Assembly: GCF_009601705.1 (NCBI RefSeq)
Contig: NZ_CP045687.1
Location: forward strand, 1,400,001-1,464,000
DNA: 64,000 bases
Reading direction: 5' to 3'
DNA from: Sulfolobus sp. E5-1-F
Lineage (GTDB): Archaea > Thermoproteota > Thermoprotei_A > Sulfolobales > Sulfolobaceae
This document shows positions 1 to 64,000 of the stretch, in pieces (the stretch's first letter is position 1; the number at the start of each line of letters is the position of its first letter). A program made the position numbers and the translations under genes. A model generated the notes under the pieces. It did not search any database and had not been told where the DNA came from. It saw only the letters and a program-made list of their open reading frames with translations.

Positions 1-262
1 GTTAATAATTTAAGGTAGTGCAGTTTCTTAGGCTGTTTTTAGGTGTCTGAAAACTTTATTATATTAGTTCGATCCTATTATTATATAACTATATTTTATC
101 GTCGGTATAATAGATAGTTTTCTAAATTAGGAGAGAATAATTAAAAGATATTAACTCGTTTGGTCTATCTTAGGCATGTTTTCATTTGCTATAATGTGAT
201 ATGAGATTATTTTGTAAATTATTCCAAGAGAGGATATAAATGAATCTAAAGGAGATATTTAT
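1..262. other. AT-rich stretch without a recognisable gene
   Basis: I see no open frame with family resemblance, no RNA signature and no clear repeat here. It precedes the first copy of the long repeat upstream of vapB. It may be decayed accessory DNA, like the rest of the first 6 kb. Confidence 0.5.
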
Positions 263-487
263 AGTACTTTGCGTGAATTTACCTCAAATTCCTTAAACCT
301 TAAACACTAAGACAGATTCTCTTCAAGGAGATTTAAGTAATTGTAAATAGATAGAGTATAAATACACCCTTCTTACATTGTAAAAATTAAATTGTAATTT
401 TGCCACTTACTATACTCACTAGTATCTTTCTTATATTGTAAAAATTAAACATTATATACTGTACGTCATTTTCAGAAAACTACTACT
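263..487 (+). repeat. Long diverged repeat, copy A (upstream of vapB)
   Basis: This stretch matches 1649-1823 in the same orientation. Both start AGTACTT, share CTCAAATTCCTTAAACCTTAA, share ATAAATACACCCTTCTTA and end in GTCATTTTCAG followed by AAACTACTACT. Copy A is about 50 bp longer because a segment around ATTGTAAAAATTAAA is present twice (near 378 and 434). It sits directly before vapB and so includes its promoter region. It could be a duplicated promoter of toxin-antitoxin cassettes or the edge of an old mobile unit; I do not recognise the family. Confidence 0.75.
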
Positions 488-568
488 ATAGGTGTTGTTA
501 GAGTTTTCACTTATGTGATAGTTCTCGAGGAGAATAGTTTATTAACCTATAGTCTATATACAGAATGT

Positions 569-790
569 ATGAAGACTATTATGATACGTGATGATGTTTA
601 TAAGAAGTTGGTGGAGATAAAGGGGGATAGGAGTTTTAGCGAAGTTATTGATGAGTTGATTGAAGATTCTAAGGAAGTTAGGAATAGGAGGTTAATGAGG
701 TTTTTTGGGATACTAAGTGAGGATGTTGAAATTAAGAGAATTAGGGAGATGTTGAATGAGGATCTTAGCAGACACGTCAGCTCTGATTGA
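569..790 (+). CDS. vapB: VapB-type antitoxin (CopG/DUF217-like)
   Basis: This 73-residue protein begins MKTIMIRDDVYKKLVEIKG and continues with SFSEVIDELI, the ribbon-helix-helix style N-terminus typical of Sulfolobales VapB antitoxins. The C-terminal half is charged, as expected for the toxin-wrapping tail. An in-frame GTG at 515 would add 18 residues unlike the family, so ATG 569 is preferred. The gene overlaps vapC by 35 bp, the usual coupled arrangement. The antitoxin would bind and neutralise VapC and repress the shared promoter (family knowledge). It lies between two copies of a long repeat, consistent with a mobile cassette. Confidence 0.85.
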   Translation: MKTIMIRDDVYKKLVEIKGDRSFSEVIDELIEDSKEVRNRRLMRFFGILSEDVEIKRIREMLNEDLSRHVSSD

Positions 791-1124
791 GTTTATGAGA
801 GGTAATGAGGTAGTCAAGAATATCATGTTTGATGCGGATAAGATTTATGTGAGTTCGTTGTCTGTTTTTGAACTACTGTTAGGCAAGGATAAGAATGTGT
901 TGGATTTTATTTCCTCGCTTGATGGAGTTCTTTCTTTAACTAAGAGGGATAGTGTTACTGCCTCTCTTATTTATAAGAGGTTAAAGGAAAATGGGAGTTT
1001 GATAGGATTGGTAGATATTCTAATTGCATCACAAGCTATGAATAGGAAGCTAACTGTTTTGACTAAGGATAAGGATTTTGAGAAGTTGGGAGCGATTGTT
1101 AATATTGCGTTAATAAAGAGTTAA
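756..1124 (+). CDS. vapC: VapC toxin, PIN-domain ribonuclease
   Basis: This 122-residue protein is the full length of a PIN domain. The acidic residues expected for the Mg-dependent nuclease site are visible: Asp6 in ILADTSALIEF, Glu39 in SVFELLLGK, Asp87 in GLVDILIASQA and Asp105/Asp107 near the end. VapC toxins cleave tRNA, rRNA or mRNA and are held inactive by their VapB partner; the target of this one cannot be read from sequence. Its start lies inside vapB, so the two are translationally coupled. All key residues are present, so it looks functional. Confidence 0.88.
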   Translation: MRILADTSALIEFMRGNEVVKNIMFDADKIYVSSLSVFELLLGKDKNVLDFISSLDGVLSLTKRDSVTASLIYKRLKENGSLIGLVDILIASQAMNRKLTVLTKDKDFEKLGAIVNIALIKS

Positions 1125-2524
1125 GCCTATTTGTGCTGTATTTTTACTAACTATTATATTTCTTGTAATTACAGAAATGATATTATTAAAGCAAAAAGTT
1201 CGGAAAGTCCGCAAAGCATATTCTGTAATATTTTAAGGCTTAAGTTGTTGAAGTTAATTTTGGTTAAAGAAAGTATTTACTAAGTAATGCTAGGGCAAGT
1301 TTTTATTATATTTCTCCTTGACGTGCAGTCATCATTTATCAGCAAAGACCAATTAGAACATCTGGTAATTGTTTTAAGCTAGAGTTTAAATAAAGTTATG
1401 GGAAAAAGAAGTTAATGAGATCGTGAATATTTCTCTAGTTTTTTAGACTAAAAAGTATATTTACGTAAATCTGATTCTGGGTAACTAAAGTGGCTTTCAT
1501 CTTAGTAGCTAATACTGGGGGACCGGATATTTTGACTAATCTTGTAGGTTGCTTACCTTATATAAGGTTATTTTAGTTATTGTTCGAAAGAATGCTCTAA
1601 CGTTGTTTATATTTTCTATCTAGCCGGAGAAAGATTATAATCTGGGATAGTACTTCGCATAAATTTACCTCAAATTCCTTAAACCTTAAATACCAACATA
1701 GATTCTCCTCAAGGACATTTAAGAATTATAAATAGTTTAAGCGTAAATAGTATAAATACACCCTTCTTATATTGTAAAAATTAAATATTATATACTTTAC
1801 GTCATTTTCAGTAAACTACTACTGGGATTTAACTTTTTTCTTTGGCTCAGTCCGGAAGAATAGGTAAGTCCAAGAGCTGATAGGATAGAAACGAAGGGTA
1901 GTTGAAGTCTTTACTCTTGACTATATTATCTTGTTTATGCTATTGTTATTGATATTCTGATCAACGATAAAGTTGTTATTAACTGTTACGGTAACTTAAG
2001 GGTAAAATGCAATATCCAAGCTTATCACGAAGTACTCTATCACTATACTAGGGTCTGAGGATTCGAATCTACAATCTGATTATGCATCATTAATGACTTT
2101 TCTTTCATCGTGATATGAACTTCACGGTTTGTTTGAAACTGTTGACAACGGTGTAATAGGTGTTTGGTGAGATTTAGGGAATTTGAGAGAAAAGAGGTTA
2201 CCCTTAAAGGTGATAAGTCAGAATAAGGAACTGTAAAGGTATACGGTGTAGTTTACTTGCTTCTAGTCTGAATCTTATAGAGATTGTTGAGATAACACAG
2301 TAAAAAAATAAGAAGTGTCAAACAGTGAGAAAAGCTCACTCAAATGGTCACTGACGAGTTTAAGCTGGTTAATGACTTTATTACACATATGATTATTTCA
2401 TGTATGGTATATGAGGTCTCCTTTATCTGGCATTTATTCTTAATGTTAACTTTTTCGTTTTATTATCTATATTTTTAAGTATTAGGAACTACTAAAGATC
2501 AAGTAGAAGACTAACTTTTTCACA
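1125..2524. other. Long region without a recognisable gene
   Basis: About 1.4 kb contains only short frames broken by many stops on both strands. The single clear element is the second copy of the long repeat at 1649-1823. Downstream of it, short stretches of possible protein fragments (around 1900 and 2160-2260) match no family I recognise. The region looks like decayed accessory DNA between the VapBC unit and the insertion sequences. Confidence 0.55.
1649..1823 (+). repeat. Long diverged repeat, copy B (no gene downstream)
   Basis: This is the second copy of the element at 263-487, in direct orientation and about 1.39 kb away. Its core runs continuously through the same landmarks, without the internal duplication seen in copy A. 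No intact gene follows it, so if the element is a promoter it is now an orphan. The two copies bracket vapBC and could have arisen by duplication of a cassette or by recombination between mobile units. Confidence 0.75.
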
Positions 2525-2532
2525 ATATAGAA

Positions 2533-3372
2533 GAGTGTGGTCAACAATTTCATGCATTTGAAATATTTGCATTTATTATCACTCCCCTATCCACTAAATA
2601 CACTTGAGTATAAAGAATGTTGTAGATTAGGAAGAAGGTCGAGAGCCAACTCGTAATCGTTAACCTATTTGAACTCCAAGGGAAATGAAAGTCCATAGAG
2701 GAGAGCCTATGCTTTAATGTCCTAAACCCTTGCTCAGCGTAATCCCTCCTACCAAACGTAACCCACTTGTGCCCAACATTAAACCAGTCAAATGCATTAT
2801 AAGCTGGTAAACCATCATGCAAGTAAACCACTCGATCAACCCTCTTAAAGTACCTACTCGCGATCTCCTCAATCCCCCTCATGTTAACTAGGACTATTAA
2901 CACGTGAAAACCACTCCTCAAGCCATGAAGAAAGGAATAGCCTTTGTCACAACATCCCTAACGATCCAAACATAATAGTAATTACCCCTAACGCAAACAA
3001 CCTTAGTCTCGTCAATAGCGTAAAGACTCAAGGACACTACATACTTAACCCTACCAAGCCTCTTATAATAGTAAAGCAAAGTGGAGTGTGGTAACGTAGT
3101 CCTCCAAGAGGATAAGCCAGCTAGATAACTCGCTAAGCCTAACGCGACCTCCTCCCTAACGTGAAATCTTGGCTTAAGATTAATATTATACTCCATTAGG
3201 ATTAAAATAACTTGGGTGAGCACGGGAATATTCCATCTGTTCATCAAGTGCTCACCAATAAAAATCCCGTGCTCACCCAAAAAGGTATTACGCTAAATAA
3301 AAACAATTTATTTCTATAATAGAAGCAACTTATACGATTAATTTCAAATTAATTAAATTGTTGACCACACTC
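2533..3372. mobile_element. IS6-family-like insertion sequence, 840 bp, with perfect 8-bp target duplication
   Basis: The ends are perfect 18-bp inverted repeats: GAGTGTGGTCAACAATTT at 2533-2550 and its complement at 3355-3372. The element is flanked on both sides by ATATAGAA (2525-2532 and 3373-3380), an 8-bp target duplication as expected for IS6-type transposition. It carries one transposase reading region on the minus strand, split by a frameshift. Size and transposase motifs recall the short Sulfolobus elements of the ISC735/ISC774 group. Intact ends and duplication indicate a fairly recent insertion. Confidence 0.93.
2550..3280 (-). pseudogene. IS6-type transposase in two frames
   Basis: The upstream part (3280-2918) contains YAIDETKV, with the first catalytic Asp, and ends after AIPFFMA. 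The downstream part (from 2921) contains VVYLHDGLPAYNAF, with the second Asp, and AEQGFRTLKHRL, with the catalytic Glu. Together they form a complete short DDE transposase of the IS6 type. The switch is -1 at GCT-TGA: adding one T would give GCTTTGAGG and join the parts. It could be programmed frameshifting, which occurs in some insertion sequences, or an inactivating deletion. The start chosen is a GTG and is uncertain. Confidence 0.82.
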
Positions 3373-3467
3373 ATATAGAAAGTGAAGCCAATTTAGATAT
3401 ATAATATACAAAATTAAGTTTAGATTTTACTCGGAAATTTATAAACTTTATAGAGTATACATTTCCT

Positions 3468-3820
3468 ATGTCAGGTCAAAGATATAAGCGGTCTAGGTTA
3501 GATATTGAGCTTGAGATACTTTCAGCTTGCAGAAGTCCTATGAAGAAGACCCCCTTAATGTATAAGGCGAGATTAAGCTTTGAGTTAGCCAGGAAATATC
3601 TTGGAGACTTACAAGAGAGAAATCTTCTTTATTACATGGATTAACATTTCACACTACTCGTAAAGGGTATGCGTATCTGGAAAAACTTCAAGAATGGAAA
3701 AATAAGAGTGTTGAACTTAGTAGCATTACGGAAGATTTACAAAAGTTCACTTCAATAAATTTAGAAGATAAAGGCGATTATAAGAGGGAGAAAAAGCCGG
3801 AGAAAATAGCGGAGTCTTAA
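3468..3820 (+). pseudogene. Winged-helix DNA-binding protein, frameshifted
   Basis: The first frame starts MSGQRYKRSRLDIELEIL and continues through a helix-turn-helix region to LLYYMD before a stop at 3642. In the -1 frame the protein continues LTFHTTRKGYAYLEKL and ends at 3820, giving about 117 residues. The pattern fits the archaeal HTH_45/Sso10a-like winged-helix family, where a TxKGxxYLE motif ends the wing. The break lies at GATTAAC; one more T would restore the frame. It sits just right of the IS6 element and may be a casualty of the decaying zone, or a recoded gene. Confidence 0.7.
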
Positions 3821-4001
3821 AGGTGTTAAGATATAGTTAAAAAGGAATAGGTTATATAAATAATGTTTTTTCAATATTTTTCTATTATAATTTTTCATAA
3901 TAACATTTATCTTAACATATAAATATTGAGAACTTACGCTGATTTATTAAGAGATCTTAACAATGTAAAGCTGAGGAAATTTCCCAGATTCGTACAGACT
4001 T
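3821..4001. other. Spacer between broken winged-helix gene and ISC1234-like element
   Basis: This spacer is mostly AT-rich. From about 3926 to 4001 one plus-strand frame stays open (MRTYADLLRDLNNVKLRK and on, if a TTG start is used) and stops exactly as it enters the insertion sequence. It may be the head of a gene cut by the insertion, but the far side of the element does not continue it in an obvious way. Confidence 0.4.
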
Positions 4002-5232
4002 GAGAGAGTGTCCCAAACGCAAATAATTCAATAAATCTATGTACAAGTTTATAGATAATTATTCAAAATACAAGATAAACTGCTGAGAAATTCTGAATTT
4101 TCTCTTGAAGCAAAAGGTGGAGTAATACTTAAAGGGAACCGAGAGGGTGTAATACTGATTCCCATGAGCAAACAGGAAAGGATACTATACCCCACCGGTT
4201 CCCAAAGAATACTTATCGGCAAAGCATAAAACTCTTGTGAAAATGAACTACGTACTAACCACGTTCACTTCTCTGGTCTCTCCGACCTCTACGTACTGAG
4301 AGCATTAATAGTATGGACATGCTCCTACAGGGACGTATGGTGCTACTACCATACCGATATCGTAGTCAGATGGTTCCTAGGAGAACCAAAATCAGAAATC
4401 CATAGGAGAGCCAAGAGGCTCAGGATGGAGATAAAGGACGTGTTCCAGAAGTACGTAAAGGAATTGGAGACAAGAATGAACATGCTGAACAATTACCTAC
4501 CGAGCAGCGCACTATACGGTAGAGTAGGGAAGCTCTGGGCCGTAGACTCCTTCCTCATTGAAGTCCCCTTCAAGACTAACAAGGAGACTTTTAAGAAGAA
4601 ATTCGAACTTGAATTAAGGAGGAGGAACTACAAGCAAGCAGCTAAACTGCTTTACCATTACTTAAATAGTAAGGTGAGGTTCAAGGGAGAATTCGCTAAG
4701 AAGAGGAACTTCGGCTTCAAGGTATTCACTCTCATGTCACCAACAATGATCGTTCACGAGATTCAAGTGGAAATGGCTAACTTCCCCGACAACAAGGTCG
4801 GCTTCTCTGTCAGCGGTTACAAGGTGGTGGATAGGGGGTTTCTAGGCAAATCGTCAACTTGGTTGATCGGTTTTCCAAGTTTCAGAAGGTACGTGGAGTT
4901 TTTCGGGATCTTCTTGAGGAGGTATTGGAGACCCTACGCGACAAACCGGGAGATGAACTCTTCGTTTACGTAATAGCGTTGATCTACAACGCCATGATCT
5001 ACACGTCTGTATTGTCACGAGTTCCAGAGAGTTAGGACGTTGAGAAACGAGAGTAGTGTAGGCTATGTTTGAAATTCTGTTTTTCTCCACAACCTATTAT
5101 TTTCTATTACAATATAGGATTAATCTCTTGCTGTATTGAAAGATGTAATTGTATTTAATGCTTTATTTTATATAATATTATATTTCTCCCCTTCAAGCTT
5201 TATTGAATTATTTGCAATCGGGACACTCTCTC
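4002..5232. mobile_element. ISC1234-like insertion sequence (IS5-type), degraded
   Basis: The ends are 34-bp inverted repeats at 4002-4035 and 5199-5232, differing only in a few central bases; the outermost bases are GAGAGAGTGTCCC. Total length is 1231 bp, close to the roughly 1.23 kb of ISC1234. The single transposase gene inside is broken in several places. I find no convincing direct target duplication. The right end abuts another transposase remnant, so this element probably inserted into, or recombined with, that older one. Confidence 0.82.
4039..5035 (+). pseudogene. ISC1234-like transposase, multiply broken
   Basis: The gene can be followed from MYKFIDNYSKYKI (4039) through a -1 break near 4090 and a stop at 4227. 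A long intact part follows (frame of 4425-4840) with WAVDSFLIEVPF, which carries a likely catalytic Asp, and GYKVVDRGF. A second -1 break lies in the G-run near 4835. The tail then reads VDRFSKFQKVRGVFRDLLEEV and on to SRVPES at 5035. The pieces together match a full IS5-type transposase of about 330 residues. At least two frameshifts and a nonsense codon make it inactive. Confidence 0.78.
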
Positions 5233-5804
5233 GACCAATACCAAGAGTCGAAGACAACCCTCATCACTTGAAACTTCTCTCTCAGCTTCATTAATGCAGA
5301 GGCCATCTGGATCTTGGTTTGGAACTCCTTCACCATTCGTACATTTCTCTAGTAGCGTAGGGGAAGGCTCCTATCATGTAAGCTTTCTTGGTGTTCAGAT
5401 CGTAGATTGCGATTGTTAGTAATTGGACTCCGGATTCGAATCTCTTGTGTGCTTGACACATGATGTAGTTTCCTTGTCCGCTCGCTCTGTTTCTAGCTCT
5501 AGCGTATTCCTTGTGGTCGAACGTGTCGTCGATTATGATCACTACTGGTCCTTTGATTAGTTCTCTTAATTTGTCTAAGTAGTTCGTCCACGCTTTTTCC
5601 ACTTCCTCTAACGCTTTGAGTAGGTTGTAATCTAGGTTGAACGTTTCTGAGATGTTCTTCACGCTAGCTTATGAATGCGATTAAGGCTAGCGCGATAACC
5701 TTTTTTGTTAGTCCTTGCATCCTTAGTGTTCCTACTACGAAATTGATGGTGTTTACGAGCTCTGTCTTAGCTCTACTTGCCAAGTCCTTGATCTCGTTTT
5801 TCAT
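5233..5804 (-). pseudogene. Truncated transposase remnant (ISC1439/IS4-like)
   Basis: Minus-strand fragments read MKNEIKDLASRAKTELV from 5804, then after a +1 break KNISETFNLDYNLLKALEEV with VVIIIDDTFDHKEYARARNR, which has the first catalytic Asp region. After a -1 break at TGGTGA it reads VKEFQTKIQMASALMKL and VVFDSWYWS with the second Asp region, stopping at the edge of the ISC1234-like element. The C-terminal part with the catalytic Glu is missing. Family assignment to ISC1439-like elements is from memory of motifs and is tentative. Confidence 0.7.
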
Positions 5805-5821
5805 ACCTTTTAATAAAATGA

Positions 5822-5869
5822 CCTAGAATGTTAAAAACTTTCTAGGTAGTACCGTAGACTCGGTACTAC
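5822..5869. repeat. Two adjacent hairpins between transposase remnant and ABC operon
   Basis: CCTAGA at 5822-5827 pairs with TCTAGG at 5841-5846. Next to it GTAGTACCG at 5846-5854 pairs with CGGTACTAC at 5861-5869 around a 6-base loop. The pair lies between the start of the transposase remnant and the stop of the ABC ATPase. It may be the inverted end of the old insertion sequence, or a structure ending the transporter transcript; the sequence alone does not decide. Confidence 0.5.
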
Positions 5870-5903
5870 TAAGGGAAAATATGATAACTGCTGAATATTA
5901 TTT

Positions 5904-6878
5904 TTATTCTTGTACCAATTGTCCATCATTATACTTTCTGTATTTAATTATTTCAAATCTAACTTCTTGGCCTACATCATAAAATTCTTGAGATAGGATA
6001 GTTATATTATTATTTTTGAAATTACATATTAAATATCTTGACTCTCCCGAAGCTTCTACTGATTCTACTGTACAAGATAGATTACCTTTTCCTACTTCTA
6101 CCCATTCTGGCCTAAACCCTATTTCTTGTACTTTTTCTTCCATTAAGTCTCCTGGTAAGAAATTCATTGGAAACTCGCCTACGAATTGCGCTACCCATTT
6201 TGTTTTTGGATATTCGTACAGTGTTTTAGGATCACTAACTTGTTCAAATTTGCCTTTATGAAGTACAGCAATTCTATCTGCTAGACTTAAGGCTTCTTTT
6301 TGATCGTGAGTTACGTAAATGAACGTACCTTTCAATTCTTTTTGTATTCTTTTCAATTCTCCCCTAGCTATTGTTCTTACTCTAGCATCTAGATTACTCA
6401 ATGGTTCATCCAATAGGAAATAGTTTGGATTTCTTACAATTGCCCTAGCCAGTGCGACCCTTTGTTGTTGCCCTCCACTGATTTGTGTTACTTTTTTATC
6501 TAATATTTCTGTTATGCCTAAAAGTTTCGCCACTTTTTCTACTCTTTCCATTATTTCTTCTTTTTTGATTCCCCTCATCTTGAGTGGAAACGCTATATTA
6601 TCTCTTACTGACATGTTTGGATATAGTGCGTAGTTTTGAAATACCATAGCAACGTTTCTCTTCTCTGGAGGTTTATCCGTAATGTCTACGCCATCTACTA
6701 AAATTTTTCCCTTATCTGATTTTTCAATTCCAGCTAGGATTTTCAATAATGTTGATTTCCCTTCTCCACTTGGTCCTAGTATTACAAAAAACTCTCCAGT
6801 CTCTATCTTCTCGGTTATGCCATTAATTACAATGTTTTTACCATATTTCTTTACAATATCTACTAATTCTACAGTCAT
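5904..6878 (-). CDS. Sugar ABC transporter, ATP-binding subunit (MalK/GlcV-like)
   Basis: This 324-residue CUT1-type ATPase drives sugar uptake from the cytoplasmic face. It shows Walker A GPSGEGKST (residues 35-43), the Q-loop Gln81, the signature SGGQQ (134-138), Walker B YFLLDEP (153-159) and the H-loop THDQKEAL. A C-terminal OB-type regulatory domain follows (about 235-324), slightly shorter than in GlcV or MalK. The start overlaps the end of the upstream permease gene by 4 bp. It is the last gene of a four-gene operon with two permeases and a binding protein; the sugar is not readable from the sequence. Confidence 0.92.
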   Translation of the reverse strand: MTVELVDIVKKYGKNIVINGITEKIETGEFFVILGPSGEGKSTLLKILAGIEKSDKGKILVDGVDITDKPPEKRNVAMVFQNYALYPNMSVRDNIAFPLKMRGIKKEEIMERVEKVAKLLGITEILDKKVTQISGGQQQRVALARAIVRNPNYFLLDEPLSNLDARVRTIARGELKRIQKELKGTFIYVTHDQKEALSLADRIAVLHKGKFEQVSDPKTLYEYPKTKWVAQFVGEFPMNFLPGDLMEEKVQEIGFRPEWVEVGKGNLSCTVESVEASGESRYLICNFKNNNITILSQEFYDVGQEVRFEIIKYRKYNDGQLVQE

Positions 6879-7678
6879 CCTTTTATCCCTCCCGCTAGAT
6901 ATTCTCCTCTTAGATATTTTTGCAATGCGAAAGTTAAAATTATTACAGGAATTGTAAATATTAGCGAAAACGCTATCCCTGCTAATAGGTTTCCTCTGGT
7001 TACATCTTGATATATTGTTACTGGAAGTGTAGAGTGATAAGGGATTAATAGGATTGCATAAGTGAACTCATCCCATGAGAACATCCATGATATTAAGAAT
7101 GCTGCCGCTATACCGGGTGCTGCTAGTGGCAAGAGAACCGAAAATAACCTATTAAATAAATTTGCGCCATCAACTCTAGCTTGATGTTCAAGGTCAATAG
7201 GTATTGACGAGAATGTGCCTTGCAAGATGAACGTAGCTAATGGTAGTGTTATTAGTGTCTGAGCTAGGGCTAGACCTATTACGGATTCAAAAAGGTGAAG
7301 TTTAAGAAAATCAACTACTATTGGGATGCCTATTACTATTGCTGGCATCATATTGGTAACTAGTAAAAGGATAATTATGGAATATGATATGGCTCTTGGT
7401 AGTCTACTTAAACCATATCCCGCTGGAATAGCTAATGCTATGGTAATGATTCCAACTAATGTTGCTGTTTCCAGACTTTTTATGAACGGATCAATGAATG
7501 CTGTACCTTGTAATGCTGTTATTAGGTTATTTAGTGTTAGTGATACCGGTAACAGTGAGGGAAATTTGGCTAAGACAGTATATTTCGGAGAATTAAATGC
7601 GAGTAGTACTAAAATGTAAAGTGGAAATAGAAAGTAAATTCCTACTATAATTGCACCTAAATATGTCCACCATCTCAT
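6875..7678 (-). CDS. Sugar ABC transporter permease (MalG-like)
   Basis: This 267-residue membrane protein has six predicted hydrophobic segments, beginning near residue 7. The coupling-helix EAA motif region is visible as HQARVDGANLFNRLFSVLLPLAAPG, shown here only in part by its Asp-Gly core and the following LPLAAPG. This places it in the MalG-type half of CUT1 importers. It forms the channel with the neighbouring permease and receives sugar from the binding protein outside the membrane. It is the third gene in the operon, overlapping the ATPase gene by 4 bp and separated by one base from the first permease. Confidence 0.9.
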   Translation of the reverse strand: MRWWTYLGAIIVGIYFLFPLYILVLLAFNSPKYTVLAKFPSLLPVSLTLNNLITALQGTAFIDPFIKSLETATLVGIITIALAIPAGYGLSRLPRAISYSIIILLLVTNMMPAIVIGIPIVVDFLKLHLFESVIGLALAQTLITLPLATFILQGTFSSIPIDLEHQARVDGANLFNRLFSVLLPLAAPGIAAAFLISWMFSWDEFTYAILLIPYHSTLPVTIYQDVTRGNLLAGIAFSLIFTIPVIILTFALQKYLRGEYLAGGIKG

Positions 7679-7679
7679 G

Positions 7680-8507
7680 TTATCTACCTCCGGAGAGTTT
7701 GATTACTATGCCAGAAAATACTAGGATGAACCCAAGAAGTATCGTTGCTGAAGCTAAGGCTAATCCAACCTCTGGAAAGGTTGTAGTGTACAAATCGTAT
7801 ATTAAAGTAGTGAGAAGAGGGGGATGCTCGCCAATCAGTATTAATGGCAAAGCAAATATGTTGAATTCTTGCACTCCCCTTAGAATAAGTGATATCCCAA
7901 TGAAGCTTCTAAGGTTTGGTAGTGTTATGTAGAAAAATCTCCTAATCGGCCCAGCTCCATCTATTGCAGATGCATAATATAATTCCTTTGGTATTGAGGA
8001 CATTCCAGCCAACAAGATTAAGGCTATAATGGGTGTGTTTTTCCAGCTGTCCGCAATCATCACCACCAATAACGACGTGATTGAAGATTGGTACCAGTTT
8101 ACGTTAAGACCAAAGAGAGAATGAAGAATTGCGTTAGCGTATCCTCCTGAGGTTTGAAAAATGAAGCTGAAAGTTACTGCTGCAACAACTGTTGCAATGC
8201 CCATTGGGATTATTGTTATTGTAGATAAAGCTCTTTTTCCAAAGAATTCTCTACTAAGAACTGATGCAACTAGAAAACCTAGAGCTAACTGTATTGCTAG
8301 TGCACCAATTGTAACTACAATTGTATCAATTATTGCGCCAGACAAATTAAAATACGATAGCTCTTTATAATTATATAAAGAGAAACCCCCATGCGGATCT
8401 TGAAAACTTAAATAAACGGCTTCAATAGTAGGAAAAAAAGCAAAACCAATTACGTATCCCAATGCAGGAAGTATTAATAAAAAAAGGGTTAACTTCACTT
8501 TACTCAC
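7680..8507 (-). CDS. Sugar ABC transporter permease (MalF-like)
   Basis: This 275-residue membrane protein starts with a hydrophobic helix (LTLFLLILPALGYVIGFAFF) and has about six membrane spans. The EAA-like loop reads YYASAIDGAGPIRRFFYITLP, where the Asp-Gly pair and the following LP are the conserved contact for the ATPase. It belongs to the MalF/UgpA-type permeases. The start overlaps the binding-protein gene by 4 bp, so translation is coupled. Together with the second permease it makes the transmembrane pore. Confidence 0.9.
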   Translation of the reverse strand: MSKVKLTLFLLILPALGYVIGFAFFPTIEAVYLSFQDPHGGFSLYNYKELSYFNLSGAIIDTIVVTIGALAIQLALGFLVASVLSREFFGKRALSTITIIPMGIATVVAAVTFSFIFQTSGGYANAILHSLFGLNVNWYQSSITSLLVVMIADSWKNTPIIALILLAGMSSIPKELYYASAIDGAGPIRRFFYITLPNLRSFIGISLILRGVQEFNIFALPLILIGEHPPLLTTLIYDLYTTTFPEVGLALASATILLGFILVFSGIVIKLSGGR

Positions 8508-9907
8508 CCATATAGTGGTCCAAATACTCCTTCCTCATACTCTTGTGCTACTGTCGCATTATAGTTTTGCAAGAGATACTGGTACATTTCCTTATTTGCT
8601 TGGCTCAATATCTGAGGTATTTGTGAATATGGTGCATGATTTACGATTATTTGATTAAACACATTATCTGCTATCTGTCCCCAAACAGTTATCCACGGTA
8701 CTGGTTCTCTGAAAAATGAGTTCTGTAAGGCTTCCTCTTCAGCTTTGTATAGTGAACTTATATTACCTGGAAGGTTCTGATAAGCTTGCTGGTTCACCGC
8801 GGGCCATGAGAGGTATATGATAAATTCTCTTTGAACTTGTGGAGATAGTAAGAATTTAGCAAATTCTATTAGCGCATTAATGTCTGTTGCTCCCTTAGGT
8901 ATTGCTAATACATCGCCACCTACTAGGTGATCATTGTTTACAGGACCAGTAGGACCAGGATAGAATCCTATGTTGCTCATATTAACACCTTCACTGGCCA
9001 TAACGCTATAGATATATGGCCATTGATAATCAATAATATAGTAACTACCATCAATTAATCCCTCATAGCTTCCCCAATATCCATGAACGTAATCTGGGTT
9101 GAAATATTGTGAGAGATTGTATAGATATTCGAATGCCAGTATATCACCGGAGTCGTTAAATAAGAATGGATTTCCACCAGCCTGAACCATCCATTGATAA
9201 AGCTCAGTATAAGTACTATCTGCACCACCTCCTTGGAACATTATTGGTTTTATACCAGTTTTATTATAAATTATCTTTGCATATTGTAACAATTGCGACC
9301 AATTTTCTGGTGGAGAAGATAAACCTAATTGCTTGAATAGACTTGCATTATACCACACTAGAGGAATATTGGCTCTAAGAGGGATGAAGTAAATACCATG
9401 GTATACTTTTTGTTCATACTGGACTAATGATTGCATCGATGAAATTAGACTAACGTTCTGAGTAATTTGATTTAAATATGGGGTTAGGTTCATTAAATAA
9501 TGACCATTAAGCAATTCGCCTATAACTAGGTTATCTTCACCTATTATAACTGGACCAACATTACCACTCATTACTAACTCTTCGACACTTTTTACTATAT
9601 CGCCAGCACTTTCATCAACATAATTAATTTTAATATTAGGATGGGTTTTCTCAAATTGCGGAATTATTATTTTCTGTGTTATGTTAGCTTCGGATGGCGA
9701 TAAATCGTCAAAATAGGTTATGGTAATTACTTGCGATGGAGATGTTGATGTAGCTGATTGTTGTGATGGTTTATGACTTAGTAGAGTTATCGCAGCAACA
9801 GCTCCTATTACGATTATTACTATTGCTACTACTATTCCTACTATTGTAGTTGTGGATAAACCACGTCTAGTTTTTTCCCTTTTGAAGAATTTGTCCGAGC
9901 GAGACAC
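8504..9907 (-). CDS. Sugar-binding protein of ABC transporter with pilin-like signal
   Basis: This 467-residue extracellular solute-binding protein (family 1 type) captures sugar for the two permeases. Its N-terminus is not a classical signal. A charged stretch ends in KTRRG at residue 16, followed by LSTTTIVGIV and a long hydrophobic helix, which fits the class III signals cut by the archaeal prepilin peptidase PibD between Gly16 and Leu17. A Ser/Thr/Pro/Gln-rich linker follows (about 45-60). Many NxS/T sites suggest N-glycosylation. The start is a GTG. In Sulfolobus such proteins can assemble in the cell envelope (established for GlcS-type proteins). Confidence 0.92.
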   Translation of the reverse strand: MSRSDKFFKREKTRRGLSTTTIVGIVVAIVIIVIGAVAAITLLSHKPSQQSATSTSPSQVITITYFDDLSPSEANITQKIIIPQFEKTHPNIKINYVDESAGDIVKSVEELVMSGNVGPVIIGEDNLVIGELLNGHYLMNLTPYLNQITQNVSLISSMQSLVQYEQKVYHGIYFIPLRANIPLVWYNASLFKQLGLSSPPENWSQLLQYAKIIYNKTGIKPIMFQGGGADSTYTELYQWMVQAGGNPFLFNDSGDILAFEYLYNLSQYFNPDYVHGYWGSYEGLIDGSYYIIDYQWPYIYSVMASEGVNMSNIGFYPGPTGPVNNDHLVGGDVLAIPKGATDINALIEFAKFLLSPQVQREFIIYLSWPAVNQQAYQNLPGNISSLYKAEEEALQNSFFREPVPWITVWGQIADNVFNQIIVNHAPYSQIPQILSQANKEMYQYLLQNYNATVAQEYEEGVFGPLYG

Positions 9908-10148
9908 AGTATTATATATAGTTTATAGTGTCTAATAAACTTTTTTAAAAGTTAAAGTTACATAAGCTAGAACTTAGTTCTAATTAGATTTATTTATGGA
10001 TGTTTAAAAACTTTAAATCTACTATATGACTATAATTATCTTTCAAGATAACTAGACGTATAGTTTAGAAATTCAAAATACGAACATCTAAGTTATATAC
10101 AGCAAAAAGGGAGTAAATTTTTATGTAGTCAATAAGATTAATTTTTCA
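9908..10148. promoter_or_regulatory. Promoter region of the sugar ABC operon with a 15-bp palindrome
   Basis: On the minus strand TATA-like sequence (CTATAAACTATATATAAT, 9911-9928) lies just upstream of the GTG start at 9907. About 60 bp upstream of the start is a perfect odd palindrome, TAGAACT-T-AGTTCTA (9968-9982), a possible operator. The rest of the gap, down to the stop of nadA, shows nothing else that I recognise. Confidence 0.45.
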
Positions 10149-11090
10149 CTATAATCCTAACAACTTTATAGTATTTTCAAATGCCGTCTTAGCCTTTTCT
10201 GCGATATCCTCTGGTACTTTAACCTCGTATATCTCCTCCTCTAAAGATCTCTTTACCTTATCTAAGGTTATCATATTCATATATGGACACCTAGCACAAG
10301 CACAAGCTTCCGTTGTTACAAGGGGGTAGAATTTCTTACTGGGATTCTTAATCTTCAGAGCGTTTATCATTCCTATCTCGGTTGCAACGATAAACTCCTC
10401 GCTTTTGCTCTCTTTTGAGAATTGTATCATTTGGTTGGTAGATCCCACAAAGTCTGCGCTTTCCAAAATTTCTAATGGTGCCTCCGGATGGGCCATTAAC
10501 AAGGCATTAGGATACTTCTTCCTTGCTAATTCCACTAGTTGTTTAGTATAGTTGGCATGTACTATACATCTACCATTTGGCGGTACTTTGATAATCTTCT
10601 TGTTGGGGACTTTCTGTTGAACGTAATTGGCTAGATTAGCATCTGGTCCAAATAGTATTGTATCTGCGTTTAATTTCTGCACAACTTTCACTGCAGTTGA
10701 AGATGTTACTATGTAATCTGCTAGAGCTTTGGCGTAAATGCTGGTATTTATGTAAAGCACTACTGGGGCATTAGGATACCTCTCTTTATACTCTTGTAAT
10801 GTTTTAACGTCAAGCGCGTCAGATAACGTACACCCCGCATTAGGGTCCGGTGAGAGTACTTTCTTGTCTGGATTTAATGCTGAAGCTTGTTCCGCCATGA
10901 AGTACACTCCTGCAAATACTATAATCCTAGCGCTAGTCTTCATTGCCTTAACCGCCAGATCGTAAGAATCTCCAGTGAAGTCTGAAACTAACTGAACAGC
11001 GTATTCCATGTAATTATGCCCTAAAATTATTGCATTCTTTTCGGTTTTTAGCTTCTTTATTTGACTGAGTAATTCTTCCACTCTTGCCAT
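10149..11090 (-). CDS. nadA: Quinolinate synthase A
   Basis: NadA condenses iminoaspartate with dihydroxyacetone phosphate to quinolinate using a [4Fe-4S] cluster. The 313-residue protein has the cluster cysteines in NAGCTLSDALD, NGRCIVHANY and the TTEACACARCPY region, and the internal-repeat motifs LGHNYM and LMAHPEAP. It is divergent from nadB, which supplies iminoaspartate, with nadC completing the route. The start ATG (11088-11090) lies 4 bp from a palindrome that matches one at the nadB start, so both directions are probably controlled together. Confidence 0.96.
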   Translation of the reverse strand: MARVEELLSQIKKLKTEKNAIILGHNYMEYAVQLVSDFTGDSYDLAVKAMKTSARIIVFAGVYFMAEQASALNPDKKVLSPDPNAGCTLSDALDVKTLQEYKERYPNAPVVLYINTSIYAKALADYIVTSSTAVKVVQKLNADTILFGPDANLANYVQQKVPNKKIIKVPPNGRCIVHANYTKQLVELARKKYPNALLMAHPEAPLEILESADFVGSTNQMIQFSKESKSEEFIVATEIGMINALKIKNPSKKFYPLVTTEACACARCPYMNMITLDKVKRSLEEEIYEVKVPEDIAEKAKTAFENTIKLLGL

Positions 11091-11094
11091 TTTC

Positions 11095-11108
11095 CGAACA
11101 TGTGTTCG
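11095..11108. promoter_or_regulatory. Candidate NAD operator 1 (at nadA start)
   Basis: CGAACA-TG-TGTTCG is an inverted repeat with 6-bp arms ending 4 bp before the nadA start codon on the minus strand. It matches the perfect palindrome at 11161-11174. The centres are 66 bp apart. A repressor bound here would cover the transcription or translation start of nadA. The regulator is not identified in this window. Confidence 0.7.
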
Positions 11109-11159
11109 TATAGCGATCTAGTATAAAAACTTTTTGCAAATAATAAACTTTTTATTTAA

Positions 11160-13417
<2,258 letters not shown>

Positions 13418-13458
13418 TTTTGGAAAAACTTTTTAAGTAATGTGTTATAACCTAACGT

Positions 13459-13830
13459 GTGTTAAACGTTAAGGAATGTAAGCTTGGTTTTAACGAGTGC
13501 GTTAAGGCATTAATTGAAAGGATAAAATCGTCAAGTGCTGAAGTTTTTGCTATTATTGACCACTCTGAGAACGCAAAAAAGGTTGGACTTAATTTAGAGC
13601 CGACTATCGTAATCTATTTTGGAAACCCTAGGGTTGGTACTTTGTTAATGCTCGAGAATAGGCATGTCGCTTATGAGTTACCGTTAAGGTTCCTAGTCTG
13701 GAGCGAGAATGGAATTGTTAAGATTGGTTATAGAAAGCCAAGTAAGGTTGGAGGGGAGTATAATATAAGGAATGGAGAGTTGTTGGAGAAGATGGATAAG
13801 CTCATGGAGAGTTTACTCTCTAACCTTTAA
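13459..13830 (+). CDS. DUF302 family protein
   Basis: This 123-residue protein has the DUF302 pattern: an FAIIDHSENAKKVGL strand-helix unit, a TIVIYFGNPRVGTLLM core and an ELPLRFLVW segment. The family often has a small alpha/beta fold and no firmly known function. The start is GTG at 13459, with a TATA-like CTTTTTAAG about 25 bp upstream, suggesting its own leaderless transcript rather than membership in the nadBC operon. Its tail overlaps the convergent padR-like gene by 18 bp. Confidence 0.85.
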   Translation: MLNVKECKLGFNECVKALIERIKSSSAEVFAIIDHSENAKKVGLNLEPTIVIYFGNPRVGTLLMLENRHVAYELPLRFLVWSENGIVKIGYRKPSKVGGEYNIRNGELLEKMDKLMESLLSNL

Positions 13831-14160
13831 TTTCTGGATATCTGCTATCAACTCGTCTAATACCATTCTTACGGCTATTAGAGGTTTCTCGTGGGATAGA
13901 AAAAATTTTTTGCCTTTTTCAGTTATAAAGTACTTCTTTATATCTTGTCCTCTATCGTTTTTCATAACTTGTGATATTGTTAGTCCTCTTCTTTCTAAGT
14001 TTTTCAATATAACGTATATTGAGCCTTCTGGCAGTTTATAATTCAACTTCTCTCTTATTATCTTTTCGAGTTCGTATCCATGTCTTGGCTCTTCTAAAAG
14101 TGTCTTTAAAATTAGTAATGTTATAATCCCACCAAGAATCTTTTCTGTTCTTCTCGCCAC
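13813..14160 (-). CDS. PadR-like transcriptional regulator
   Basis: This 115-residue protein shows the PadR winged helix: LLILKTLLEEPRHGYELEKII, then LPEGSIYVILKNLERRGL and the wing ending in KYFITEKGKKF. A short C-terminal helix would form the dimer interface. PadR proteins usually repress efflux transporters and respond to small molecules. Here the gene follows an MFS transporter by 32 bp in the same direction, so that transporter is the natural target (inference). The start is a GTG. Confidence 0.9.
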   Translation of the reverse strand: MARRTEKILGGIITLLILKTLLEEPRHGYELEKIIREKLNYKLPEGSIYVILKNLERRGLTISQVMKNDRGQDIKKYFITEKGKKFFLSHEKPLIAVRMVLDELIADIQKLKVRE

Positions 14161-14192
14161 AAAGAGCTATAGAGGATTTACGGATAAAAAGT

Positions 14193-15383
14193 TTACCCAA
14201 ATAATGGTACCTTACTTTTCTTTGGAGGTCTAGGAATCAATGCTATTAATGCTCCAGCGATGAAAGCCATTATGGTTACTATTTCGCTTGCAAATACTAA
14301 GTTTGAAACCTGAGATATCGCTCCTACTACTATTGGTCCAATAACTCCCCCACCAGTAACTCCTAGTCCCCAAACTAGCGAGTTGGCAAAACTGGCTGAG
14401 TTTCTAGGTACGAAATCTCCAACTATTGATAGCATTAATGGAAATGCGCTGAAGTTAAAGAATCCAAATAGTGACAGTAAGGCAATGTTTGGTATTCTTA
14501 GGAATAGAAGTAGCATTATGGCTGCACCAAAGGTCGATATGGCATAAATTAGCCTTCTACCTACTCTGTCTGATAGAAATCCCAGTATCGGTTGCCCAAC
14601 TACAGCTGCAGCTAGGGCAATGGTAATCACTTCACCTAAATTAACGTTATAAGAGTAACCATAATTTTCTACTAATAATGTCGGAAGGAATTGTGAGATA
14701 CCTTGGCCAAATATACTTCGTAATAGCGCAATAATTGTTAGTAAGATTACCACAAATAGTGCACTTCTGGTATTGGTCGTATTAGAAAGGGAAGGTGTTT
14801 TAGGATCTTCTTCTTTAGTAATAGTAATCTTTAGGAATAATGATGGTAATGCTGCTATTATTGATATTAAGCCTATTATTAAAGCATCTAAGGTCATGTC
14901 CTTATTCAATATTGCAAATAGGGATAATGTTAATGTTGGGTAAATCGCTCTACCTAGGCTACCCATTGATCCGTTTATACCCAATGCAATACCCGCATTT
15001 CCCTTGTATGTAATTGATAAAACAGCGGCACCTATTGGATGATAGAATGCTGATGCAAAACCCGCTATCGCTACTGAAATAAATGTTAATGGCAAGACGT
15101 GGAGTTGTAGTGAGTAGCCGAATAGTATTAGTCCAATTCCCCACAGTAGTATTCCTATTCCCATTATCCTGGAATAGTTAGTAAACTTATCTGCTATTCT
15201 AGAAACTAATGGTGAGGCTAATGCGGATATGCCAAAGAAAAATACACCGGATAATATTCCAATTAAGAATTTCGATATGTTAAGATACGTTATTAGAAAT
15301 GTGAAGGCTACCGGAAGAAACCAGCTATTTCCGTCGTTTATAAAGTGAGATAATGAAGTTAAGGTTAATATTCTGACTTTCAT
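14193..15383 (-). CDS. MFS transporter
   Basis: This 396-residue protein has about twelve hydrophobic segments. The inter-helix loop SRIADKFTNYSRIMGIG follows helix 2, and GFLSDRVGRRLIYAIS follows helix 8; both are the conserved DRxGRR-type loops of the major facilitator superfamily. It resembles drug or metabolite exporters more than sugar porters, but the substrate cannot be named. It is upstream of a PadR-like regulator in the same direction, and its own promoter region carries two 14-bp direct repeats. Confidence 0.9.
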   Translation of the reverse strand: MKVRILTLTSLSHFINDGNSWFLPVAFTFLITYLNISKFLIGILSGVFFFGISALASPLVSRIADKFTNYSRIMGIGILLWGIGLILFGYSLQLHVLPLTFISVAIAGFASAFYHPIGAAVLSITYKGNAGIALGINGSMGSLGRAIYPTLTLSLFAILNKDMTLDALIIGLISIIAALPSLFLKITITKEEDPKTPSLSNTTNTRSALFVVILLTIIALLRSIFGQGISQFLPTLLVENYGYSYNVNLGEVITIALAAAVVGQPILGFLSDRVGRRLIYAISTFGAAIMLLLFLRIPNIALLSLFGFFNFSAFPLMLSIVGDFVPRNSASFANSLVWGLGVTGGGVIGPIVVGAISQVSNLVFASEIVTIMAFIAGALIALIPRPPKKSKVPLFG

Positions 15384-15394
15384 AGGAATAGATT

Positions 15395-15423
15395 AAAATT
15401 TTACCCCTAAAAATTTTACCCCT
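15395..15423. repeat. Two direct 14-bp repeats in the MFS promoter
   Basis: AAAATTTTACCCCT occurs at 15395-15408 and again at 15410-15423, a period of 15 bp, 12-40 bp upstream of the MFS start. The second copy overlaps the stop of the debranching enzyme gene. On the transcribed strand each reads AGGGGTAAAATTTT. They could be binding sites for the PadR-like regulator, or a doubled BRE/TATA element. Confidence 0.6.
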
Positions 15424-17266
15424 ATAGTTTGGATAAGTCAACAAGCACTCTATATACCTCTGCGTTACTCCACGCTTGTGCAAAACATCCCCTTGGCCTA
15501 TATGGTGGTATATCATCAAAAATTTCCGGGATATATCCTTGATGTTTGCTGGCGTGGGTTAGAAGGGGATTTAGATATTCTAGCAAAAGTTTTAATTCCA
15601 TTATGTTGGTTTCAAGTTTTAACTTAGCATCAACGTATGCACCTAGTAGCCAAGGCCATATGGGTCCATTATGATAAGCCTCATCCCTACTTTTCCTATC
15701 CCCCTTATATACTGGTTTATAGTTAGGATCTTCTCTACTTAAACTACTTAATCCGTATTGCCTAAGCAATTTACTTTCAATAAGTGTTAAGATCTTAGAA
15801 GCTAAATTCTTATCATCTATTATAGGGAATGGTAAAGAAATAGAAAATATCTGATTAGGTCTTAAACTTTTATCGGGAATGTTATCCCAGCTTATATAGT
15901 CGTAAAGACTGTTTTGTGAAATGAATTTCTCTGCAAATGATTTCTTAACTTTTTCTGCTATATCTGCTAAATATTCAGCTTTTTCTCCTAGTTCCTTAAG
16001 TAAGAATTCAGTTATCTTTAATGCGTTATACCATAATGCGTTTATTTCAACAGCTGCTCCTTCTCTTGGAGTTACTATTCTACTATCATAAGATGCGTCC
16101 ATCCAAGTTCTTGGGGCTCCTTTGTGGAAAATTAGATTATTAATGTTATAGACTATTCCATTTCCCTTAGAATACCAGTCTATTATATCCAGAACCTTGT
16201 CAATCACGCTTCTAATGAAGTTCTTATCTCTTGAGTAAATATAAGTTTTGTAAATTGCGTTTATGGCCCAGAGTGAAATATCGACACCTTTGTATACTGG
16301 TTCTCCGTTATAGCTTATGAAATTGTTTGGTAGCATACCCTTCTTTTCAAGATTTAAATATCTGAGAATTATCTGTTTAGCAATATCGTATTGTTTATCA
16401 ATAAGTAGAAGTCCCTCCAAAGATATGAAAGTATCTCTTCCCCATTCGTCGAACCAGTGATATCCAGCTATAATTGCCCAACCATCTTTTCCTTTAACTA
16501 CAAAGTCTTTTCCTGCTACAGAAAGAAGCTTTAAAATATCATGATGGTCATTTTCTTCAACGTTTAAATCCTTTGGACGTTGGTCGTAATATACTGTAAC
16601 TGAGATCTTATTTGAGGTTGAGATAATGCAGAATGGATTATATAAATCTTCTATGTAGTTATTTCCTAACTCTTGATCTAGTTTATAAATAAAGTTATAA
16701 TACCAATAACCAGAATTCACTAGCTCATACTTATCATAAATTTCAAAGTTCAAAATTCTCTTTCCCTCATATAATACATAAATTATATTTGGCGGATAAA
16801 TCTCGTATGTAAAGAATTCGTTTTGGAATTTTTTAGCTAGATGGTGACTTCTAAAAGTGATGAAGGGACACAATTTGAATTTACCCCTTGTTGCAATATA
16901 GGTAATTGTTATAGCATTGTAACCTTTATGAACCTTTAGAGTTTTTTCCACTTGTGAATAGCCGAAGTCATAATGCCAGGTTATTTTATTGTTACTGTTT
17001 TTTTCAACGTTGACTAAATATTTATACCCATCTGGATAATATATGTTAGGATAATAATTAGTTGACATCGGGTATGTATTCCCGTTAATAAGTAAGAAGT
17101 CTTCAAACTTAGAAAGTATTAGGAATCTGTGATGTGGCTGGTTTAATGGAACTATTAAGTATCCGTGATAAGTTCTGGAGTTTATTCCACATATCGTGGA
17201 TGACGCATATCCTCCAGTCCTAGTTGGTAAAAGCCATTCCTCCTCGCACTGGTCTAAGGGAATCAT
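15422..17266 (-). CDS. Glycogen debranching enzyme (amylo-alpha-1,6-glucosidase, GH133-like)
   Basis: This 614-residue protein would hydrolyse alpha-1,6 branch points of glycogen or oligosaccharides. The N-terminal domain has [15 protein letters not shown] and SRTYHGYLI. The C-terminal (alpha/alpha)6 domain has [18 protein letters not shown] and [20 protein letters not shown] with the acidic residues expected for catalysis, then [15 protein letters not shown]. These are the marks of archaeal and bacterial GDE proteins such as TreX-independent debranchers. It is the last gene of a three-gene alpha-glucan operon, 7 bp after the glucoamylase gene. Confidence 0.92.
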
Positions 17267-17273
17267 CCAAGGG

Positions 17274-19142
17274 TTATATATGGTTTAAGAGCTTATTAAT
17301 TGCTATTATGAATTCAGCGTGAGACCATACTAAAGGTGTAACTGATGTTGGCTCAAAAGTTTCTGGATCAACTTGTTCTGGTAAAAAGCCAGTAGGCAAT
17401 GCCCTATTAATTACCCATTTTATGTACTCGTTTGCCTTATTTTTATCGTTAATTGACGCATAATATTCAGCTAACCATAATGTTGTAATTATCCAAGGAT
17501 TCGGTTGTTTTTTCCTTCTCTGATACATATCGTTCTCATACCTTATTACTCCACCGTTTACGATCAATTTATTTTCAATCTCGTTAATGGTATTTATCAT
17601 AACTTTGTCATTTGCATCTACAAGACCAAAGAAGAATGGAGCATAGAGACTCGAGTCCACGGTTAGATCTTGATTGTTTTCTTCATCTATTCTTCTAACA
17701 AACCTTCCATTATATGTCATTCGTTTCAAAACCATTCCTTTTAATAAACTTGACGTATCACTTAAGTCTTCACTTAATATTTCATCTCCTATGTCGTAAG
17801 CTAACTTTGCTCCCTTTGTCAACGCACCATAAACTGTAGATACTGTATAAATATGTATGCCGTATCTTTCTTCCCATAGATCAAAAGATGGTTTTGGCAA
17901 TCCCTCTTCCATAAAGGACATCATAAATTTTAAGGCTGGTTTTACGAACTTCTTATATAATGGAAGTATCTCGTCAATATCTTCATATTTTTCGTAATGG
18001 CTAGCTATTGCCCATACTTCTAATGCTGTCTCATCTTCCTGAATCGGATATATTCTTTTCCCTTTATAAAACCAAGGATGCCAAGAACTAGCTAGAGTTG
18101 TATTTGGATTGTATTTATGGTATAAGAAACCCTCAGAATTTACTATATTAGAAATGAATTGAAAGTGTCTTAATGCTAATTCTTTGTAGCCAGCTAGATC
18201 TAGAGCATAAGCAGCTATTGCAGCATCCCTAGGCCAACAATATTGATATGAATCTCCATAGATCTTTACAAAGGAGAAGTCTGAGGAAGCTATTATTGAC
18301 CCGTTGATGTCCATGTGATTTCTAATTACAAAAAGGCTTACATCGTAGATTCTCTTAATATCTTGCATTAAACTGTTTCTGAAGAGTTTATTTTTCTTTA
18401 ACCAATTCCGCCAAAACATATAGGTTAACGTGAACGAGGTCTCTACGTTTGCGAAGTTTATTTTTCTTATTTTTTGCCTTAAATCCTCTAAGTTCTTATC
18501 TGCAACAATTACGTAGTATATTTTTACATAGGAATTAGGATCTATATTTGTTTCTATACCTATGCTCGAATTCACATCCCCATTTTCTATACCATTAAGC
18601 CCTAAATTACCATCATAAATATCTCCAATCAAATCGCCTTTGCCTACATTATATTCAGAAAATGTCGATGTTGTAGTAAATGCTTTAAAGGCTAGATATC
18701 GTTTAGATTTGTAATGGACAATTGAAAGAGATAGAGGATCATAAAATGCGGTATCCCCAAAGGGATTAGAGTATAAATTTATATCATGTATAAAAAATGT
18801 TTTTATATTTTTGTTATTACTTTCATTATTTGCTATTTTTATAATAGACATATATATTGGATCCTCAAAATCTAAAAAAATGTAAGAGAGAAGAGAGAGT
18901 CCTAATTTCTTAATATCGCTCCTAATCTCAACCATATTTGCTTCATCTAGATATAATACGGTAGTTTCCCATTCTTCATCTAGAGATAGAACGTTCCTAT
19001 CTTTATCCCAAATAGCTAACCTAATCGGGTTTCCAGAGGTCTGGTTTTCCATTCCTATGTAAGGATAATAAATATCAACTATTCTACCTTTCTCATCAAA
19101 GTTTATCAGCATCTTACCATTTCCTATGGAAGAAACTCTCAT
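17274..19142 (-). CDS. Glucoamylase / trehalase-like glycoside hydrolase family 15
   Basis: This 622-residue protein has the N-terminal beta-sandwich of archaeal GH15 enzymes and a C-terminal (alpha/alpha)6 barrel. The barrel shows [45 protein letters not shown], with the likely general acid Glu, and [11 protein letters not shown], with the base Glu. It would release glucose from maltodextrins; some close archaeal homologues hydrolyse trehalose instead, so the substrate is not certain. No signal peptide is visible, so it should act in the cytoplasm on stored glycogen. Confidence 0.92.
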
Positions 19143-19155
19143 GGTGAAATGCCTT

Positions 19156-20421
<1,266 letters not shown>

Positions 20422-20459
20422 CAAATAATATTTATGATTGTTGTAAGTTATAAAAAGAT
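20422..20459. promoter_or_regulatory. Very short divergent promoter of the alpha-glucan locus
   Basis: Only 38 bp separate the two divergent starts. On the minus strand TTATAACTTA and on the plus strand AATATTTATGATT are TATA-like at the right distance for leaderless transcripts. The two transcription complexes would nearly touch, so synthesis genes and breakdown genes may interfere or be switched together. Confidence 0.5.
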
Positions 20460-21803
20460 ATGAAAAGAATAATATTGGGATTTGAAGTTCATCAACCATT
20501 TAGAATTAGAAGAGATTTCTTCTGGAACCCTAGATTTAGGCAAAACTTAGAGGATAGATTTTTCGATACGGATAGAAATAAAGAGATATTTGAGAGAATA
20601 AAGAAGAACTGTTATATTCCTGCAACTAATATAATACTCAACTCCATTGAAAGAGCTGAAGAGGAAGGTAAAGACGTTAAATACTTCTTTTCAATTTCAG
20701 GTACTTTCTTAGAGCAAGCTGAAAGATGGGGAAGAGAAGTAATAGAGTTGTTTCAACAATTAGCGTATACGCATAAAGTTGAGTTTCTAGCACAAACCTA
20801 TTACCATTCAATAACTGGACTTTGGGAAGATAAAAGTGAGTGGAAAGAGCAGATTAAAATGCATAGGGATGCTATAAAATCGTTTTTTGGGCAATATCCT
20901 ACTACTTTTGAAAATACAGAATTAATAACTAAAAGGGATATTATAGAAGAAGCTGAAAAGATGGGCTTTAAGATGATTTTAAGTGAGGGAACTAGCAAGA
21001 ATTTAAATGGAAGAAGTCCAAATTATGTATATAAATTAAAGGGACATGAGATTAGAATATTGTTTAGAAATTATATATTAAGTGACGATATAGCTTTTAG
21101 ATTTTCTAATCCAAACTGGGATCAATATCCGTTAACAGCTTCCAAATATGCTGATTGGATAAGTAAGAGTGAGGGAAATGTGGGATTAATATTCGTAGAT
21201 TACGAGACTTTTGGAGAACACCACAAGGAACATACTGGAATTTTAGAATTTCTCAAATGGCTACCAATAGAGCTTGAGAATAAAGGAGTGGAAATGATAA
21301 TGCCAAAGAACGTTTACAATGATGTCTACGATGAAATAGAGATCTCTCATATCACATCATGGGCAGATATAGAAAAAGATGAGAAAAGTTGGTTAGGTAA
21401 TATAATGCAATGGGCTTACGATGACGCAGTCAGAAGAGCTGAAATGCCATCAAAGGAATTGGGTGGCGATTATTTAAGAGTATGGAGATATTTTACTACG
21501 AGCGACAACTACTATTATCTTTATTTAGGGCATGGGAGTCCAGCTGAAGTACATTCATATTTTAACGCCTTTGGATCCCCGATAGACGCGTTTATAAATG
21601 AATTTTATGCAATATCAACATTTATACATGAGGAGATAAATAAATTAAATATTAGGAATGAGCCTTATATATTCATGTTAGGAGATAAGAGAGCATCAAT
21701 AGCTTGGAATGAAAAAGAGTTCATGGAAATTATAATGAGAGATGAAAGGTTTAAAACTCATTTGAAAAACTTAAGGCAGTGGTTAGGAAATGAGAAGGAT
21801 TGA
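20460..21803 (+). CDS. GH57 family alpha-amylase / glucanotransferase
   Basis: This 447-residue GH57 enzyme starts with LGFEVHQPFRIRRDFFW, whose HQP is motif 1. A likely nucleophile Glu lies in TTFENTELI and the acid/base Asp in IFVDYETFGEHH. Family members cut or transfer alpha-1,4-glucans. No signal peptide is present, so it acts inside the cell, probably on glycogen. It overlaps the glycogen synthase gene by 14 bp in another frame, so the two are co-translated. Confidence 0.93.
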   Translation: MKRIILGFEVHQPFRIRRDFFWNPRFRQNLEDRFFDTDRNKEIFERIKKNCYIPATNIILNSIERAEEEGKDVKYFFSISGTFLEQAERWGREVIELFQQLAYTHKVEFLAQTYYHSITGLWEDKSEWKEQIKMHRDAIKSFFGQYPTTFENTELITKRDIIEEAEKMGFKMILSEGTSKNLNGRSPNYVYKLKGHEIRILFRNYILSDDIAFRFSNPNWDQYPLTASKYADWISKSEGNVGLIFVDYETFGEHHKEHTGILEFLKWLPIELENKGVEMIMPKNVYNDVYDEIEISHITSWADIEKDEKSWLGNIMQWAYDDAVRRAEMPSKELGGDYLRVWRYFTTSDNYYYLYLGHGSPAEVHSYFNAFGSPIDAFINEFYAISTFIHEEINKLNIRNEPYIFMLGDKRASIAWNEKEFMEIIMRDERFKTHLKNLRQWLGNEKD

Positions 21804-23490
21804 ATCATTATGGTTACCTGAGGATATTAAAAAAGTGTGGATGATAACATTTGAATTGCAAAAGATAGCAAGCGTGGGAGGATTAGGAAATGCTGTATAT
21901 AATATTGCTAAACATCTAGCTGAAAAAGGAGTAAACGTTACGGTTTTCTTACCATCTCATGGAAGACATCTAAATGAATATTATAGGTCTCTCTTAAGTT
22001 TAAGGCATATTGACATGGTTGTTGAAGGAAGAAGAAAGGGTATAGATAATAACTATTACAATTATAAAATAGGGTTTGAAGAAGGAAAAATAGATAATTT
22101 CAAGGTAATTCTGGTAAAAGGATTAGATTATAATACTGGTAGGGTATTGGATTCGTGGAACGTTTATGATAACACATTGGAGAAAATTTCGTTACTAACA
22201 AGAGGATTAGAGGGGTTCACTTTAGGCAATATGTCTAACCTTCCAGATATCATCCATGCACAAGATTGGCACGCTGTAATTCCCGCAGTTAGGATAAAAC
22301 AGCTATTGGAAGAGAGACGAACAATCATCCCAGTTATTTACACTATTCACTTACTGAATTATATCGGTGTACCTTGGCATTACGCTTCTCAAGACTGGTC
22401 TGGAATTGAGGATTGCTGGCATTATATTTGGATGGTAGCTAAGCACGAATTATACAAATATTCATATGTATGGGATGTGTTGTCAAATGGAAAAATTGAG
22501 AAATTTGGTTGTTACGAGTCTGATATGGTAAGCAGTGTAAGTTACAGTTATTTAAGTTTCGACGTATTTAATTTTGTAGGAAATTGGGTAGCCAATAAAT
22601 CATGTGTAACATATAATGGTACGGATTGGGATGTAGAAGAGATTCAGAATAAGGCTGTTACAATGTATGGGACTAAGGATAGAAGGGAGTTAAGGAGAAG
22701 GCTACTTTCATCTCTACACTCACTTAGAGTTATTCCAGAGGATTACACTACTGGCAATATGCTATGGAATAGTAGAGGTATGTTAGGATTAAGAGATGAT
22801 TGGACTTATGATGATTTAGGAGAAGGACCTTTGGTTTTATTTACTGGGAGATTAGTATATCAAAAGGGTGTAGATTTACTTTTTAGGGCTATGAAAACTG
22901 TTGTGAATGAAATAAATAATGCTAGGCTTTTGGTTTTTGGAATTCCATCCGGAGATTATAACTTACTTTGGGATATTATACAGAGGGCTTCAGAAATTAA
23001 GGATAACATGAGGTTAATAGTAGGTAGAATGGATTTAGATTTATATAAGTTATTTCATTACGTTTCTTCAGTCTTCGTCATTCCATCTAGATGGGAACCA
23101 TTTGGTATAAATTCAATTGAGGCTATGGCTATGGGGTTACCAGTAATTGCCTATGCTGTAGGAGGTTTAAGAGAAACTGTAGTCGACATTAGAGAGGATA
23201 AGGATAATGGAACAGGTTTCTTAATTAAACCTGAAAGTATAGACGAATTAGCTAAAGCTATAAAGACTGCGTTATATTTGTCAGAGGCTTCTGAGCTTAA
23301 TAGAAGCGATTTACTATATAAGGTGAGTGAGGTCAAAGTAGATAATGCGAGATACTGGGATAAGGTACGTGAAAATGCAATAACTAGGGTTAAGACTAGA
23401 TTTAGATGGGACGCAGTAATAAACTCTTTAATTGAGTGCTATAGAAAGACTCTCGATATGGCTAAATATAGGGCTTTAGCCTCCTTTTGA
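21790..23490 (+). CDS. glgA: Glycogen synthase (GT5)
   Basis: This 566-residue glycosyltransferase extends alpha-1,4-glucan from an NDP-glucose donor. The N-terminal domain has ASVGGLGNAVYNIAKHL, the KxGGL-type donor loop, and DIIHAQDWHAV. The C-terminal domain has VLFTGRLVYQKGVDLL in part and IPSRWEPFGINSIEAMAMGLPVIA, quoted here by its E-x7-E core (EPFGINSIE), then GGLRETVVD. It starts inside the GH57 gene and is followed after 9 bp by a HEAT-like protein, forming one operon. Length fits the archaeal branch of GT5. Confidence 0.93.
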   Translation: MRRIESLWLPEDIKKVWMITFELQKIASVGGLGNAVYNIAKHLAEKGVNVTVFLPSHGRHLNEYYRSLLSLRHIDMVVEGRRKGIDNNYYNYKIGFEEGKIDNFKVILVKGLDYNTGRVLDSWNVYDNTLEKISLLTRGLEGFTLGNMSNLPDIIHAQDWHAVIPAVRIKQLLEERRTIIPVIYTIHLLNYIGVPWHYASQDWSGIEDCWHYIWMVAKHELYKYSYVWDVLSNGKIEKFGCYESDMVSSVSYSYLSFDVFNFVGNWVANKSCVTYNGTDWDVEEIQNKAVTMYGTKDRRELRRRLLSSLHSLRVIPEDYTTGNMLWNSRGMLGLRDDWTYDDLGEGPLVLFTGRLVYQKGVDLLFRAMKTVVNEINNARLLVFGIPSGDYNLLWDIIQRASEIKDNMRLIVGRMDLDLYKLFHYVSSVFVIPSRWEPFGINSIEAMAMGLPVIAYAVGGLRETVVDIREDKDNGTGFLIKPESIDELAKAIKTALYLSEASELNRSDLLYKVSEVKVDNARYWDKVRENAITRVKTRFRWDAVINSLIECYRKTLDMAKYRALASF

Positions 23491-23499
23491 GGAGATATT

Positions 23500-24186
23500 A
23501 TGAATATAAAGGACGCATTGGAAAAAAAGGACGTCAATTATCTGATAAGGAATATAAGAAGTTTACTCAATTTACTAAAAAGTAAAGATGGATTAGAAAG
23601 AGAAGTTGGATGGAAAGCTATAGATTTCTTAATTGAAACCGGGAATGTTAATGAACTAGTTCAGTACAAGAATTACCTAAGATCGTTACTGTGGCACAGA
23701 TTAAAAGGAGTTAGAGATGACGCTTGGAAACACTTACATGTATATAAGATCTTACAGACAATCGGAATCGAGAGAGCATTAACTGCGCAATCAGACAAGA
23801 TAAAATGGTCTGCTTGGAATAATGTGCTAAATTTAATTCAACTAGAGATAGTTTCAAAAGAACATATCAGAAGCGTTAGATACGCCTACTGGAGATTGTT
23901 AAGAAGTATATATCCGACTATTAGGAAAAAAGCTTGGAGACATTTTGTTAAATTAGTTCATGAAGGAATATTTGACTCCTCAGATAAGGATAGGTTCTTA
24001 GAATTTCTAAAGAGTAACAAAGCAAATATTAGAATACTGGCTTGGAAGACAGCTTTTATGCTAGTTAAAGAAAATTTCATCAGTTTAGACGAGTTAAAGA
24101 CGAATATTAGATATCTAGAAGAGCTAACTATGCAACAAAGTAAAGTTAAAAAAGTTGCTGAGAAATTAATTAAAGAATTAACTTGA
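23500..24186 (+). CDS. HEAT-like helical repeat protein of the glycogen operon
   Basis: This 228-residue protein has no catalytic motif that I recognise. It is all helical, with a repeated basic-plus-AW signature at Trp38, Trp76, Trp106, Trp146 and Trp182 (for example RDDAWKHLH, RKKAWRHFV and RILAWKTAF), giving five or six units of 30-40 residues, like a HEAT or TOG solenoid. A GAGGAGAT ribosome-binding site precedes ATG 23500. It lies between glycogen synthase and an FAD oxidoreductase, overlapping the latter by 4 bp, so it may be a scaffold or regulator bound to glycogen enzymes. Function is unknown. Confidence 0.75.
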   Translation: MNIKDALEKKDVNYLIRNIRSLLNLLKSKDGLEREVGWKAIDFLIETGNVNELVQYKNYLRSLLWHRLKGVRDDAWKHLHVYKILQTIGIERALTAQSDKIKWSAWNNVLNLIQLEIVSKEHIRSVRYAYWRLLRSIYPTIRKKAWRHFVKLVHEGIFDSSDKDRFLEFLKSNKANIRILAWKTAFMLVKENFISLDELKTNIRYLEELTMQQSKVKKVAEKLIKELT

Positions 24187-25280
24187 AAGTTGGAATTGTA
24201 GGAGGAGGGATAGTAGGTTTATTTACTGCTTATTACTTAGGTAAGGAAGAGATAAAAGACATTATAATATATGAAAAAAGTTTCTTAGGAGCTGGCTCTA
24301 TACATGCTGCAGGATTAATAGAACCATATAGATTTGATAAAATAAATACCATTAGCATGATTAAAAAGATGTTAAAATATAAAATGAATGGAAGTACTGA
24401 CATAAAGGAAGTTGATAAAGTTTGGCTGATTGAGCTCATTAAGAATCTTGAAAAAGATCCTCCAAAAGAAGCTTGGGATACAATGAGAGAGATGGCTAAA
24501 TTTTCTTTGTCGGAATACAAGAGGATGGCTGAAGAAAAGAACGATTTCGATTACTATGAAGATGGTCTTCTTGAATTATATCACAATTCTAAAGAGTTTG
24601 AGAATGGGATAGAGGATGAGAAAAAGAGTCCTTTTAGTCCTAAGTTTGAAGTAGAGGAGATAAGGGGTTTCGCAGGCGGGATATTCTTTCCGGAACTAAG
24701 TAGAATATCTACTGAAAAATTTGTTAATAGAATTTCAAGAGAAATCAGTAACAATATAAAGGTTAGGAGTGAAGAGGTTAGCAAGGTATCTGAAGAAGGA
24801 TACATAAATGAGGAAAAATATGATTTAGTAATAGTAGCAGCTGGGATTTGGTCTAGAATCCTTAAAATTCCATTAACTGCGTTTAAGGGTTATGGGTACA
24901 GAGTAAAAGGCGTTAGCAATTTAAATCGCGCTGCAGTTATTGTAGATTATGGTCTAGCTATCTCGCCATTAAGTGATCACATAAAGATAACTGGAGGATT
25001 TGATGCAGACTTTTCAATTGACTCTAAAAGAGCTGAAAAATTTCTAAAAAAGGCTGAAGAATTAGTTGATATTCAATACGTTATCGATCTAAACATGGGT
25101 TTTAGGCCATGCTCACCAGATGGTTTCCCAATAATAGGAAGGAGAAATAATCTAGTATTGGCTACTGGAGCGTGCAGATTAGGATGGAGTTATGGGCCCG
25201 CTATGGGTAGATACGCTGCCGATCTAGCTTTAGGTAAAGTGAAGGATGTCGGCTATCTTTCACGATACTATCATGAATAG
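24183..25280 (+). CDS. FAD-dependent amino-acid oxidase/dehydrogenase (DAO family)
   Basis: This 365-residue protein begins with the dinucleotide-binding motif VGIVGGGIVGLFTAYYLG and has the DAO-family C-terminal region FRPCSPDGFPIIGRRNN and ATGACRLGWSYGPAMG, which closes over FAD. Relatives include D-amino acid, proline and sarcosine dehydrogenases; the substrate is not evident. The start is a TTG whose TTGA overlaps the stop of the HEAT-like gene, so it is translated from the glycogen operon although no metabolic link is obvious. Confidence 0.85.
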   Translation: MKVGIVGGGIVGLFTAYYLGKEEIKDIIIYEKSFLGAGSIHAAGLIEPYRFDKINTISMIKKMLKYKMNGSTDIKEVDKVWLIELIKNLEKDPPKEAWDTMREMAKFSLSEYKRMAEEKNDFDYYEDGLLELYHNSKEFENGIEDEKKSPFSPKFEVEEIRGFAGGIFFPELSRISTEKFVNRISREISNNIKVRSEEVSKVSEEGYINEEKYDLVIVAAGIWSRILKIPLTAFKGYGYRVKGVSNLNRAAVIVDYGLAISPLSDHIKITGGFDADFSIDSKRAEKFLKKAEELVDIQYVIDLNMGFRPCSPDGFPIIGRRNNLVLATGACRLGWSYGPAMGRYAADLALGKVKDVGYLSRYYHE

Positions 25281-25402
25281 AAGCTGGATATACCAGACCA
25301 ATAATGTTTAAAGTATAGAAAATTCCCATAAAATTCTAGTGTAATTTAAAAGAAATGGGGCTTAAGAAATAATTTAAACTATTAATACGTAGAGTATTAT
25401 TG
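25281..25402. promoter_or_regulatory. Promoter region before the helical-repeat gene and pyruvate kinase
   Basis: This AT-rich gap holds TATA-like stretches, including AATTTAAA near 25340 and AATAATTTAAAC near 25370, the latter about 25-30 bp upstream of the start at 25403. No inverted repeat stands out. Confidence 0.35.
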
Positions 25403-25915
25403 ATGAGCGAGAGCCAAGAACTAAGAAGAAAATTGATTGAAGCTAAAAAACTGATATTAGATGGTTTTGTTGACCAAGGAATTGAACTTCTCTCTAAGAC
25501 AATTACCTCAGAAAACATTAAAGAGTCAAATTGGGTTATATGTAATATAATAGATACAGCAGATTGTGAGGCTGTTGTAAAAACCCTAGATTCCATAGGA
25601 AAAATATTTGACATGTCTCCTTGTGCTAATATAAAGAGAATAGTTTACTGTTATGCGTTAAAGAATAAAATGAGTGAATACGTTGATTTAACACTAGACA
25701 TTATAGTTAAGTTAAATAAAAAGGATTTATTAGATAAACTATACAATGATTTGAAAAATGAAAAAATCAATCCAGAGTTCTTATTGAAGATAGGAATTGC
25801 TTACAAGAAACTAGGTGCAGTTAGAGAAAGTAATGAGGTCTTAAGGAAAGCATGTGAAAATGGGTTAAAAGAAGCGTGCGAAAACATTAAAGAAATAGCT
25901 AGTAAGATTATGTAA
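25403..25915 (+). CDS. TPR-like helical protein upstream of pyruvate kinase
   Basis: This 170-residue, all-helical protein carries segments such as LILDGFVDQGIELLSKTI and AYKKLGAVRESNEVLRKACE that resemble tetratricopeptide or Sel1-type hairpins. It has several cysteines (near residues 47, 53, 72 and 154). No enzymatic motif is seen. The upstream TTG directly before ATG 25403 is an unlikely start. Its stop TAA shares its last base with the pyruvate kinase ATG, so the two are tightly coupled; it may modulate that enzyme or simply be cotranscribed. Confidence 0.7.
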   Translation: MSESQELRRKLIEAKKLILDGFVDQGIELLSKTITSENIKESNWVICNIIDTADCEAVVKTLDSIGKIFDMSPCANIKRIVYCYALKNKMSEYVDLTLDIIVKLNKKDLLDKLYNDLKNEKINPEFLLKIGIAYKKLGAVRESNEVLRKACENGLKEACENIKEIASKIM

Positions 25916-27273
25916 TGAGAAAAACTAAAATAGTAGCCACTTTAGGCCCTTCCTCAGAAGAAAAGGTAAAGGAGCTTGCAGAATATGTTGATGTTTTTAG
26001 AATAAATTTTGCGCATGGAGATGAAACATCTCATAAGAAATACTTTGATCTCATTAGAACGTACGCGCCAGAGTCTAGCATCTTAGTAGATTTGCCAGGA
26101 CCTAAATTGAGACTAGGAGAGCTTAAAGAACCAATAGAGGTGAAGAAAGGAGATAAAATAATTTTCTCCCAAAAAGATGGAATTCCAGTTGATGACGAGC
26201 TATTTTATTCGGCTGTAAAAGAAAACTCATACATCTTAATTGCTGATGGTACAATACGTATAAGGGTTACATCGAAAAGTAAAGATAGAGTAGAGGGAAT
26301 TGTTATAGAGGGTGGGGTTTTATTATCGAGAAAAGGAATAAACATCCCTAACGTCAGTTTAAAATCTGGAATAACAGATAACGATTTAAAACTTTTGAAA
26401 AAAGCCTTAGATCTGGGAGCAGATTACATAGGTCTCTCTTTTGTAATCAGTGAGGATGATGTAAAGAAGGTAAAGGAATTTGTAAAAGATGATGCGTGGA
26501 TTATTGCAAAAATAGAGAAGAGTGAGGCGTTAAAGAATTTGACCAATATTGTTAGGGAATCAGATGGAATAATGGTAGCCCGAGGCGATTTGGGAGTTGA
26601 GACTGGGTTAGAAAATTTACCTTTAATTCAAAGGAGAATAGTAAGAATCTCAAGAGTATTTGGTAAACCTGTTATTTTAGCAACCCAAGTGTTGACTTCT
26701 ATGATAAACAATCCTATACCTACCAGGGCGGAAATTATAGATATCTCTAACTCAATCATGCAAGGTGTAGACTCTATAATGTTAAGCGATGAAACTGCAA
26801 TAGGTAATTATGCAGTAGAAAGTGTAAGAACTCTTCATAATATCATAAGTAATGTCGAAAAGAGTATAAAGCATCGACCAATTGGACCACTAAATAACGA
26901 AAGTGATGCAATAGCTTTAGCTGCTGTAAACGCAAGTAAAATCTCTAAGGCAGACGTAATAGTAGTGTATACTAGATCAGGTAACTCAGTGTTGCGCGTA
27001 TCGAGATTAAGGCCTGAATGCAACATAATAGGGATTTCTCCGGATCCTAAACTATCTAAGAAGTTCAAGCTATGTTATGGTGTAATACCCTTGAGTATAA
27101 GCAAGAAAATGGAATCCATAGATGAAATAATAGACATTTCAACCAAACTGATGGAGGAAAAAATTAAGGACTTAAGAGTTAAAAAAATTGTTATTGTAGG
27201 AGGGGATCCGAAACAAGAGGCAGGGAAGACTAACTTCGTTATTGTTAAGACATTAGAAAAGCAAAAGAAATGA
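25915..27273 (+). CDS. pyk: Pyruvate kinase
   Basis: Pyruvate kinase makes pyruvate and ATP from phosphoenolpyruvate, closing the branched Entner-Doudoroff pathway of Sulfolobus. The 452-residue protein shows KIVATLGPSS, FRINFAHGDE, LVDLPGPKLRLG, IIAKIEKSEAL with the catalytic Lys, MVARGDLGVE and IMLSDETAIGNYA. Domains run A-B-A-C in normal order and the length is typical. It follows the helical gene with a one-base overlap. Its 3' end overlaps the convergent DUF202 gene by 21 bp. Confidence 0.97.
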   Translation: MRKTKIVATLGPSSEEKVKELAEYVDVFRINFAHGDETSHKKYFDLIRTYAPESSILVDLPGPKLRLGELKEPIEVKKGDKIIFSQKDGIPVDDELFYSAVKENSYILIADGTIRIRVTSKSKDRVEGIVIEGGVLLSRKGINIPNVSLKSGITDNDLKLLKKALDLGADYIGLSFVISEDDVKKVKEFVKDDAWIIAKIEKSEALKNLTNIVRESDGIMVARGDLGVETGLENLPLIQRRIVRISRVFGKPVILATQVLTSMINNPIPTRAEIIDISNSIMQGVDSIMLSDETAIGNYAVESVRTLHNIISNVEKSIKHRPIGPLNNESDAIALAAVNASKISKADVIVVYTRSGNSVLRVSRLRPECNIIGISPDPKLSKKFKLCYGVIPLSISKKMESIDEIIDISTKLMEEKIKDLRVKKIVIVGGDPKQEAGKTNFVIVKTLEKQKK

Positions 27274-27587
27274 CAAAATTATTGCAAAGATTATGATTAT
27301 AACAGAGAAGATAGTATTCTCAGTCTTTTTTGGTTTTATAGAACCTTTCTCCAAATCCTTTTCATAAGCTAAATACGTGTATAGACCGTAGAGTATAGTT
27401 AGTACACCTAAAATTATCATAACCTCACCGTAAATTATTGGTGCAGACTGAGTATTGTTAGTTGGTTTTAGAAGATGTAAAAAGAGTACAAATTTAGCTA
27501 TAACAAACCCAAAACCTATTAGAGCGATTCCAGTTCTTATCCAGGCTAATAAGTCCTTTCATTTGCTAGATGATCAGAATTTGACAT
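27253..27587 (-). pseudogene. DUF202 (YidH-like) membrane protein, -1 frameshift near the start
   Basis: The gene reads MSNSDHLANERTY from ATG 27587 and hits TAG. In the -1 frame it continues LAWIRTGIALIGFGFVIAKF and then two more membrane helices, ending SFLLLF at 27253. One extra T in TATTAGCC would restore a continuous 111-residue protein with the family's LANERTxLAWIRTG signature and three membrane spans. The total of 335 bp is one base short of whole codons. All later residues are preserved, so the lesion is recent, a sequence error, or bypassed by -1 frameshifting. Its end overlaps pyk. Confidence 0.85.
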
Positions 27588-27635
27588 ATTTAAACACCCT
27601 AAGGTTAAATACCTATGAATATAATTTGTTTATAA

Positions 27636-27685
27636 GTGATGAGCTTCCAGGCTTAGATCGATGAAGAGGGATGTGCAAACGCTGA
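27636..27685 (+). ncRNA. Candidate C/D-box guide RNA
   Basis: In the gap between the DUF202 gene and rpiA, a 50-base stretch starts with a perfect C box GTGATGA (27636-27642). An internal C'-like TCGATGA (27658-27664) is preceded by a weak D'-like TTAG, and a D box CTGA closes the stretch (27682-27685). It is more GC-rich than its surroundings. A TATA-like GGTTAAATAC lies about 28 bp upstream. The D' box is poor and the second guide is long, so this is a moderate candidate. Confidence 0.4.
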
Positions 27686-27721
27686 GTTAGGTTTTATATT
27701 TACTTTACCAACCATTTACTC

Positions 27722-28405
27722 GTGGATCCAAAGGAATTGTTAGCAACGTACACTTTGAACTACCTAAGGGGAAAGAAGATTGTAGGCATTGGTACTGGAA
27801 AAACTGTTAGAAAATTGATAGAAGTTTTGAGTAAGGAAGAAAATCTTAAAGAAGGCGTATTATTTGTTGCAAGTTCGATCGATACTGAAATTGAACTAAG
27901 TAAACGCGGTTTTAAAGTAATTTCCCTTCTTTCTGCTATTCAACCTGAAATTTACGTTGATAGCTTCGATGTAGTTACTAAAGACGGTATTATGATAAAG
28001 GGTGGAGGGGGCGCTTTGCTTAGGGAGAAGCTTTTAACATATTTTTCTAAATATAGGATTTTTATAGGAGAATTTAACAAATTAAAGGATTCTAAATTGG
28101 TTGATGTTCCGATTGAGGTTATAAACGTTGGTGTAAGTTATGTTAAAGATAAACTAGAGAGAATGGGATTTAATGTGAGAATAAGAGAGGGAAGCGGCAA
28201 AATGGGACCAATTATTTCAGATAACGGAAATGCGATTTTAGACGTTTCCGTTAAGACTGAAGACTTGTGCGAGTTTGACAGAATGATAAAGACTATACCA
28301 TCAATAGTAGAAACTGGGATTTTCTGCAAACAGTTATATAATAAGATAATATTAGCTAATGAAGAAGGTAGAATTGAGGAAATGTATGCGGGGGACGGGA
28401 TTTGA
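27722..28405 (+). CDS. rpiA: Ribose-5-phosphate isomerase A
   Basis: RpiA interconverts ribose 5-phosphate and ribulose 5-phosphate, here linked to the ribulose-monophosphate route of pentose supply in archaea. The 227-residue protein has the phosphate loop VGIGTGKTVRKLIE, a modified acidic segment DSFDVVTKDG, and IKGGGGALLREKLL with the catalytic residues. The GTG start has TATA-like GTTTTATATTTA about 25 bp upstream, consistent with a leaderless mRNA. Its last six codons and stop run 19 bp into the convergent tRNA-Leu gene. Confidence 0.93.
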   Translation: MDPKELLATYTLNYLRGKKIVGIGTGKTVRKLIEVLSKEENLKEGVLFVASSIDTEIELSKRGFKVISLLSAIQPEIYVDSFDVVTKDGIMIKGGGGALLREKLLTYFSKYRIFIGEFNKLKDSKLVDVPIEVINVGVSYVKDKLERMGFNVRIREGSGKMGPIISDNGNAILDVSVKTEDLCEFDRMIKTIPSIVETGIFCKQLYNKIILANEEGRIEEMYAGDGI

Positions 28406-28485
28406 ACCCGCGAAGGCCTTCGCCAGCGGATCTCTCACTAAAGGGTCTTGAGTCCGCCCCCTTTGACCAGCTCGGGCACCCCCGC
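28387..28485 (-). tRNA. tRNA-Leu(CAA) with a 15-nt intron
   Basis: The minus strand folds into a class II tRNA. The acceptor GCGGGGG (28479-28485) pairs with CCCCCGC (28388-28394), with A73 at 28387. The anticodon stem GCGGA/TCCGC encloses loop CTCAAGA, interrupted after G37 by a 15-nt intron (28432-28446), the canonical 37/38 position. A long variable arm and the T arm with TTCAAAT follow. The anticodon is CAA, reading UUG. A TATA-like TTATATTTAAA lies about 5-15 bp upstream. The 3' end overlaps the end of rpiA. An alternative anticodon choice, UAG inside the intron, does not give a proper 7-base loop. Confidence 0.95.
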
Positions 28486-28533
28486 TCAATTTAAATATAA
28501 GCTCGTTTTCCTTAAAAAGTTTTAGAAGAGAAT

Positions 28534-29919
28534 TTACATTTTCTTAAGGACTAATGACGTTAGTGTTGATCTCACACCTTTAGTCGCTCTTATACTTTCA
28601 ATTATCTGGTTTAACTCGTTAGAGTCCTTAGCTTGAACCTTAACCAGAATATCGTAATCACCGGAAATTTCCATAACCTCTTTAACACCATTAATAACTG
28701 ATAAACGACGAGTGACTGATGTGGTATAAACGTTAGAATCACATTTAACTGAAATTAGCGCTTCTATTTGTTCAGGTGGCCTTGGCTTTAAAACTCTTCC
28801 AGTTACCTCTTCAGCTAATTCTAGTAAATCTACATCTCTATAAAACCTTATAGTTGTATTTGATTTGATTTTAGCTAGAATCTGATCTATTTCAGCGTCA
28901 CTAATCTTCACACCGAGTTTTTCGTATTTATCCCTTAACGCATGTTTTCCCGTATATTTATCAATAGTATAGTCTCTTGTTCTACCAAACGTCTCTGGAG
29001 GCATAAATTCATATGTTCTAGGATCATTTAGCACTCCTGCTACATGAACCCCTGCCTTATGTAGGAAAGCATAATCTCCAGTAATGGGATAGTTAGGTGG
29101 CATCGGAATTCCACTGTATTTTTCCACCAAACTCGAAACATATTGTAATTTATCTAGTTTAACGACTTCTATACCAAAATGATATTTAATAGCTGCTGCT
29201 ATTTGTTGCAAAGGTACTATACCAACCCTCTCTCCAAGCCCATTAACTGTAGCATGAATAATTGTGGCTCCGCCTTCTATAGCGGCTAATGCATTTGCTA
29301 CCGCTAAACCTAAATCATTGTGAGCGTGAATATCAAACTCTAGGTTTGGTACTTCCCTTGTCAACGCACTGAATAACTCCTTCGTTTTGGATGGATATAG
29401 TATGCCTACAGTATCTGCTATACTGACCCTATCTGCTCCTGCATCTCTAGCCGTTTTCGATACTGTTACTAAGAAATCGAAATCAGTCCTTGAACCGTCT
29501 TCTGCGGTAAATCTGACTTTTACGCCATGACTTTTAGCATAGCTAATTGTCTCAGCTATTGTCCTTAAGGCCTCCTCTCTAGTTACTTTGTGTTTTGCCT
29601 TTAAATGTATATCGCTTACACCATAGAATATTGCTATCCTATCTACTTCCAATTCTGCTGCAATTTCTATATCTCTTTTGACGGCTCTACTATGTCCTAC
29701 AATTTCTGATGTTATAACACCCTCTTTTTTCAATTTCATTATTCTTTTTATCCCTTCATAAATATCTGGAGATACAGCTGGATGACCAGCTTCTATCATA
29801 GATACTCCTAAATCGGATAAGGCTTTGGCTATCTCTACTCTTTGATCTACAGTAAATATTACTCCGGGAGTTTGTTCTCCTTCCCTTAACGTCGAGTCTA
29901 AAATACCTACTTTTATCAT
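28534..29919 (-). CDS. lys20: Homocitrate synthase with C-terminal RAM domain
   Basis: This DRE-TIM enzyme condenses 2-oxoglutarate and acetyl-CoA to homocitrate, the entry to the LysW-dependent lysine pathway. The 461-residue protein shows ILDSTLREGEQTPGV, HAHNDLGLAVANALAAIEGG (metal-binding His pair) and GNGLGER-like NGLGERVGIV. The last 75 residues (IEALISVKCDS to SLVLKKM) form an Lrp/AsnC-type RAM domain that probably binds lysine for feedback. A TTG five codons upstream is possible, but ATG 29919 begins the conserved strand. The related 2-isopropylmalate synthase is a less likely alternative. Confidence 0.9.
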   Translation of the reverse strand: MIKVGILDSTLREGEQTPGVIFTVDQRVEIAKALSDLGVSMIEAGHPAVSPDIYEGIKRIMKLKKEGVITSEIVGHSRAVKRDIEIAAELEVDRIAIFYGVSDIHLKAKHKVTREEALRTIAETISYAKSHGVKVRFTAEDGSRTDFDFLVTVSKTARDAGADRVSIADTVGILYPSKTKELFSALTREVPNLEFDIHAHNDLGLAVANALAAIEGGATIIHATVNGLGERVGIVPLQQIAAAIKYHFGIEVVKLDKLQYVSSLVEKYSGIPMPPNYPITGDYAFLHKAGVHVAGVLNDPRTYEFMPPETFGRTRDYTIDKYTGKHALRDKYEKLGVKISDAEIDQILAKIKSNTTIRFYRDVDLLELAEEVTGRVLKPRPPEQIEALISVKCDSNVYTTSVTRRLSVINGVKEVMEISGDYDILVKVQAKDSNELNQIIESIRATKGVRSTLTSLVLKKM

Positions 29920-29982
29920 ATAAGTGAGAATCAAGGTAAAGGATATATAATGAATTCGGTAAAGAAAGGTTCGAATTACAAA

Positions 29983-30263
29983 CTATTTTATAGTACTTAG
30001 TATCAACTGGTTCACATTCTCTATGCCTATTTTTTTGTAATATCTTTGCAGGATCTCTGCAATCATATCATAAAATTCTTTATTTTTTCTTACCTCATCA
30101 AAATGGCTCGAATATACATATATTATAGATGTCTTGATATTATCACTACTTCTTATATCTAGCTCTATCTCATCTAATATCTGCATAACCGTATCGAAAT
30201 TTACTTTACCTTTAAATTGTCTTAATTTCATAAATTCTGGATCTTCTAGTATTGACATAACCA

Positions 30264-30264
<1 letters not shown>
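29983..30264 (-). CDS. Small conserved protein coupled to UMP kinase
   Basis: This protein of about 93 residues is rich in helices and charged residues, with segments MSILEDPEFMKLRQF, TVMQILDEIELDIRS and EFYDMIAEILQRYYKKIG. I do not recognise its family. Its ATG overlaps the UMP kinase stop as TGATG, so it is translated with that gene. Alternative starts lie at 30267 and 30258. It may be a Sulfolobales-specific partner or a small regulator; nothing in the sequence tells. Confidence 0.65.
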
Positions 30265-31159
<895 letters not shown>

Positions 31160-31270
31160 ACTTTCTCTATAATACTACTATAGGACTAATTTTATAAACC
31201 TTTCCATGAGTTAGATGAAGTATAATGCCTTAAGTCCTTCAAGGGTAATATTAAAGGTTTATTTTAGCCC

Positions 31271-32068
31271 TTAAATCGCCCTTGTCATCCCACCATCAAT
31301 TAAAATTGACGTTCCATTAATGTACCCCGCGTAATCTGATGATAAAAATACTAAAAGAGAACCTAACTCATTCTTTATATCCCCAGTCCTTCCAATGGGA
31401 ATTTGAGAGATTACCTCTCTCTTCCAAATTGCATTAAATGGCTGACCGACTCTTTCTGCGTACCTTTTTAAAGATCTCTTGGCTCCTTCAGTTTCGAAGC
31501 TACCCATTAAGATTACATTAACATTTATGTTGTATTCACCCAATTCTTTACCAAGTAGTTTTGCCATTTGGATTAGAGGCGATCTCGTAATATCTGCTAA
31601 TGAGAACATTCGTTGAGGCTCTTTAACTGTCCAAGAGGATAGAAAGAATATTCTACCCCATCTTTGAGCCTTCATGTATGGATATACCAGATTTGTCAGT
31701 TTTATTGCACTTAATAGATATAGTTTAATAGCGTATTCCCAATCCTCCATAGTATTCTCAAAAAAATATGAGGGTTCTTTGGGAGGATTCCCAGAGTTTA
31801 CAATTAAGATATCAATTCCGTTCATAGTCCTTAAACTGTAGTTAACCAATTCCTCTAGAGATTTGAAATCAGTTAGATCTGATACAAAACCCCATACTGA
31901 TGGTCCTATTTTCCTCATTTCTGAAACAGCTTTCTCTACTTTATCTCTACTTCTCGAAGATATTACAATATTACACCCTTCCCTTAAAAAAGCCTCAGCA
32001 ATTCCCCTCCCAATTCCTTCTGTAGATGCTGTAATGAGAACTCTTTTACCAGAAATATTAATGTTCAT
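31271..32068 (-). CDS. Short-chain dehydrogenase/reductase, atypical catalytic site
   Basis: This 265-residue SDR protein has the nucleotide motif ITASTEGIGRGIAEAF and the NAG-like ILIVNSGNP. The serine of the catalytic set is present (FFLSSWTV), but where YxxxK should follow the sequence reads SLADITRSPL, with no Tyr and with Arg for Lys. Some archaeal SDR relatives share this loss. It may bind a cofactor and use other residues, or have altered chemistry. The C-terminus ends ILIDGGMTRAI, as usual. Substrate unknown. It follows a hydroxyacid dehydrogenase gene by 26 bp on the same strand. Confidence 0.85.
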   Translation of the reverse strand: MNINISGKRVLITASTEGIGRGIAEAFLREGCNIVISSRSRDKVEKAVSEMRKIGPSVWGFVSDLTDFKSLEELVNYSLRTMNGIDILIVNSGNPPKEPSYFFENTMEDWEYAIKLYLLSAIKLTNLVYPYMKAQRWGRIFFLSSWTVKEPQRMFSLADITRSPLIQMAKLLGKELGEYNINVNVILMGSFETEGAKRSLKRYAERVGQPFNAIWKREVISQIPIGRTGDIKNELGSLLVFLSSDYAGYINGTSILIDGGMTRAI

Positions 32069-32094
32069 AATAATTTAGGTATAAAAAGGGATTT

Positions 32095-32964
32095 TTAGGT
32101 TTTGGGAGAAAGCCTCTTAAAGACTTCAGCAATTGAAATAAAATCGAGTTCTGAATATCCTAAGGCTTCAGCTATTTTGTATAATTGAAGTACTAATGAT
32201 GAAATCGGTGTAATTATCTTTAAATTTTGAGATTCCCTTACGACAATCTCAAGATCTTTCCTCATATGTTTAGTAGCAAACTGAGTAGAGTAGTCTTCTT
32301 TTAGTAATTTGGGTGCTTTTAATTCAGTCGTGGGAGATCTAGCACTACTTAACGTAGTTAAAATATTAACAACTTGCTGAGGATCTAACCCAGCTCTTAT
32401 TCCGAAATTGTAGGCTTCCGCTATAGCTGCCACATAGGAGCCTAAAAGTAAGTTATTTACTAGCTTTGCGTAAAGTCCCATACCATTAGGACCCATGTAA
32501 ACAACTGACGATGCCGTCTCTTTAGCTATGTCATTAACGATATCAAACTTATCCTTAGGTCCACCTACTAGTACTATCAATTTCTTTTGTTCAACAAATA
32601 TTGAAGTTCCTATGACTGGAGCATCGAACATTGTACCGCCATTACTTTCTATTCTCCTAGCTAAGTTAATACTTAATGTTGGGCTAATAGTACTCATATC
32701 GATTAAAATCTTACCTTTCATCAGTGGTATTAATGGTTCTACTATAGACCTCACTGCATTATCATCAGCTAACATTGTTATTATAACGTCTGATGATTCT
32801 ATAACTTCTTTAGGATTTAGAGCCCTATTTACTTTATACTCCTTTGCAAAACTCTCAGCTTTCTCTTGAGTTCTATCGTACACCACGTTAAGTTTATTGG
32901 CTTTAGCGAGATTAGCTCCTATTCTATATCCCATTATACCTAAGCCTATAAGACCTACTTTCAT
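32095..32964 (-). CDS. Beta-hydroxyacid dehydrogenase (3-hydroxyisobutyrate dehydrogenase family)
   Basis: This 289-residue NAD(P)-dependent enzyme shows the Rossmann motif VGLIGLGIMGYRIGANLAK, the substrate region DAPVIGTS and the catalytic-lysine helix GLYAKLVNNLLLG. Family members oxidise 3-hydroxyisobutyrate, tartronate semialdehyde or related acids, or reduce glyoxylate and succinic semialdehyde; the exact substrate is open. It is upstream of the SDR gene in one probable operon, and 22 bp downstream of the Pus10-like gene. Confidence 0.88.
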   Translation of the reverse strand: MKVGLIGLGIMGYRIGANLAKANKLNVVYDRTQEKAESFAKEYKVNRALNPKEVIESSDVIITMLADDNAVRSIVEPLIPLMKGKILIDMSTISPTLSINLARRIESNGGTMFDAPVIGTSIFVEQKKLIVLVGGPKDKFDIVNDIAKETASSVVYMGPNGMGLYAKLVNNLLLGSYVAAIAEAYNFGIRAGLDPQQVVNILTTLSSARSPTTELKAPKLLKEDYSTQFATKHMRKDLEIVVRESQNLKIITPISSLVLQLYKIAEALGYSELDFISIAEVFKRLSPKT

Positions 32965-32986
32965 AAGCTAGCATTGCGTTTAATAG

Positions 32987-34099
32987 CTAAAAAGATTTTA
33001 GATATGTCACAACTATGTCCTTAATTCTTCCCTTAACATCGATTAAATCAATCGATAGTATTATAATTTCGTATTGAGACTGTAACTTACTTAATTTCTC
33101 CTTAAGCTCACTAAATGATTTAGCCTCGATAAAGAGATCATATATGTTTCCATATATTCGAACAGCTTCACTCAAATTACTTGTAGAATAAACTGTAACT
33201 CTATATCTCCTCATAGATGGTTTAGCAGACGATATAGCTTGTAATTCCCTTTTTCCCACAGTCATTACTTTGGAAATATTGTACCCTCCTACCTCTATCT
33301 TGTCTCTTTCCTCGTTTTCTATAACAATAGGGTAATCTGCTAGAACCCTTATACTTGTGGGTTCAGAAAATGCGAAAACAATCTTTTTCTGAAGTAAGGT
33401 ATCAAGTCCTTTATTTCCTTTTTTAGAGAACCAAGAGGATATCGGTAGGTCTCTATTTAGACGATTATAAACGTATAAGGTCCTTATATTTTTAGATATA
33501 ACAAAAACTTGTCGATCAGATAGCTTGTAGACTAGTTCTACATCAGGTTTTTCCAAGTTTGGGGGATATCCCCTTTCCGCTAACATTTTACCTACTTCCC
33601 TTTTTATTTCATGTTTTATACTCTCGTAATATATTAGGGCGAATTCTCTAATGAGTTCATTTTCCTTCTTCTTAGTCTGTTCATCTAATTCAACACCAAG
33701 TACATAACTTTTAGTAAATAATCCAGATAATAACTTGAGCGCTTTGTCAAAGAAATCTTGTTTTATATCTTCTATTTTATTTTGGCACAGATAGCAAGGA
33801 TGAGTTTGGAATTCTGAAGAGAAATAAAGTTTATACCACTTTTCTGCTATTGGTCCGAGATTCTCCATTGTAGTTTTTATTGAAATAAGATCAGCTATCT
33901 TATGATCTTTTATCTTTTCGTCCAAGAACATCATTAATGAAATCTTAATAGCCTTACCCCTTTCTTTATTCTCTAATCCATATCCTAGTCTTGCAAAGCA
34001 TCTTCCTAAACAGCTGTCACACAAGGGATATTTTGATAGTATTTGCATAGCTTTCTCAATTATCTTATTATCTGATTTTCCCTCCGAAGAGCTTATCAA
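32987..34099 (-). CDS. Pus10-like zinc/THUMP protein without visible catalytic domain
   Basis: The first 210 residues of this 370-residue protein match the accessory half of archaeal Pus10. LCDSCLGRCFARLGYG and a later CYLC form a zinc site, then a THUMP-like part ends LYVYNRLNRDLPISSW. In Pus10 the pseudouridine synthase domain follows, with a catalytic Asp in a GREDxDVR motif; here residues 210-370 show no such motif. It may bind tRNA without modifying it, or be a divergent partner. The TTG start lies inside the SRP54 gene (32-bp overlap); ATG about 17 codons later is an alternative. Confidence 0.75.
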   Translation of the reverse strand: MISSSEGKSDNKIIEKAMQILSKYPLCDSCLGRCFARLGYGLENKERGKAIKISLMMFLDEKIKDHKIADLISIKTTMENLGPIAEKWYKLYFSSEFQTHPCYLCQNKIEDIKQDFFDKALKLLSGLFTKSYVLGVELDEQTKKKENELIREFALIYYESIKHEIKREVGKMLAERGYPPNLEKPDVELVYKLSDRQVFVISKNIRTLYVYNRLNRDLPISSWFSKKGNKGLDTLLQKKIVFAFSEPTSIRVLADYPIVIENEERDKIEVGGYNISKVMTVGKRELQAISSAKPSMRRYRVTVYSTSNLSEAVRIYGNIYDLFIEAKSFSELKEKLSKLQSQYEIIILSIDLIDVKGRIKDIVVTYLKSF

Positions 34100-35411
34100 T
34101 ATTGCCCCTCCTTCTTTTCACCATTTTCAAAAGCTTATTCATGTTGTTATACCACTCTAAAAGTTCTTTTACCTCTTCAACCTCCAACCCTGATCCTTCA
34201 GCTATTCTCCTCATTCTCGACTTATCAATGAGACTAGGATTTTCCAATTCCTTATATGTCATAGAATTTAAGGCAGCTAGCCATCTCCTAATTTTTTCCT
34301 CTCCTAATTTCAATTGGTCTTCACTAGGAGTGGGAAGAACAACTCCCAAACCCGGAATATGTTGTAGTACTTTAGAAAGGGGACCCATTTTCCTCAAAGC
34401 GATGATTTGTGCATAAACATCTCTAAGTGTTAGCTTTCCTTTACCTTCCATAACATCTTCCATTTTCTTTTGTATTTTCTCGTACTCCTCTAATCCTTTA
34501 ACTTTCTCCAAAATTGATTCTATATCTCCCATTCCTAGTATCCTAGAAACATATCTCTTAGCATTGAATATTTCTAATTCGTCTATTTTTTCTCCAGTAC
34601 CTATAAACTTTATCGTAGCTCCAGTAGCTGCTACTGCCGACAATGCTCCGCCTCCTTTTGCAGTACCATCCATCTTTGTTATTATTATAGAACCGATTGG
34701 ACTTACTTGATGAAATCTAGACGCTAAATCGTAGGCTTTTTGGCCAATGGACGCCTCTATGACCAAGATTACATCATCGGGCTTTAATGCCTCGTACATT
34801 TCTTTCATTTCCTCTAGAAGCTTATTCTCTTCACCATATCCATGCCTTCCTGCAGTATCAACTATGATTATATCTATTTTGTTCTTTACAAACATATCAA
34901 CTCCTTTTTTAGCTATCTCAACTGCATTGTAGTTATTTGGTTCTCCATATACTGGTACTCCAATCTGATTGCCTAACTGCAATAATTGTTCATAAGCAGC
35001 TGGCCTATACACATCAGCTGCCACTAAACCTACTTTAAAGCCTCTTCTTTTGTAGAAATACGCTAATTTCCCTGCAGTAGTTGTTTTTCCGCTTCCTTGA
35101 ACACCAACTAGCATTATTATAAAAGGTAACTTTGTGGGATTAACGTTAGGCTCCTTATCTCCGCCAAATAATTTGGAAAGTTCATCATAAACTATAGAAA
35201 TAAACCATTCTTTTCTTTCTAGAACAGATGGAGGTTTTTCTTTATTCAGCCTTTCTTTAATCTTAGCAGTTAATGAAAAAACTAGTTTTACATTTACATC
35301 GGATGAAATAAGAGACTTCTGAAGTTCTTTTATAAACTCGTCTACAGCCTTCTCATAGGGTGTAGATCCCGTGAGGAACTTTCTTACGGCATCCCTTATA
35401 TTTTCTAACAT
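34068..35411 (-). CDS. ffh: Signal recognition particle protein SRP54
   Basis: SRP54 binds signal sequences on ribosomes and SRP RNA and targets membrane proteins. The 447-residue protein has the N domain, the G domain with GVQGSGKTTTAGKLA, VDTAGRHGYGEENKL and ITKMDGTAKGGGAL, and a methionine-rich M domain ending RRRGNIDKLFGGKIR. It lies in an operon with aIF5A upstream (2-bp gap) and the Pus10-like gene downstream, so three RNA- or ribosome-linked genes are co-expressed. Confidence 0.97.
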   Translation of the reverse strand: MLENIRDAVRKFLTGSTPYEKAVDEFIKELQKSLISSDVNVKLVFSLTAKIKERLNKEKPPSVLERKEWFISIVYDELSKLFGGDKEPNVNPTKLPFIIMLVGVQGSGKTTTAGKLAYFYKRRGFKVGLVAADVYRPAAYEQLLQLGNQIGVPVYGEPNNYNAVEIAKKGVDMFVKNKIDIIIVDTAGRHGYGEENKLLEEMKEMYEALKPDDVILVIEASIGQKAYDLASRFHQVSPIGSIIITKMDGTAKGGGALSAVAATGATIKFIGTGEKIDELEIFNAKRYVSRILGMGDIESILEKVKGLEEYEKIQKKMEDVMEGKGKLTLRDVYAQIIALRKMGPLSKVLQHIPGLGVVLPTPSEDQLKLGEEKIRRWLAALNSMTYKELENPSLIDKSRMRRIAEGSGLEVEEVKELLEWYNNMNKLLKMVKRRRGNIDKLFGGKIR

Positions 35412-35413
35412 TA

Positions 35414-35809
35414 TTACTTGACCCTAACTATTTTTCTCCTTCCCATTATTTCCCAATACTCTAATTCCGCATTAGGTCTTATTTTAGAGGCTAGTTCATC
35501 TTCTGTTGGTTTTTCGATCTCGAAGGTCTCATAAGTTTCTAAATCCATTACTTGTATTTTGTCACCCATATCTGCAATTATTTGACCAATATGCTTTTCT
35601 ATAATAGGAACTTCAACTTGCTGATCCACTGGAGCCATTAAAGTTTTCTTAGCTCCACTAAAAACGCCGATTGCAACTACATTAGCTTTTGCGCTGCCGT
35701 GTTTACCCGTTTTAGCCTTAGTGATTTCTACAACCCTACAAGGTTCTCCATCTATTACTACATAACTACCTACCTTGAGATCACCGACGGTCGTGTACGT
35801 AATGCTCAT
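35414..35809 (-). CDS. eif5a: Translation factor aIF5A (hypusine-bearing)
   Basis: aIF5A helps ribosomes through difficult peptide bonds. The 131-residue protein has the hypusine loop [13 protein letters not shown] with Lys36 as the modified residue and a C-terminal OB domain. The modifying enzyme deoxyhypusine synthase is encoded 3 kb away at 38941-39879. It is the first gene of the operon with SRP54. TATA-like TTATGATATAAAAG lies a short distance upstream, which suits a nearly leaderless mRNA. Confidence 0.96.
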
Positions 35810-35871
35810 CTTTAACCCTCTTATGATATAAAAGGTGTTAAACTTTAAACTCTTACTCTTATTAAAAGCGC

Positions 35872-35919
35872 TCCGAGCTTTGGCCCCTCATCACTTTTCA
35901 GGCCTAGCTAGGTCTTCAC
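35872..35919 (-). ncRNA. Candidate C/D-box guide RNA upstream of aIF5A
   Basis: The minus strand reads C box GTGAAGA (35913-35919), an 11-nt guide, D' box CTGA (35898-35901), a 3-nt spacer, a perfect C' box GTGATGA (35888-35894), a 12-nt guide GGGGCCAAAGCT and a D box variant CGGA (35872-35875). The order and spacing fit archaeal double-guide sRNAs. The stretch is above 50% G+C in an AT-rich gap, and TATA-like TTTAAATAAA lies about 20 bp upstream. The C box and D box are imperfect. Confidence 0.5.
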
Positions 35920-35954
35920 AGCAGTTTTATTTTATTTAAACCAGATATTAAAGT

Positions 35955-36101
35955 ATGCCATGGAAGATAAGGTGTACAAACTGCAATACTGAAAAAGTAT
36001 TAAATATTAGCTTTGATATAAGTTCACAAAAAGCCATATATATCTATTGTAATGTGTGTAAGAGGAATACTTTTAATGAGATTCTAGGTTATTATGAATA
36101 G
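35955..36101 (+). CDS. Small zinc-ribbon protein, 48 residues
   Basis: A short open frame encodes MPWKIRCTNCNTEKVLNISF, then a middle stretch, then IYCNVCKRNTFNEI. The two CxxC pairs 22 residues apart form a typical zinc ribbon. It starts with ATG after a TATA-like TTTTATTTAAA, and it lies on the opposite strand to its large neighbours, between the aIF5A operon and top6A. Such mini ribbons often bind RNA or act in transcription or ribosome complexes. A candidate guide RNA starts 2 bp after its stop and could share its transcript. Confidence 0.7.
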   Translation: MPWKIRCTNCNTEKVLNISFDISSQKAIYIYCNVCKRNTFNEILGYYE

Positions 36102-36103
36102 GA

Positions 36104-36153
36104 GTGATGAAATCTATAAAATTGATAGGAATGAAATAACCTGTCTCGGCTGA
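36104..36153 (+). ncRNA. Candidate C/D-box guide RNA between zinc-ribbon gene and top6A
   Basis: A perfect C box GTGATGA (36104-36110) is followed by an 11-nt guide, a D'-like TTGA (36122-36125), a 4-nt spacer, a weak C'-like AATGAAA (36130-36136), the guide TAACCTGTCTCGG and a perfect D box CTGA (36150-36153). Overall length (50 nt) and spacing fit archaeal sRNAs. It ends exactly where the convergent top6A stop begins. The guide before the D box is the most informative for a target search. Confidence 0.5.
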
Positions 36154-37323
36154 TTAAGCAATATAGTCTTTGTTGGTTATTTTCTCTGGAATATATTGAA
36201 ATGCGAGAAACTTTAGACCCTTGCTTGCCATAGCTTCAATTTCTAACTTAGCCTTCCTCTGTAGAAAAGTACTTATCTCCTCTTGCCATGCTTTAGTCTT
36301 AAACCACTCATAGTTCTTAATCTCCTCAGCTCTCTTTATGTCTGCATCCTTGGCCTTTATTATATAATTCTTTCTCTCAGCTTCACTTAGATAGGGTTTC
36401 TTTCTGGAGTTACCAAAGATATCACTCATTGATACGCCCAAAAACTTAGCATCCGGGGTAGCTAGCCTCTCACTCTCATAAGATAAAGATATTGAACCTA
36501 TCCTGAACACACTGAATATATACCATCCATAGGGATCAGCGTCAGTTAAGATATAAACTGGCAATTTTAGCTCTTCATTAAGCCTTCTAACAAATCTTCG
36601 AGTAGCCCTATCTGGTTGACCTGCGCTTGTTACTAAAATGGACTTGTATTGCTTCCAAAAACCAGCTCTATGCAACTGTTGGAATACTGCATCTTTCTCC
36701 ACTACTAGTACAAATTCTGCATCGACATCAATGAAATCTATCAAATCTGGCGTAGGTTCAATTGCATAGGCACCATGACCGGTTTTACTTAGATCTATTA
36801 TATCATTTCCACTCCTTATTCTTAAATTACCTACAACTTTACCTTTTTCCTTACTGAGGATTAACATTTCTTCTCTTAGTAGAGATGTAAATACTTCAAT
36901 ATCAACTATAACACTATCAGATTCTTTTTGCTCATCCCACGTATTCTCTTCGGATATAATCTTATTGCCTTCTATTGACTTTAACAAAAGTGAGTGTTTC
37001 CCTCTGTAATAAAGGTCACGTATTGTGGGATATTCGTCACTGACTAAAGCATCGTAAATTATTGATGCCATTAACACAGTTTGCATAAATCGCTTCGCTT
37101 CATTCAAATCTAGGAAATTCCTCTTTAGTTTCTTTTCTCCCAATAATAACAGCTTTCTTTTTTCATCATAAATTGCATTAGATAAAGTTCTCATCGGAAT
37201 TTCCATCACCAATGGTTCGCCTTTCTTGAGCTGCTCAACTAGATTAAGGAACTTCTCACGCAATATATTAGCGGCTTTCCTTCTCGCTTCCTTATCAACT
37301 TTTGATATAAATTCAGAACTCAT
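36154..37323 (-). CDS. top6A: DNA topoisomerase VI subunit A
   Basis: Topo VI A cuts both DNA strands in the ATP-driven relaxation of supercoils and decatenation, and is the relative of Spo11. The 389-residue protein has the 5Y-CAP region with IRDLYYRGKHSLL, whose second Tyr (106) is the expected catalytic residue, and the TOPRIM domain with LVVEKDAVFQ and the acidic LTDADPYGWYI. The start overlaps the end of top6B by 4 bp (ATGA), so the subunits are made together. Confidence 0.97.
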   Translation of the reverse strand: MSSEFISKVDKEARRKAANILREKFLNLVEQLKKGEPLVMEIPMRTLSNAIYDEKRKLLLLGEKKLKRNFLDLNEAKRFMQTVLMASIIYDALVSDEYPTIRDLYYRGKHSLLLKSIEGNKIISEENTWDEQKESDSVIVDIEVFTSLLREEMLILSKEKGKVVGNLRIRSGNDIIDLSKTGHGAYAIEPTPDLIDFIDVDAEFVLVVEKDAVFQQLHRAGFWKQYKSILVTSAGQPDRATRRFVRRLNEELKLPVYILTDADPYGWYIFSVFRIGSISLSYESERLATPDAKFLGVSMSDIFGNSRKKPYLSEAERKNYIIKAKDADIKRAEEIKNYEWFKTKAWQEEISTFLQRKAKLEIEAMASKGLKFLAFQYIPEKITNKDYIA

Positions 37324-38912
37324 TCACTATCCACCCTATATACCTTTCTATATTCTTCGATATTAATTAAATCTAATTTCTTAGAAATAAGTTTAAATAA
37401 ATCTTCTGAGATCTCACCCTGGTACTTAGACACTAACTCTTTATTACCCGACGCTAAAAAGGTCGCTAGAGATCTACTAACCTCTGGTATATATTTTAAA
37501 TACGCAAGTAATTTCTTCTTAGCTTCTTGTTCCTTTCTCTTCTCACTCAGATACTGTTTAAGTTTTCGTGCAACTTCCATCAATGCGTTCTTTATTTCCT
37601 TCTCTATGTCCTCTACTTCAGCTATACTTTCTTTACCAGCACTCTTATAAGGTATCTTGGTACTACATAAATGAACCATTACTACCATTTGATATTGATC
37701 CGACTCAATACCATACCTTTTCCAATCTAGCTCTTCAACGACTTTCCATATGACATCTGATTTCTCATCATAAATTAACGGAATCTTATTGGCATATCTT
37801 AAAACTATAGGCTCTTCGCTAACGGGTATACTGCCGCCAAATGCAACACCCGCTTCAACTATGAATGGATGCCCTTGGTAAGCTTTAGGTTTCCTAGTTA
37901 TAGATGCTGCAAAGTCTGGATTAAAGATCTTTTTCAAACCTAATTCAATTAAATCTTCCCCTATTACAGATAATGAATCCGCTGATGGGGACCTAAAATC
38001 CTCATACTTTTTAAAAGTTTCAACTAGCCTAGTTATTTCCTCTTCTGTTAAATTCTTAACTTTCTTATTGGGCTTTAGTCCAGCTAATTCTAAGATTTTA
38101 TCTGCAGTAGTATCTCCTATACTTTGAAATTCATTCACCAAAAATTCCTTTATGGTATAATCTCTCTTTAAATTATTTATTAGTATCTTTATTTCTTCCC
38201 TATCTACTCCATAGGGATGAGGCTTAACTTCTTGCGGTGGCTTAGGAATCTTATTTGTTAATCTTGGATAATATGTTATATTTCCTTCAGGATCTTTAAA
38301 GATAAATTCTGCATAGGGGGTTATAATGTAAGTCCTCTTAATATATTCGTAAATTCTTGATTTAGCCTTAGGCCAATCGCCCGGTATAGAAATTGCCACT
38401 GACGTTCCATGAAAACCCCTAGTGTTTTCAACAGATCCTCTTTCTACAATTACTGGTTCATTCTTATTTATATCAATTTTTAACTTAAAAGTGTATATTC
38501 TTTTAGAATTTATTGGAGAAGTCTCTATTTCTATAGGCTTATCTTGATGCATTTGACTATAGAGAACAGCAGCCTTTACACCCAGACCATACATACCCCT
38601 AGTTTGCCTATTTACATATTTTGAACTGTACAATACTCTACCAAAGGCATTAGGAACCTCCTGGGGAGGAATACCTATTCCATTATCAACCACATTAACC
38701 TTATATATTTGCCTAGCTTCATCAATTAAGTCAATCGTAATCTTAATATTAGGCAATATCCCATGCACGTCAGTAGCGTCCAGCGAGTTCTCTATTAACT
38801 CTCTAACTGTTTGATAAAGAGCCCTCGCTGGATTAGGGAATCCGGCTAGCTCCGGATTCCTTTTAAAGAATTCTGCGGGGGATAAGCTTGTAAACTTTTC
38901 TTTAGCAGACAT
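37320..38912 (-). CDS. top6B: DNA topoisomerase VI subunit B
   Basis: Topo VI B is the GHKL ATPase subunit whose dimerisation gates strand passage. The 530-residue protein has the Bergerat motifs ELIENSLDATD, VVDNGIGIPPQEV and MYGLGVKAAVLYSQ, then an H2TH segment and a transducer domain with a conserved Lys region (YKSAGKES). Length is normal. It is 28 bp downstream of the deoxyhypusine synthase gene and overlaps top6A, so the operon order is rtcB, dhs, top6B, top6A. Confidence 0.97.
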   Translation of the reverse strand: MSAKEKFTSLSPAEFFKRNPELAGFPNPARALYQTVRELIENSLDATDVHGILPNIKITIDLIDEARQIYKVNVVDNGIGIPPQEVPNAFGRVLYSSKYVNRQTRGMYGLGVKAAVLYSQMHQDKPIEIETSPINSKRIYTFKLKIDINKNEPVIVERGSVENTRGFHGTSVAISIPGDWPKAKSRIYEYIKRTYIITPYAEFIFKDPEGNITYYPRLTNKIPKPPQEVKPHPYGVDREEIKILINNLKRDYTIKEFLVNEFQSIGDTTADKILELAGLKPNKKVKNLTEEEITRLVETFKKYEDFRSPSADSLSVIGEDLIELGLKKIFNPDFAASITRKPKAYQGHPFIVEAGVAFGGSIPVSEEPIVLRYANKIPLIYDEKSDVIWKVVEELDWKRYGIESDQYQMVVMVHLCSTKIPYKSAGKESIAEVEDIEKEIKNALMEVARKLKQYLSEKRKEQEAKKKLLAYLKYIPEVSRSLATFLASGNKELVSKYQGEISEDLFKLISKKLDLINIEEYRKVYRVDSE

Positions 38913-38940
38913 AAATGTTACACCCTATATATTCCAATAT

Positions 38941-41324
<2,384 letters not shown>

Positions 41325-41398
41325 TTTTCAATCAAATACAGATATTACTTAGCCTAAATAAAACTATACCTATTAGTGGACTATTTATTTCAATAACC

Positions 41399-41638
41399 TT
41401 AAATTTTCTTTTCAGCTTTTTTGCTCATTTGTTCTAATATCTCATCATATTTCTTTCTCACCTTCTTTAATGAAGAATTAATGCAATCCGTATCAGCCTC
41501 CATAACTATCTCTTTAAGAAACTTGTAGGCACAACTTTTACTGTGGAAATATAGTTTATCATTACTAATTTCAATTATTATTCCTTGACCTTCCGGAAAA
41601 GATCTTCCACATACATTACAAGTGTATTTATGAGACAT
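41399..41638 (-). CDS. Small treble-clef zinc protein (L24e/TRASH-like)
   Basis: This 79-residue protein begins YTCNVCGRSFPEGQGIII and has FHSKSCAYKFLKEIV; the CxxC plus later SxSC/KxC pattern resembles the L24e/TRASH treble-clef fold that binds one zinc. The C-terminal half is a charged helix. It is not ribosomal protein L24e itself as far as the sequence shows. Its start is 74 bp from the divergent helicase gene. Role unknown; RNA or ribosome binding is plausible. Confidence 0.75.
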   Translation of the reverse strand: MSHKYTCNVCGRSFPEGQGIIIEISNDKLYFHSKSCAYKFLKEIVMEADTDCINSSLKKVRKKYDEILEQMSKKAEKKI

Positions 41639-41712
41639 AGATTGAACGTTGATTTTATATTTTTAAAAATAACGGTAAATGGTGCTATTCAGTAAATTTG
41701 GCGTGATAATTA

Positions 41713-44511
41713 ATGCTAGATCATCTGGACCAGCGATTAAGAAAGCTAATAGAGGAAAAAAATTGGATTAAGCTAACTAAAGTACAAGAGATGTCCTATG
41801 AACCAATTAGTAATGGATACAATACACTCATCATTGCACCTACTGGTTATGGGAAGACTGAAGCAGCAATGTTTCCGATATTAAATAGGATGTTAAAAGA
41901 AGATGTTAAGCCTGTTACTGTAATTTATATTACACCTTTGAAAGCACTAATTAATGATCTTCTTTATAGAATAGACTGGTGGGCTTCTAGACTAGGTTTT
42001 TTAGTTAACAGAAAACATGGAGAAGTTCCTCAAAAGGAAAAGAACTTACGATTAAAGAAAATACCTCACATAATTGTTACTACACCTGAAGGATTAGAAA
42101 TAGATTTAGACTGGGCTAGTAGATTTAGAGAGCATTATAAAAACGTTAAATGGGTCATAGTTGACGAGATCCATGAGTTAATAAACTCGAAGCGAGGAAC
42201 TCAATTATCAATACTACTTGAAAGATTAAAGCACTTCATTGGTTACGACTTTCAACGAATTGGCTTATCGGCTACAGTAAGTGATGAGAAAAAAGTAGCT
42301 CAATTTCTCTTCGGATCTTCTGAAAGAAAGATGAAGATAATAAGATTAAATGATACGAGAAATTTCGAAATAAAAATAAATAAGATTGACAATAATAATT
42401 TTGCTTTGTGGAGGAATGCTGCAGAAAAAATAAACCAACTAATAGAAAAACCTACATTAGTCTTTACGAATTCTAGGTTTTCTACTGAAAGACTTCATGA
42501 AGAATTAGAGAAATTAGGAAATAGAGAGATCTATGTACATCATTCGTCAGTTTCTAGAGACCTTAAGAACTTAGCTGAAGGAGAATTAAGAAATGGAAAT
42601 GCCAAAGCGGTAGTATGCACTAAGACCCTAGAACTAGGAATTCACGTAGGAGATATAAAGAAAGTAATAATGCTTAGACCACCAACTTCAGTATCCTCAT
42701 TTCTCCAGAGGCTAGGTAGAAGTGGACACATAGTCCATGGAGTTCCTAAGGGAGAAATCATATGCTTCTATGATTTTGACGTATTAGAGTCATTAGCACT
42801 ATATCTTTCGGCAAAAGATGGAAAAATGGAAAAGCCTTTCATAGATGATGGGCTAGATGTTGTTGCAAGAGAAATAGTAGGTATGATATTGCAAAATCAA
42901 AAAATAGACATAAAAGAGGCTTTTGATATTATTCGAGGAACTTATATTTATAGGAATCTAGAATTGTCAAAGCTAATGGATTTAATACAATATTTAGTAA
43001 AGAATAATATAATAAAGATTGAAGAGAACTACTTGAAATTAGGACAAGGGTTCTTTAAGATATGGAGGTTCAACAGAGATGCTAGGAGCAGCTGGGGAAA
43101 AGACTTCTCAGAGTTCTTTTCACTGATTAACAACGATGAAACATTTACCTTAAAACATAATGGTGTAACCGTAGGTGAGATAGACGCAGTTTACGTATAT
43201 AAGCATGTGAGAGCAAATGATGTAATAAGGATAAGTGGGAAGTTCTGGAAAGTATTGCGTATAAATACTCATAAGAATACGATAGATGTTACTCCAGCAA
43301 ATGAGGGTGAAGGTGAGATACCAATATGGAAAGGAGAAAATACATCTAAATCTCCATTAATAGTAGATTATATCAAAAAAATTATAGAAAATTTCAACGA
43401 ATATTATCTTACAATGAACGAGATAATGGATAAAAGTTCGAAGGAAAGTATAATTAAGATATTTGAAGAGTATAGAAAGTTAGGACTAAAAATACCCTCT
43501 GGAGATATAATACTAGTGGAAAATAAGGAGGATGAATGGCTTTACACTGTATTAATTGATGAGAGAATTTCAAATACTTTATCCCATATATTACTTTATC
43601 TAGTGACTAAAAAATATACGCTAAACGCTTCTAGTAGAAGTTCAATATATGGCTTTTCAATAAAGGGGACTCCAGTAGATTTATTCAAAGATATCATAAA
43701 TATGGATCACAGAAAAATCGTAAAAACCATATTGAGATCCATATTGAGATCACCTCTTTATATAGCAACACTTAAGGAGATCCAACCAAGTTTTGGTAAG
43801 ATATCAAAAATTAACCCAAAAGAAGATAAATTCTTAATAAAAGAAGCACTAAGGCAGACAATAAAAAGATACTTTAGCATAAAGAAAACATTAGAATTTA
43901 TCAGCAAAGTTAAAGAAGGTAAAATAAAAATGATATATACTGAAAACGCAGGATTGTTGAGAGAAGCGATATTCGCTCATGCACAGATTAGACCTTGGCT
44001 GTCTGATCTAAATCTAACCATATATCAAGCGCTAAAAGGTGGCGCGTATACAGTTAATGAGCTATCGGAGATTTTAGGAATCTCAGCTAAAAGTCTTGAA
44101 AATAAGTTAAAACAGCTTAGAAGAAATAATAATAAATATAAAGTAACGTCATTCGTAGATGTAGATAGTAGGGAAATTAGATGGTGTTTGTACGAAGATT
44201 TCATTGATATCGTTAAATCTGAAGAATATTATTCCTCATTCTCACCTTTAAATAATAATGAGATATTTGCAGTTAGCCTTAAGTCAGGGGATAACCAAGT
44301 AGAAATCTTATTTAAACCGTTTGATTTAAGTAATAATCCAGAAGAGATATTAAGGAAAATTCCATTTAATAATATAGAGGAGGCTAAAGTTAGAGAAGCT
44401 ATAGATACTTCCTATCAATTTCTACAAAAATATTACCATGTAGGTAAAGACATTATAATATACTTACTGCTAAATGCTGTTGCTTACTTGCAAAGCTTAA
44501 AATACTCCTAA
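41713..44511 (+). CDS. Lhr-type superfamily 2 helicase
   Basis: This 932-residue DNA/RNA helicase of the Lhr family shows motif I IAPTGYGKTEAAMFPIL, motif Ia YITPLKALINDLL, motif II VIVDEIHEL, motif III RIGLSATVS and motif VI RLGRSGHIVHG. A long C-terminal part (about 400-930) with a winged helix near LSEILGISAKSLENKL matches the Lhr-core layout in outline. These enzymes unwind branched or RNA-DNA structures in repair. It is divergent from a zinc protein and followed by a candidate guide RNA and Alba2. Confidence 0.92.
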   Translation: MLDHLDQRLRKLIEEKNWIKLTKVQEMSYEPISNGYNTLIIAPTGYGKTEAAMFPILNRMLKEDVKPVTVIYITPLKALINDLLYRIDWWASRLGFLVNRKHGEVPQKEKNLRLKKIPHIIVTTPEGLEIDLDWASRFREHYKNVKWVIVDEIHELINSKRGTQLSILLERLKHFIGYDFQRIGLSATVSDEKKVAQFLFGSSERKMKIIRLNDTRNFEIKINKIDNNNFALWRNAAEKINQLIEKPTLVFTNSRFSTERLHEELEKLGNREIYVHHSSVSRDLKNLAEGELRNGNAKAVVCTKTLELGIHVGDIKKVIMLRPPTSVSSFLQRLGRSGHIVHGVPKGEIICFYDFDVLESLALYLSAKDGKMEKPFIDDGLDVVAREIVGMILQNQKIDIKEAFDIIRGTYIYRNLELSKLMDLIQYLVKNNIIKIEENYLKLGQGFFKIWRFNRDARSSWGKDFSEFFSLINNDETFTLKHNGVTVGEIDAVYVYKHVRANDVIRISGKFWKVLRINTHKNTIDVTPANEGEGEIPIWKGENTSKSPLIVDYIKKIIENFNEYYLTMNEIMDKSSKESIIKIFEEYRKLGLKIPSGDIILVENKEDEWLYTVLIDERISNTLSHILLYLVTKKYTLNASSRSSIYGFSIKGTPVDLFKDIINMDHRKIVKTILRSILRSPLYIATLKEIQPSFGKISKINPKEDKFLIKEALRQTIKRYFSIKKTLEFISKVKEGKIKMIYTENAGLLREAIFAHAQIRPWLSDLNLTIYQALKGGAYTVNELSEILGISAKSLENKLKQLRRNNNKYKVTSFVDVDSREIRWCLYEDFIDIVKSEEYYSSFSPLNNNEIFAVSLKSGDNQVEILFKPFDLSNNPEEILRKIPFNNIEEAKVREAIDTSYQFLQKYYHVGKDIIIYLLLNAVAYLQSLKYS

Positions 44512-44529
44512 ATAATAATTATCTTATAC

Positions 44530-44577
44530 GTGATGATGCCCTTCAATTTGATTGATGATAAGGGCCCGTGTTACTGA
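44530..44577 (+). ncRNA. Candidate C/D-box guide RNA between helicase and Alba2
   Basis: A perfect C box GTGATGA (44530-44536) is followed by an 11-nt guide, a D'-like TTGA (44548-44551), a C'-like TTGATGA (44552-44558), a 15-nt stretch and a perfect D box CTGA (44574-44577). It is locally GC-rich, with a TATA-like stretch just before it. A caution is that the two guide parts, GCCCTT and AAGGGC, can pair with each other, so it might instead be a hairpin-forming transcript end or another RNA. Confidence 0.45.
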
Positions 44578-44623
44578 ACATTAGATTTATTTTTGCATAT
44601 CCACTTATGACTCGTGAGAGAAG

Positions 44624-44893
44624 ATGACAGAAAAATTAAATGAGATAGTAGTTAGAAAAACAAAAAATGTAGAAGATCATGTTTTAGATGTAATAGTTCT
44701 ATTTAATCAAGGAATAGATGAAGTAATATTAAAAGGGATAGGAAGAGAAATTTCTAAAGCGGTAGACGTTTACAATTCATTAAAGGATAGATTAGGAGAT
44801 GGCGTACAATTGGTAAATGTACAAACTGGAAGTGAGGTTAGGGATAGAAGGCGTATATCATACATTTTGCTCAGACTTAAGAGGGTTTACTAA
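44624..44893 (+). CDS. alba2: Alba-family chromatin protein Alba2 (Sso10b2-like)
   Basis: Alba2 is an 89-residue paralogue of Alba that forms heterodimers with Alba1 and changes how DNA is packed. The sequence [22 protein letters not shown], cited here by its start [10 protein letters not shown], and [20 protein letters not shown] show the Alba fold. It lacks the conserved KK pair of Alba1 that is acetylated. Its 3' end overlaps the convergent reverse gyrase gene by 36 bp. Alba1 lies on the far side of that gene, 3.6 kb away. Confidence 0.95.
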
Positions 44894-47800
44894 AGTAGAT
44901 ATCTCACCAAATATTTCTAATAACACTGTAGATGCACTTAACTTGCTTAGCGCAATATCATCCAGTTTACTCATCAATTTCGCTGTTGTACCTTCAGATA
45001 CCAGATCGTGGAATTTGGAACTTAGAAACTGATACACTGAGATACCACGATTTGTTGCTATTAGATATGACTTTCTTTTGCTACTTACTATATACCCATG
45101 CCTCACTAGATTTTCTATAGTTTTTGCATATGTACTGGGTCTTCCAATCCCTTTTGATTTCATTAACGATATTACGTCGGAGTAACTTAGCAATTGCTCG
45201 CTTGATCCCTTCCCAGTGCTAACTTTAGGTTGAACCTCTCCTAAAGGTAAATTATATATCTTGAGTGGATACACCTTAATAAACCCACCTTCAGCATTAC
45301 TTAATAATTCTATATTGACATTATCGTCCTTGCTTAGCTTTATCAAATATTTACTCTTAGTACCCACTGCATGAGACATCTGACTCGCCATAAATCGCCT
45401 AAAGATTAAGTCGTAAATTGAGAAGTGCAATTTGCTAAACCTTATTGGATATTTATAAGGATTCTCCTCAATTTCTTGAATTAGTTCATTAACGTCTATA
45501 GCTCTAGTTGGTCTTATTGCCTCATGAGCACCTTCTTCTGACGATTCCCACGATCTGGGAACAAAATCCTTAAGTAGACCTTGCTTTTGAAGGTACTCCT
45601 TAGCTATTTCTATTCCTACAGAGGAAATGTGAGTACTATCAGTTCTATGATATGTTATTAGGCCAGCCTCAAATAGATCCTGAGCAATCTTCATTACAAG
45701 ATTAGCTGGTAGTTTGTATCTCATATTAGCCTCAATAAGTAGAGTATCTGTAGTAAAAGGAGGTAAAGGAGACAGCAATATTTTTTCGTCAGAGATTTTT
45801 TCAATCTTAACAAGTTTTAAGTTATTTACATACTCCTCCATTTTCTTTCTCTCGCTAAAATACTTTTTAATGGAGTACCCTGCAATGTCAATATAGACCA
45901 CATAACCCATTGTACTCTTATACTTCATCGTTCTGTCCACTATCCAACCTAAAACCGGAGTTTGTACCCTACCCGCACCATGATTATAACCATTAAACTT
46001 CGTTTTTAGCAAGTTACTTAGCGTGAAACCAATCCACCTATCTTCTATCCTTCTAACTATCTGACTCATTACTAGATTAGTATTAATTTTCATAGGATTC
46101 CTCAGTGCCTCGAGTATCGCCCTCTTAGTAATCTCATGGTATACTATTCTGTACACATTGGAGTTATATGGAGACAAAAATGAAGCTAAGTCATATGCTA
46201 TTTTCTCACCTTCAGTGTCTGGATCAGACGCTATGAACACTTTATCCACTGACAACGATAGCTCTCTGAGTAAGTTAACCGTAGTCCCAGATGTTTGAAC
46301 ATTTGTAGAGCCACAGTAGGGACATATATCTGAAGTACCAGAAAATGTCTTATTACAATCTAGGCACTTCTTTACTAAGTCGTAGAATGGCCTTATAGTC
46401 CCATTATCCTCTACCTTTACCCCATAATATCCTATGTCCTCTAAGGTTAGATCAACAATATGACCTTTTGAGGCTACTACATCTAGCACATATATTTGAT
46501 TGCCATCTACTATAATAGTTTCGTATACTGGTACTCTATTTATCACCCTAACCGAAGGTCTGCTAAACATTTTAGCTATAGTCTTTGCTTTTGTTGGAGA
46601 TTCTACTATGAATAAACCAGTTGATATATTAAAATGTGCTCTATTTCCCTCTTCTTTTCTGGATTCTTCCAATTTAGTTTTTATTTCATGCAAATTTAGA
46701 CTGGATAATGAAGTAAAATTAGTGTTAGGAAACAATTTCTGCATCTTCTTTTTCAATATTTCAAAGATGTATTTATCATCTACTAGAATTATTGACAACC
46801 CAAGAGTTAATCCTCCATTGTAAAGTCTGCTTGCCCTTCCAGATCCTTGCAAATATGTTATCATATCTGGGTACATAATATAGTAATTTGTATTTTGCTT
46901 GGTAATCACAAAATTATCTGAAATTAAAGTCTCCTCTCCTATCTCCTTTAACTTATCTTTAACTAGGGAGATATAGTACAGTAATTCTTGTCTTAGTTGT
47001 TCTAGTTTTGGATAGTTTATGATCTCCCCTTTTATTATAGAGAACTTTAACAACTGAGCCTCAGAAGGATTCAGTAGTAAAATCTTATTTTGTAATTCCG
47101 AGAAATCAATCCCAATCATTTTGCCTACTCTTAGTAAAGTAAATGGATTAGATAACGCATCAAATAGCTTAGCCTTTATTTTTGGGACTCCATAGTATAT
47201 TACGTATTTTAATCTTTTAGGTTCATCAATCCCTCTAACAGCAACACCATAGTAAGATGCAGAACCTATTAGAATATCTACTTTACCCTCAGAAAAATCA
47301 TCAAGGAATTTTCTTCCACTAATCGCTAACTTAGCATTAAAACCTAAATCCTCAACATATTTCCTTATTTCATTTAATCCAGATCTCCCATATTCTTTCG
47401 AGACCAGAATCAATCCACCACTTCCCAGCTCCTTAACTATTGAAAGATCTAAATTATCAGTGTAAGTGTCAATGATATTCCTAACGTATAACTGAATAGA
47501 AGATGGTTCAAAACCAGTTAGTAATCTTAAAGCCTTTTGCTTAATACCTTTAGGTCGTATTGTTGCGCTAGCTATAACTAGTTGGGAAATTTTATCCTTA
47601 AATTCGGCTAACTTGAGCTCCAATTCCCTAATTTTCTCTTTAATTTCTTCCGTGTATTCATTGGAGAAATAGTATTTATTTCTTAGTCTAATCAGTTGAA
47701 TTGCGCTTTCATAGACATCCTTTGGTATCCCTAACAAGCTAACCAATCTATCAGTAGTTTTACCACTTTTGATTACGGCATCTGCGTCGTCTATTGCTAC

Positions 47801-48358
47801 AAAATTTGGCTTAAAACTTGTTATTGAATCCGCGTTCTTATTTAAGTAACTTATTGTTATTACGCTCACTTTCCTTTGATCAACTTTTCCACAAGATACT
47901 TGAGCACCTAATTTTTCTAGTCTTTTACAAACTTGTTCCATTAAGGACTTTGTAGGAACAATATATACTACGTCTTGACCGATAAATACGGAATATGTCA
48001 TCAATGTGGTTGTCTTTCCTAATCCAGTAGGAGCTGACATAGTGAAGCTCTGATTACTTACGAGCCTTCTTAACCACAGTTTTTGGAGTGACCAAGGTTC
48101 ATATCCAGTTTTATCTTTAAAATATTTAAACACAGTTTCAAATGTTGTAACGTTATAATATAAATTCCAATAATTTTTAATCTTATCATTATCGAGTAGG
48201 ATATTGTATATTGCCTTTACTTTTGAAGTATGATCTACACCATCTATTTCAGTAATATACGGTAAACAAGTCTCGCATGGTAAACCATTTAGTAATCTGT
48301 CACCAGAAATATCCCCACCACAATTAGGGCAGGAATTTTTATACATTACATTAATCAT
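44858..48358 (-). CDS. topR2: Reverse gyrase (TopR2-type)
   Basis: Reverse gyrase introduces positive supercoils with ATP and is the hallmark of hyperthermophiles. The 1166-residue protein has an N-terminal zinc finger (SCPNCGG and PCETCLP), the helicase-like half with [13 protein letters not shown] and AIDDADAV, and a topoisomerase IA half. The latter starts with the TOPRIM segment [13 protein letters not shown], a second zinc finger CLDCNKTF and CPYCGSTN, and has the active Tyr in [14 protein letters not shown]. Sulfolobus has two such enzymes; the position beside alba genes fits the TopR2 locus of S. solfataricus (from memory). Confidence 0.95.
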
Positions 48359-48477
48359 AGCTAGAAAAAACTTTATGATGGTAAGATCTTTTAAAAGAGT
48401 TATCGAAGTGTTACTCTATTCGGTTAACTTTTTTAGCTTTATATGAATGTCTATTTGAGATTAAAAAGGTGGAAAAG

Positions 48478-48771
48478 ATGAGCAGCGGAACCCCAACTCC
48501 AAGTAACGTAGTCTTAATAGGAAAGAAACCAGTAATGAACTATGTTTTAGCAGCATTAACTCTGCTAAATCAAGGAGTAAGCGAAATTGTAATCAAAGCT
48601 AGAGGAAGAGCTATTAGCAAAGCTGTAGACACAGTAGAAATAGTAAGGAACAGATTCTTACCAGACAAGATAGAGATTAAGGAAATCAGGGTAGGAAGTC
48701 AAGTAGTAACAAGCCAAGACGGAAGACAATCAAGAGTTTCAACAATAGAGATCGCTATAAGGAAAAAGTAA
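48478..48771 (+). CDS. alba1: Alba1 chromatin protein (Sso10b1)
   Basis: Alba1 is the main 97-residue DNA- and RNA-binding chromatin protein of Sulfolobus. The sequence [20 protein letters not shown] has the acetylatable Lys16 and contact Lys17, followed by [24 protein letters not shown] three codons upstream is possible but ATG 48478 gives the known N-terminus. TATA-like GCTTTATATG lies about 35-40 bp upstream. It is divergent from topR2 (119 bp between starts), and both may be regulated from one region. Confidence 0.97.
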
Positions 48772-48780
48772 GTGTCTTAG

Positions 48781-48801
48781 TTTTTTAGACTTTTCTTTTA
48801 T
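48781..48801 (+). terminator. T-rich stretch after alba1
   Basis: TTTTTTAGACTTTTCTTTTA lies about 10 bp after the alba1 stop. Runs of T like this end transcription in archaea without a hairpin. Placement and composition fit; no experiment is implied. Confidence 0.45.
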
Positions 48802-48852
48802 TATGCGCTACTTTTAATAGGGAGCTTAACATAAAATATTCTTGCGATATAA

Positions 48853-49173
48853 ATGAGTCAGCCTACAATTAAAGTTGAATTTGAGGGAAAGGCAAAAATA
48901 GGGGAAATGATGGGCAATTTTAAAGCTATACAATTAAGGCCAGAAGATTTCTCCAGTCCATTAGCATTGCAAATGGCACTCTCTAGAATATACTCTGAGT
49001 TGATGAACATGATGAATCAAAGGCAAGAGCTCCACTATGTTGCTGATGTAAAATTTACAGACTCTATGGGAAACCCAGTAAGCGTAGGAGTAGATTTTGG
49101 AGACAAAATACCACCATTAAGCAAGAAAGAAGTAAAAGTAAAGATAACTATTGAATTCTATGACGAAGAGTAG
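48853..49173 (+). CDS. Conserved small acidic protein of unknown function
   Basis: This 106-residue protein is predicted to alternate beta strands (TIKVEFEGKAKIGEM, YVADVKFTDSMGNPVS, KKEVKVKITIEFYDEE) with one central helix (FSSPLALQMALSRIYSELMN). No motif is recognised. A possible start lies 80 bp after alba1 with TATA-like ACATAAAATATT upstream, so it is probably a separate unit. Its C-terminus overlaps the convergent winged-helix gene by 26 bp. It may be a Sulfolobales-specific DNA- or RNA-linked protein given the neighbourhood, but that is only inference. Confidence 0.75.
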   Translation: MSQPTIKVEFEGKAKIGEMMGNFKAIQLRPEDFSSPLALQMALSRIYSELMNMMNQRQELHYVADVKFTDSMGNPVSVGVDFGDKIPPLSKKEVKVKITIEFYDEE

Positions 49174-49426
49174 CTCTTCTTTCCAAATAAGGTTTTGCCA
49201 AGAAAGAAAGAACAAAGTCGTCAAAGGGATTAAGCCTATATTCAACATTATTTACTTTAGTTATTAGTCCTATTTTAGACATATAGCTTATACTATTGTA
49301 TGCAACTTTTTTAGAAAAATAGGGCCCTAAAACACAAAAAGCATCACCTATATTAAATTTCTCATATCTAAATTTCTTGTAAAGAAGAAAATATATTATT
49401 ACCTCCCTCTTTTTAAGCCATCTCAT
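49148..49426 (-). CDS. Winged-helix-like small protein
   Basis: This protein of about 92 residues starts MRWLKKREVIIYFLLYKKF and has FSKKVAYNSISYMSKIGLIT followed by a strand-turn-strand segment KVNNVEYRLNPFDD, the outline of a winged helix. A start two codons upstream (49432) is also possible. It overlaps the previous gene tail to tail. The basic C-terminus (ERRATLRHRIQ) supports nucleic-acid binding. It is probably a small transcription regulator; the target is unknown. Confidence 0.6.
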   Translation of the reverse strand: MRWLKKREVIIYFLLYKKFRYEKFNIGDAFCVLGPYFSKKVAYNSISYMSKIGLITKVNNVEYRLNPFDDFVLSFLAKPYLERRATLRHRIQ

Positions 49427-49526
49427 ATTCATCAGCCTGGTTATTCATCAACTATTCAGCCCTTACAAGTCCATACATCATTAATTACTTTTTATATTTA
49501 TAGTATACCTCTTTATATTGCTTAAT

Positions 49527-50033
49527 ATGCCTTACGTAGATGTTGGCAATAAAATATGTAGACCTAATGAAGTAAAGGAAATAGAAGAAGGAGATATAAT
49601 AGTAGTATATCCAGTTACTCTAAACTTAAATGGAAAAATGATAACTTTCCCCCCGCTTTCATTAATCAGCAAGAGGTGCCCAAACGAGATTAAAAATTTG
49701 AGCTGGATAGAAGGTATAATATTAAATCAAGAAATTTTTCATAACGTGACTTTTCTCAAATGTGAAAACTATATTGAAGGAGAAATAGAAATTTTAGAAC
49801 CTGCTCTTCTTACAGCTTTCACTTTTAAACATATGATTGGAGGTAAAATAAAAGGATACATAAGCAAGCTTATTAAAGGTATACCTCTAATAAAAGTAAA
49901 TAATCAACCAATAATAAGCATAGATAATGGAAAAGTTAACGTTGGACTCTGTTTTTTAGATAAGAGAGATATTCTAGTAAGATTACTGGCATATTCTGTA
50001 TTTTACTACATAAATCCATCCTTATCGATCTAA
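49527..50033 (+). CDS. Conserved protein of unknown function
   Basis: This 168-residue protein has mostly beta-strand character, with segments such as EGDIIVVYPVTLNLNG, FPPLSLISKRCP and AFTFKHMIGGKIKGYISK. I recognise no family. A TTG three codons upstream is less likely than ATG 49527, which is followed by a conserved-looking PYVDVGNKI. It sits alone between two minus-strand genes, 14 bp from the stop of the XPB-like helicase. Function cannot be inferred. Confidence 0.65.
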   Translation: MPYVDVGNKICRPNEVKEIEEGDIIVVYPVTLNLNGKMITFPPLSLISKRCPNEIKNLSWIEGIILNQEIFHNVTFLKCENYIEGEIEILEPALLTAFTFKHMIGGKIKGYISKLIKGIPLIKVNNQPIISIDNGKVNVGLCFLDKRDILVRLLAYSVFYYINPSLSI

Positions 50034-50047
50034 GAACTAAGCTTATC

Positions 50048-51703
50048 CTAATCTTTATCTAAGTTTTCAAAGGATGGATAAGACATCCCCTCAAATGTGA
50101 AAATATCCATTTCTTTTCTCTTTTTAGCCTGATACTCCTCTGGAGTACCACTTACGACTATTTCATAAAGCTTTGCTTGTTTGCCATTATAAGGCCTCAT
50201 AATCCTACCTAATCTTTGAATAAATTGCCTTCTAGAACTTGTTCCAGTTACAATAATTCCTACATTAGCATCCGGAATATCGATTCCCTCATCTCCCACA
50301 GTAGTCAAAACAAGAATTCCTGCACTCATAGTTTTAAAGGTCATTAAAATTCTCTTCCTCTCCTCTTTAGACATCTTACCTGTTAAAATTAAGCAATTAT
50401 ACCTTTTTGCTATTTCTTCGGCTTGGTCAACATACTGCGTAAATACTAGAATTTTTCCTTTTTCGGATTTAAGTATCTCGTCCAATGCTCTCATTTTCTC
50501 TGAAGCAAAATTCACTATTTTTCTCATTTCATTATAAACCTTCATGGCTTCAATAGCACTTTCATCACCTTTCTTTACTAGTTCAATTAACTCACTTACC
50601 TTTCTGCCTTTAGATAGTGTCTTAAACTTATTTAATAGTTCATTGTATCGCTTTCTCTCTTCTAAGGTTAGTCTTACTTTTTTCTGAATTATCTCATAGG
50701 AGGCTAGATAACCTAACTTAGCTAGTTCAGTGACTGATTTATAATATACTATTCCACCTATAAGACTAAATAACTCATTGTGTTTGTTATCTTCTCTATG
50801 AGGAGTTGCCGAAAGACCCATTCTATAAGGAGCTATTAAACCTTCTGCTATTGCTTTAAATTTATCTGCAGGTAAATGATGAACCTCGTCAACTATTAGC
50901 AGGTAAAATTTGTCAAATAGTTGTGGAAGATGCCTATACGCCGTATGATAAGTAGTTATGGTTATTGGCCTTATTCTCTTTTCCTCTGAGTAATAAAATC
51001 CAATGTCAGGCCTTTTTGAGGTAAACCTTAGTATAGCCTCTTTCCATTGTAACATTTGCTCTTTGGTAAAGGTTACAATGAGAGTAGGCTTTCTGATCAC
51101 ATCTATACCTTTTATTCCAACTATCGTCTTTCCAGCTCCTGTCGGCAGTGCTATAACTCCCCTATTTCCATTCTTAATCCAATTTTCTATGGCCTCTCTC
51201 TGATATTCCCTTAATTGTCCATTGAATTCAAACTCAAACTCTTTGAATGAAAGGTTTAATTCCTTGACCTCTAATCCATTTTCTCTCAATTTTTGCAATA
51301 GATTAAAATAATCCATCGGACGTATTATAAATCTTCTATTTTGCTTATCATATTTAATTTTGAGCTTATATTCTCCATTCTCATTTCTTTCATTAATTTT
51401 CTCTAGAACGTCCGCAAGATAAGTATATGGTTTCATAATTAGTTTGCCACCATCTATTTCAAAGGAACAATCTAAGAGGTTTTCCTTTAATCTTGTAACA
51501 TCCTCTTGAGAAAGCTTCACGTCATAATCCTCTAAGATTTCTATTATCTCGCTAGGTTTTACTCCATTTCTTCTAGCTCTTTCCAGATCAATTACAAACT
51601 GAGATCCGTTAGTATCTCTTCCCAAATATCTCGAGAACAATAATAATCTCTTAAAATCATCTTCATCCAACCACTGTTTGATATAGAAAGTCCTCAAGGA
51701 CAT
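50048..51703 (-). CDS. xpb: XPB-like superfamily 2 helicase
   Basis: This 551-residue archaeal XPB has an N-terminal damage-recognition-like domain, motif [16 protein letters not shown], motif [16 protein letters not shown], motif [14 protein letters not shown] and motif [14 protein letters not shown] opens DNA in repair and in eukaryotic TFIIH; in archaea, roles in nucleotide excision repair and damage response are discussed. Sulfolobus has two XPB genes; this one is not next to the Bax1 nuclease and is likely the XPB1 type (memory). It overlaps the small gene upstream by 41 bp. Confidence 0.93.
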
Positions 51704-52034
51704 TTTTAATCACTTCAACATATATAACCTTTAAATTAGAACCAAGAATATTTATAAGTTCCGAAATATCCCCTACATCATAAATAAAGTATTTATCTCC
51801 ATTAAAATTCGAGAAAACCCCTATCGAAGGCAAATTATATTTTGACTTGCTCATTAAAAGCAACTTATATATATCATTTAAAAATGGATTTACGTATAAA
51901 ATTAAACCATCTCCATTATCTAAAGTGATCCCTATAAAGTTCTTGCCTAAGGTTTCCGCTTCAGAGAAACCATATTGTAATGCTTCTTCCAATCCAATCC
52001 ATGGTAAATTTGTAATTAATTCCTCTACTTTCAC
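51663..52034 (-). CDS. Small protein coupled to XPB-like helicase
   Basis: This 123-residue protein has an alternating alpha/beta pattern, with [39 protein letters not shown] and [17 protein letters not shown]. It resembles a small regulatory fold, but no family is recognised. Its end runs 41 bp into the XPB-like gene in another frame, so both are made from one message. It is too short and dissimilar to be the Bax1 nuclease that accompanies other archaeal XPBs. It may be an accessory subunit. Confidence 0.7.
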
Positions 52035-52144
52035 AACTATTATGATAGGAAAAGCTGGGTTTAAAATGTATCGTGACCATTAGATTTAATTTAGGAAGAT
52101 TTTTGCTGAATGAAAATATAAACTAGTTCTCTGAAATGTTATCA

Positions 52145-52438
52145 ATGAAAATAGAGGTCAATGAGAATTTAATTAAACATTTAGAAAACTTATCTTTAAT
52201 TCAATTAAGTAGTAATGAGGAGAAAATGTTGGAAAATGATATAGCAAATATCATAAAATTCTTTGAGAAGATAAACGAGCTTGATTTAAGTAATGTAGAA
52301 CCGCTATTTCATCCTCTCCCGCAAGGGAGACTAAGAAAAGACACTCCAAGAGATCCATTAGATAGGGAAAATGCACTCAAAAACGTAAAAAGAAAAGAAA
52401 ACGGATATATAATAGGACCTAGAACTTACGGTGAATAA
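52145..52438 (+). CDS. gatC: Asp/Glu-tRNA amidotransferase subunit C
   Basis: GatC stabilises the GatA-GatB complex that amidates mischarged Asp-tRNA(Asn) or Glu-tRNA(Gln). The 97-residue protein shows the helical start [20 protein letters not shown] and the tail with [18 protein letters not shown] and [11 protein letters not shown], the usual C-terminal motif. ATG 52145 is preferred over the ATG three codons before. It is followed directly by gatA; gatB is not in this window. Confidence 0.92.
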
Positions 52439-52442
52439 TATC

Positions 52443-53867
52443 ATGATACTCGATTTAGTAAATGATTTGAAAAATAGGAACTTAGAAGCTGAAGAATACG
52501 TTGAGAGAACATATGAGAAAATAGGTAAATATGATAAGTATATCAACGCGTTTATAACTATTAGAAACAAGGAAGAGGTGTTAAGGGAAGTAAAAGAAAA
52601 CATTAACAAAGGGGGTAAATTAGCAGGAGTACTAATTGCTATTAAGGATAACATCTCAACCAAGGGAATTAGAACTACTTGTGCATCAAAGATGTTAGAA
52701 GATTATATACCTCCATATGATGCTACAGTAATTGAAAAATTAAAGAAAGAAGGAGCTGTAATTGTTGGAAAAACAAACATGGACGAATTCGCTATGGGTT
52801 CAACGACGGAAACGAGTTATTTTGGTCCTACTAGAAATCCTTGGAACTTAGAAAGAACCCCCGGTGGTTCATCCGGAGGTAGTGGAGCATCTCTAGCAGC
52901 CGGATATGTCGAATTAGCATTAGGTAGCGATACTGGAGGTTCTATAAGAGCACCAGCTGCATATAATGCAATTTTTGGTTTAAAGCCATCTTATGGTACA
53001 GTGAGTAGATTTGGTCTAGTGGCTTATGCAAACAGTTTAGAACAAATAGGACCAATGGCTAAAAATGCAGAGGATTTAGGATTACTTCTCTCAATAATAG
53101 CTGGACCTGATGAGAGGGACGCTACTACAATTGATTTTTCTCTAAATTTTGAGTTAAAGGAGCAAAGCGTAAAAAACGTTAGGATAGGTGTTCTTAGTGA
53201 TATCTTAGAAATGTCAGAAAAACCAGTGTCTGGTGTGATAAAGGACGTTATAAATAAACTATCTAGTGAAGGAGCAATAATTGAAGATACTAAATTAGGT
53301 TATGCAGAATACGCACTACCAGCATACTACATAATAGCAATGTCTGAAGCAAGTTCTAATTTAGCTAGATATGATGGAGTTAGATATGGATACAGTAAAT
53401 ATATGGAAGGTAATTGGAGAGAGGTTTATGCTAAAAATAGAGGAGAAGCGTTTGGTATAGAAGTAAAGAGAAGAATTCTCCTTGGTAGTTTTATCTTAAG
53501 TGCTGGATATTATGAGGAATTTTACCTCAAGGCGTTAAAGGTTAGAAATTTAATTAAGAAAAGCCTAGACGAGTTATTCAAAAAATATGATATTTTACTT
53601 TCTCCTACAATGCCTATATTACCGCCTAAATTAGGTGAGGTAGTTAATGACCCAGTGAGAATGTATGCAATGGATCTAAATACTGTAATAGCTAACTTAG
53701 CTGCAATACCAGCATTATCTATGCCAGCAGGATTTTATAATAACTTACCAATAGGATTACAATTAATGGGAAAATATCTATCAGATATTTATTTAATTAA
53801 CATATCATCCTATATAGAGAGAAATGTAACAAAATTGTACAATTTAACTGCACCAATTAAGATCTAA
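52443..53867 (+). CDS. gatA: Asp/Glu-tRNA amidotransferase subunit A
   Basis: GatA releases ammonia from glutamine or asparagine for tRNA amidation. The 474-residue amidase has the Lys of the catalytic triad in [12 protein letters not shown] and the two serines in [16 protein letters not shown] and [12 protein letters not shown]. The GTG four codons earlier overlaps the gatC stop; ATG 52443 begins the conserved part. With GatC just upstream the pair is a normal operon of archaeal GatCAB. Confidence 0.95.
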
Positions 53868-53894
53868 TAATTTTTTAATCCTATATCCGGTAGA

Positions 53895-54980
53895 ATGTAC
53901 AATATGCAAAGTAATTTAAGAATCGATACAATAAGTGAGATATTTAAGGAGTTACAGAAAGAGAAGTACCACCTCATTGGCACTCATAGTGCATATAAGA
54001 AGTGTCATTGGACTCATTCTGCTCTTGTAGCTAATAGATCTTGCTATAAGGGCAAATTCTATGGAATTGAGAGCCATAGATGCGTACAAATGACTCCAAC
54101 TGCAGCGTGGTGCTGGTTTAGATGTGTACATTGTTGGAGATTAGAACCAGAGGATGTTGGGCTAGAGTGGGACGATACGAAAATGCCTGCATACGACGAT
54201 CCGGAATATATTGTAGAGAGGAGTATAGAAGAACATAAGAAAGCCGTTTCTGGATATCTAGGAAGAAATGATGTTAACATTCAAAAAGTAAAAGATGCGA
54301 TGAGACCAGCGCATGTCGCAATAAGTTTGACAGGAGAACCTACACTTTATGAGAAACTTGGTGATCTTATAAAGGAGTATCATAAAAGAGGTATGACAAC
54401 CTTTCTTGTAACTAGTGGTGTAAGACCAGATATATTAGCAAGTTTAGAAGAAGAACCTACTCAGTTATTTGTATCTCTACAGGCTCCGAATGAGATGAAA
54501 CATAAAATGATTAATAGACCAGTAGTTGCTAACTCTTGGCAACTAGTTATGAAGACTTTAGAGATCTTACCAAGTTTTAGTTCACCAACTGTAATAAGAT
54601 TTACAATGATAAAGGGATACAATATGAGTGAGCAAGATGCAAGAGAATTTGCGAAGTTAATGGAAATTGCAATGCCTACATATATAGAGATTAAGGCTTA
54701 CATGCACGTTGGACCATCAACCTATAGGTTAAGTAGAGATGCTATGCCAAAACATAAGGAGATAAGAGAATTTGCGAAAATCCTAGCACAATATACTGGG
54801 TATAATATCTTATCAGAGCATGTACCCAGTAGGATAGTTCTCCTAAGTAAATTGGATAAGCCGATTAAGATTGGTAATGCGTGGAATGAAAAATGGGATT
54901 GGTCTACTATTGATATGGAAGATGATATGAGTGGAGAATATAAGGAAGCAGAACAAGGTTGTACAGAGGGATCAACTTGA
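53895..54980 (+). CDS. taw1: 4-demethylwyosine synthase TYW1
   Basis: TYW1 builds the tricyclic base of wyosine in tRNA-Phe from m1G37 and pyruvate with radical SAM chemistry. The 361-residue protein has [18 protein letters not shown] followed by VHCWR; the three cysteines of CWFRCVHC bind the SAM cluster and the earlier Cys residues the second cluster. Then follow SLTGEPTLY and [13 protein letters not shown]-like TTTTTTAATCC lies before the start. The stop TGA is in the same frame as the riboflavin kinase coding region that follows. Confidence 0.96.
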
Positions 54981-54984
54981 AAAG

Positions 54985-55640
54985 ATGAGTCAAACGCTTG
55001 TATATTAGCTAAAATTATAGCCTACTCAAAGGACAAGTCGTACGTAACACAATCAGAGCTAGCTAAATTACTTAATTTCTCACAGCAATCAATATCTCGT
55101 AAATTAAAGGAATTGGAAGATGATAAACTGATAGTAAGAATAATATCTAAAGAAGGAGAGATCATAAGATTAACAGAAGAGGGAGAAAGATTTTTGCGTT
55201 CATGTTTAAGTAACTTAAAAGATGCCATATTGTCGCTTCATAGTCTCGAAATAAAAGGAAATATTGTATCTGGACTTGGAGAAGGAAAAATATTTCTATC
55301 AATGGAGTACTACAAAACTCAAATAAACAAAATAATGGGATTTGATCCTTATCCAGGCACGCTAAATATTGTAATATACGACAAACTGTCTCTAGAGAAT
55401 AGATTACTCTTAGATTCATCACCTTCTTTAATTATTCCAGAATACAAGCAGAAGGATAGAGTATTAGGCGCAGTTAAATTATATCCTGCATCAATTAATA
55501 AATTAACACCAGCTGCAGTAGTCATTCCCTTAAGAACCACACATCCAAAGAGTGTAATAGAAATAATTTCCCCATTTCATCTCAGGGAAAAATTGAATTT
55601 GAAGGATGGCGATGAGGTAACAATAGAGGTTTATGTTTAA
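54985..55640 (+). CDS. ribK: CTP-dependent riboflavin kinase with HTH domain; -1 shift near start
   Basis: The protein would phosphorylate riboflavin to FMN using CTP. The frame from 55011 to 55640 encodes a winged helix ([20 protein letters not shown]) and the kinase domain ([48 protein letters not shown]). It has no ATG, GTG or TTG before 55113, which would remove the helix-turn-helix. ATG 54985 starts MSQTLVY and hits TAG; a -1 shift at TATTAGC continues LAKIIAYS into the domain. So a missing T, recoding, or reinitiation is needed. Total is about 218 residues. Confidence 0.85.
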
Positions 55641-56317
55641 CATTGTTGTAAATTACAATACCTCTTTTTAATTTCATTTATTATATCTGTTGTACTTGAA
55701 TGGGGCCATTTCCTTATTCTCTCTTTTAATCTAATTATTTGAGGACTTAAGCCTCGTTTTTTTAATTCCTCAAGGAGCTTAGTTTCATCAACTTTCTGAT
55801 CTGGTCCTAGGAAAATTATATCGGGATTTACTCTTTCCACACTTTTTAGAAAATCTTCCTGATCACCTAATATTGCATCAAAAACGTATCTTATACTCTT
55901 AATAATTTCTAACCTAGTTTGCTCATCGTTAATGGGCTTTCTACCTTTGATTCTTTCTGAATTAGAATCCCTAGCCACAGTCACGTAAACTCTTCCGTAT
56001 TTCGATGCCTCCTTCAAGAATTCTATATGTCCAGGATGCAATATGTCAAAAGTACCTGCTACAAATACTTTTTTCGATACATTAGATTTGGGATCTTTAT
56101 TCTCATAAATCTCCTTTGCGTCTAACAAACCCTCAGCGTAAACAATATCAACTAATGCAGTTACATAATCACCTTTCTCTAAATAATATTTAGAATCCTC
56201 AGTATACAATCTAGCTAATTCTACCACTTTATTATTGGCACTGTTAATATCCTTTAATCGTTCATCCATTCCTTTAATATACTTTTCTATTCTTTTCCTT
56301 AACTCATCAATATCCAT
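55637..56317 (-). CDS. ribL: FAD synthetase-like cytidylyltransferase with N-terminal DUF357
   Basis: The 226-residue protein has an N-terminal helical DUF357 part (1-80) and a nucleotidyltransferase part with [18 protein letters not shown] (HxGH), [18 protein letters not shown] and WPHSSTTDI. Archaeal RibL proteins convert FMN to FAD with ATP; the neighbouring ribK makes FMN, so the pair forms the flavin cofactor route. Other cytidylyltransferases (for example glycerol-phosphate type) are less likely. It overlaps ribK tail to tail by 4 bp and the dphB gene head by 19 bp. Confidence 0.82.
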
Positions 56318-57072
56318 TTTATAGCCTCAGCCTCCATATAATGAAGGTTACCAGGAATTATAATAATATGTGGTGTATTGCCAAAGTCATATGATATAGC
56401 CTCCTCTACGGTGAGAGCAATAATTTTCTCATTATCACAACCTAATCTAGCACCAACTATTACAATATCGGATTTGGAAAGTACATTTTTTCTATGTTTC
56501 TCTTCAAGTCGCAATAAGATCTGTAATGCTTCATTAGCTGTCATAGCTTTCTCGTCTTTTAAATCTAAATATAGTATGGTATGAAGACCTCTTTTTCTGT
56601 TATCCTCAATCACATTATAAGGAGTAGGATCTATAAAATCGTTGTAAGGAAATGTCACTGTAACTGACTTACCGAATTTATAGGAAGATAATAGAGATTT
56701 CGATATAAGATAACAATGTACTGAAATTCCTGGAATCACTTTTACCTTATGCCCTCGCTGTTTAGCTTCTACGAGCAGTGAAACGTGAGTTGTAGCTATT
56801 AATACATCTCCGATACTAGCTATGCTCACGTTATAAGTTTTATCTAAATAATCCATAATAATCTTCGAGTTGTTCTCTAACAAACTCCTATCCGCTTCAA
56901 TGAAAGTCTTCTCTCCCTTTACTAATCTCCTTAATATATCAACGTTTATATCGCAAGATCTAGATGTGTATTTATCAAAAATTATAATATCAGAATCATT
57001 TAATGCATTTATTGCACTCTCAGTTATGAATTTTTTAGAGATTCCAAGACCTATTAGACTTAAAACGCTCAC
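56299..57072 (-). CDS. dphB: Diphthine synthase
   Basis: DphB trimethylates the modified histidine of elongation factor 2 on the way to diphthamide, using SAM. The 257-residue protein has the SAM-binding [14 protein letters not shown] start, the [15 protein letters not shown] loop, [25 protein letters not shown] (core: PGISVHC) and the family C-terminus [18 protein letters not shown] (core: PGNLHYMEA). It runs with the RibL-like gene and is divergent from the metallophosphoesterase gene across 42 bp. Confidence 0.93.
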
Positions 57073-57114
57073 AAAAAGAATGTATAAAATGGTGTTTAAT
57101 ATTATCTTATCTTA

Positions 57115-57870
57115 ATGCTAGAGCTCACTAGAGGTATCTTAATTGCTGAAGACCTACCAGCACTTTACGTAAAACAAGCTAATAGTGTGGTAATGTCTGA
57201 CGTGCACATAGGTTATGAAGAGGAAATGTCAAGAAAAGGCATATATATCCCTAGAATACAGAAAAAAAGATTTCTTAATATAACGAACAGAGTACTCTCA
57301 GTCTTTAATACTAAGAAGTTAATAGTAAATGGAGATTTCAAGCACACATTTGAAAAACTTACTAGGCAGGAAAAAGAGGAATTAACCGAAATACTGAAAT
57401 ATTTAAAGGATATTGGAGTAGAAATTACAGTAGTGAGAGGAAATCATGATAACTATATTTCATTAGTTACAGAAAAATTTGATAATGTAACATTAGTTGA
57501 TGAGTTAGACCTTGGAGAAATACTAATAACCCACGGACATAAGGTAATAGAGCCGAGAAACAATACAACTTACATCATAGGTCATGAACACCCGAGATTG
57601 TCAATAAGAGATAAGTTAGGCTTTTCTAGGAAACTACAATGTTTCTTGACAATACCTATAAAGGAAAGGGAAAACTCTCAAATTATAGTATTACCCGCAA
57701 TTGGAATATACCAAGCGGGAAATGATATATCATTGATACATTCAAATTACATGAGTAATTTGATAAAAGAACACGCAATATTAGAAAAAGCGAAACCTTA
57801 TGTTATAATTGAGGGAGAAGGTATAATGGAGTTCCCCGAATTAGGCTTAATTAAGAACATACTTATTTAA
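57115..57870 (+). CDS. Calcineurin-like metallophosphoesterase (COG1407 type)
   Basis: This 251-residue protein shows the two-metal motifs MSDVHIGYEEEM, IVNGDFKHTFE, VVRGNHDNY and ITHGHKVI plus GHEHPRL. This family is often found near Lhr helicases or DNA ligase in bacteria and is thought to be a nuclease or phosphatase in DNA repair; here an Lhr-type helicase lies 13 kb away. Substrate unknown. ATG 57115 follows a short AT-rich divergent promoter with dphB. Confidence 0.88.
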   Translation: MLELTRGILIAEDLPALYVKQANSVVMSDVHIGYEEEMSRKGIYIPRIQKKRFLNITNRVLSVFNTKKLIVNGDFKHTFEKLTRQEKEELTEILKYLKDIGVEITVVRGNHDNYISLVTEKFDNVTLVDELDLGEILITHGHKVIEPRNNTTYIIGHEHPRLSIRDKLGFSRKLQCFLTIPIKERENSQIIVLPAIGIYQAGNDISLIHSNYMSNLIKEHAILEKAKPYVIIEGEGIMEFPELGLIKNILI

Positions 57871-57878
57871 AAGAGGGA

Positions 57879-57915
57879 TTTATAAATGCAGAATCAAAAA
57901 GTTTTTAAGGTGATC
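57879..57915 (+). promoter_or_regulatory. TATA box and strong Shine-Dalgarno of tbp
   Basis: TTTATAAA at 57879-57886 is a TATA-like box. About 25 bp later transcription would start near 57905, just before GGTGATC at 57909-57915, which is complementary to the 3' end of 16S rRNA. Four bases later is the candidate AUC start at 57920. The ATG at 57885 lies in the TATA box and is unlikely to be transcribed. Confidence 0.55.
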
Positions 57916-57919
57916 TTTT

Positions 57920-58516
57920 ATCTCCAATTCAGCGGTATCGTATAAACCCATTGTAAATATAGAAAATATCGTGGCAACAGTTACATTAGAGCAAAGTTTG
58001 GACTTATACGCTATGGAGAGAAGTATTCCCAATATAGAATACGATCCAGATCAATTCCCAGGGTTAATTTTCAGATTAGAACAACCTAAAGTTACTGCTT
58101 TAATATTTAAATCTGGTAAGATGGTAGTAACTGGGGCTAAAAGTACAGAAGAGCTAATAAAGGCTGTAAAGAGAATAATTAAAACACTTAAAAAATACGG
58201 CATAAAAATAATGGGTAAACCTAAAATCCAAATTCAAAATATAGTAGCATCCGCTAACTTACATGTGAACGTTAACTTAGATAAAGCTGCATTCTTACTG
58301 GAAAATAATATGTACGAGCCAGAACAATTCCCAGGATTAATTTTTAGAATGGATGATCCTAGAGTTGTACTGCTAATTTTCAGCAGCGGTAAGATGGTAA
58401 TAACTGGGGCAAAGAGAGAAGATGAAGTATCTAAAGCGGTAAAGAGAATATTCGATAAGCTAGCCGAATTGGATTGCGTCAAACCTATAGAGGAAGAAGA
58501 GGAGTTAGAGCTCTAG
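57920..58516 (+). CDS. tbp: TATA-binding protein TBP, likely non-AUG start
   Basis: TBP binds the TATA box and nucleates transcription with TFB. The two direct repeats are clear: [20 protein letters not shown] and [20 protein letters not shown], each followed by GKMVxTGAK. An acidic tail ends the protein. The conserved first strand ([18 protein letters not shown]) begins before GTG 57971, and the frame upstream has no ATG, GTG or TTG until a stop at 57911-57913. ATC 57920, behind a strong Shine-Dalgarno, would give 198 residues. An annotation from GTG 57971 would lose the first strand. Confidence 0.9.
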
Positions 58517-59350
58517 AAGCTTAAGTAAACCGTTTATTACACTTTTACTTTTAACGCTTTTTATTCCCTTCTTTTCTAATTCCCTACTGAAAAAGGATAA
58601 GTAAACTGGAGATTCATACATACCACCAAAATAGTAGACCACATTCGAATTTACAGCTTTACATACTATTTGAACTAAAGTAGAGAATTCTGATATACAA
58701 GTGTTCAAAATTCTAATGGCCTTTGTGCTATTTTGCTTTACAGCGTTTAACAAATTAACTGAATATTGTGCTATTTTGGCTGGATTACAAGAGTTTTTAT
58801 AGAGGAACCTCACTAGATCTTCTTCACTATTAAAATTAGAAAATCGAATTAAGCTTCTATCATTAGATAGCCCCTGAAACTCTCTTAACAACTCATGTAA
58901 AAACTCTCTACCTAACCAGAATCCAGAACAGATATCGCCAACTAACCATCCTCTATCGCCCTTTATTATCCTTTTACTTCCATCAAAACCATATACTATA
59001 CTACCAGTCCCTGCTATGGTTATACATCCCTTATCCGCATTAGACATGAGTACAACATGAGCGTCATGTTCTATAATTACTTTATCCGCGTATTTACTTA
59101 GGAGTGGATATAATTTACTCTTTACCTCTTTTGCAATGCCTTCACTGTCAATGCCAGCTAAAGATATTGCAATTCCATTAAATTTCTTATTAAATGATGA
59201 AATTATACTATTTAATCTTAAAACCGACTTATAGGGACCTACTTTATCCACACTTGCAGGCTCGTATTTATACTGTCTTACTACTTTTTCACCATCATAA
59301 ACGAAAACTTTAGTAGATGTACCACCAGCATCTATTAATAGGTATTCCAC
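58505..59350 (-). CDS. BadF/BcrA-type sugar kinase (hexokinase / GlcNAc kinase-like)
   Basis: This 281-residue ASKHA-fold kinase has phosphate-binding [41 protein letters not shown] and [18 protein letters not shown] related ATP-dependent hexokinase of S. tokodaii belongs to the same family, so a role in phosphorylating glucose, glucosamine or GlcNAc is likely. It converges with tbp, overlapping by 12 bp. The glucose released by the GH15 enzyme in the glycogen locus could be one of its substrates (inference). Confidence 0.85.
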
Positions 59351-59394
59351 AAAAGATATAAATGCTAACCTACATTAAAATTTGGTGCCTAGAA

Positions 59395-59604
59395 ATGCTC
59401 AAACATGGTAAGTATGTTTATGTAGATCTAAATAACGGTAAATACGTTAAGGTAAGGGTACTTAAATCAAGGGATGACAATTCCGCTGAAAAATACATTC
59501 TAACCAGTTATGTGAATAAGAATAAACCTAAAAATAGCATAGTAATAAAGATGGATAATCTACCAATAGAAGTTAAAGATAAATTAACTAAATTCTTTTT
59601 ATAA
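59395..59604 (+). CDS. Small basic protein of unknown function
   Basis: This 69-residue basic protein reads MLKHGKYVYVDLNNGKYVKV and ends KVKDKLTKFFL-like. It is mostly beta strands with a helix at the end, possibly a nucleic-acid-binding mini-barrel. ATG 59395 is chosen over an upstream start because it begins the strand pair. Its end overlaps the convergent DUF373 gene by 17 bp. I do not recognise a named family with confidence. Confidence 0.65.
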   Translation: MLKHGKYVYVDLNNGKYVKVRVLKSRDDNSAEKYILTSYVNKNKPKNSIVIKMDNLPIEVKDKLTKFFL

Positions 59605-60655
59605 GCTTCTCTAAAATTCCATATTTTTCTAATGCTGTTAGAGTAATATATATAGAAATAATAACTATAGAAGCTAATATTAACGTATATAGTGATTGAA
59701 TAGTTAAAATATATGTATTATCTATAATATCTTTCACGACAGTAAATAATATGAAATAGATTATAACTATATTTATAATCTTAATTATATCATGCCATAC
59801 CCTAATATCTTTATTTAATCCCTTTGAGACAGCCTTACCACCAAACAAGATTATGGCGGAAAATGAAGCATATGGTAAAATTTGAAGAATTGCAAAAGCA
59901 AATTCTTGAATACTACTTAGTCCTCTAACCAGCTGAAGTTGTATATAGAGGTTAATCACACCTATTAAAAGTGAGATAATAGACACTGTAGCTGTTATTA
60001 CCATTATTGTGGAATTCTCCCACCAACTTTCTATGAGATCATCTATTTTGAGACCTTTTATAACCATTGCACTTCCTAATATAATTAGTATTGTTGGCTC
60101 TATGTAAACTGATAAATTCAGAGCAGCCAATATTCCGGCTAAGGCTAATACTATACCAGGTACACCTAAGAAAATCCTCGCATATCTCTTTTCTGTTACG
60201 GCTTTTCTTATATACTTTGCAAGAAGCATATACGTTTCCTCTACTCCCCTATATTGCTCTACGATAACTTGCTGAACTGCAGAAATCTTTAATCTAGATT
60301 GAATTATAGGTATTGCACGAGCATCGTCTGGACTGTCATAGACTACTACTGCATATTCTGGTGATAGCTCTTCAATTACTTTGTCTAACTTTTTTGAGAA
60401 TTCTAACTGTGACTCAGTACCACCTTTTTTTGAACCGGATATGAAGACTATCTCAGCGTCTTCTCCTTTTCTTTTTAGATCAAGATAAGTATTAAATGCA
60501 ACTACCATCGAATTAAAATCGGAGTCCGTTGGCATAAAATACGCTGCTTTAACAAGAGCTAGCTTACATTTTTCTTCTCCTATTATTGGTGAAGAAAACC
60601 CTAAATCTCCTATATCATCATCAATATCAACGTATATTACTATTGTCTTTACCAT
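59588..60655 (-). CDS. DUF373 family membrane protein
   Basis: This 355-residue protein has an N-terminal soluble domain (VIYVDIDDDIGDLGFSSPI, ISGSKKGGTESQLEF and VVYDSPDDARAIPII) and about six membrane helices from residue 165 to the end. It matches the archaeal DUF373 family, whose role is unknown; the conserved Asp-rich strand DIDDDIGD suggests a metal- or nucleotide-binding site facing the cytoplasm. It overlaps the coiled-coil gene upstream by 29 bp, an association seen in related genomes by my recollection. Confidence 0.87.
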   Translation of the reverse strand: MVKTIVIYVDIDDDIGDLGFSSPIIGEEKCKLALVKAAYFMPTDSDFNSMVVAFNTYLDLKRKGEDAEIVFISGSKKGGTESQLEFSKKLDKVIEELSPEYAVVVYDSPDDARAIPIIQSRLKISAVQQVIVEQYRGVEETYMLLAKYIRKAVTEKRYARIFLGVPGIVLALAGILAALNLSVYIEPTILIILGSAMVIKGLKIDDLIESWWENSTIMVITATVSIISLLIGVINLYIQLQLVRGLSSIQEFAFAILQILPYASFSAIILFGGKAVSKGLNKDIRVWHDIIKIINIVIIYFILFTVVKDIIDNTYILTIQSLYTLILASIVIISIYITLTALEKYGILEKLIKRI

Positions 60656-61523
60656 CCTTATTATCTACTTCCCCATAAAGTATTAAAAATTCTTCAAAAG
60701 ATAACCTCTTGTTCTGCTTAAGCTTTTCCTCTATACTCTTCTTCTTTTTCTCAATAACTTCAGTAGTATTAACTTGTACTGGATTTTCTTGAAGGCTTTT
60801 TAGTCTTCTTTGGGTTTCATTCAGTTCATTACTCTTATTTTTAATTTCTGTATTTAACTCTTCTATTTGTTTGGAAATGTTTTCTATTTCAGTATTTAAA
60901 TTATTTATTTCATCTCGTAACTTATTTCTCTCTTCGACCAATTTCTTTATAATGTTCTTCTTTTCTCCTATCTCGTTAATAAGTGCCTTAATCTTCTCCC
61001 TAATTGTATTTAACTCAACTCTTTTTGCTAGTAATTCAGCTTTTTCTTCAGTTTTCTTCTCTCTTATTTTCATAGCTTTTTTAGCATCTTGTAATTTTTT
61101 CTCTAGCTCAGCGATTCTCTGTATGACTTTTTTCTCTTCCTCTAACGTTAAAGAACTAGTTTGTAATTTCCACTCTAGCTCCCTTATTCTCCTTTCTATT
61201 AAATCAGGGTTGCCTAGTTTCTGAGAAGAAAGTTTTTTAACTTCCTCAAAATCTTTTCTCATTTGTTGAATTATTTCTACCAAATTTTTTCTTCTTTCCT
61301 TTAACTGATTAAACTCCTCTAATTTCATTTTATACTCTTGTCTCACTACGTTAATTTGTTGCGTCAATTCCTTTGCTTTGGTTATCTTTTCCCTTCTCTT
61401 CTCTCTCATTTTTTTAGCTTTTTCAATAAGTTCTAACTTAAGTTGCTTTAGTCTAACTATATTCTCTTTAAGCTCAGATATCTTCTTATATAACTCGTCT
61501 GTGTCCGTTGATATAGATGACAT
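60627..61523 (-). CDS. Long coiled-coil protein (COG1340 type)
   Basis: This 298-residue protein is almost entirely charged coiled coil (for example KAKELTQQINVVRQEYKMKL and EINNLNTEIENISKQIEELN). The C-terminal segment RLSFEEFLILYGEVDNK is the conserved end of the archaeal COG1340 family. It may form a scaffold or work with the DUF373 membrane protein that follows and overlaps by 29 bp. No catalytic motif is present. It is divergent from gar1 across about 150 bp. Confidence 0.85.
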   Translation of the reverse strand: MSSISTDTDELYKKISELKENIVRLKQLKLELIEKAKKMREKRREKITKAKELTQQINVVRQEYKMKLEEFNQLKERRKNLVEIIQQMRKDFEEVKKLSSQKLGNPDLIERRIRELEWKLQTSSLTLEEEKKVIQRIAELEKKLQDAKKAMKIREKKTEEKAELLAKRVELNTIREKIKALINEIGEKKNIIKKLVEERNKLRDEINNLNTEIENISKQIEELNTEIKNKSNELNETQRRLKSLQENPVQVNTTEVIEKKKKSIEEKLKQNKRLSFEEFLILYGEVDNKDGKDNSNIR

Positions 61524-61676
61524 TCTTGTCTATTTTAGTAGCGAATCGTATAAATAACTATTTCCCACATAATAGCCTTCAGAAAGCCCTAAAAATCAGC
61601 TACAGCAGTTAACATGAATGAATAGGTATTATCAACAAATAATAATAAACCTATGTAGATGTAACATAAAAGTGAG

Positions 61677-61949
61677 ATGAAAAACAACTTTAATGAAATA
61701 GGCACATTTACAAAGAATGTTTTAAAAGATAAGATTCTTATTAAATTAAAGAACAATTTAGACTTTACGAAGTATAATATAATAGGAAAAGCTATATATA
61801 ATGAAAAGCAACAAAAAATAGGAAAGATCCTAGATGTATTAGGAAACGTAAGAGAGCCTTATGCTTTAGCTATGTTAGATAAAAATTCAAAAATTTCATT
61901 AAACGAGAAGATATTCGTTAGCTATAATGAGAGGAGGTCAAGAAGATGA
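61677..61949 (+). CDS. gar1: H/ACA ribonucleoprotein protein Gar1
   Basis: Gar1 joins Cbf5, Nop10 and L7Ae in the H/ACA particle that makes pseudouridine in rRNA. The 90-residue beta-barrel protein has [17 protein letters not shown] and [21 protein letters not shown] followed by [10 protein letters not shown], typical of archaeal Gar1. Its stop overlaps the TFB start (ATGA), so it is cotranslated with a basal transcription factor, a link seen in other archaea. Confidence 0.93.
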
Positions 61950-62827
61950 CATGCCCATTTTGTGGAACAGAAAACTCAATAACATATGACATGGAAAAGG
62001 GAATGTACATATGTACAAACTGCGGCAGTGTGATAGAAGATAACGCGATAGATCCTGGTCCAGATTGGAGAGCGTATAACGCGAAAGACAGAAACGAGAA
62101 AGAAAGAGTAGGTAGCCCAGGTACTCCAAAAGTACATGACTGGGGATTTCATACTGTTATAGGCTACGGTAGAGTTAAGGATAGACTAAAAACATTAAAG
62201 ATGCAAAGAATGCAAAATAAAATACGTGTGTCGCCTAAGGATAAAAAACTAGTCACCTTACTTTCTATTTTAAATGATGAAAGCTCAAAATTAGAATTAC
62301 CAGAGCATGTCAGAGAAACTGCATCATTAATAATAAGGAAAATGGTAGAAACTGGACAAACCAAAAGGATAGATCAGTATACGTTGGTAGTTGCTACACT
62401 ATATTACTCCTGCCAAGTGAATAAAGTACCTAGACACCTCCAAGAGTTTAAAGCTAGATATTCCATATCTTCTAGTGAACTTTGGAACGCCTTAAAGAGA
62501 GTTCAATCTGTTGCACAATCAATACTTGACTTTCGACCCAAAATCAGTCCAACAGAATATATACCGAAAATAATATACAGACTAAATTTACCCCCAATTA
62601 TAGGAACAAAAGCATCTGAATTAGTAGACCTGATGCATAAGCAAGGGTTGAGTAGCGGGAAAGGCTATTTATCTTTAAGCGCAGCTTCAGTTTACTTAAT
62701 ATCAGCACTAATGGATATAAAAAAGACACAGAAAGAGGTTGCAGATTCGTTAGATATTACTGAAGTAACTATTAGAAATAGATATAAGGATATTGTAGAT
62801 AATTTTGATATTATCGTTACATTATGA
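61946..62827 (+). CDS. tfb1: Transcription initiation factor TFB
   Basis: TFB recruits RNA polymerase to TBP-bound promoters. The 293-residue protein has the zinc ribbon with Cys3, Cys6, Cys23 and Cys26 (TCPFCGTEN and YICTNCGSV), the B-reader/linker [20 protein letters not shown], and two cyclin repeats with [18 protein letters not shown] and [13 protein letters not shown]. The HTH at the C-terminus, [15 protein letters not shown], reads the BRE. It is somewhat shorter than S. solfataricus TFB1 as I remember it, perhaps by the start chosen. Confidence 0.94.
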
Positions 62828-63008
62828 TTTTTATAGAATAGAGTAAAATGCTTTTGAATAGAATTTATTTCTTTTAAATCTTATTTGTGATTAAAACTAC
62901 TGAAAAGTGGCCAATTATCACTAAAGTGTATTTAGCGTATCCATAAAAACAGTAAAATAAATAAGCATGGAATGTATATATATATTTTAGCCAACACGGG
63001 TGTAAAAG

Positions 63009-63386
63009 ATGGAATCAGATTCAACAAATAATTATGAAGCAATAGTACATAAAAAGATAAAAGAAATGGGAGAAAAAGGAATTTCACAACAAGAACTTGC
63101 TAAATCAGTTGGTTTGCCTATAAGAGAAATTAGTAGCATTATAAAAAGATTAGTTGAGAAGAAGCTAATTATTAAAAAGGCTGTGAAAGAAAATGGAAAA
63201 AATATAGTTAAATTGTTTGCAGTCGATAGTAATTATAATATAAACATTTATATAAATCTTAACGGTTTAGATGAGATTCCCTGCTTGAGTTGTAAGAGCT
63301 TAACCAAATGTGGAAATGGAATACATGTAAGCCCACAGACTTGTAATAAATTATCAGGCTGGATCTTAGAAAAAGCTTTATCTTAA
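63009..63386 (+). CDS. tfeB: TFE-beta (Rpc34-like) with iron-sulfur cluster
   Basis: TFE-beta pairs with TFE-alpha and helps RNA polymerase open DNA. The 125-residue protein has a winged helix ([20 protein letters not shown]) and a C-terminal cluster motif with Cys92, Cys95, Cys101 and Cys112 ([14 protein letters not shown] and QTCNKL), which holds a [4Fe-4S] cluster in Sulfolobus. A TATA box TATATATATTTTAG precedes ATG 63009. It is 180 bp after tfb1 on the same strand. Its end overlaps trm1 by 9 bp. Confidence 0.94.
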
Positions 63387-64000
63387 ATTCTTAATGCACC
63401 TTGTTATTTCTTCATACTCCCTATCAGTCCTTATCCCAGTAGGAACAAAATGAGTCCTAGAAGCGTCCCCTAGACATTCTAAAATCGAATTAATTGGAGG
63501 AATAGCTGAGATTTTTAATTTAGATGCAAGCTTACTAATATTGTAAAATACACTTTTATATTTTGCTTCCTTTTCTATTACATTAAGTAGCTTCTGTATT
63601 CTGTTAAAAGAGGACAAGTAATTAAAATCACTGTATGTATCAGTTATTCTTTTTAAAAATTCCATATTGTGAAGAGGTCCACTATATAGAGGACCGATAA
63701 TGATAAAAATTTCGCCACAGACTGGGCACTTAATCTTACAATTCTCGTCTACGAAAGACTGAAATCCACAGCGGGGACATTCCCCGAAATATTTAAGATT
63801 CTTATTAATGTTCTCATCTGCTTTTCTAGCGCCACTTTCCACTCTTACAAATAGTCTATAATAATAGTCTGCATAAAAAGAGAATAACGGATACACGGTC
63901 TTTTCTAATATTGCAGCTTCTCTAATTATCTTACCAATAAGTATTCTTAATCCAAGCTCCTTTGACGAGGATAGTTTGTAGTTAATAGCATCATATTTTC
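63378..64000 (-). CDS. trm1: tRNA (guanine26-N2)-dimethyltransferase Trm1, cut by window end
   Basis: The visible part is the C-terminal 206 residues of Trm1, which methylates G26 of tRNA. It shows [19 protein letters not shown], the zinc-binding pairs CPRCGFQSF and [17 protein letters not shown], and the tail [15 protein letters not shown]. The frame stays open from 63896 to the window edge at 64000, so the N-terminal SAM-binding half lies beyond. Its 3' end overlaps tfeB by 9 bp. Confidence 0.92.

Follow-up and report, generated by a model that had tools for sequence, protein, structure and literature searches.

How is a riboflavin kinase made from a reading frame that has no start codon? 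In the stretch of DNA analysed here (64,000 nucleotides, hereafter the window), the frame of RibK begins at the base right after the TGA that ends TYW1 (...ACT TGA, stop at 54978-54980) and in the same frame as TYW1. It holds no ATG, GTG or TTG before position 55113, where codon 45, a TTG, is the first NTG. That codon falls behind the recognition part (SQQ...SR) of the helix-turn-helix, and an ordinary downstream start would remove this N-terminal domain from the predicted protein. A sequence-only reading of the window had located the problem correctly and claimed that RibK lacks a usable in-frame start and needs something non-standard; the same situation in 18 genomes now bears this out. By our own estimate, it is very probable that some non-standard form of translation produces RibK. 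The features on which the argument turns are collected in Table 1.

Table 1. Features of the TYW1-RibK junction (window coordinates).
Feature	Position	Strand	Evidence or remark
TYW1 (4-demethylwyosine synthase), gene upstream of RibK	53895..54980	+	TIGR03972 1.7e-130, above cut-off; PF08608; PF04055; ORF
GAGG, Shine-Dalgarno-like, within TYW1 Glu-Gly codons	54966..54969	+	18/18 start-less genomes
Conserved element (T/C)TGAAAAG: proposed start TTG 54977-54979 and shift site AAAA 54980-54983	54977..54984	+	Invariance in 18 genomes
RibK main frame, 219 codons + stop	54981..55640	+	Proposed product M + 219 residues
MSQTLVY frame, 7 codons + TAG; confined to this genus and an unlikely entry	54985..55008	+	7/7 in genus, 0/11 in start-less genomes of other genera
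Winged helix-turn-helix, RibK N-terminal domain (limits approximate)	55002..55205	+	PF12802 6.4e-8; PRK14165 aligned from residue 12; 3cta/5trd aligned from residue 11
CTP-dependent riboflavin kinase domain, PF01982	55263..55631	+	E 1.9e-41, well above cut-off

The comparison covered 60 related genomes, including 31 Sulfolobaceae species genomes. The start-less RibK junction is present in 18 of these 31, spread over six genera: all seven genomes of the same genus and 11 genomes in five others (g4, g6, g7, g8 and g9 in our numbering). Since it occurs in 18 separate genomes, it is due neither to chance nor to error. The missing T that the sequence-only reading had entertained is refuted by this recurrence. 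The wider idea of a sequencing or assembly error, or of a pseudogene, is practically negligible, as RibK is also the genome's only PF01982 gene and is under purifying selection. In the remaining 13 Sulfolobaceae genomes RibK has an ordinary ATG, at the corresponding position or close to it. Comparison with relatives had been suggested as a check, an ordinary main-frame ATG in orthologues counting against a non-standard start; such ATGs do exist in these 13 genomes, but they belong to other genera, which mostly appear to have lost the start-less arrangement. In a tree of TYW1 and RibK the start-less genomes do not form one clade (AU p 0.0004). This agrees with a start-less ancestor from which some lineages reverted to ATG; the number of reversions is uncertain because some inner branches are weak. 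The junction of one genus, g3 (L016, L017 and L019), is one base shorter (GAGGAATGAAC TCT AAA GAA, with Lys-Glu in frame); the ATG used there lies three codons before the aligned lysine and the GAGG is one base from it. On sequence, this junction looks like a reversion through a 1-nt deletion. In another genus, g10, TYW1 and RibK are joined by a regular ATGA overlap.

The product encoded by the start-less frame resembles known enzymes along almost its whole length. The PRK14165 model (winged helix-turn-helix and riboflavin kinase) aligns its positions 13-218 of 224 to residues 12-218 of RibK, with the helix-turn-helix and the CTP-dependent kinase both found along the model, at a score of 186 bits that is under the model's 279-bit cut-off. 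The solved Thermoplasma riboflavin kinase 3cta aligns with residues 11-218 (E 1.8e-37). RibK is the sole PF01982 match in the whole 2.54 Mb source genome, which we judge to be Saccharolobus-like. RbkR-type proteins act as regulators of riboflavin genes by binding DNA. In the explanation that we favour, RibK is a normally folded, functional protein. Codons 2-34 have a pN/pS of 0.16, and the remainder of the gene has 0.11-0.14; because purifying selection there is the same as elsewhere in the gene, we conclude that these codons are translated. This bears on the simplest alternative, an ordinary start further down that would give a kinase without helix-turn-helix and leave the upstream part as a relic. 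NTG codons are available for it (such as TTG 55113), but no NTG column is conserved, the first NTG ranges from codon 12 to codon 105, and purifying selection acts in full on the N-terminal part, which makes such a start very improbable. Neither a conserved downstream start nor an in-frame near-cognate start was found at a usable place in the 18 genomes.

What the 18 start-less genomes do share is a short element at the junction, (T/C)TGAAAAG, present in every one of them, with C as first base (giving CUG) in one species. In codon alignments of these 18 genomes from six genera, TGAAAAG has undergone zero changes on the tree, and none of the 1,696 other 7-nt windows (629 in RibK and 1,067 in TYW1) has one change or fewer. 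The lysine at codon 1 of RibK is encoded by AAA in every one of the 18 genomes, while both AAA and AAG occur at each of the 11 further invariant lysine positions. Among the 218 third codon bases of RibK, only that of codon 1 never varies. Of the start-like codons in the three frames, YTG alone has a conserved position, no conserved start codon being found in the third frame of the 18 genomes, and it stands one base out of the RibK frame in all of them. The motif has been lost from the genera in which RibK has an ordinary ATG, and their site is variable (TTAA or TTGA in g5, AAG or AAA in g3). Taken together, the comparisons make a conserved, selected recoding or initiation element at the junction well supported. 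The element appears to act at this gene and not generally. The pattern GAGG-N4-11-YTGAAAAG has 10 matches genome-wide as compared with 14 for a reversed-pattern control, and was rejected as a general start signal; a long +1 frame follows only the match at RibK. The signal at the junction thus looks gene-specific.

Within this genus synonymous variation has a mean of 0.59 but drops to 0.12 in the first nine codons of RibK (5 of 569 windows are equally low) and to 0.19-0.23 in the last codons of TYW1. The low stretch (54945-55010) is broader than an 8-nt motif accounts for. A change at the level of mRNA, in which splicing, editing or transcript slippage would link an upstream start to the RibK frame, could explain the nucleotide conservation without ribosomal recoding, and low synonymous variation that spans the junction would agree with it. 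However, a search for conserved RNA structure or a splice motif at the junction gave zero consensus pairs, and the lack of conserved base pairing means that there is no bulge-helix-bulge. Polymerase slippage would have to occur on a run of only four As, which is short for this purpose. We regard an mRNA-level change as highly doubtful.

Upstream of the element lies a GAGG whose distance to YTG is 7 nt in 16 of the 18 genomes and 10 nt in the other two, both of g8. The predicted duplex with GAUCACCUCA, the assumed anti-Shine-Dalgarno sequence, has energies of -7.3 to -12.5 kcal/mol across the 18 genomes; a value of -7 is attained in about 7% of the other windows of TYW1. The TYW1 glutamate codon within GAGG is GAG in all 18, and as the core sits in conserved codons its conservation may in part be protein-level. 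RF2-type +1 shifts have a tight Shine-Dalgarno spacing, and the position of GAGG fits initiation and not that spacing. The 16 genomes with 7-nt spacing have a 4-nt TTGA overlap of the TYW1 stop and the proposed start, with the GAGG inside TYW1. In Sulfolobus-type crenarchaea, Shine-Dalgarno motifs are reported mainly from overlapping gene pairs (PMC6728339). The two g8 genomes (L028 and L029) have no overlap, YTG beginning 5 nt past the TYW1 stop. They contain two in-frame TGAs (TGA AGC TGA AAA and TGA AAT TGA AAA); TYW1 stops at the earlier, two codons ahead of the conserved TGAAAAG, and the second TGA keeps the full motif. Since TYW1 stops upstream and the motif is nevertheless kept, the motif serves something other than ending TYW1.

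We propose that RibK is translated from the UUG or CUG at 54977 by way of an immediate +1 step. The GAGG inside the end of TYW1 would place a ribosome, probably one that has just finished TYW1 and re-initiates, on this codon; the codon and the TYW1 stop overlap in UUGA, as start and stop do in the AUGA commonly found between coupled genes. Such a start is one frame off RibK and its second codon would be the AAA within AAAA. Re-pairing from AAA to AAA one base forward is possible within the invariant AAAA, and the lysine tRNA, or the initiation complex, would make this step (UUG AAA A GAU). GAU GAG and what follows would then be read in the RibK frame, giving MKDESNAC... with intact helix-turn-helix and kinase; this predicted N-terminus aligns with the Lys-Glu start region of g3. 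Ribosomes that fail to shift would end after three to eight codons, having made MKR, MKRL, MKS or MKSPNYL, and the mini-ORF that YTG opens in its own frame does close within eight codons in every start-less genome. The +1 reading is favoured because it accounts jointly for the T or C, the TG, the four As and the spacing. It is the best explanation we can offer, and our confidence in it is middling. The sequence-only reading had looked to a -1 step, and it overlooked the probable signal, TTG 54977 followed by AAAA and a shift of +1.

Some observations sit less easily with this proposal, among them the position of the GAGG and the lack of conserved RNA structure, both described above. Only TTGA and CTGA are found at the overlap in the 18 genomes. 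The absence of ATGA and GTGA counts against YUG as the start, for both should be tolerated too. In addition, the codon that follows AAA in the A site is AGA, AGC or AGU, and as this is neither a stop nor clearly rare, there is no obvious pause.

The -1 shift put forward previously would start at ATG 54985 and slip at TATTAGC. It is correct that this ATG gives MSQTLVY and then TAG, and that a step back by one base rejoins the RibK frame. The ATG and the short frame are kept throughout this genus, where synonymous variation over the first nine codons is low, as noted above. Outside it the programmed -1 shift fails: the ATG is missing in all 11 start-less genomes of the other five genera, GUA UAU UAG C is not slippery, and the tRNA-Tyr paired with UAU would need to slip onto AUA. 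A conserved start together with a slippery X_XXY_YYZ heptamer in the zero frame was looked for and not found, and no supporting structure is predicted. We consider this shift barely credible.

A more substantial alternative is that some of the ribosomes insert an amino acid at the UGA of TYW1 and carry on, yielding a TYW1-RibK fusion, with UGAAAAG as the readthrough context. All 18 start-less genomes have RibK in frame with TYW1, as does none of the 12 genomes with a start whose frames could be compared; the stop is always UGA and never UAA or UAG, and its 3' context AAAG is invariant. On the other side, 16 genomes have a single stop but both g8 genomes have two TGAs, so that there two stops would have to be read, and the motif, complete at the second, is more than a leaky TYW1 stop. 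Readthrough also leaves the pyrimidine before TGA and the constant GAGG spacing without explanation, and the archaeal cases are established for selenocysteine and pyrrolysine only (PMC8211752). The fusion suggested by the sequence-only reading thus survives as a minor possibility, second to the +1 step and disfavoured by the earlier TGA of g8 and by the conserved Shine-Dalgarno-like spacing.

Initiation might instead occur directly in the RibK frame after the stop, guided by the Shine-Dalgarno-like sequence and using a codon outside AUG, GUG and UUG (for example UGA or AAA), so that no frameshift is called for. The conservation of that sequence and of UGA AAA at a fixed distance would suit such a start, and lysine as first residue agrees with the homologous N-terminus. 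Neither UGA nor AAA is near-cognate to the initiator anticodon, however, no in-frame near-cognate codon is conserved at the N-terminus in the 18 genomes, and one base upstream there is a UUG with perfect spacing. A direct non-AUG start therefore seems rather improbable.

The absence of a start codon from the beginning of an open frame is not in itself a distinguishing mark. Since 3 of the 56 long frames in the 64-kb window have a later first NTG than RibK, start-less openings alone are not unique within it; at least two of these three have an ordinary ATG or a domain beyond the gap. Start-less leaders of 65 and 63 codons precede the frames at 4230-4973 (plus strand) and 5907-7067 (minus strand), both of which look ordinary from their sequence: the first has ATG 4425, and in the second an ABC-transporter domain begins after the first NTG. 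At 12628-13035 on the minus strand, a 136-codon open frame lacks any NTG up to codon 49 and matches nothing in Pfam.

We infer the entry at UUG, the +1 step on AAAA and any regulatory use of shift efficiency alike from comparison of sequences. We tentatively suggest that a programmed +1 shift at the second codon after UUG or CUG has been conserved since the ancestor of the family and sets the output of this putative regulator-kinase. If true, RibK would be the first cellular archaeal gene with +1 recoding and would define a class of shifts that form part of initiation. The recoding site would be invariant in six genera; as its gene is single-copy, presumably essential and found in genetically tractable models, archaeal recoding would become directly testable. 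Were the shift to respond to flavins, lysine or ribosome state, FMN supply would be controlled at this point. In the affected species, automatic annotation probably cuts RibK short or puts its start in the wrong place. The wyosine-type modification of tRNA-Phe has been linked to frameshifting at U-rich sites (PMC5009743). TYW1, the upstream gene, makes a modification of this type; the RibK site is a lysine AAA, and a link is speculative.

A search of the open-licence literature gave no match for recoding of RibK or for its start sites in Sulfolobales, although earlier notice in other literature is possible, and none for a +1 frameshift in a cellular archaeal gene. Archaeal recoding as reviewed comprises readthrough for selenocysteine and pyrrolysine and one demonstrated -1 programmed frameshift, in fucA1 (PMC8211752). 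A likely frameshift is described for the magnesium chelatase of methanogens, and +1 shifting in archaea has been predicted only for the halovirus HSTV-2 (PMC5009743). The single reported case, fucA1 of Saccharolobus solfataricus, shifts by -1 on A-AAA-AAT in mid-gene (PMC8211752). RibK would share with it recoding in the same genus; the RibK shift, unlike that of fucA1, would be of opposite direction, at the start of the gene and conserved across the family.

Other features of the junction have ordinary counterparts. In domain order and length RibK matches the archaeal winged helix-turn-helix riboflavin kinases (PRK14165, Thermoplasma 3cta and 5trd, RbkR type), although the relatives outside Sulfolobaceae that were compared (for example L048 and L050) have an ordinary ATG near the junction. 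The TTGA overlap with a Shine-Dalgarno-like sequence inside the upstream gene resembles ATGA/TGATG coupling, and the overlap in g10 joins the very same genes. The start proposed for RibK is, however, one base off frame, so coupling alone cannot give RibK.

The RibK junction combines features found at +1 sites: (i) a translated frame without its own start; (ii) a site that changes more slowly than synonymous sites; (iii) scope for tRNA re-pairing. Its closest likeness is to the +1 shifts of bacterial prfB (RF2) and eukaryotic antizyme, in which a tRNA re-pairs one base forward on a conserved short site; RF2 also has a Shine-Dalgarno-like sequence upstream, as does the RibK junction. RibK would differ from both in three ways: the A site holds neither a stop nor a clearly rare codon, the shift would occur at the second codon after the start, and a full-length upstream product would be lacking.
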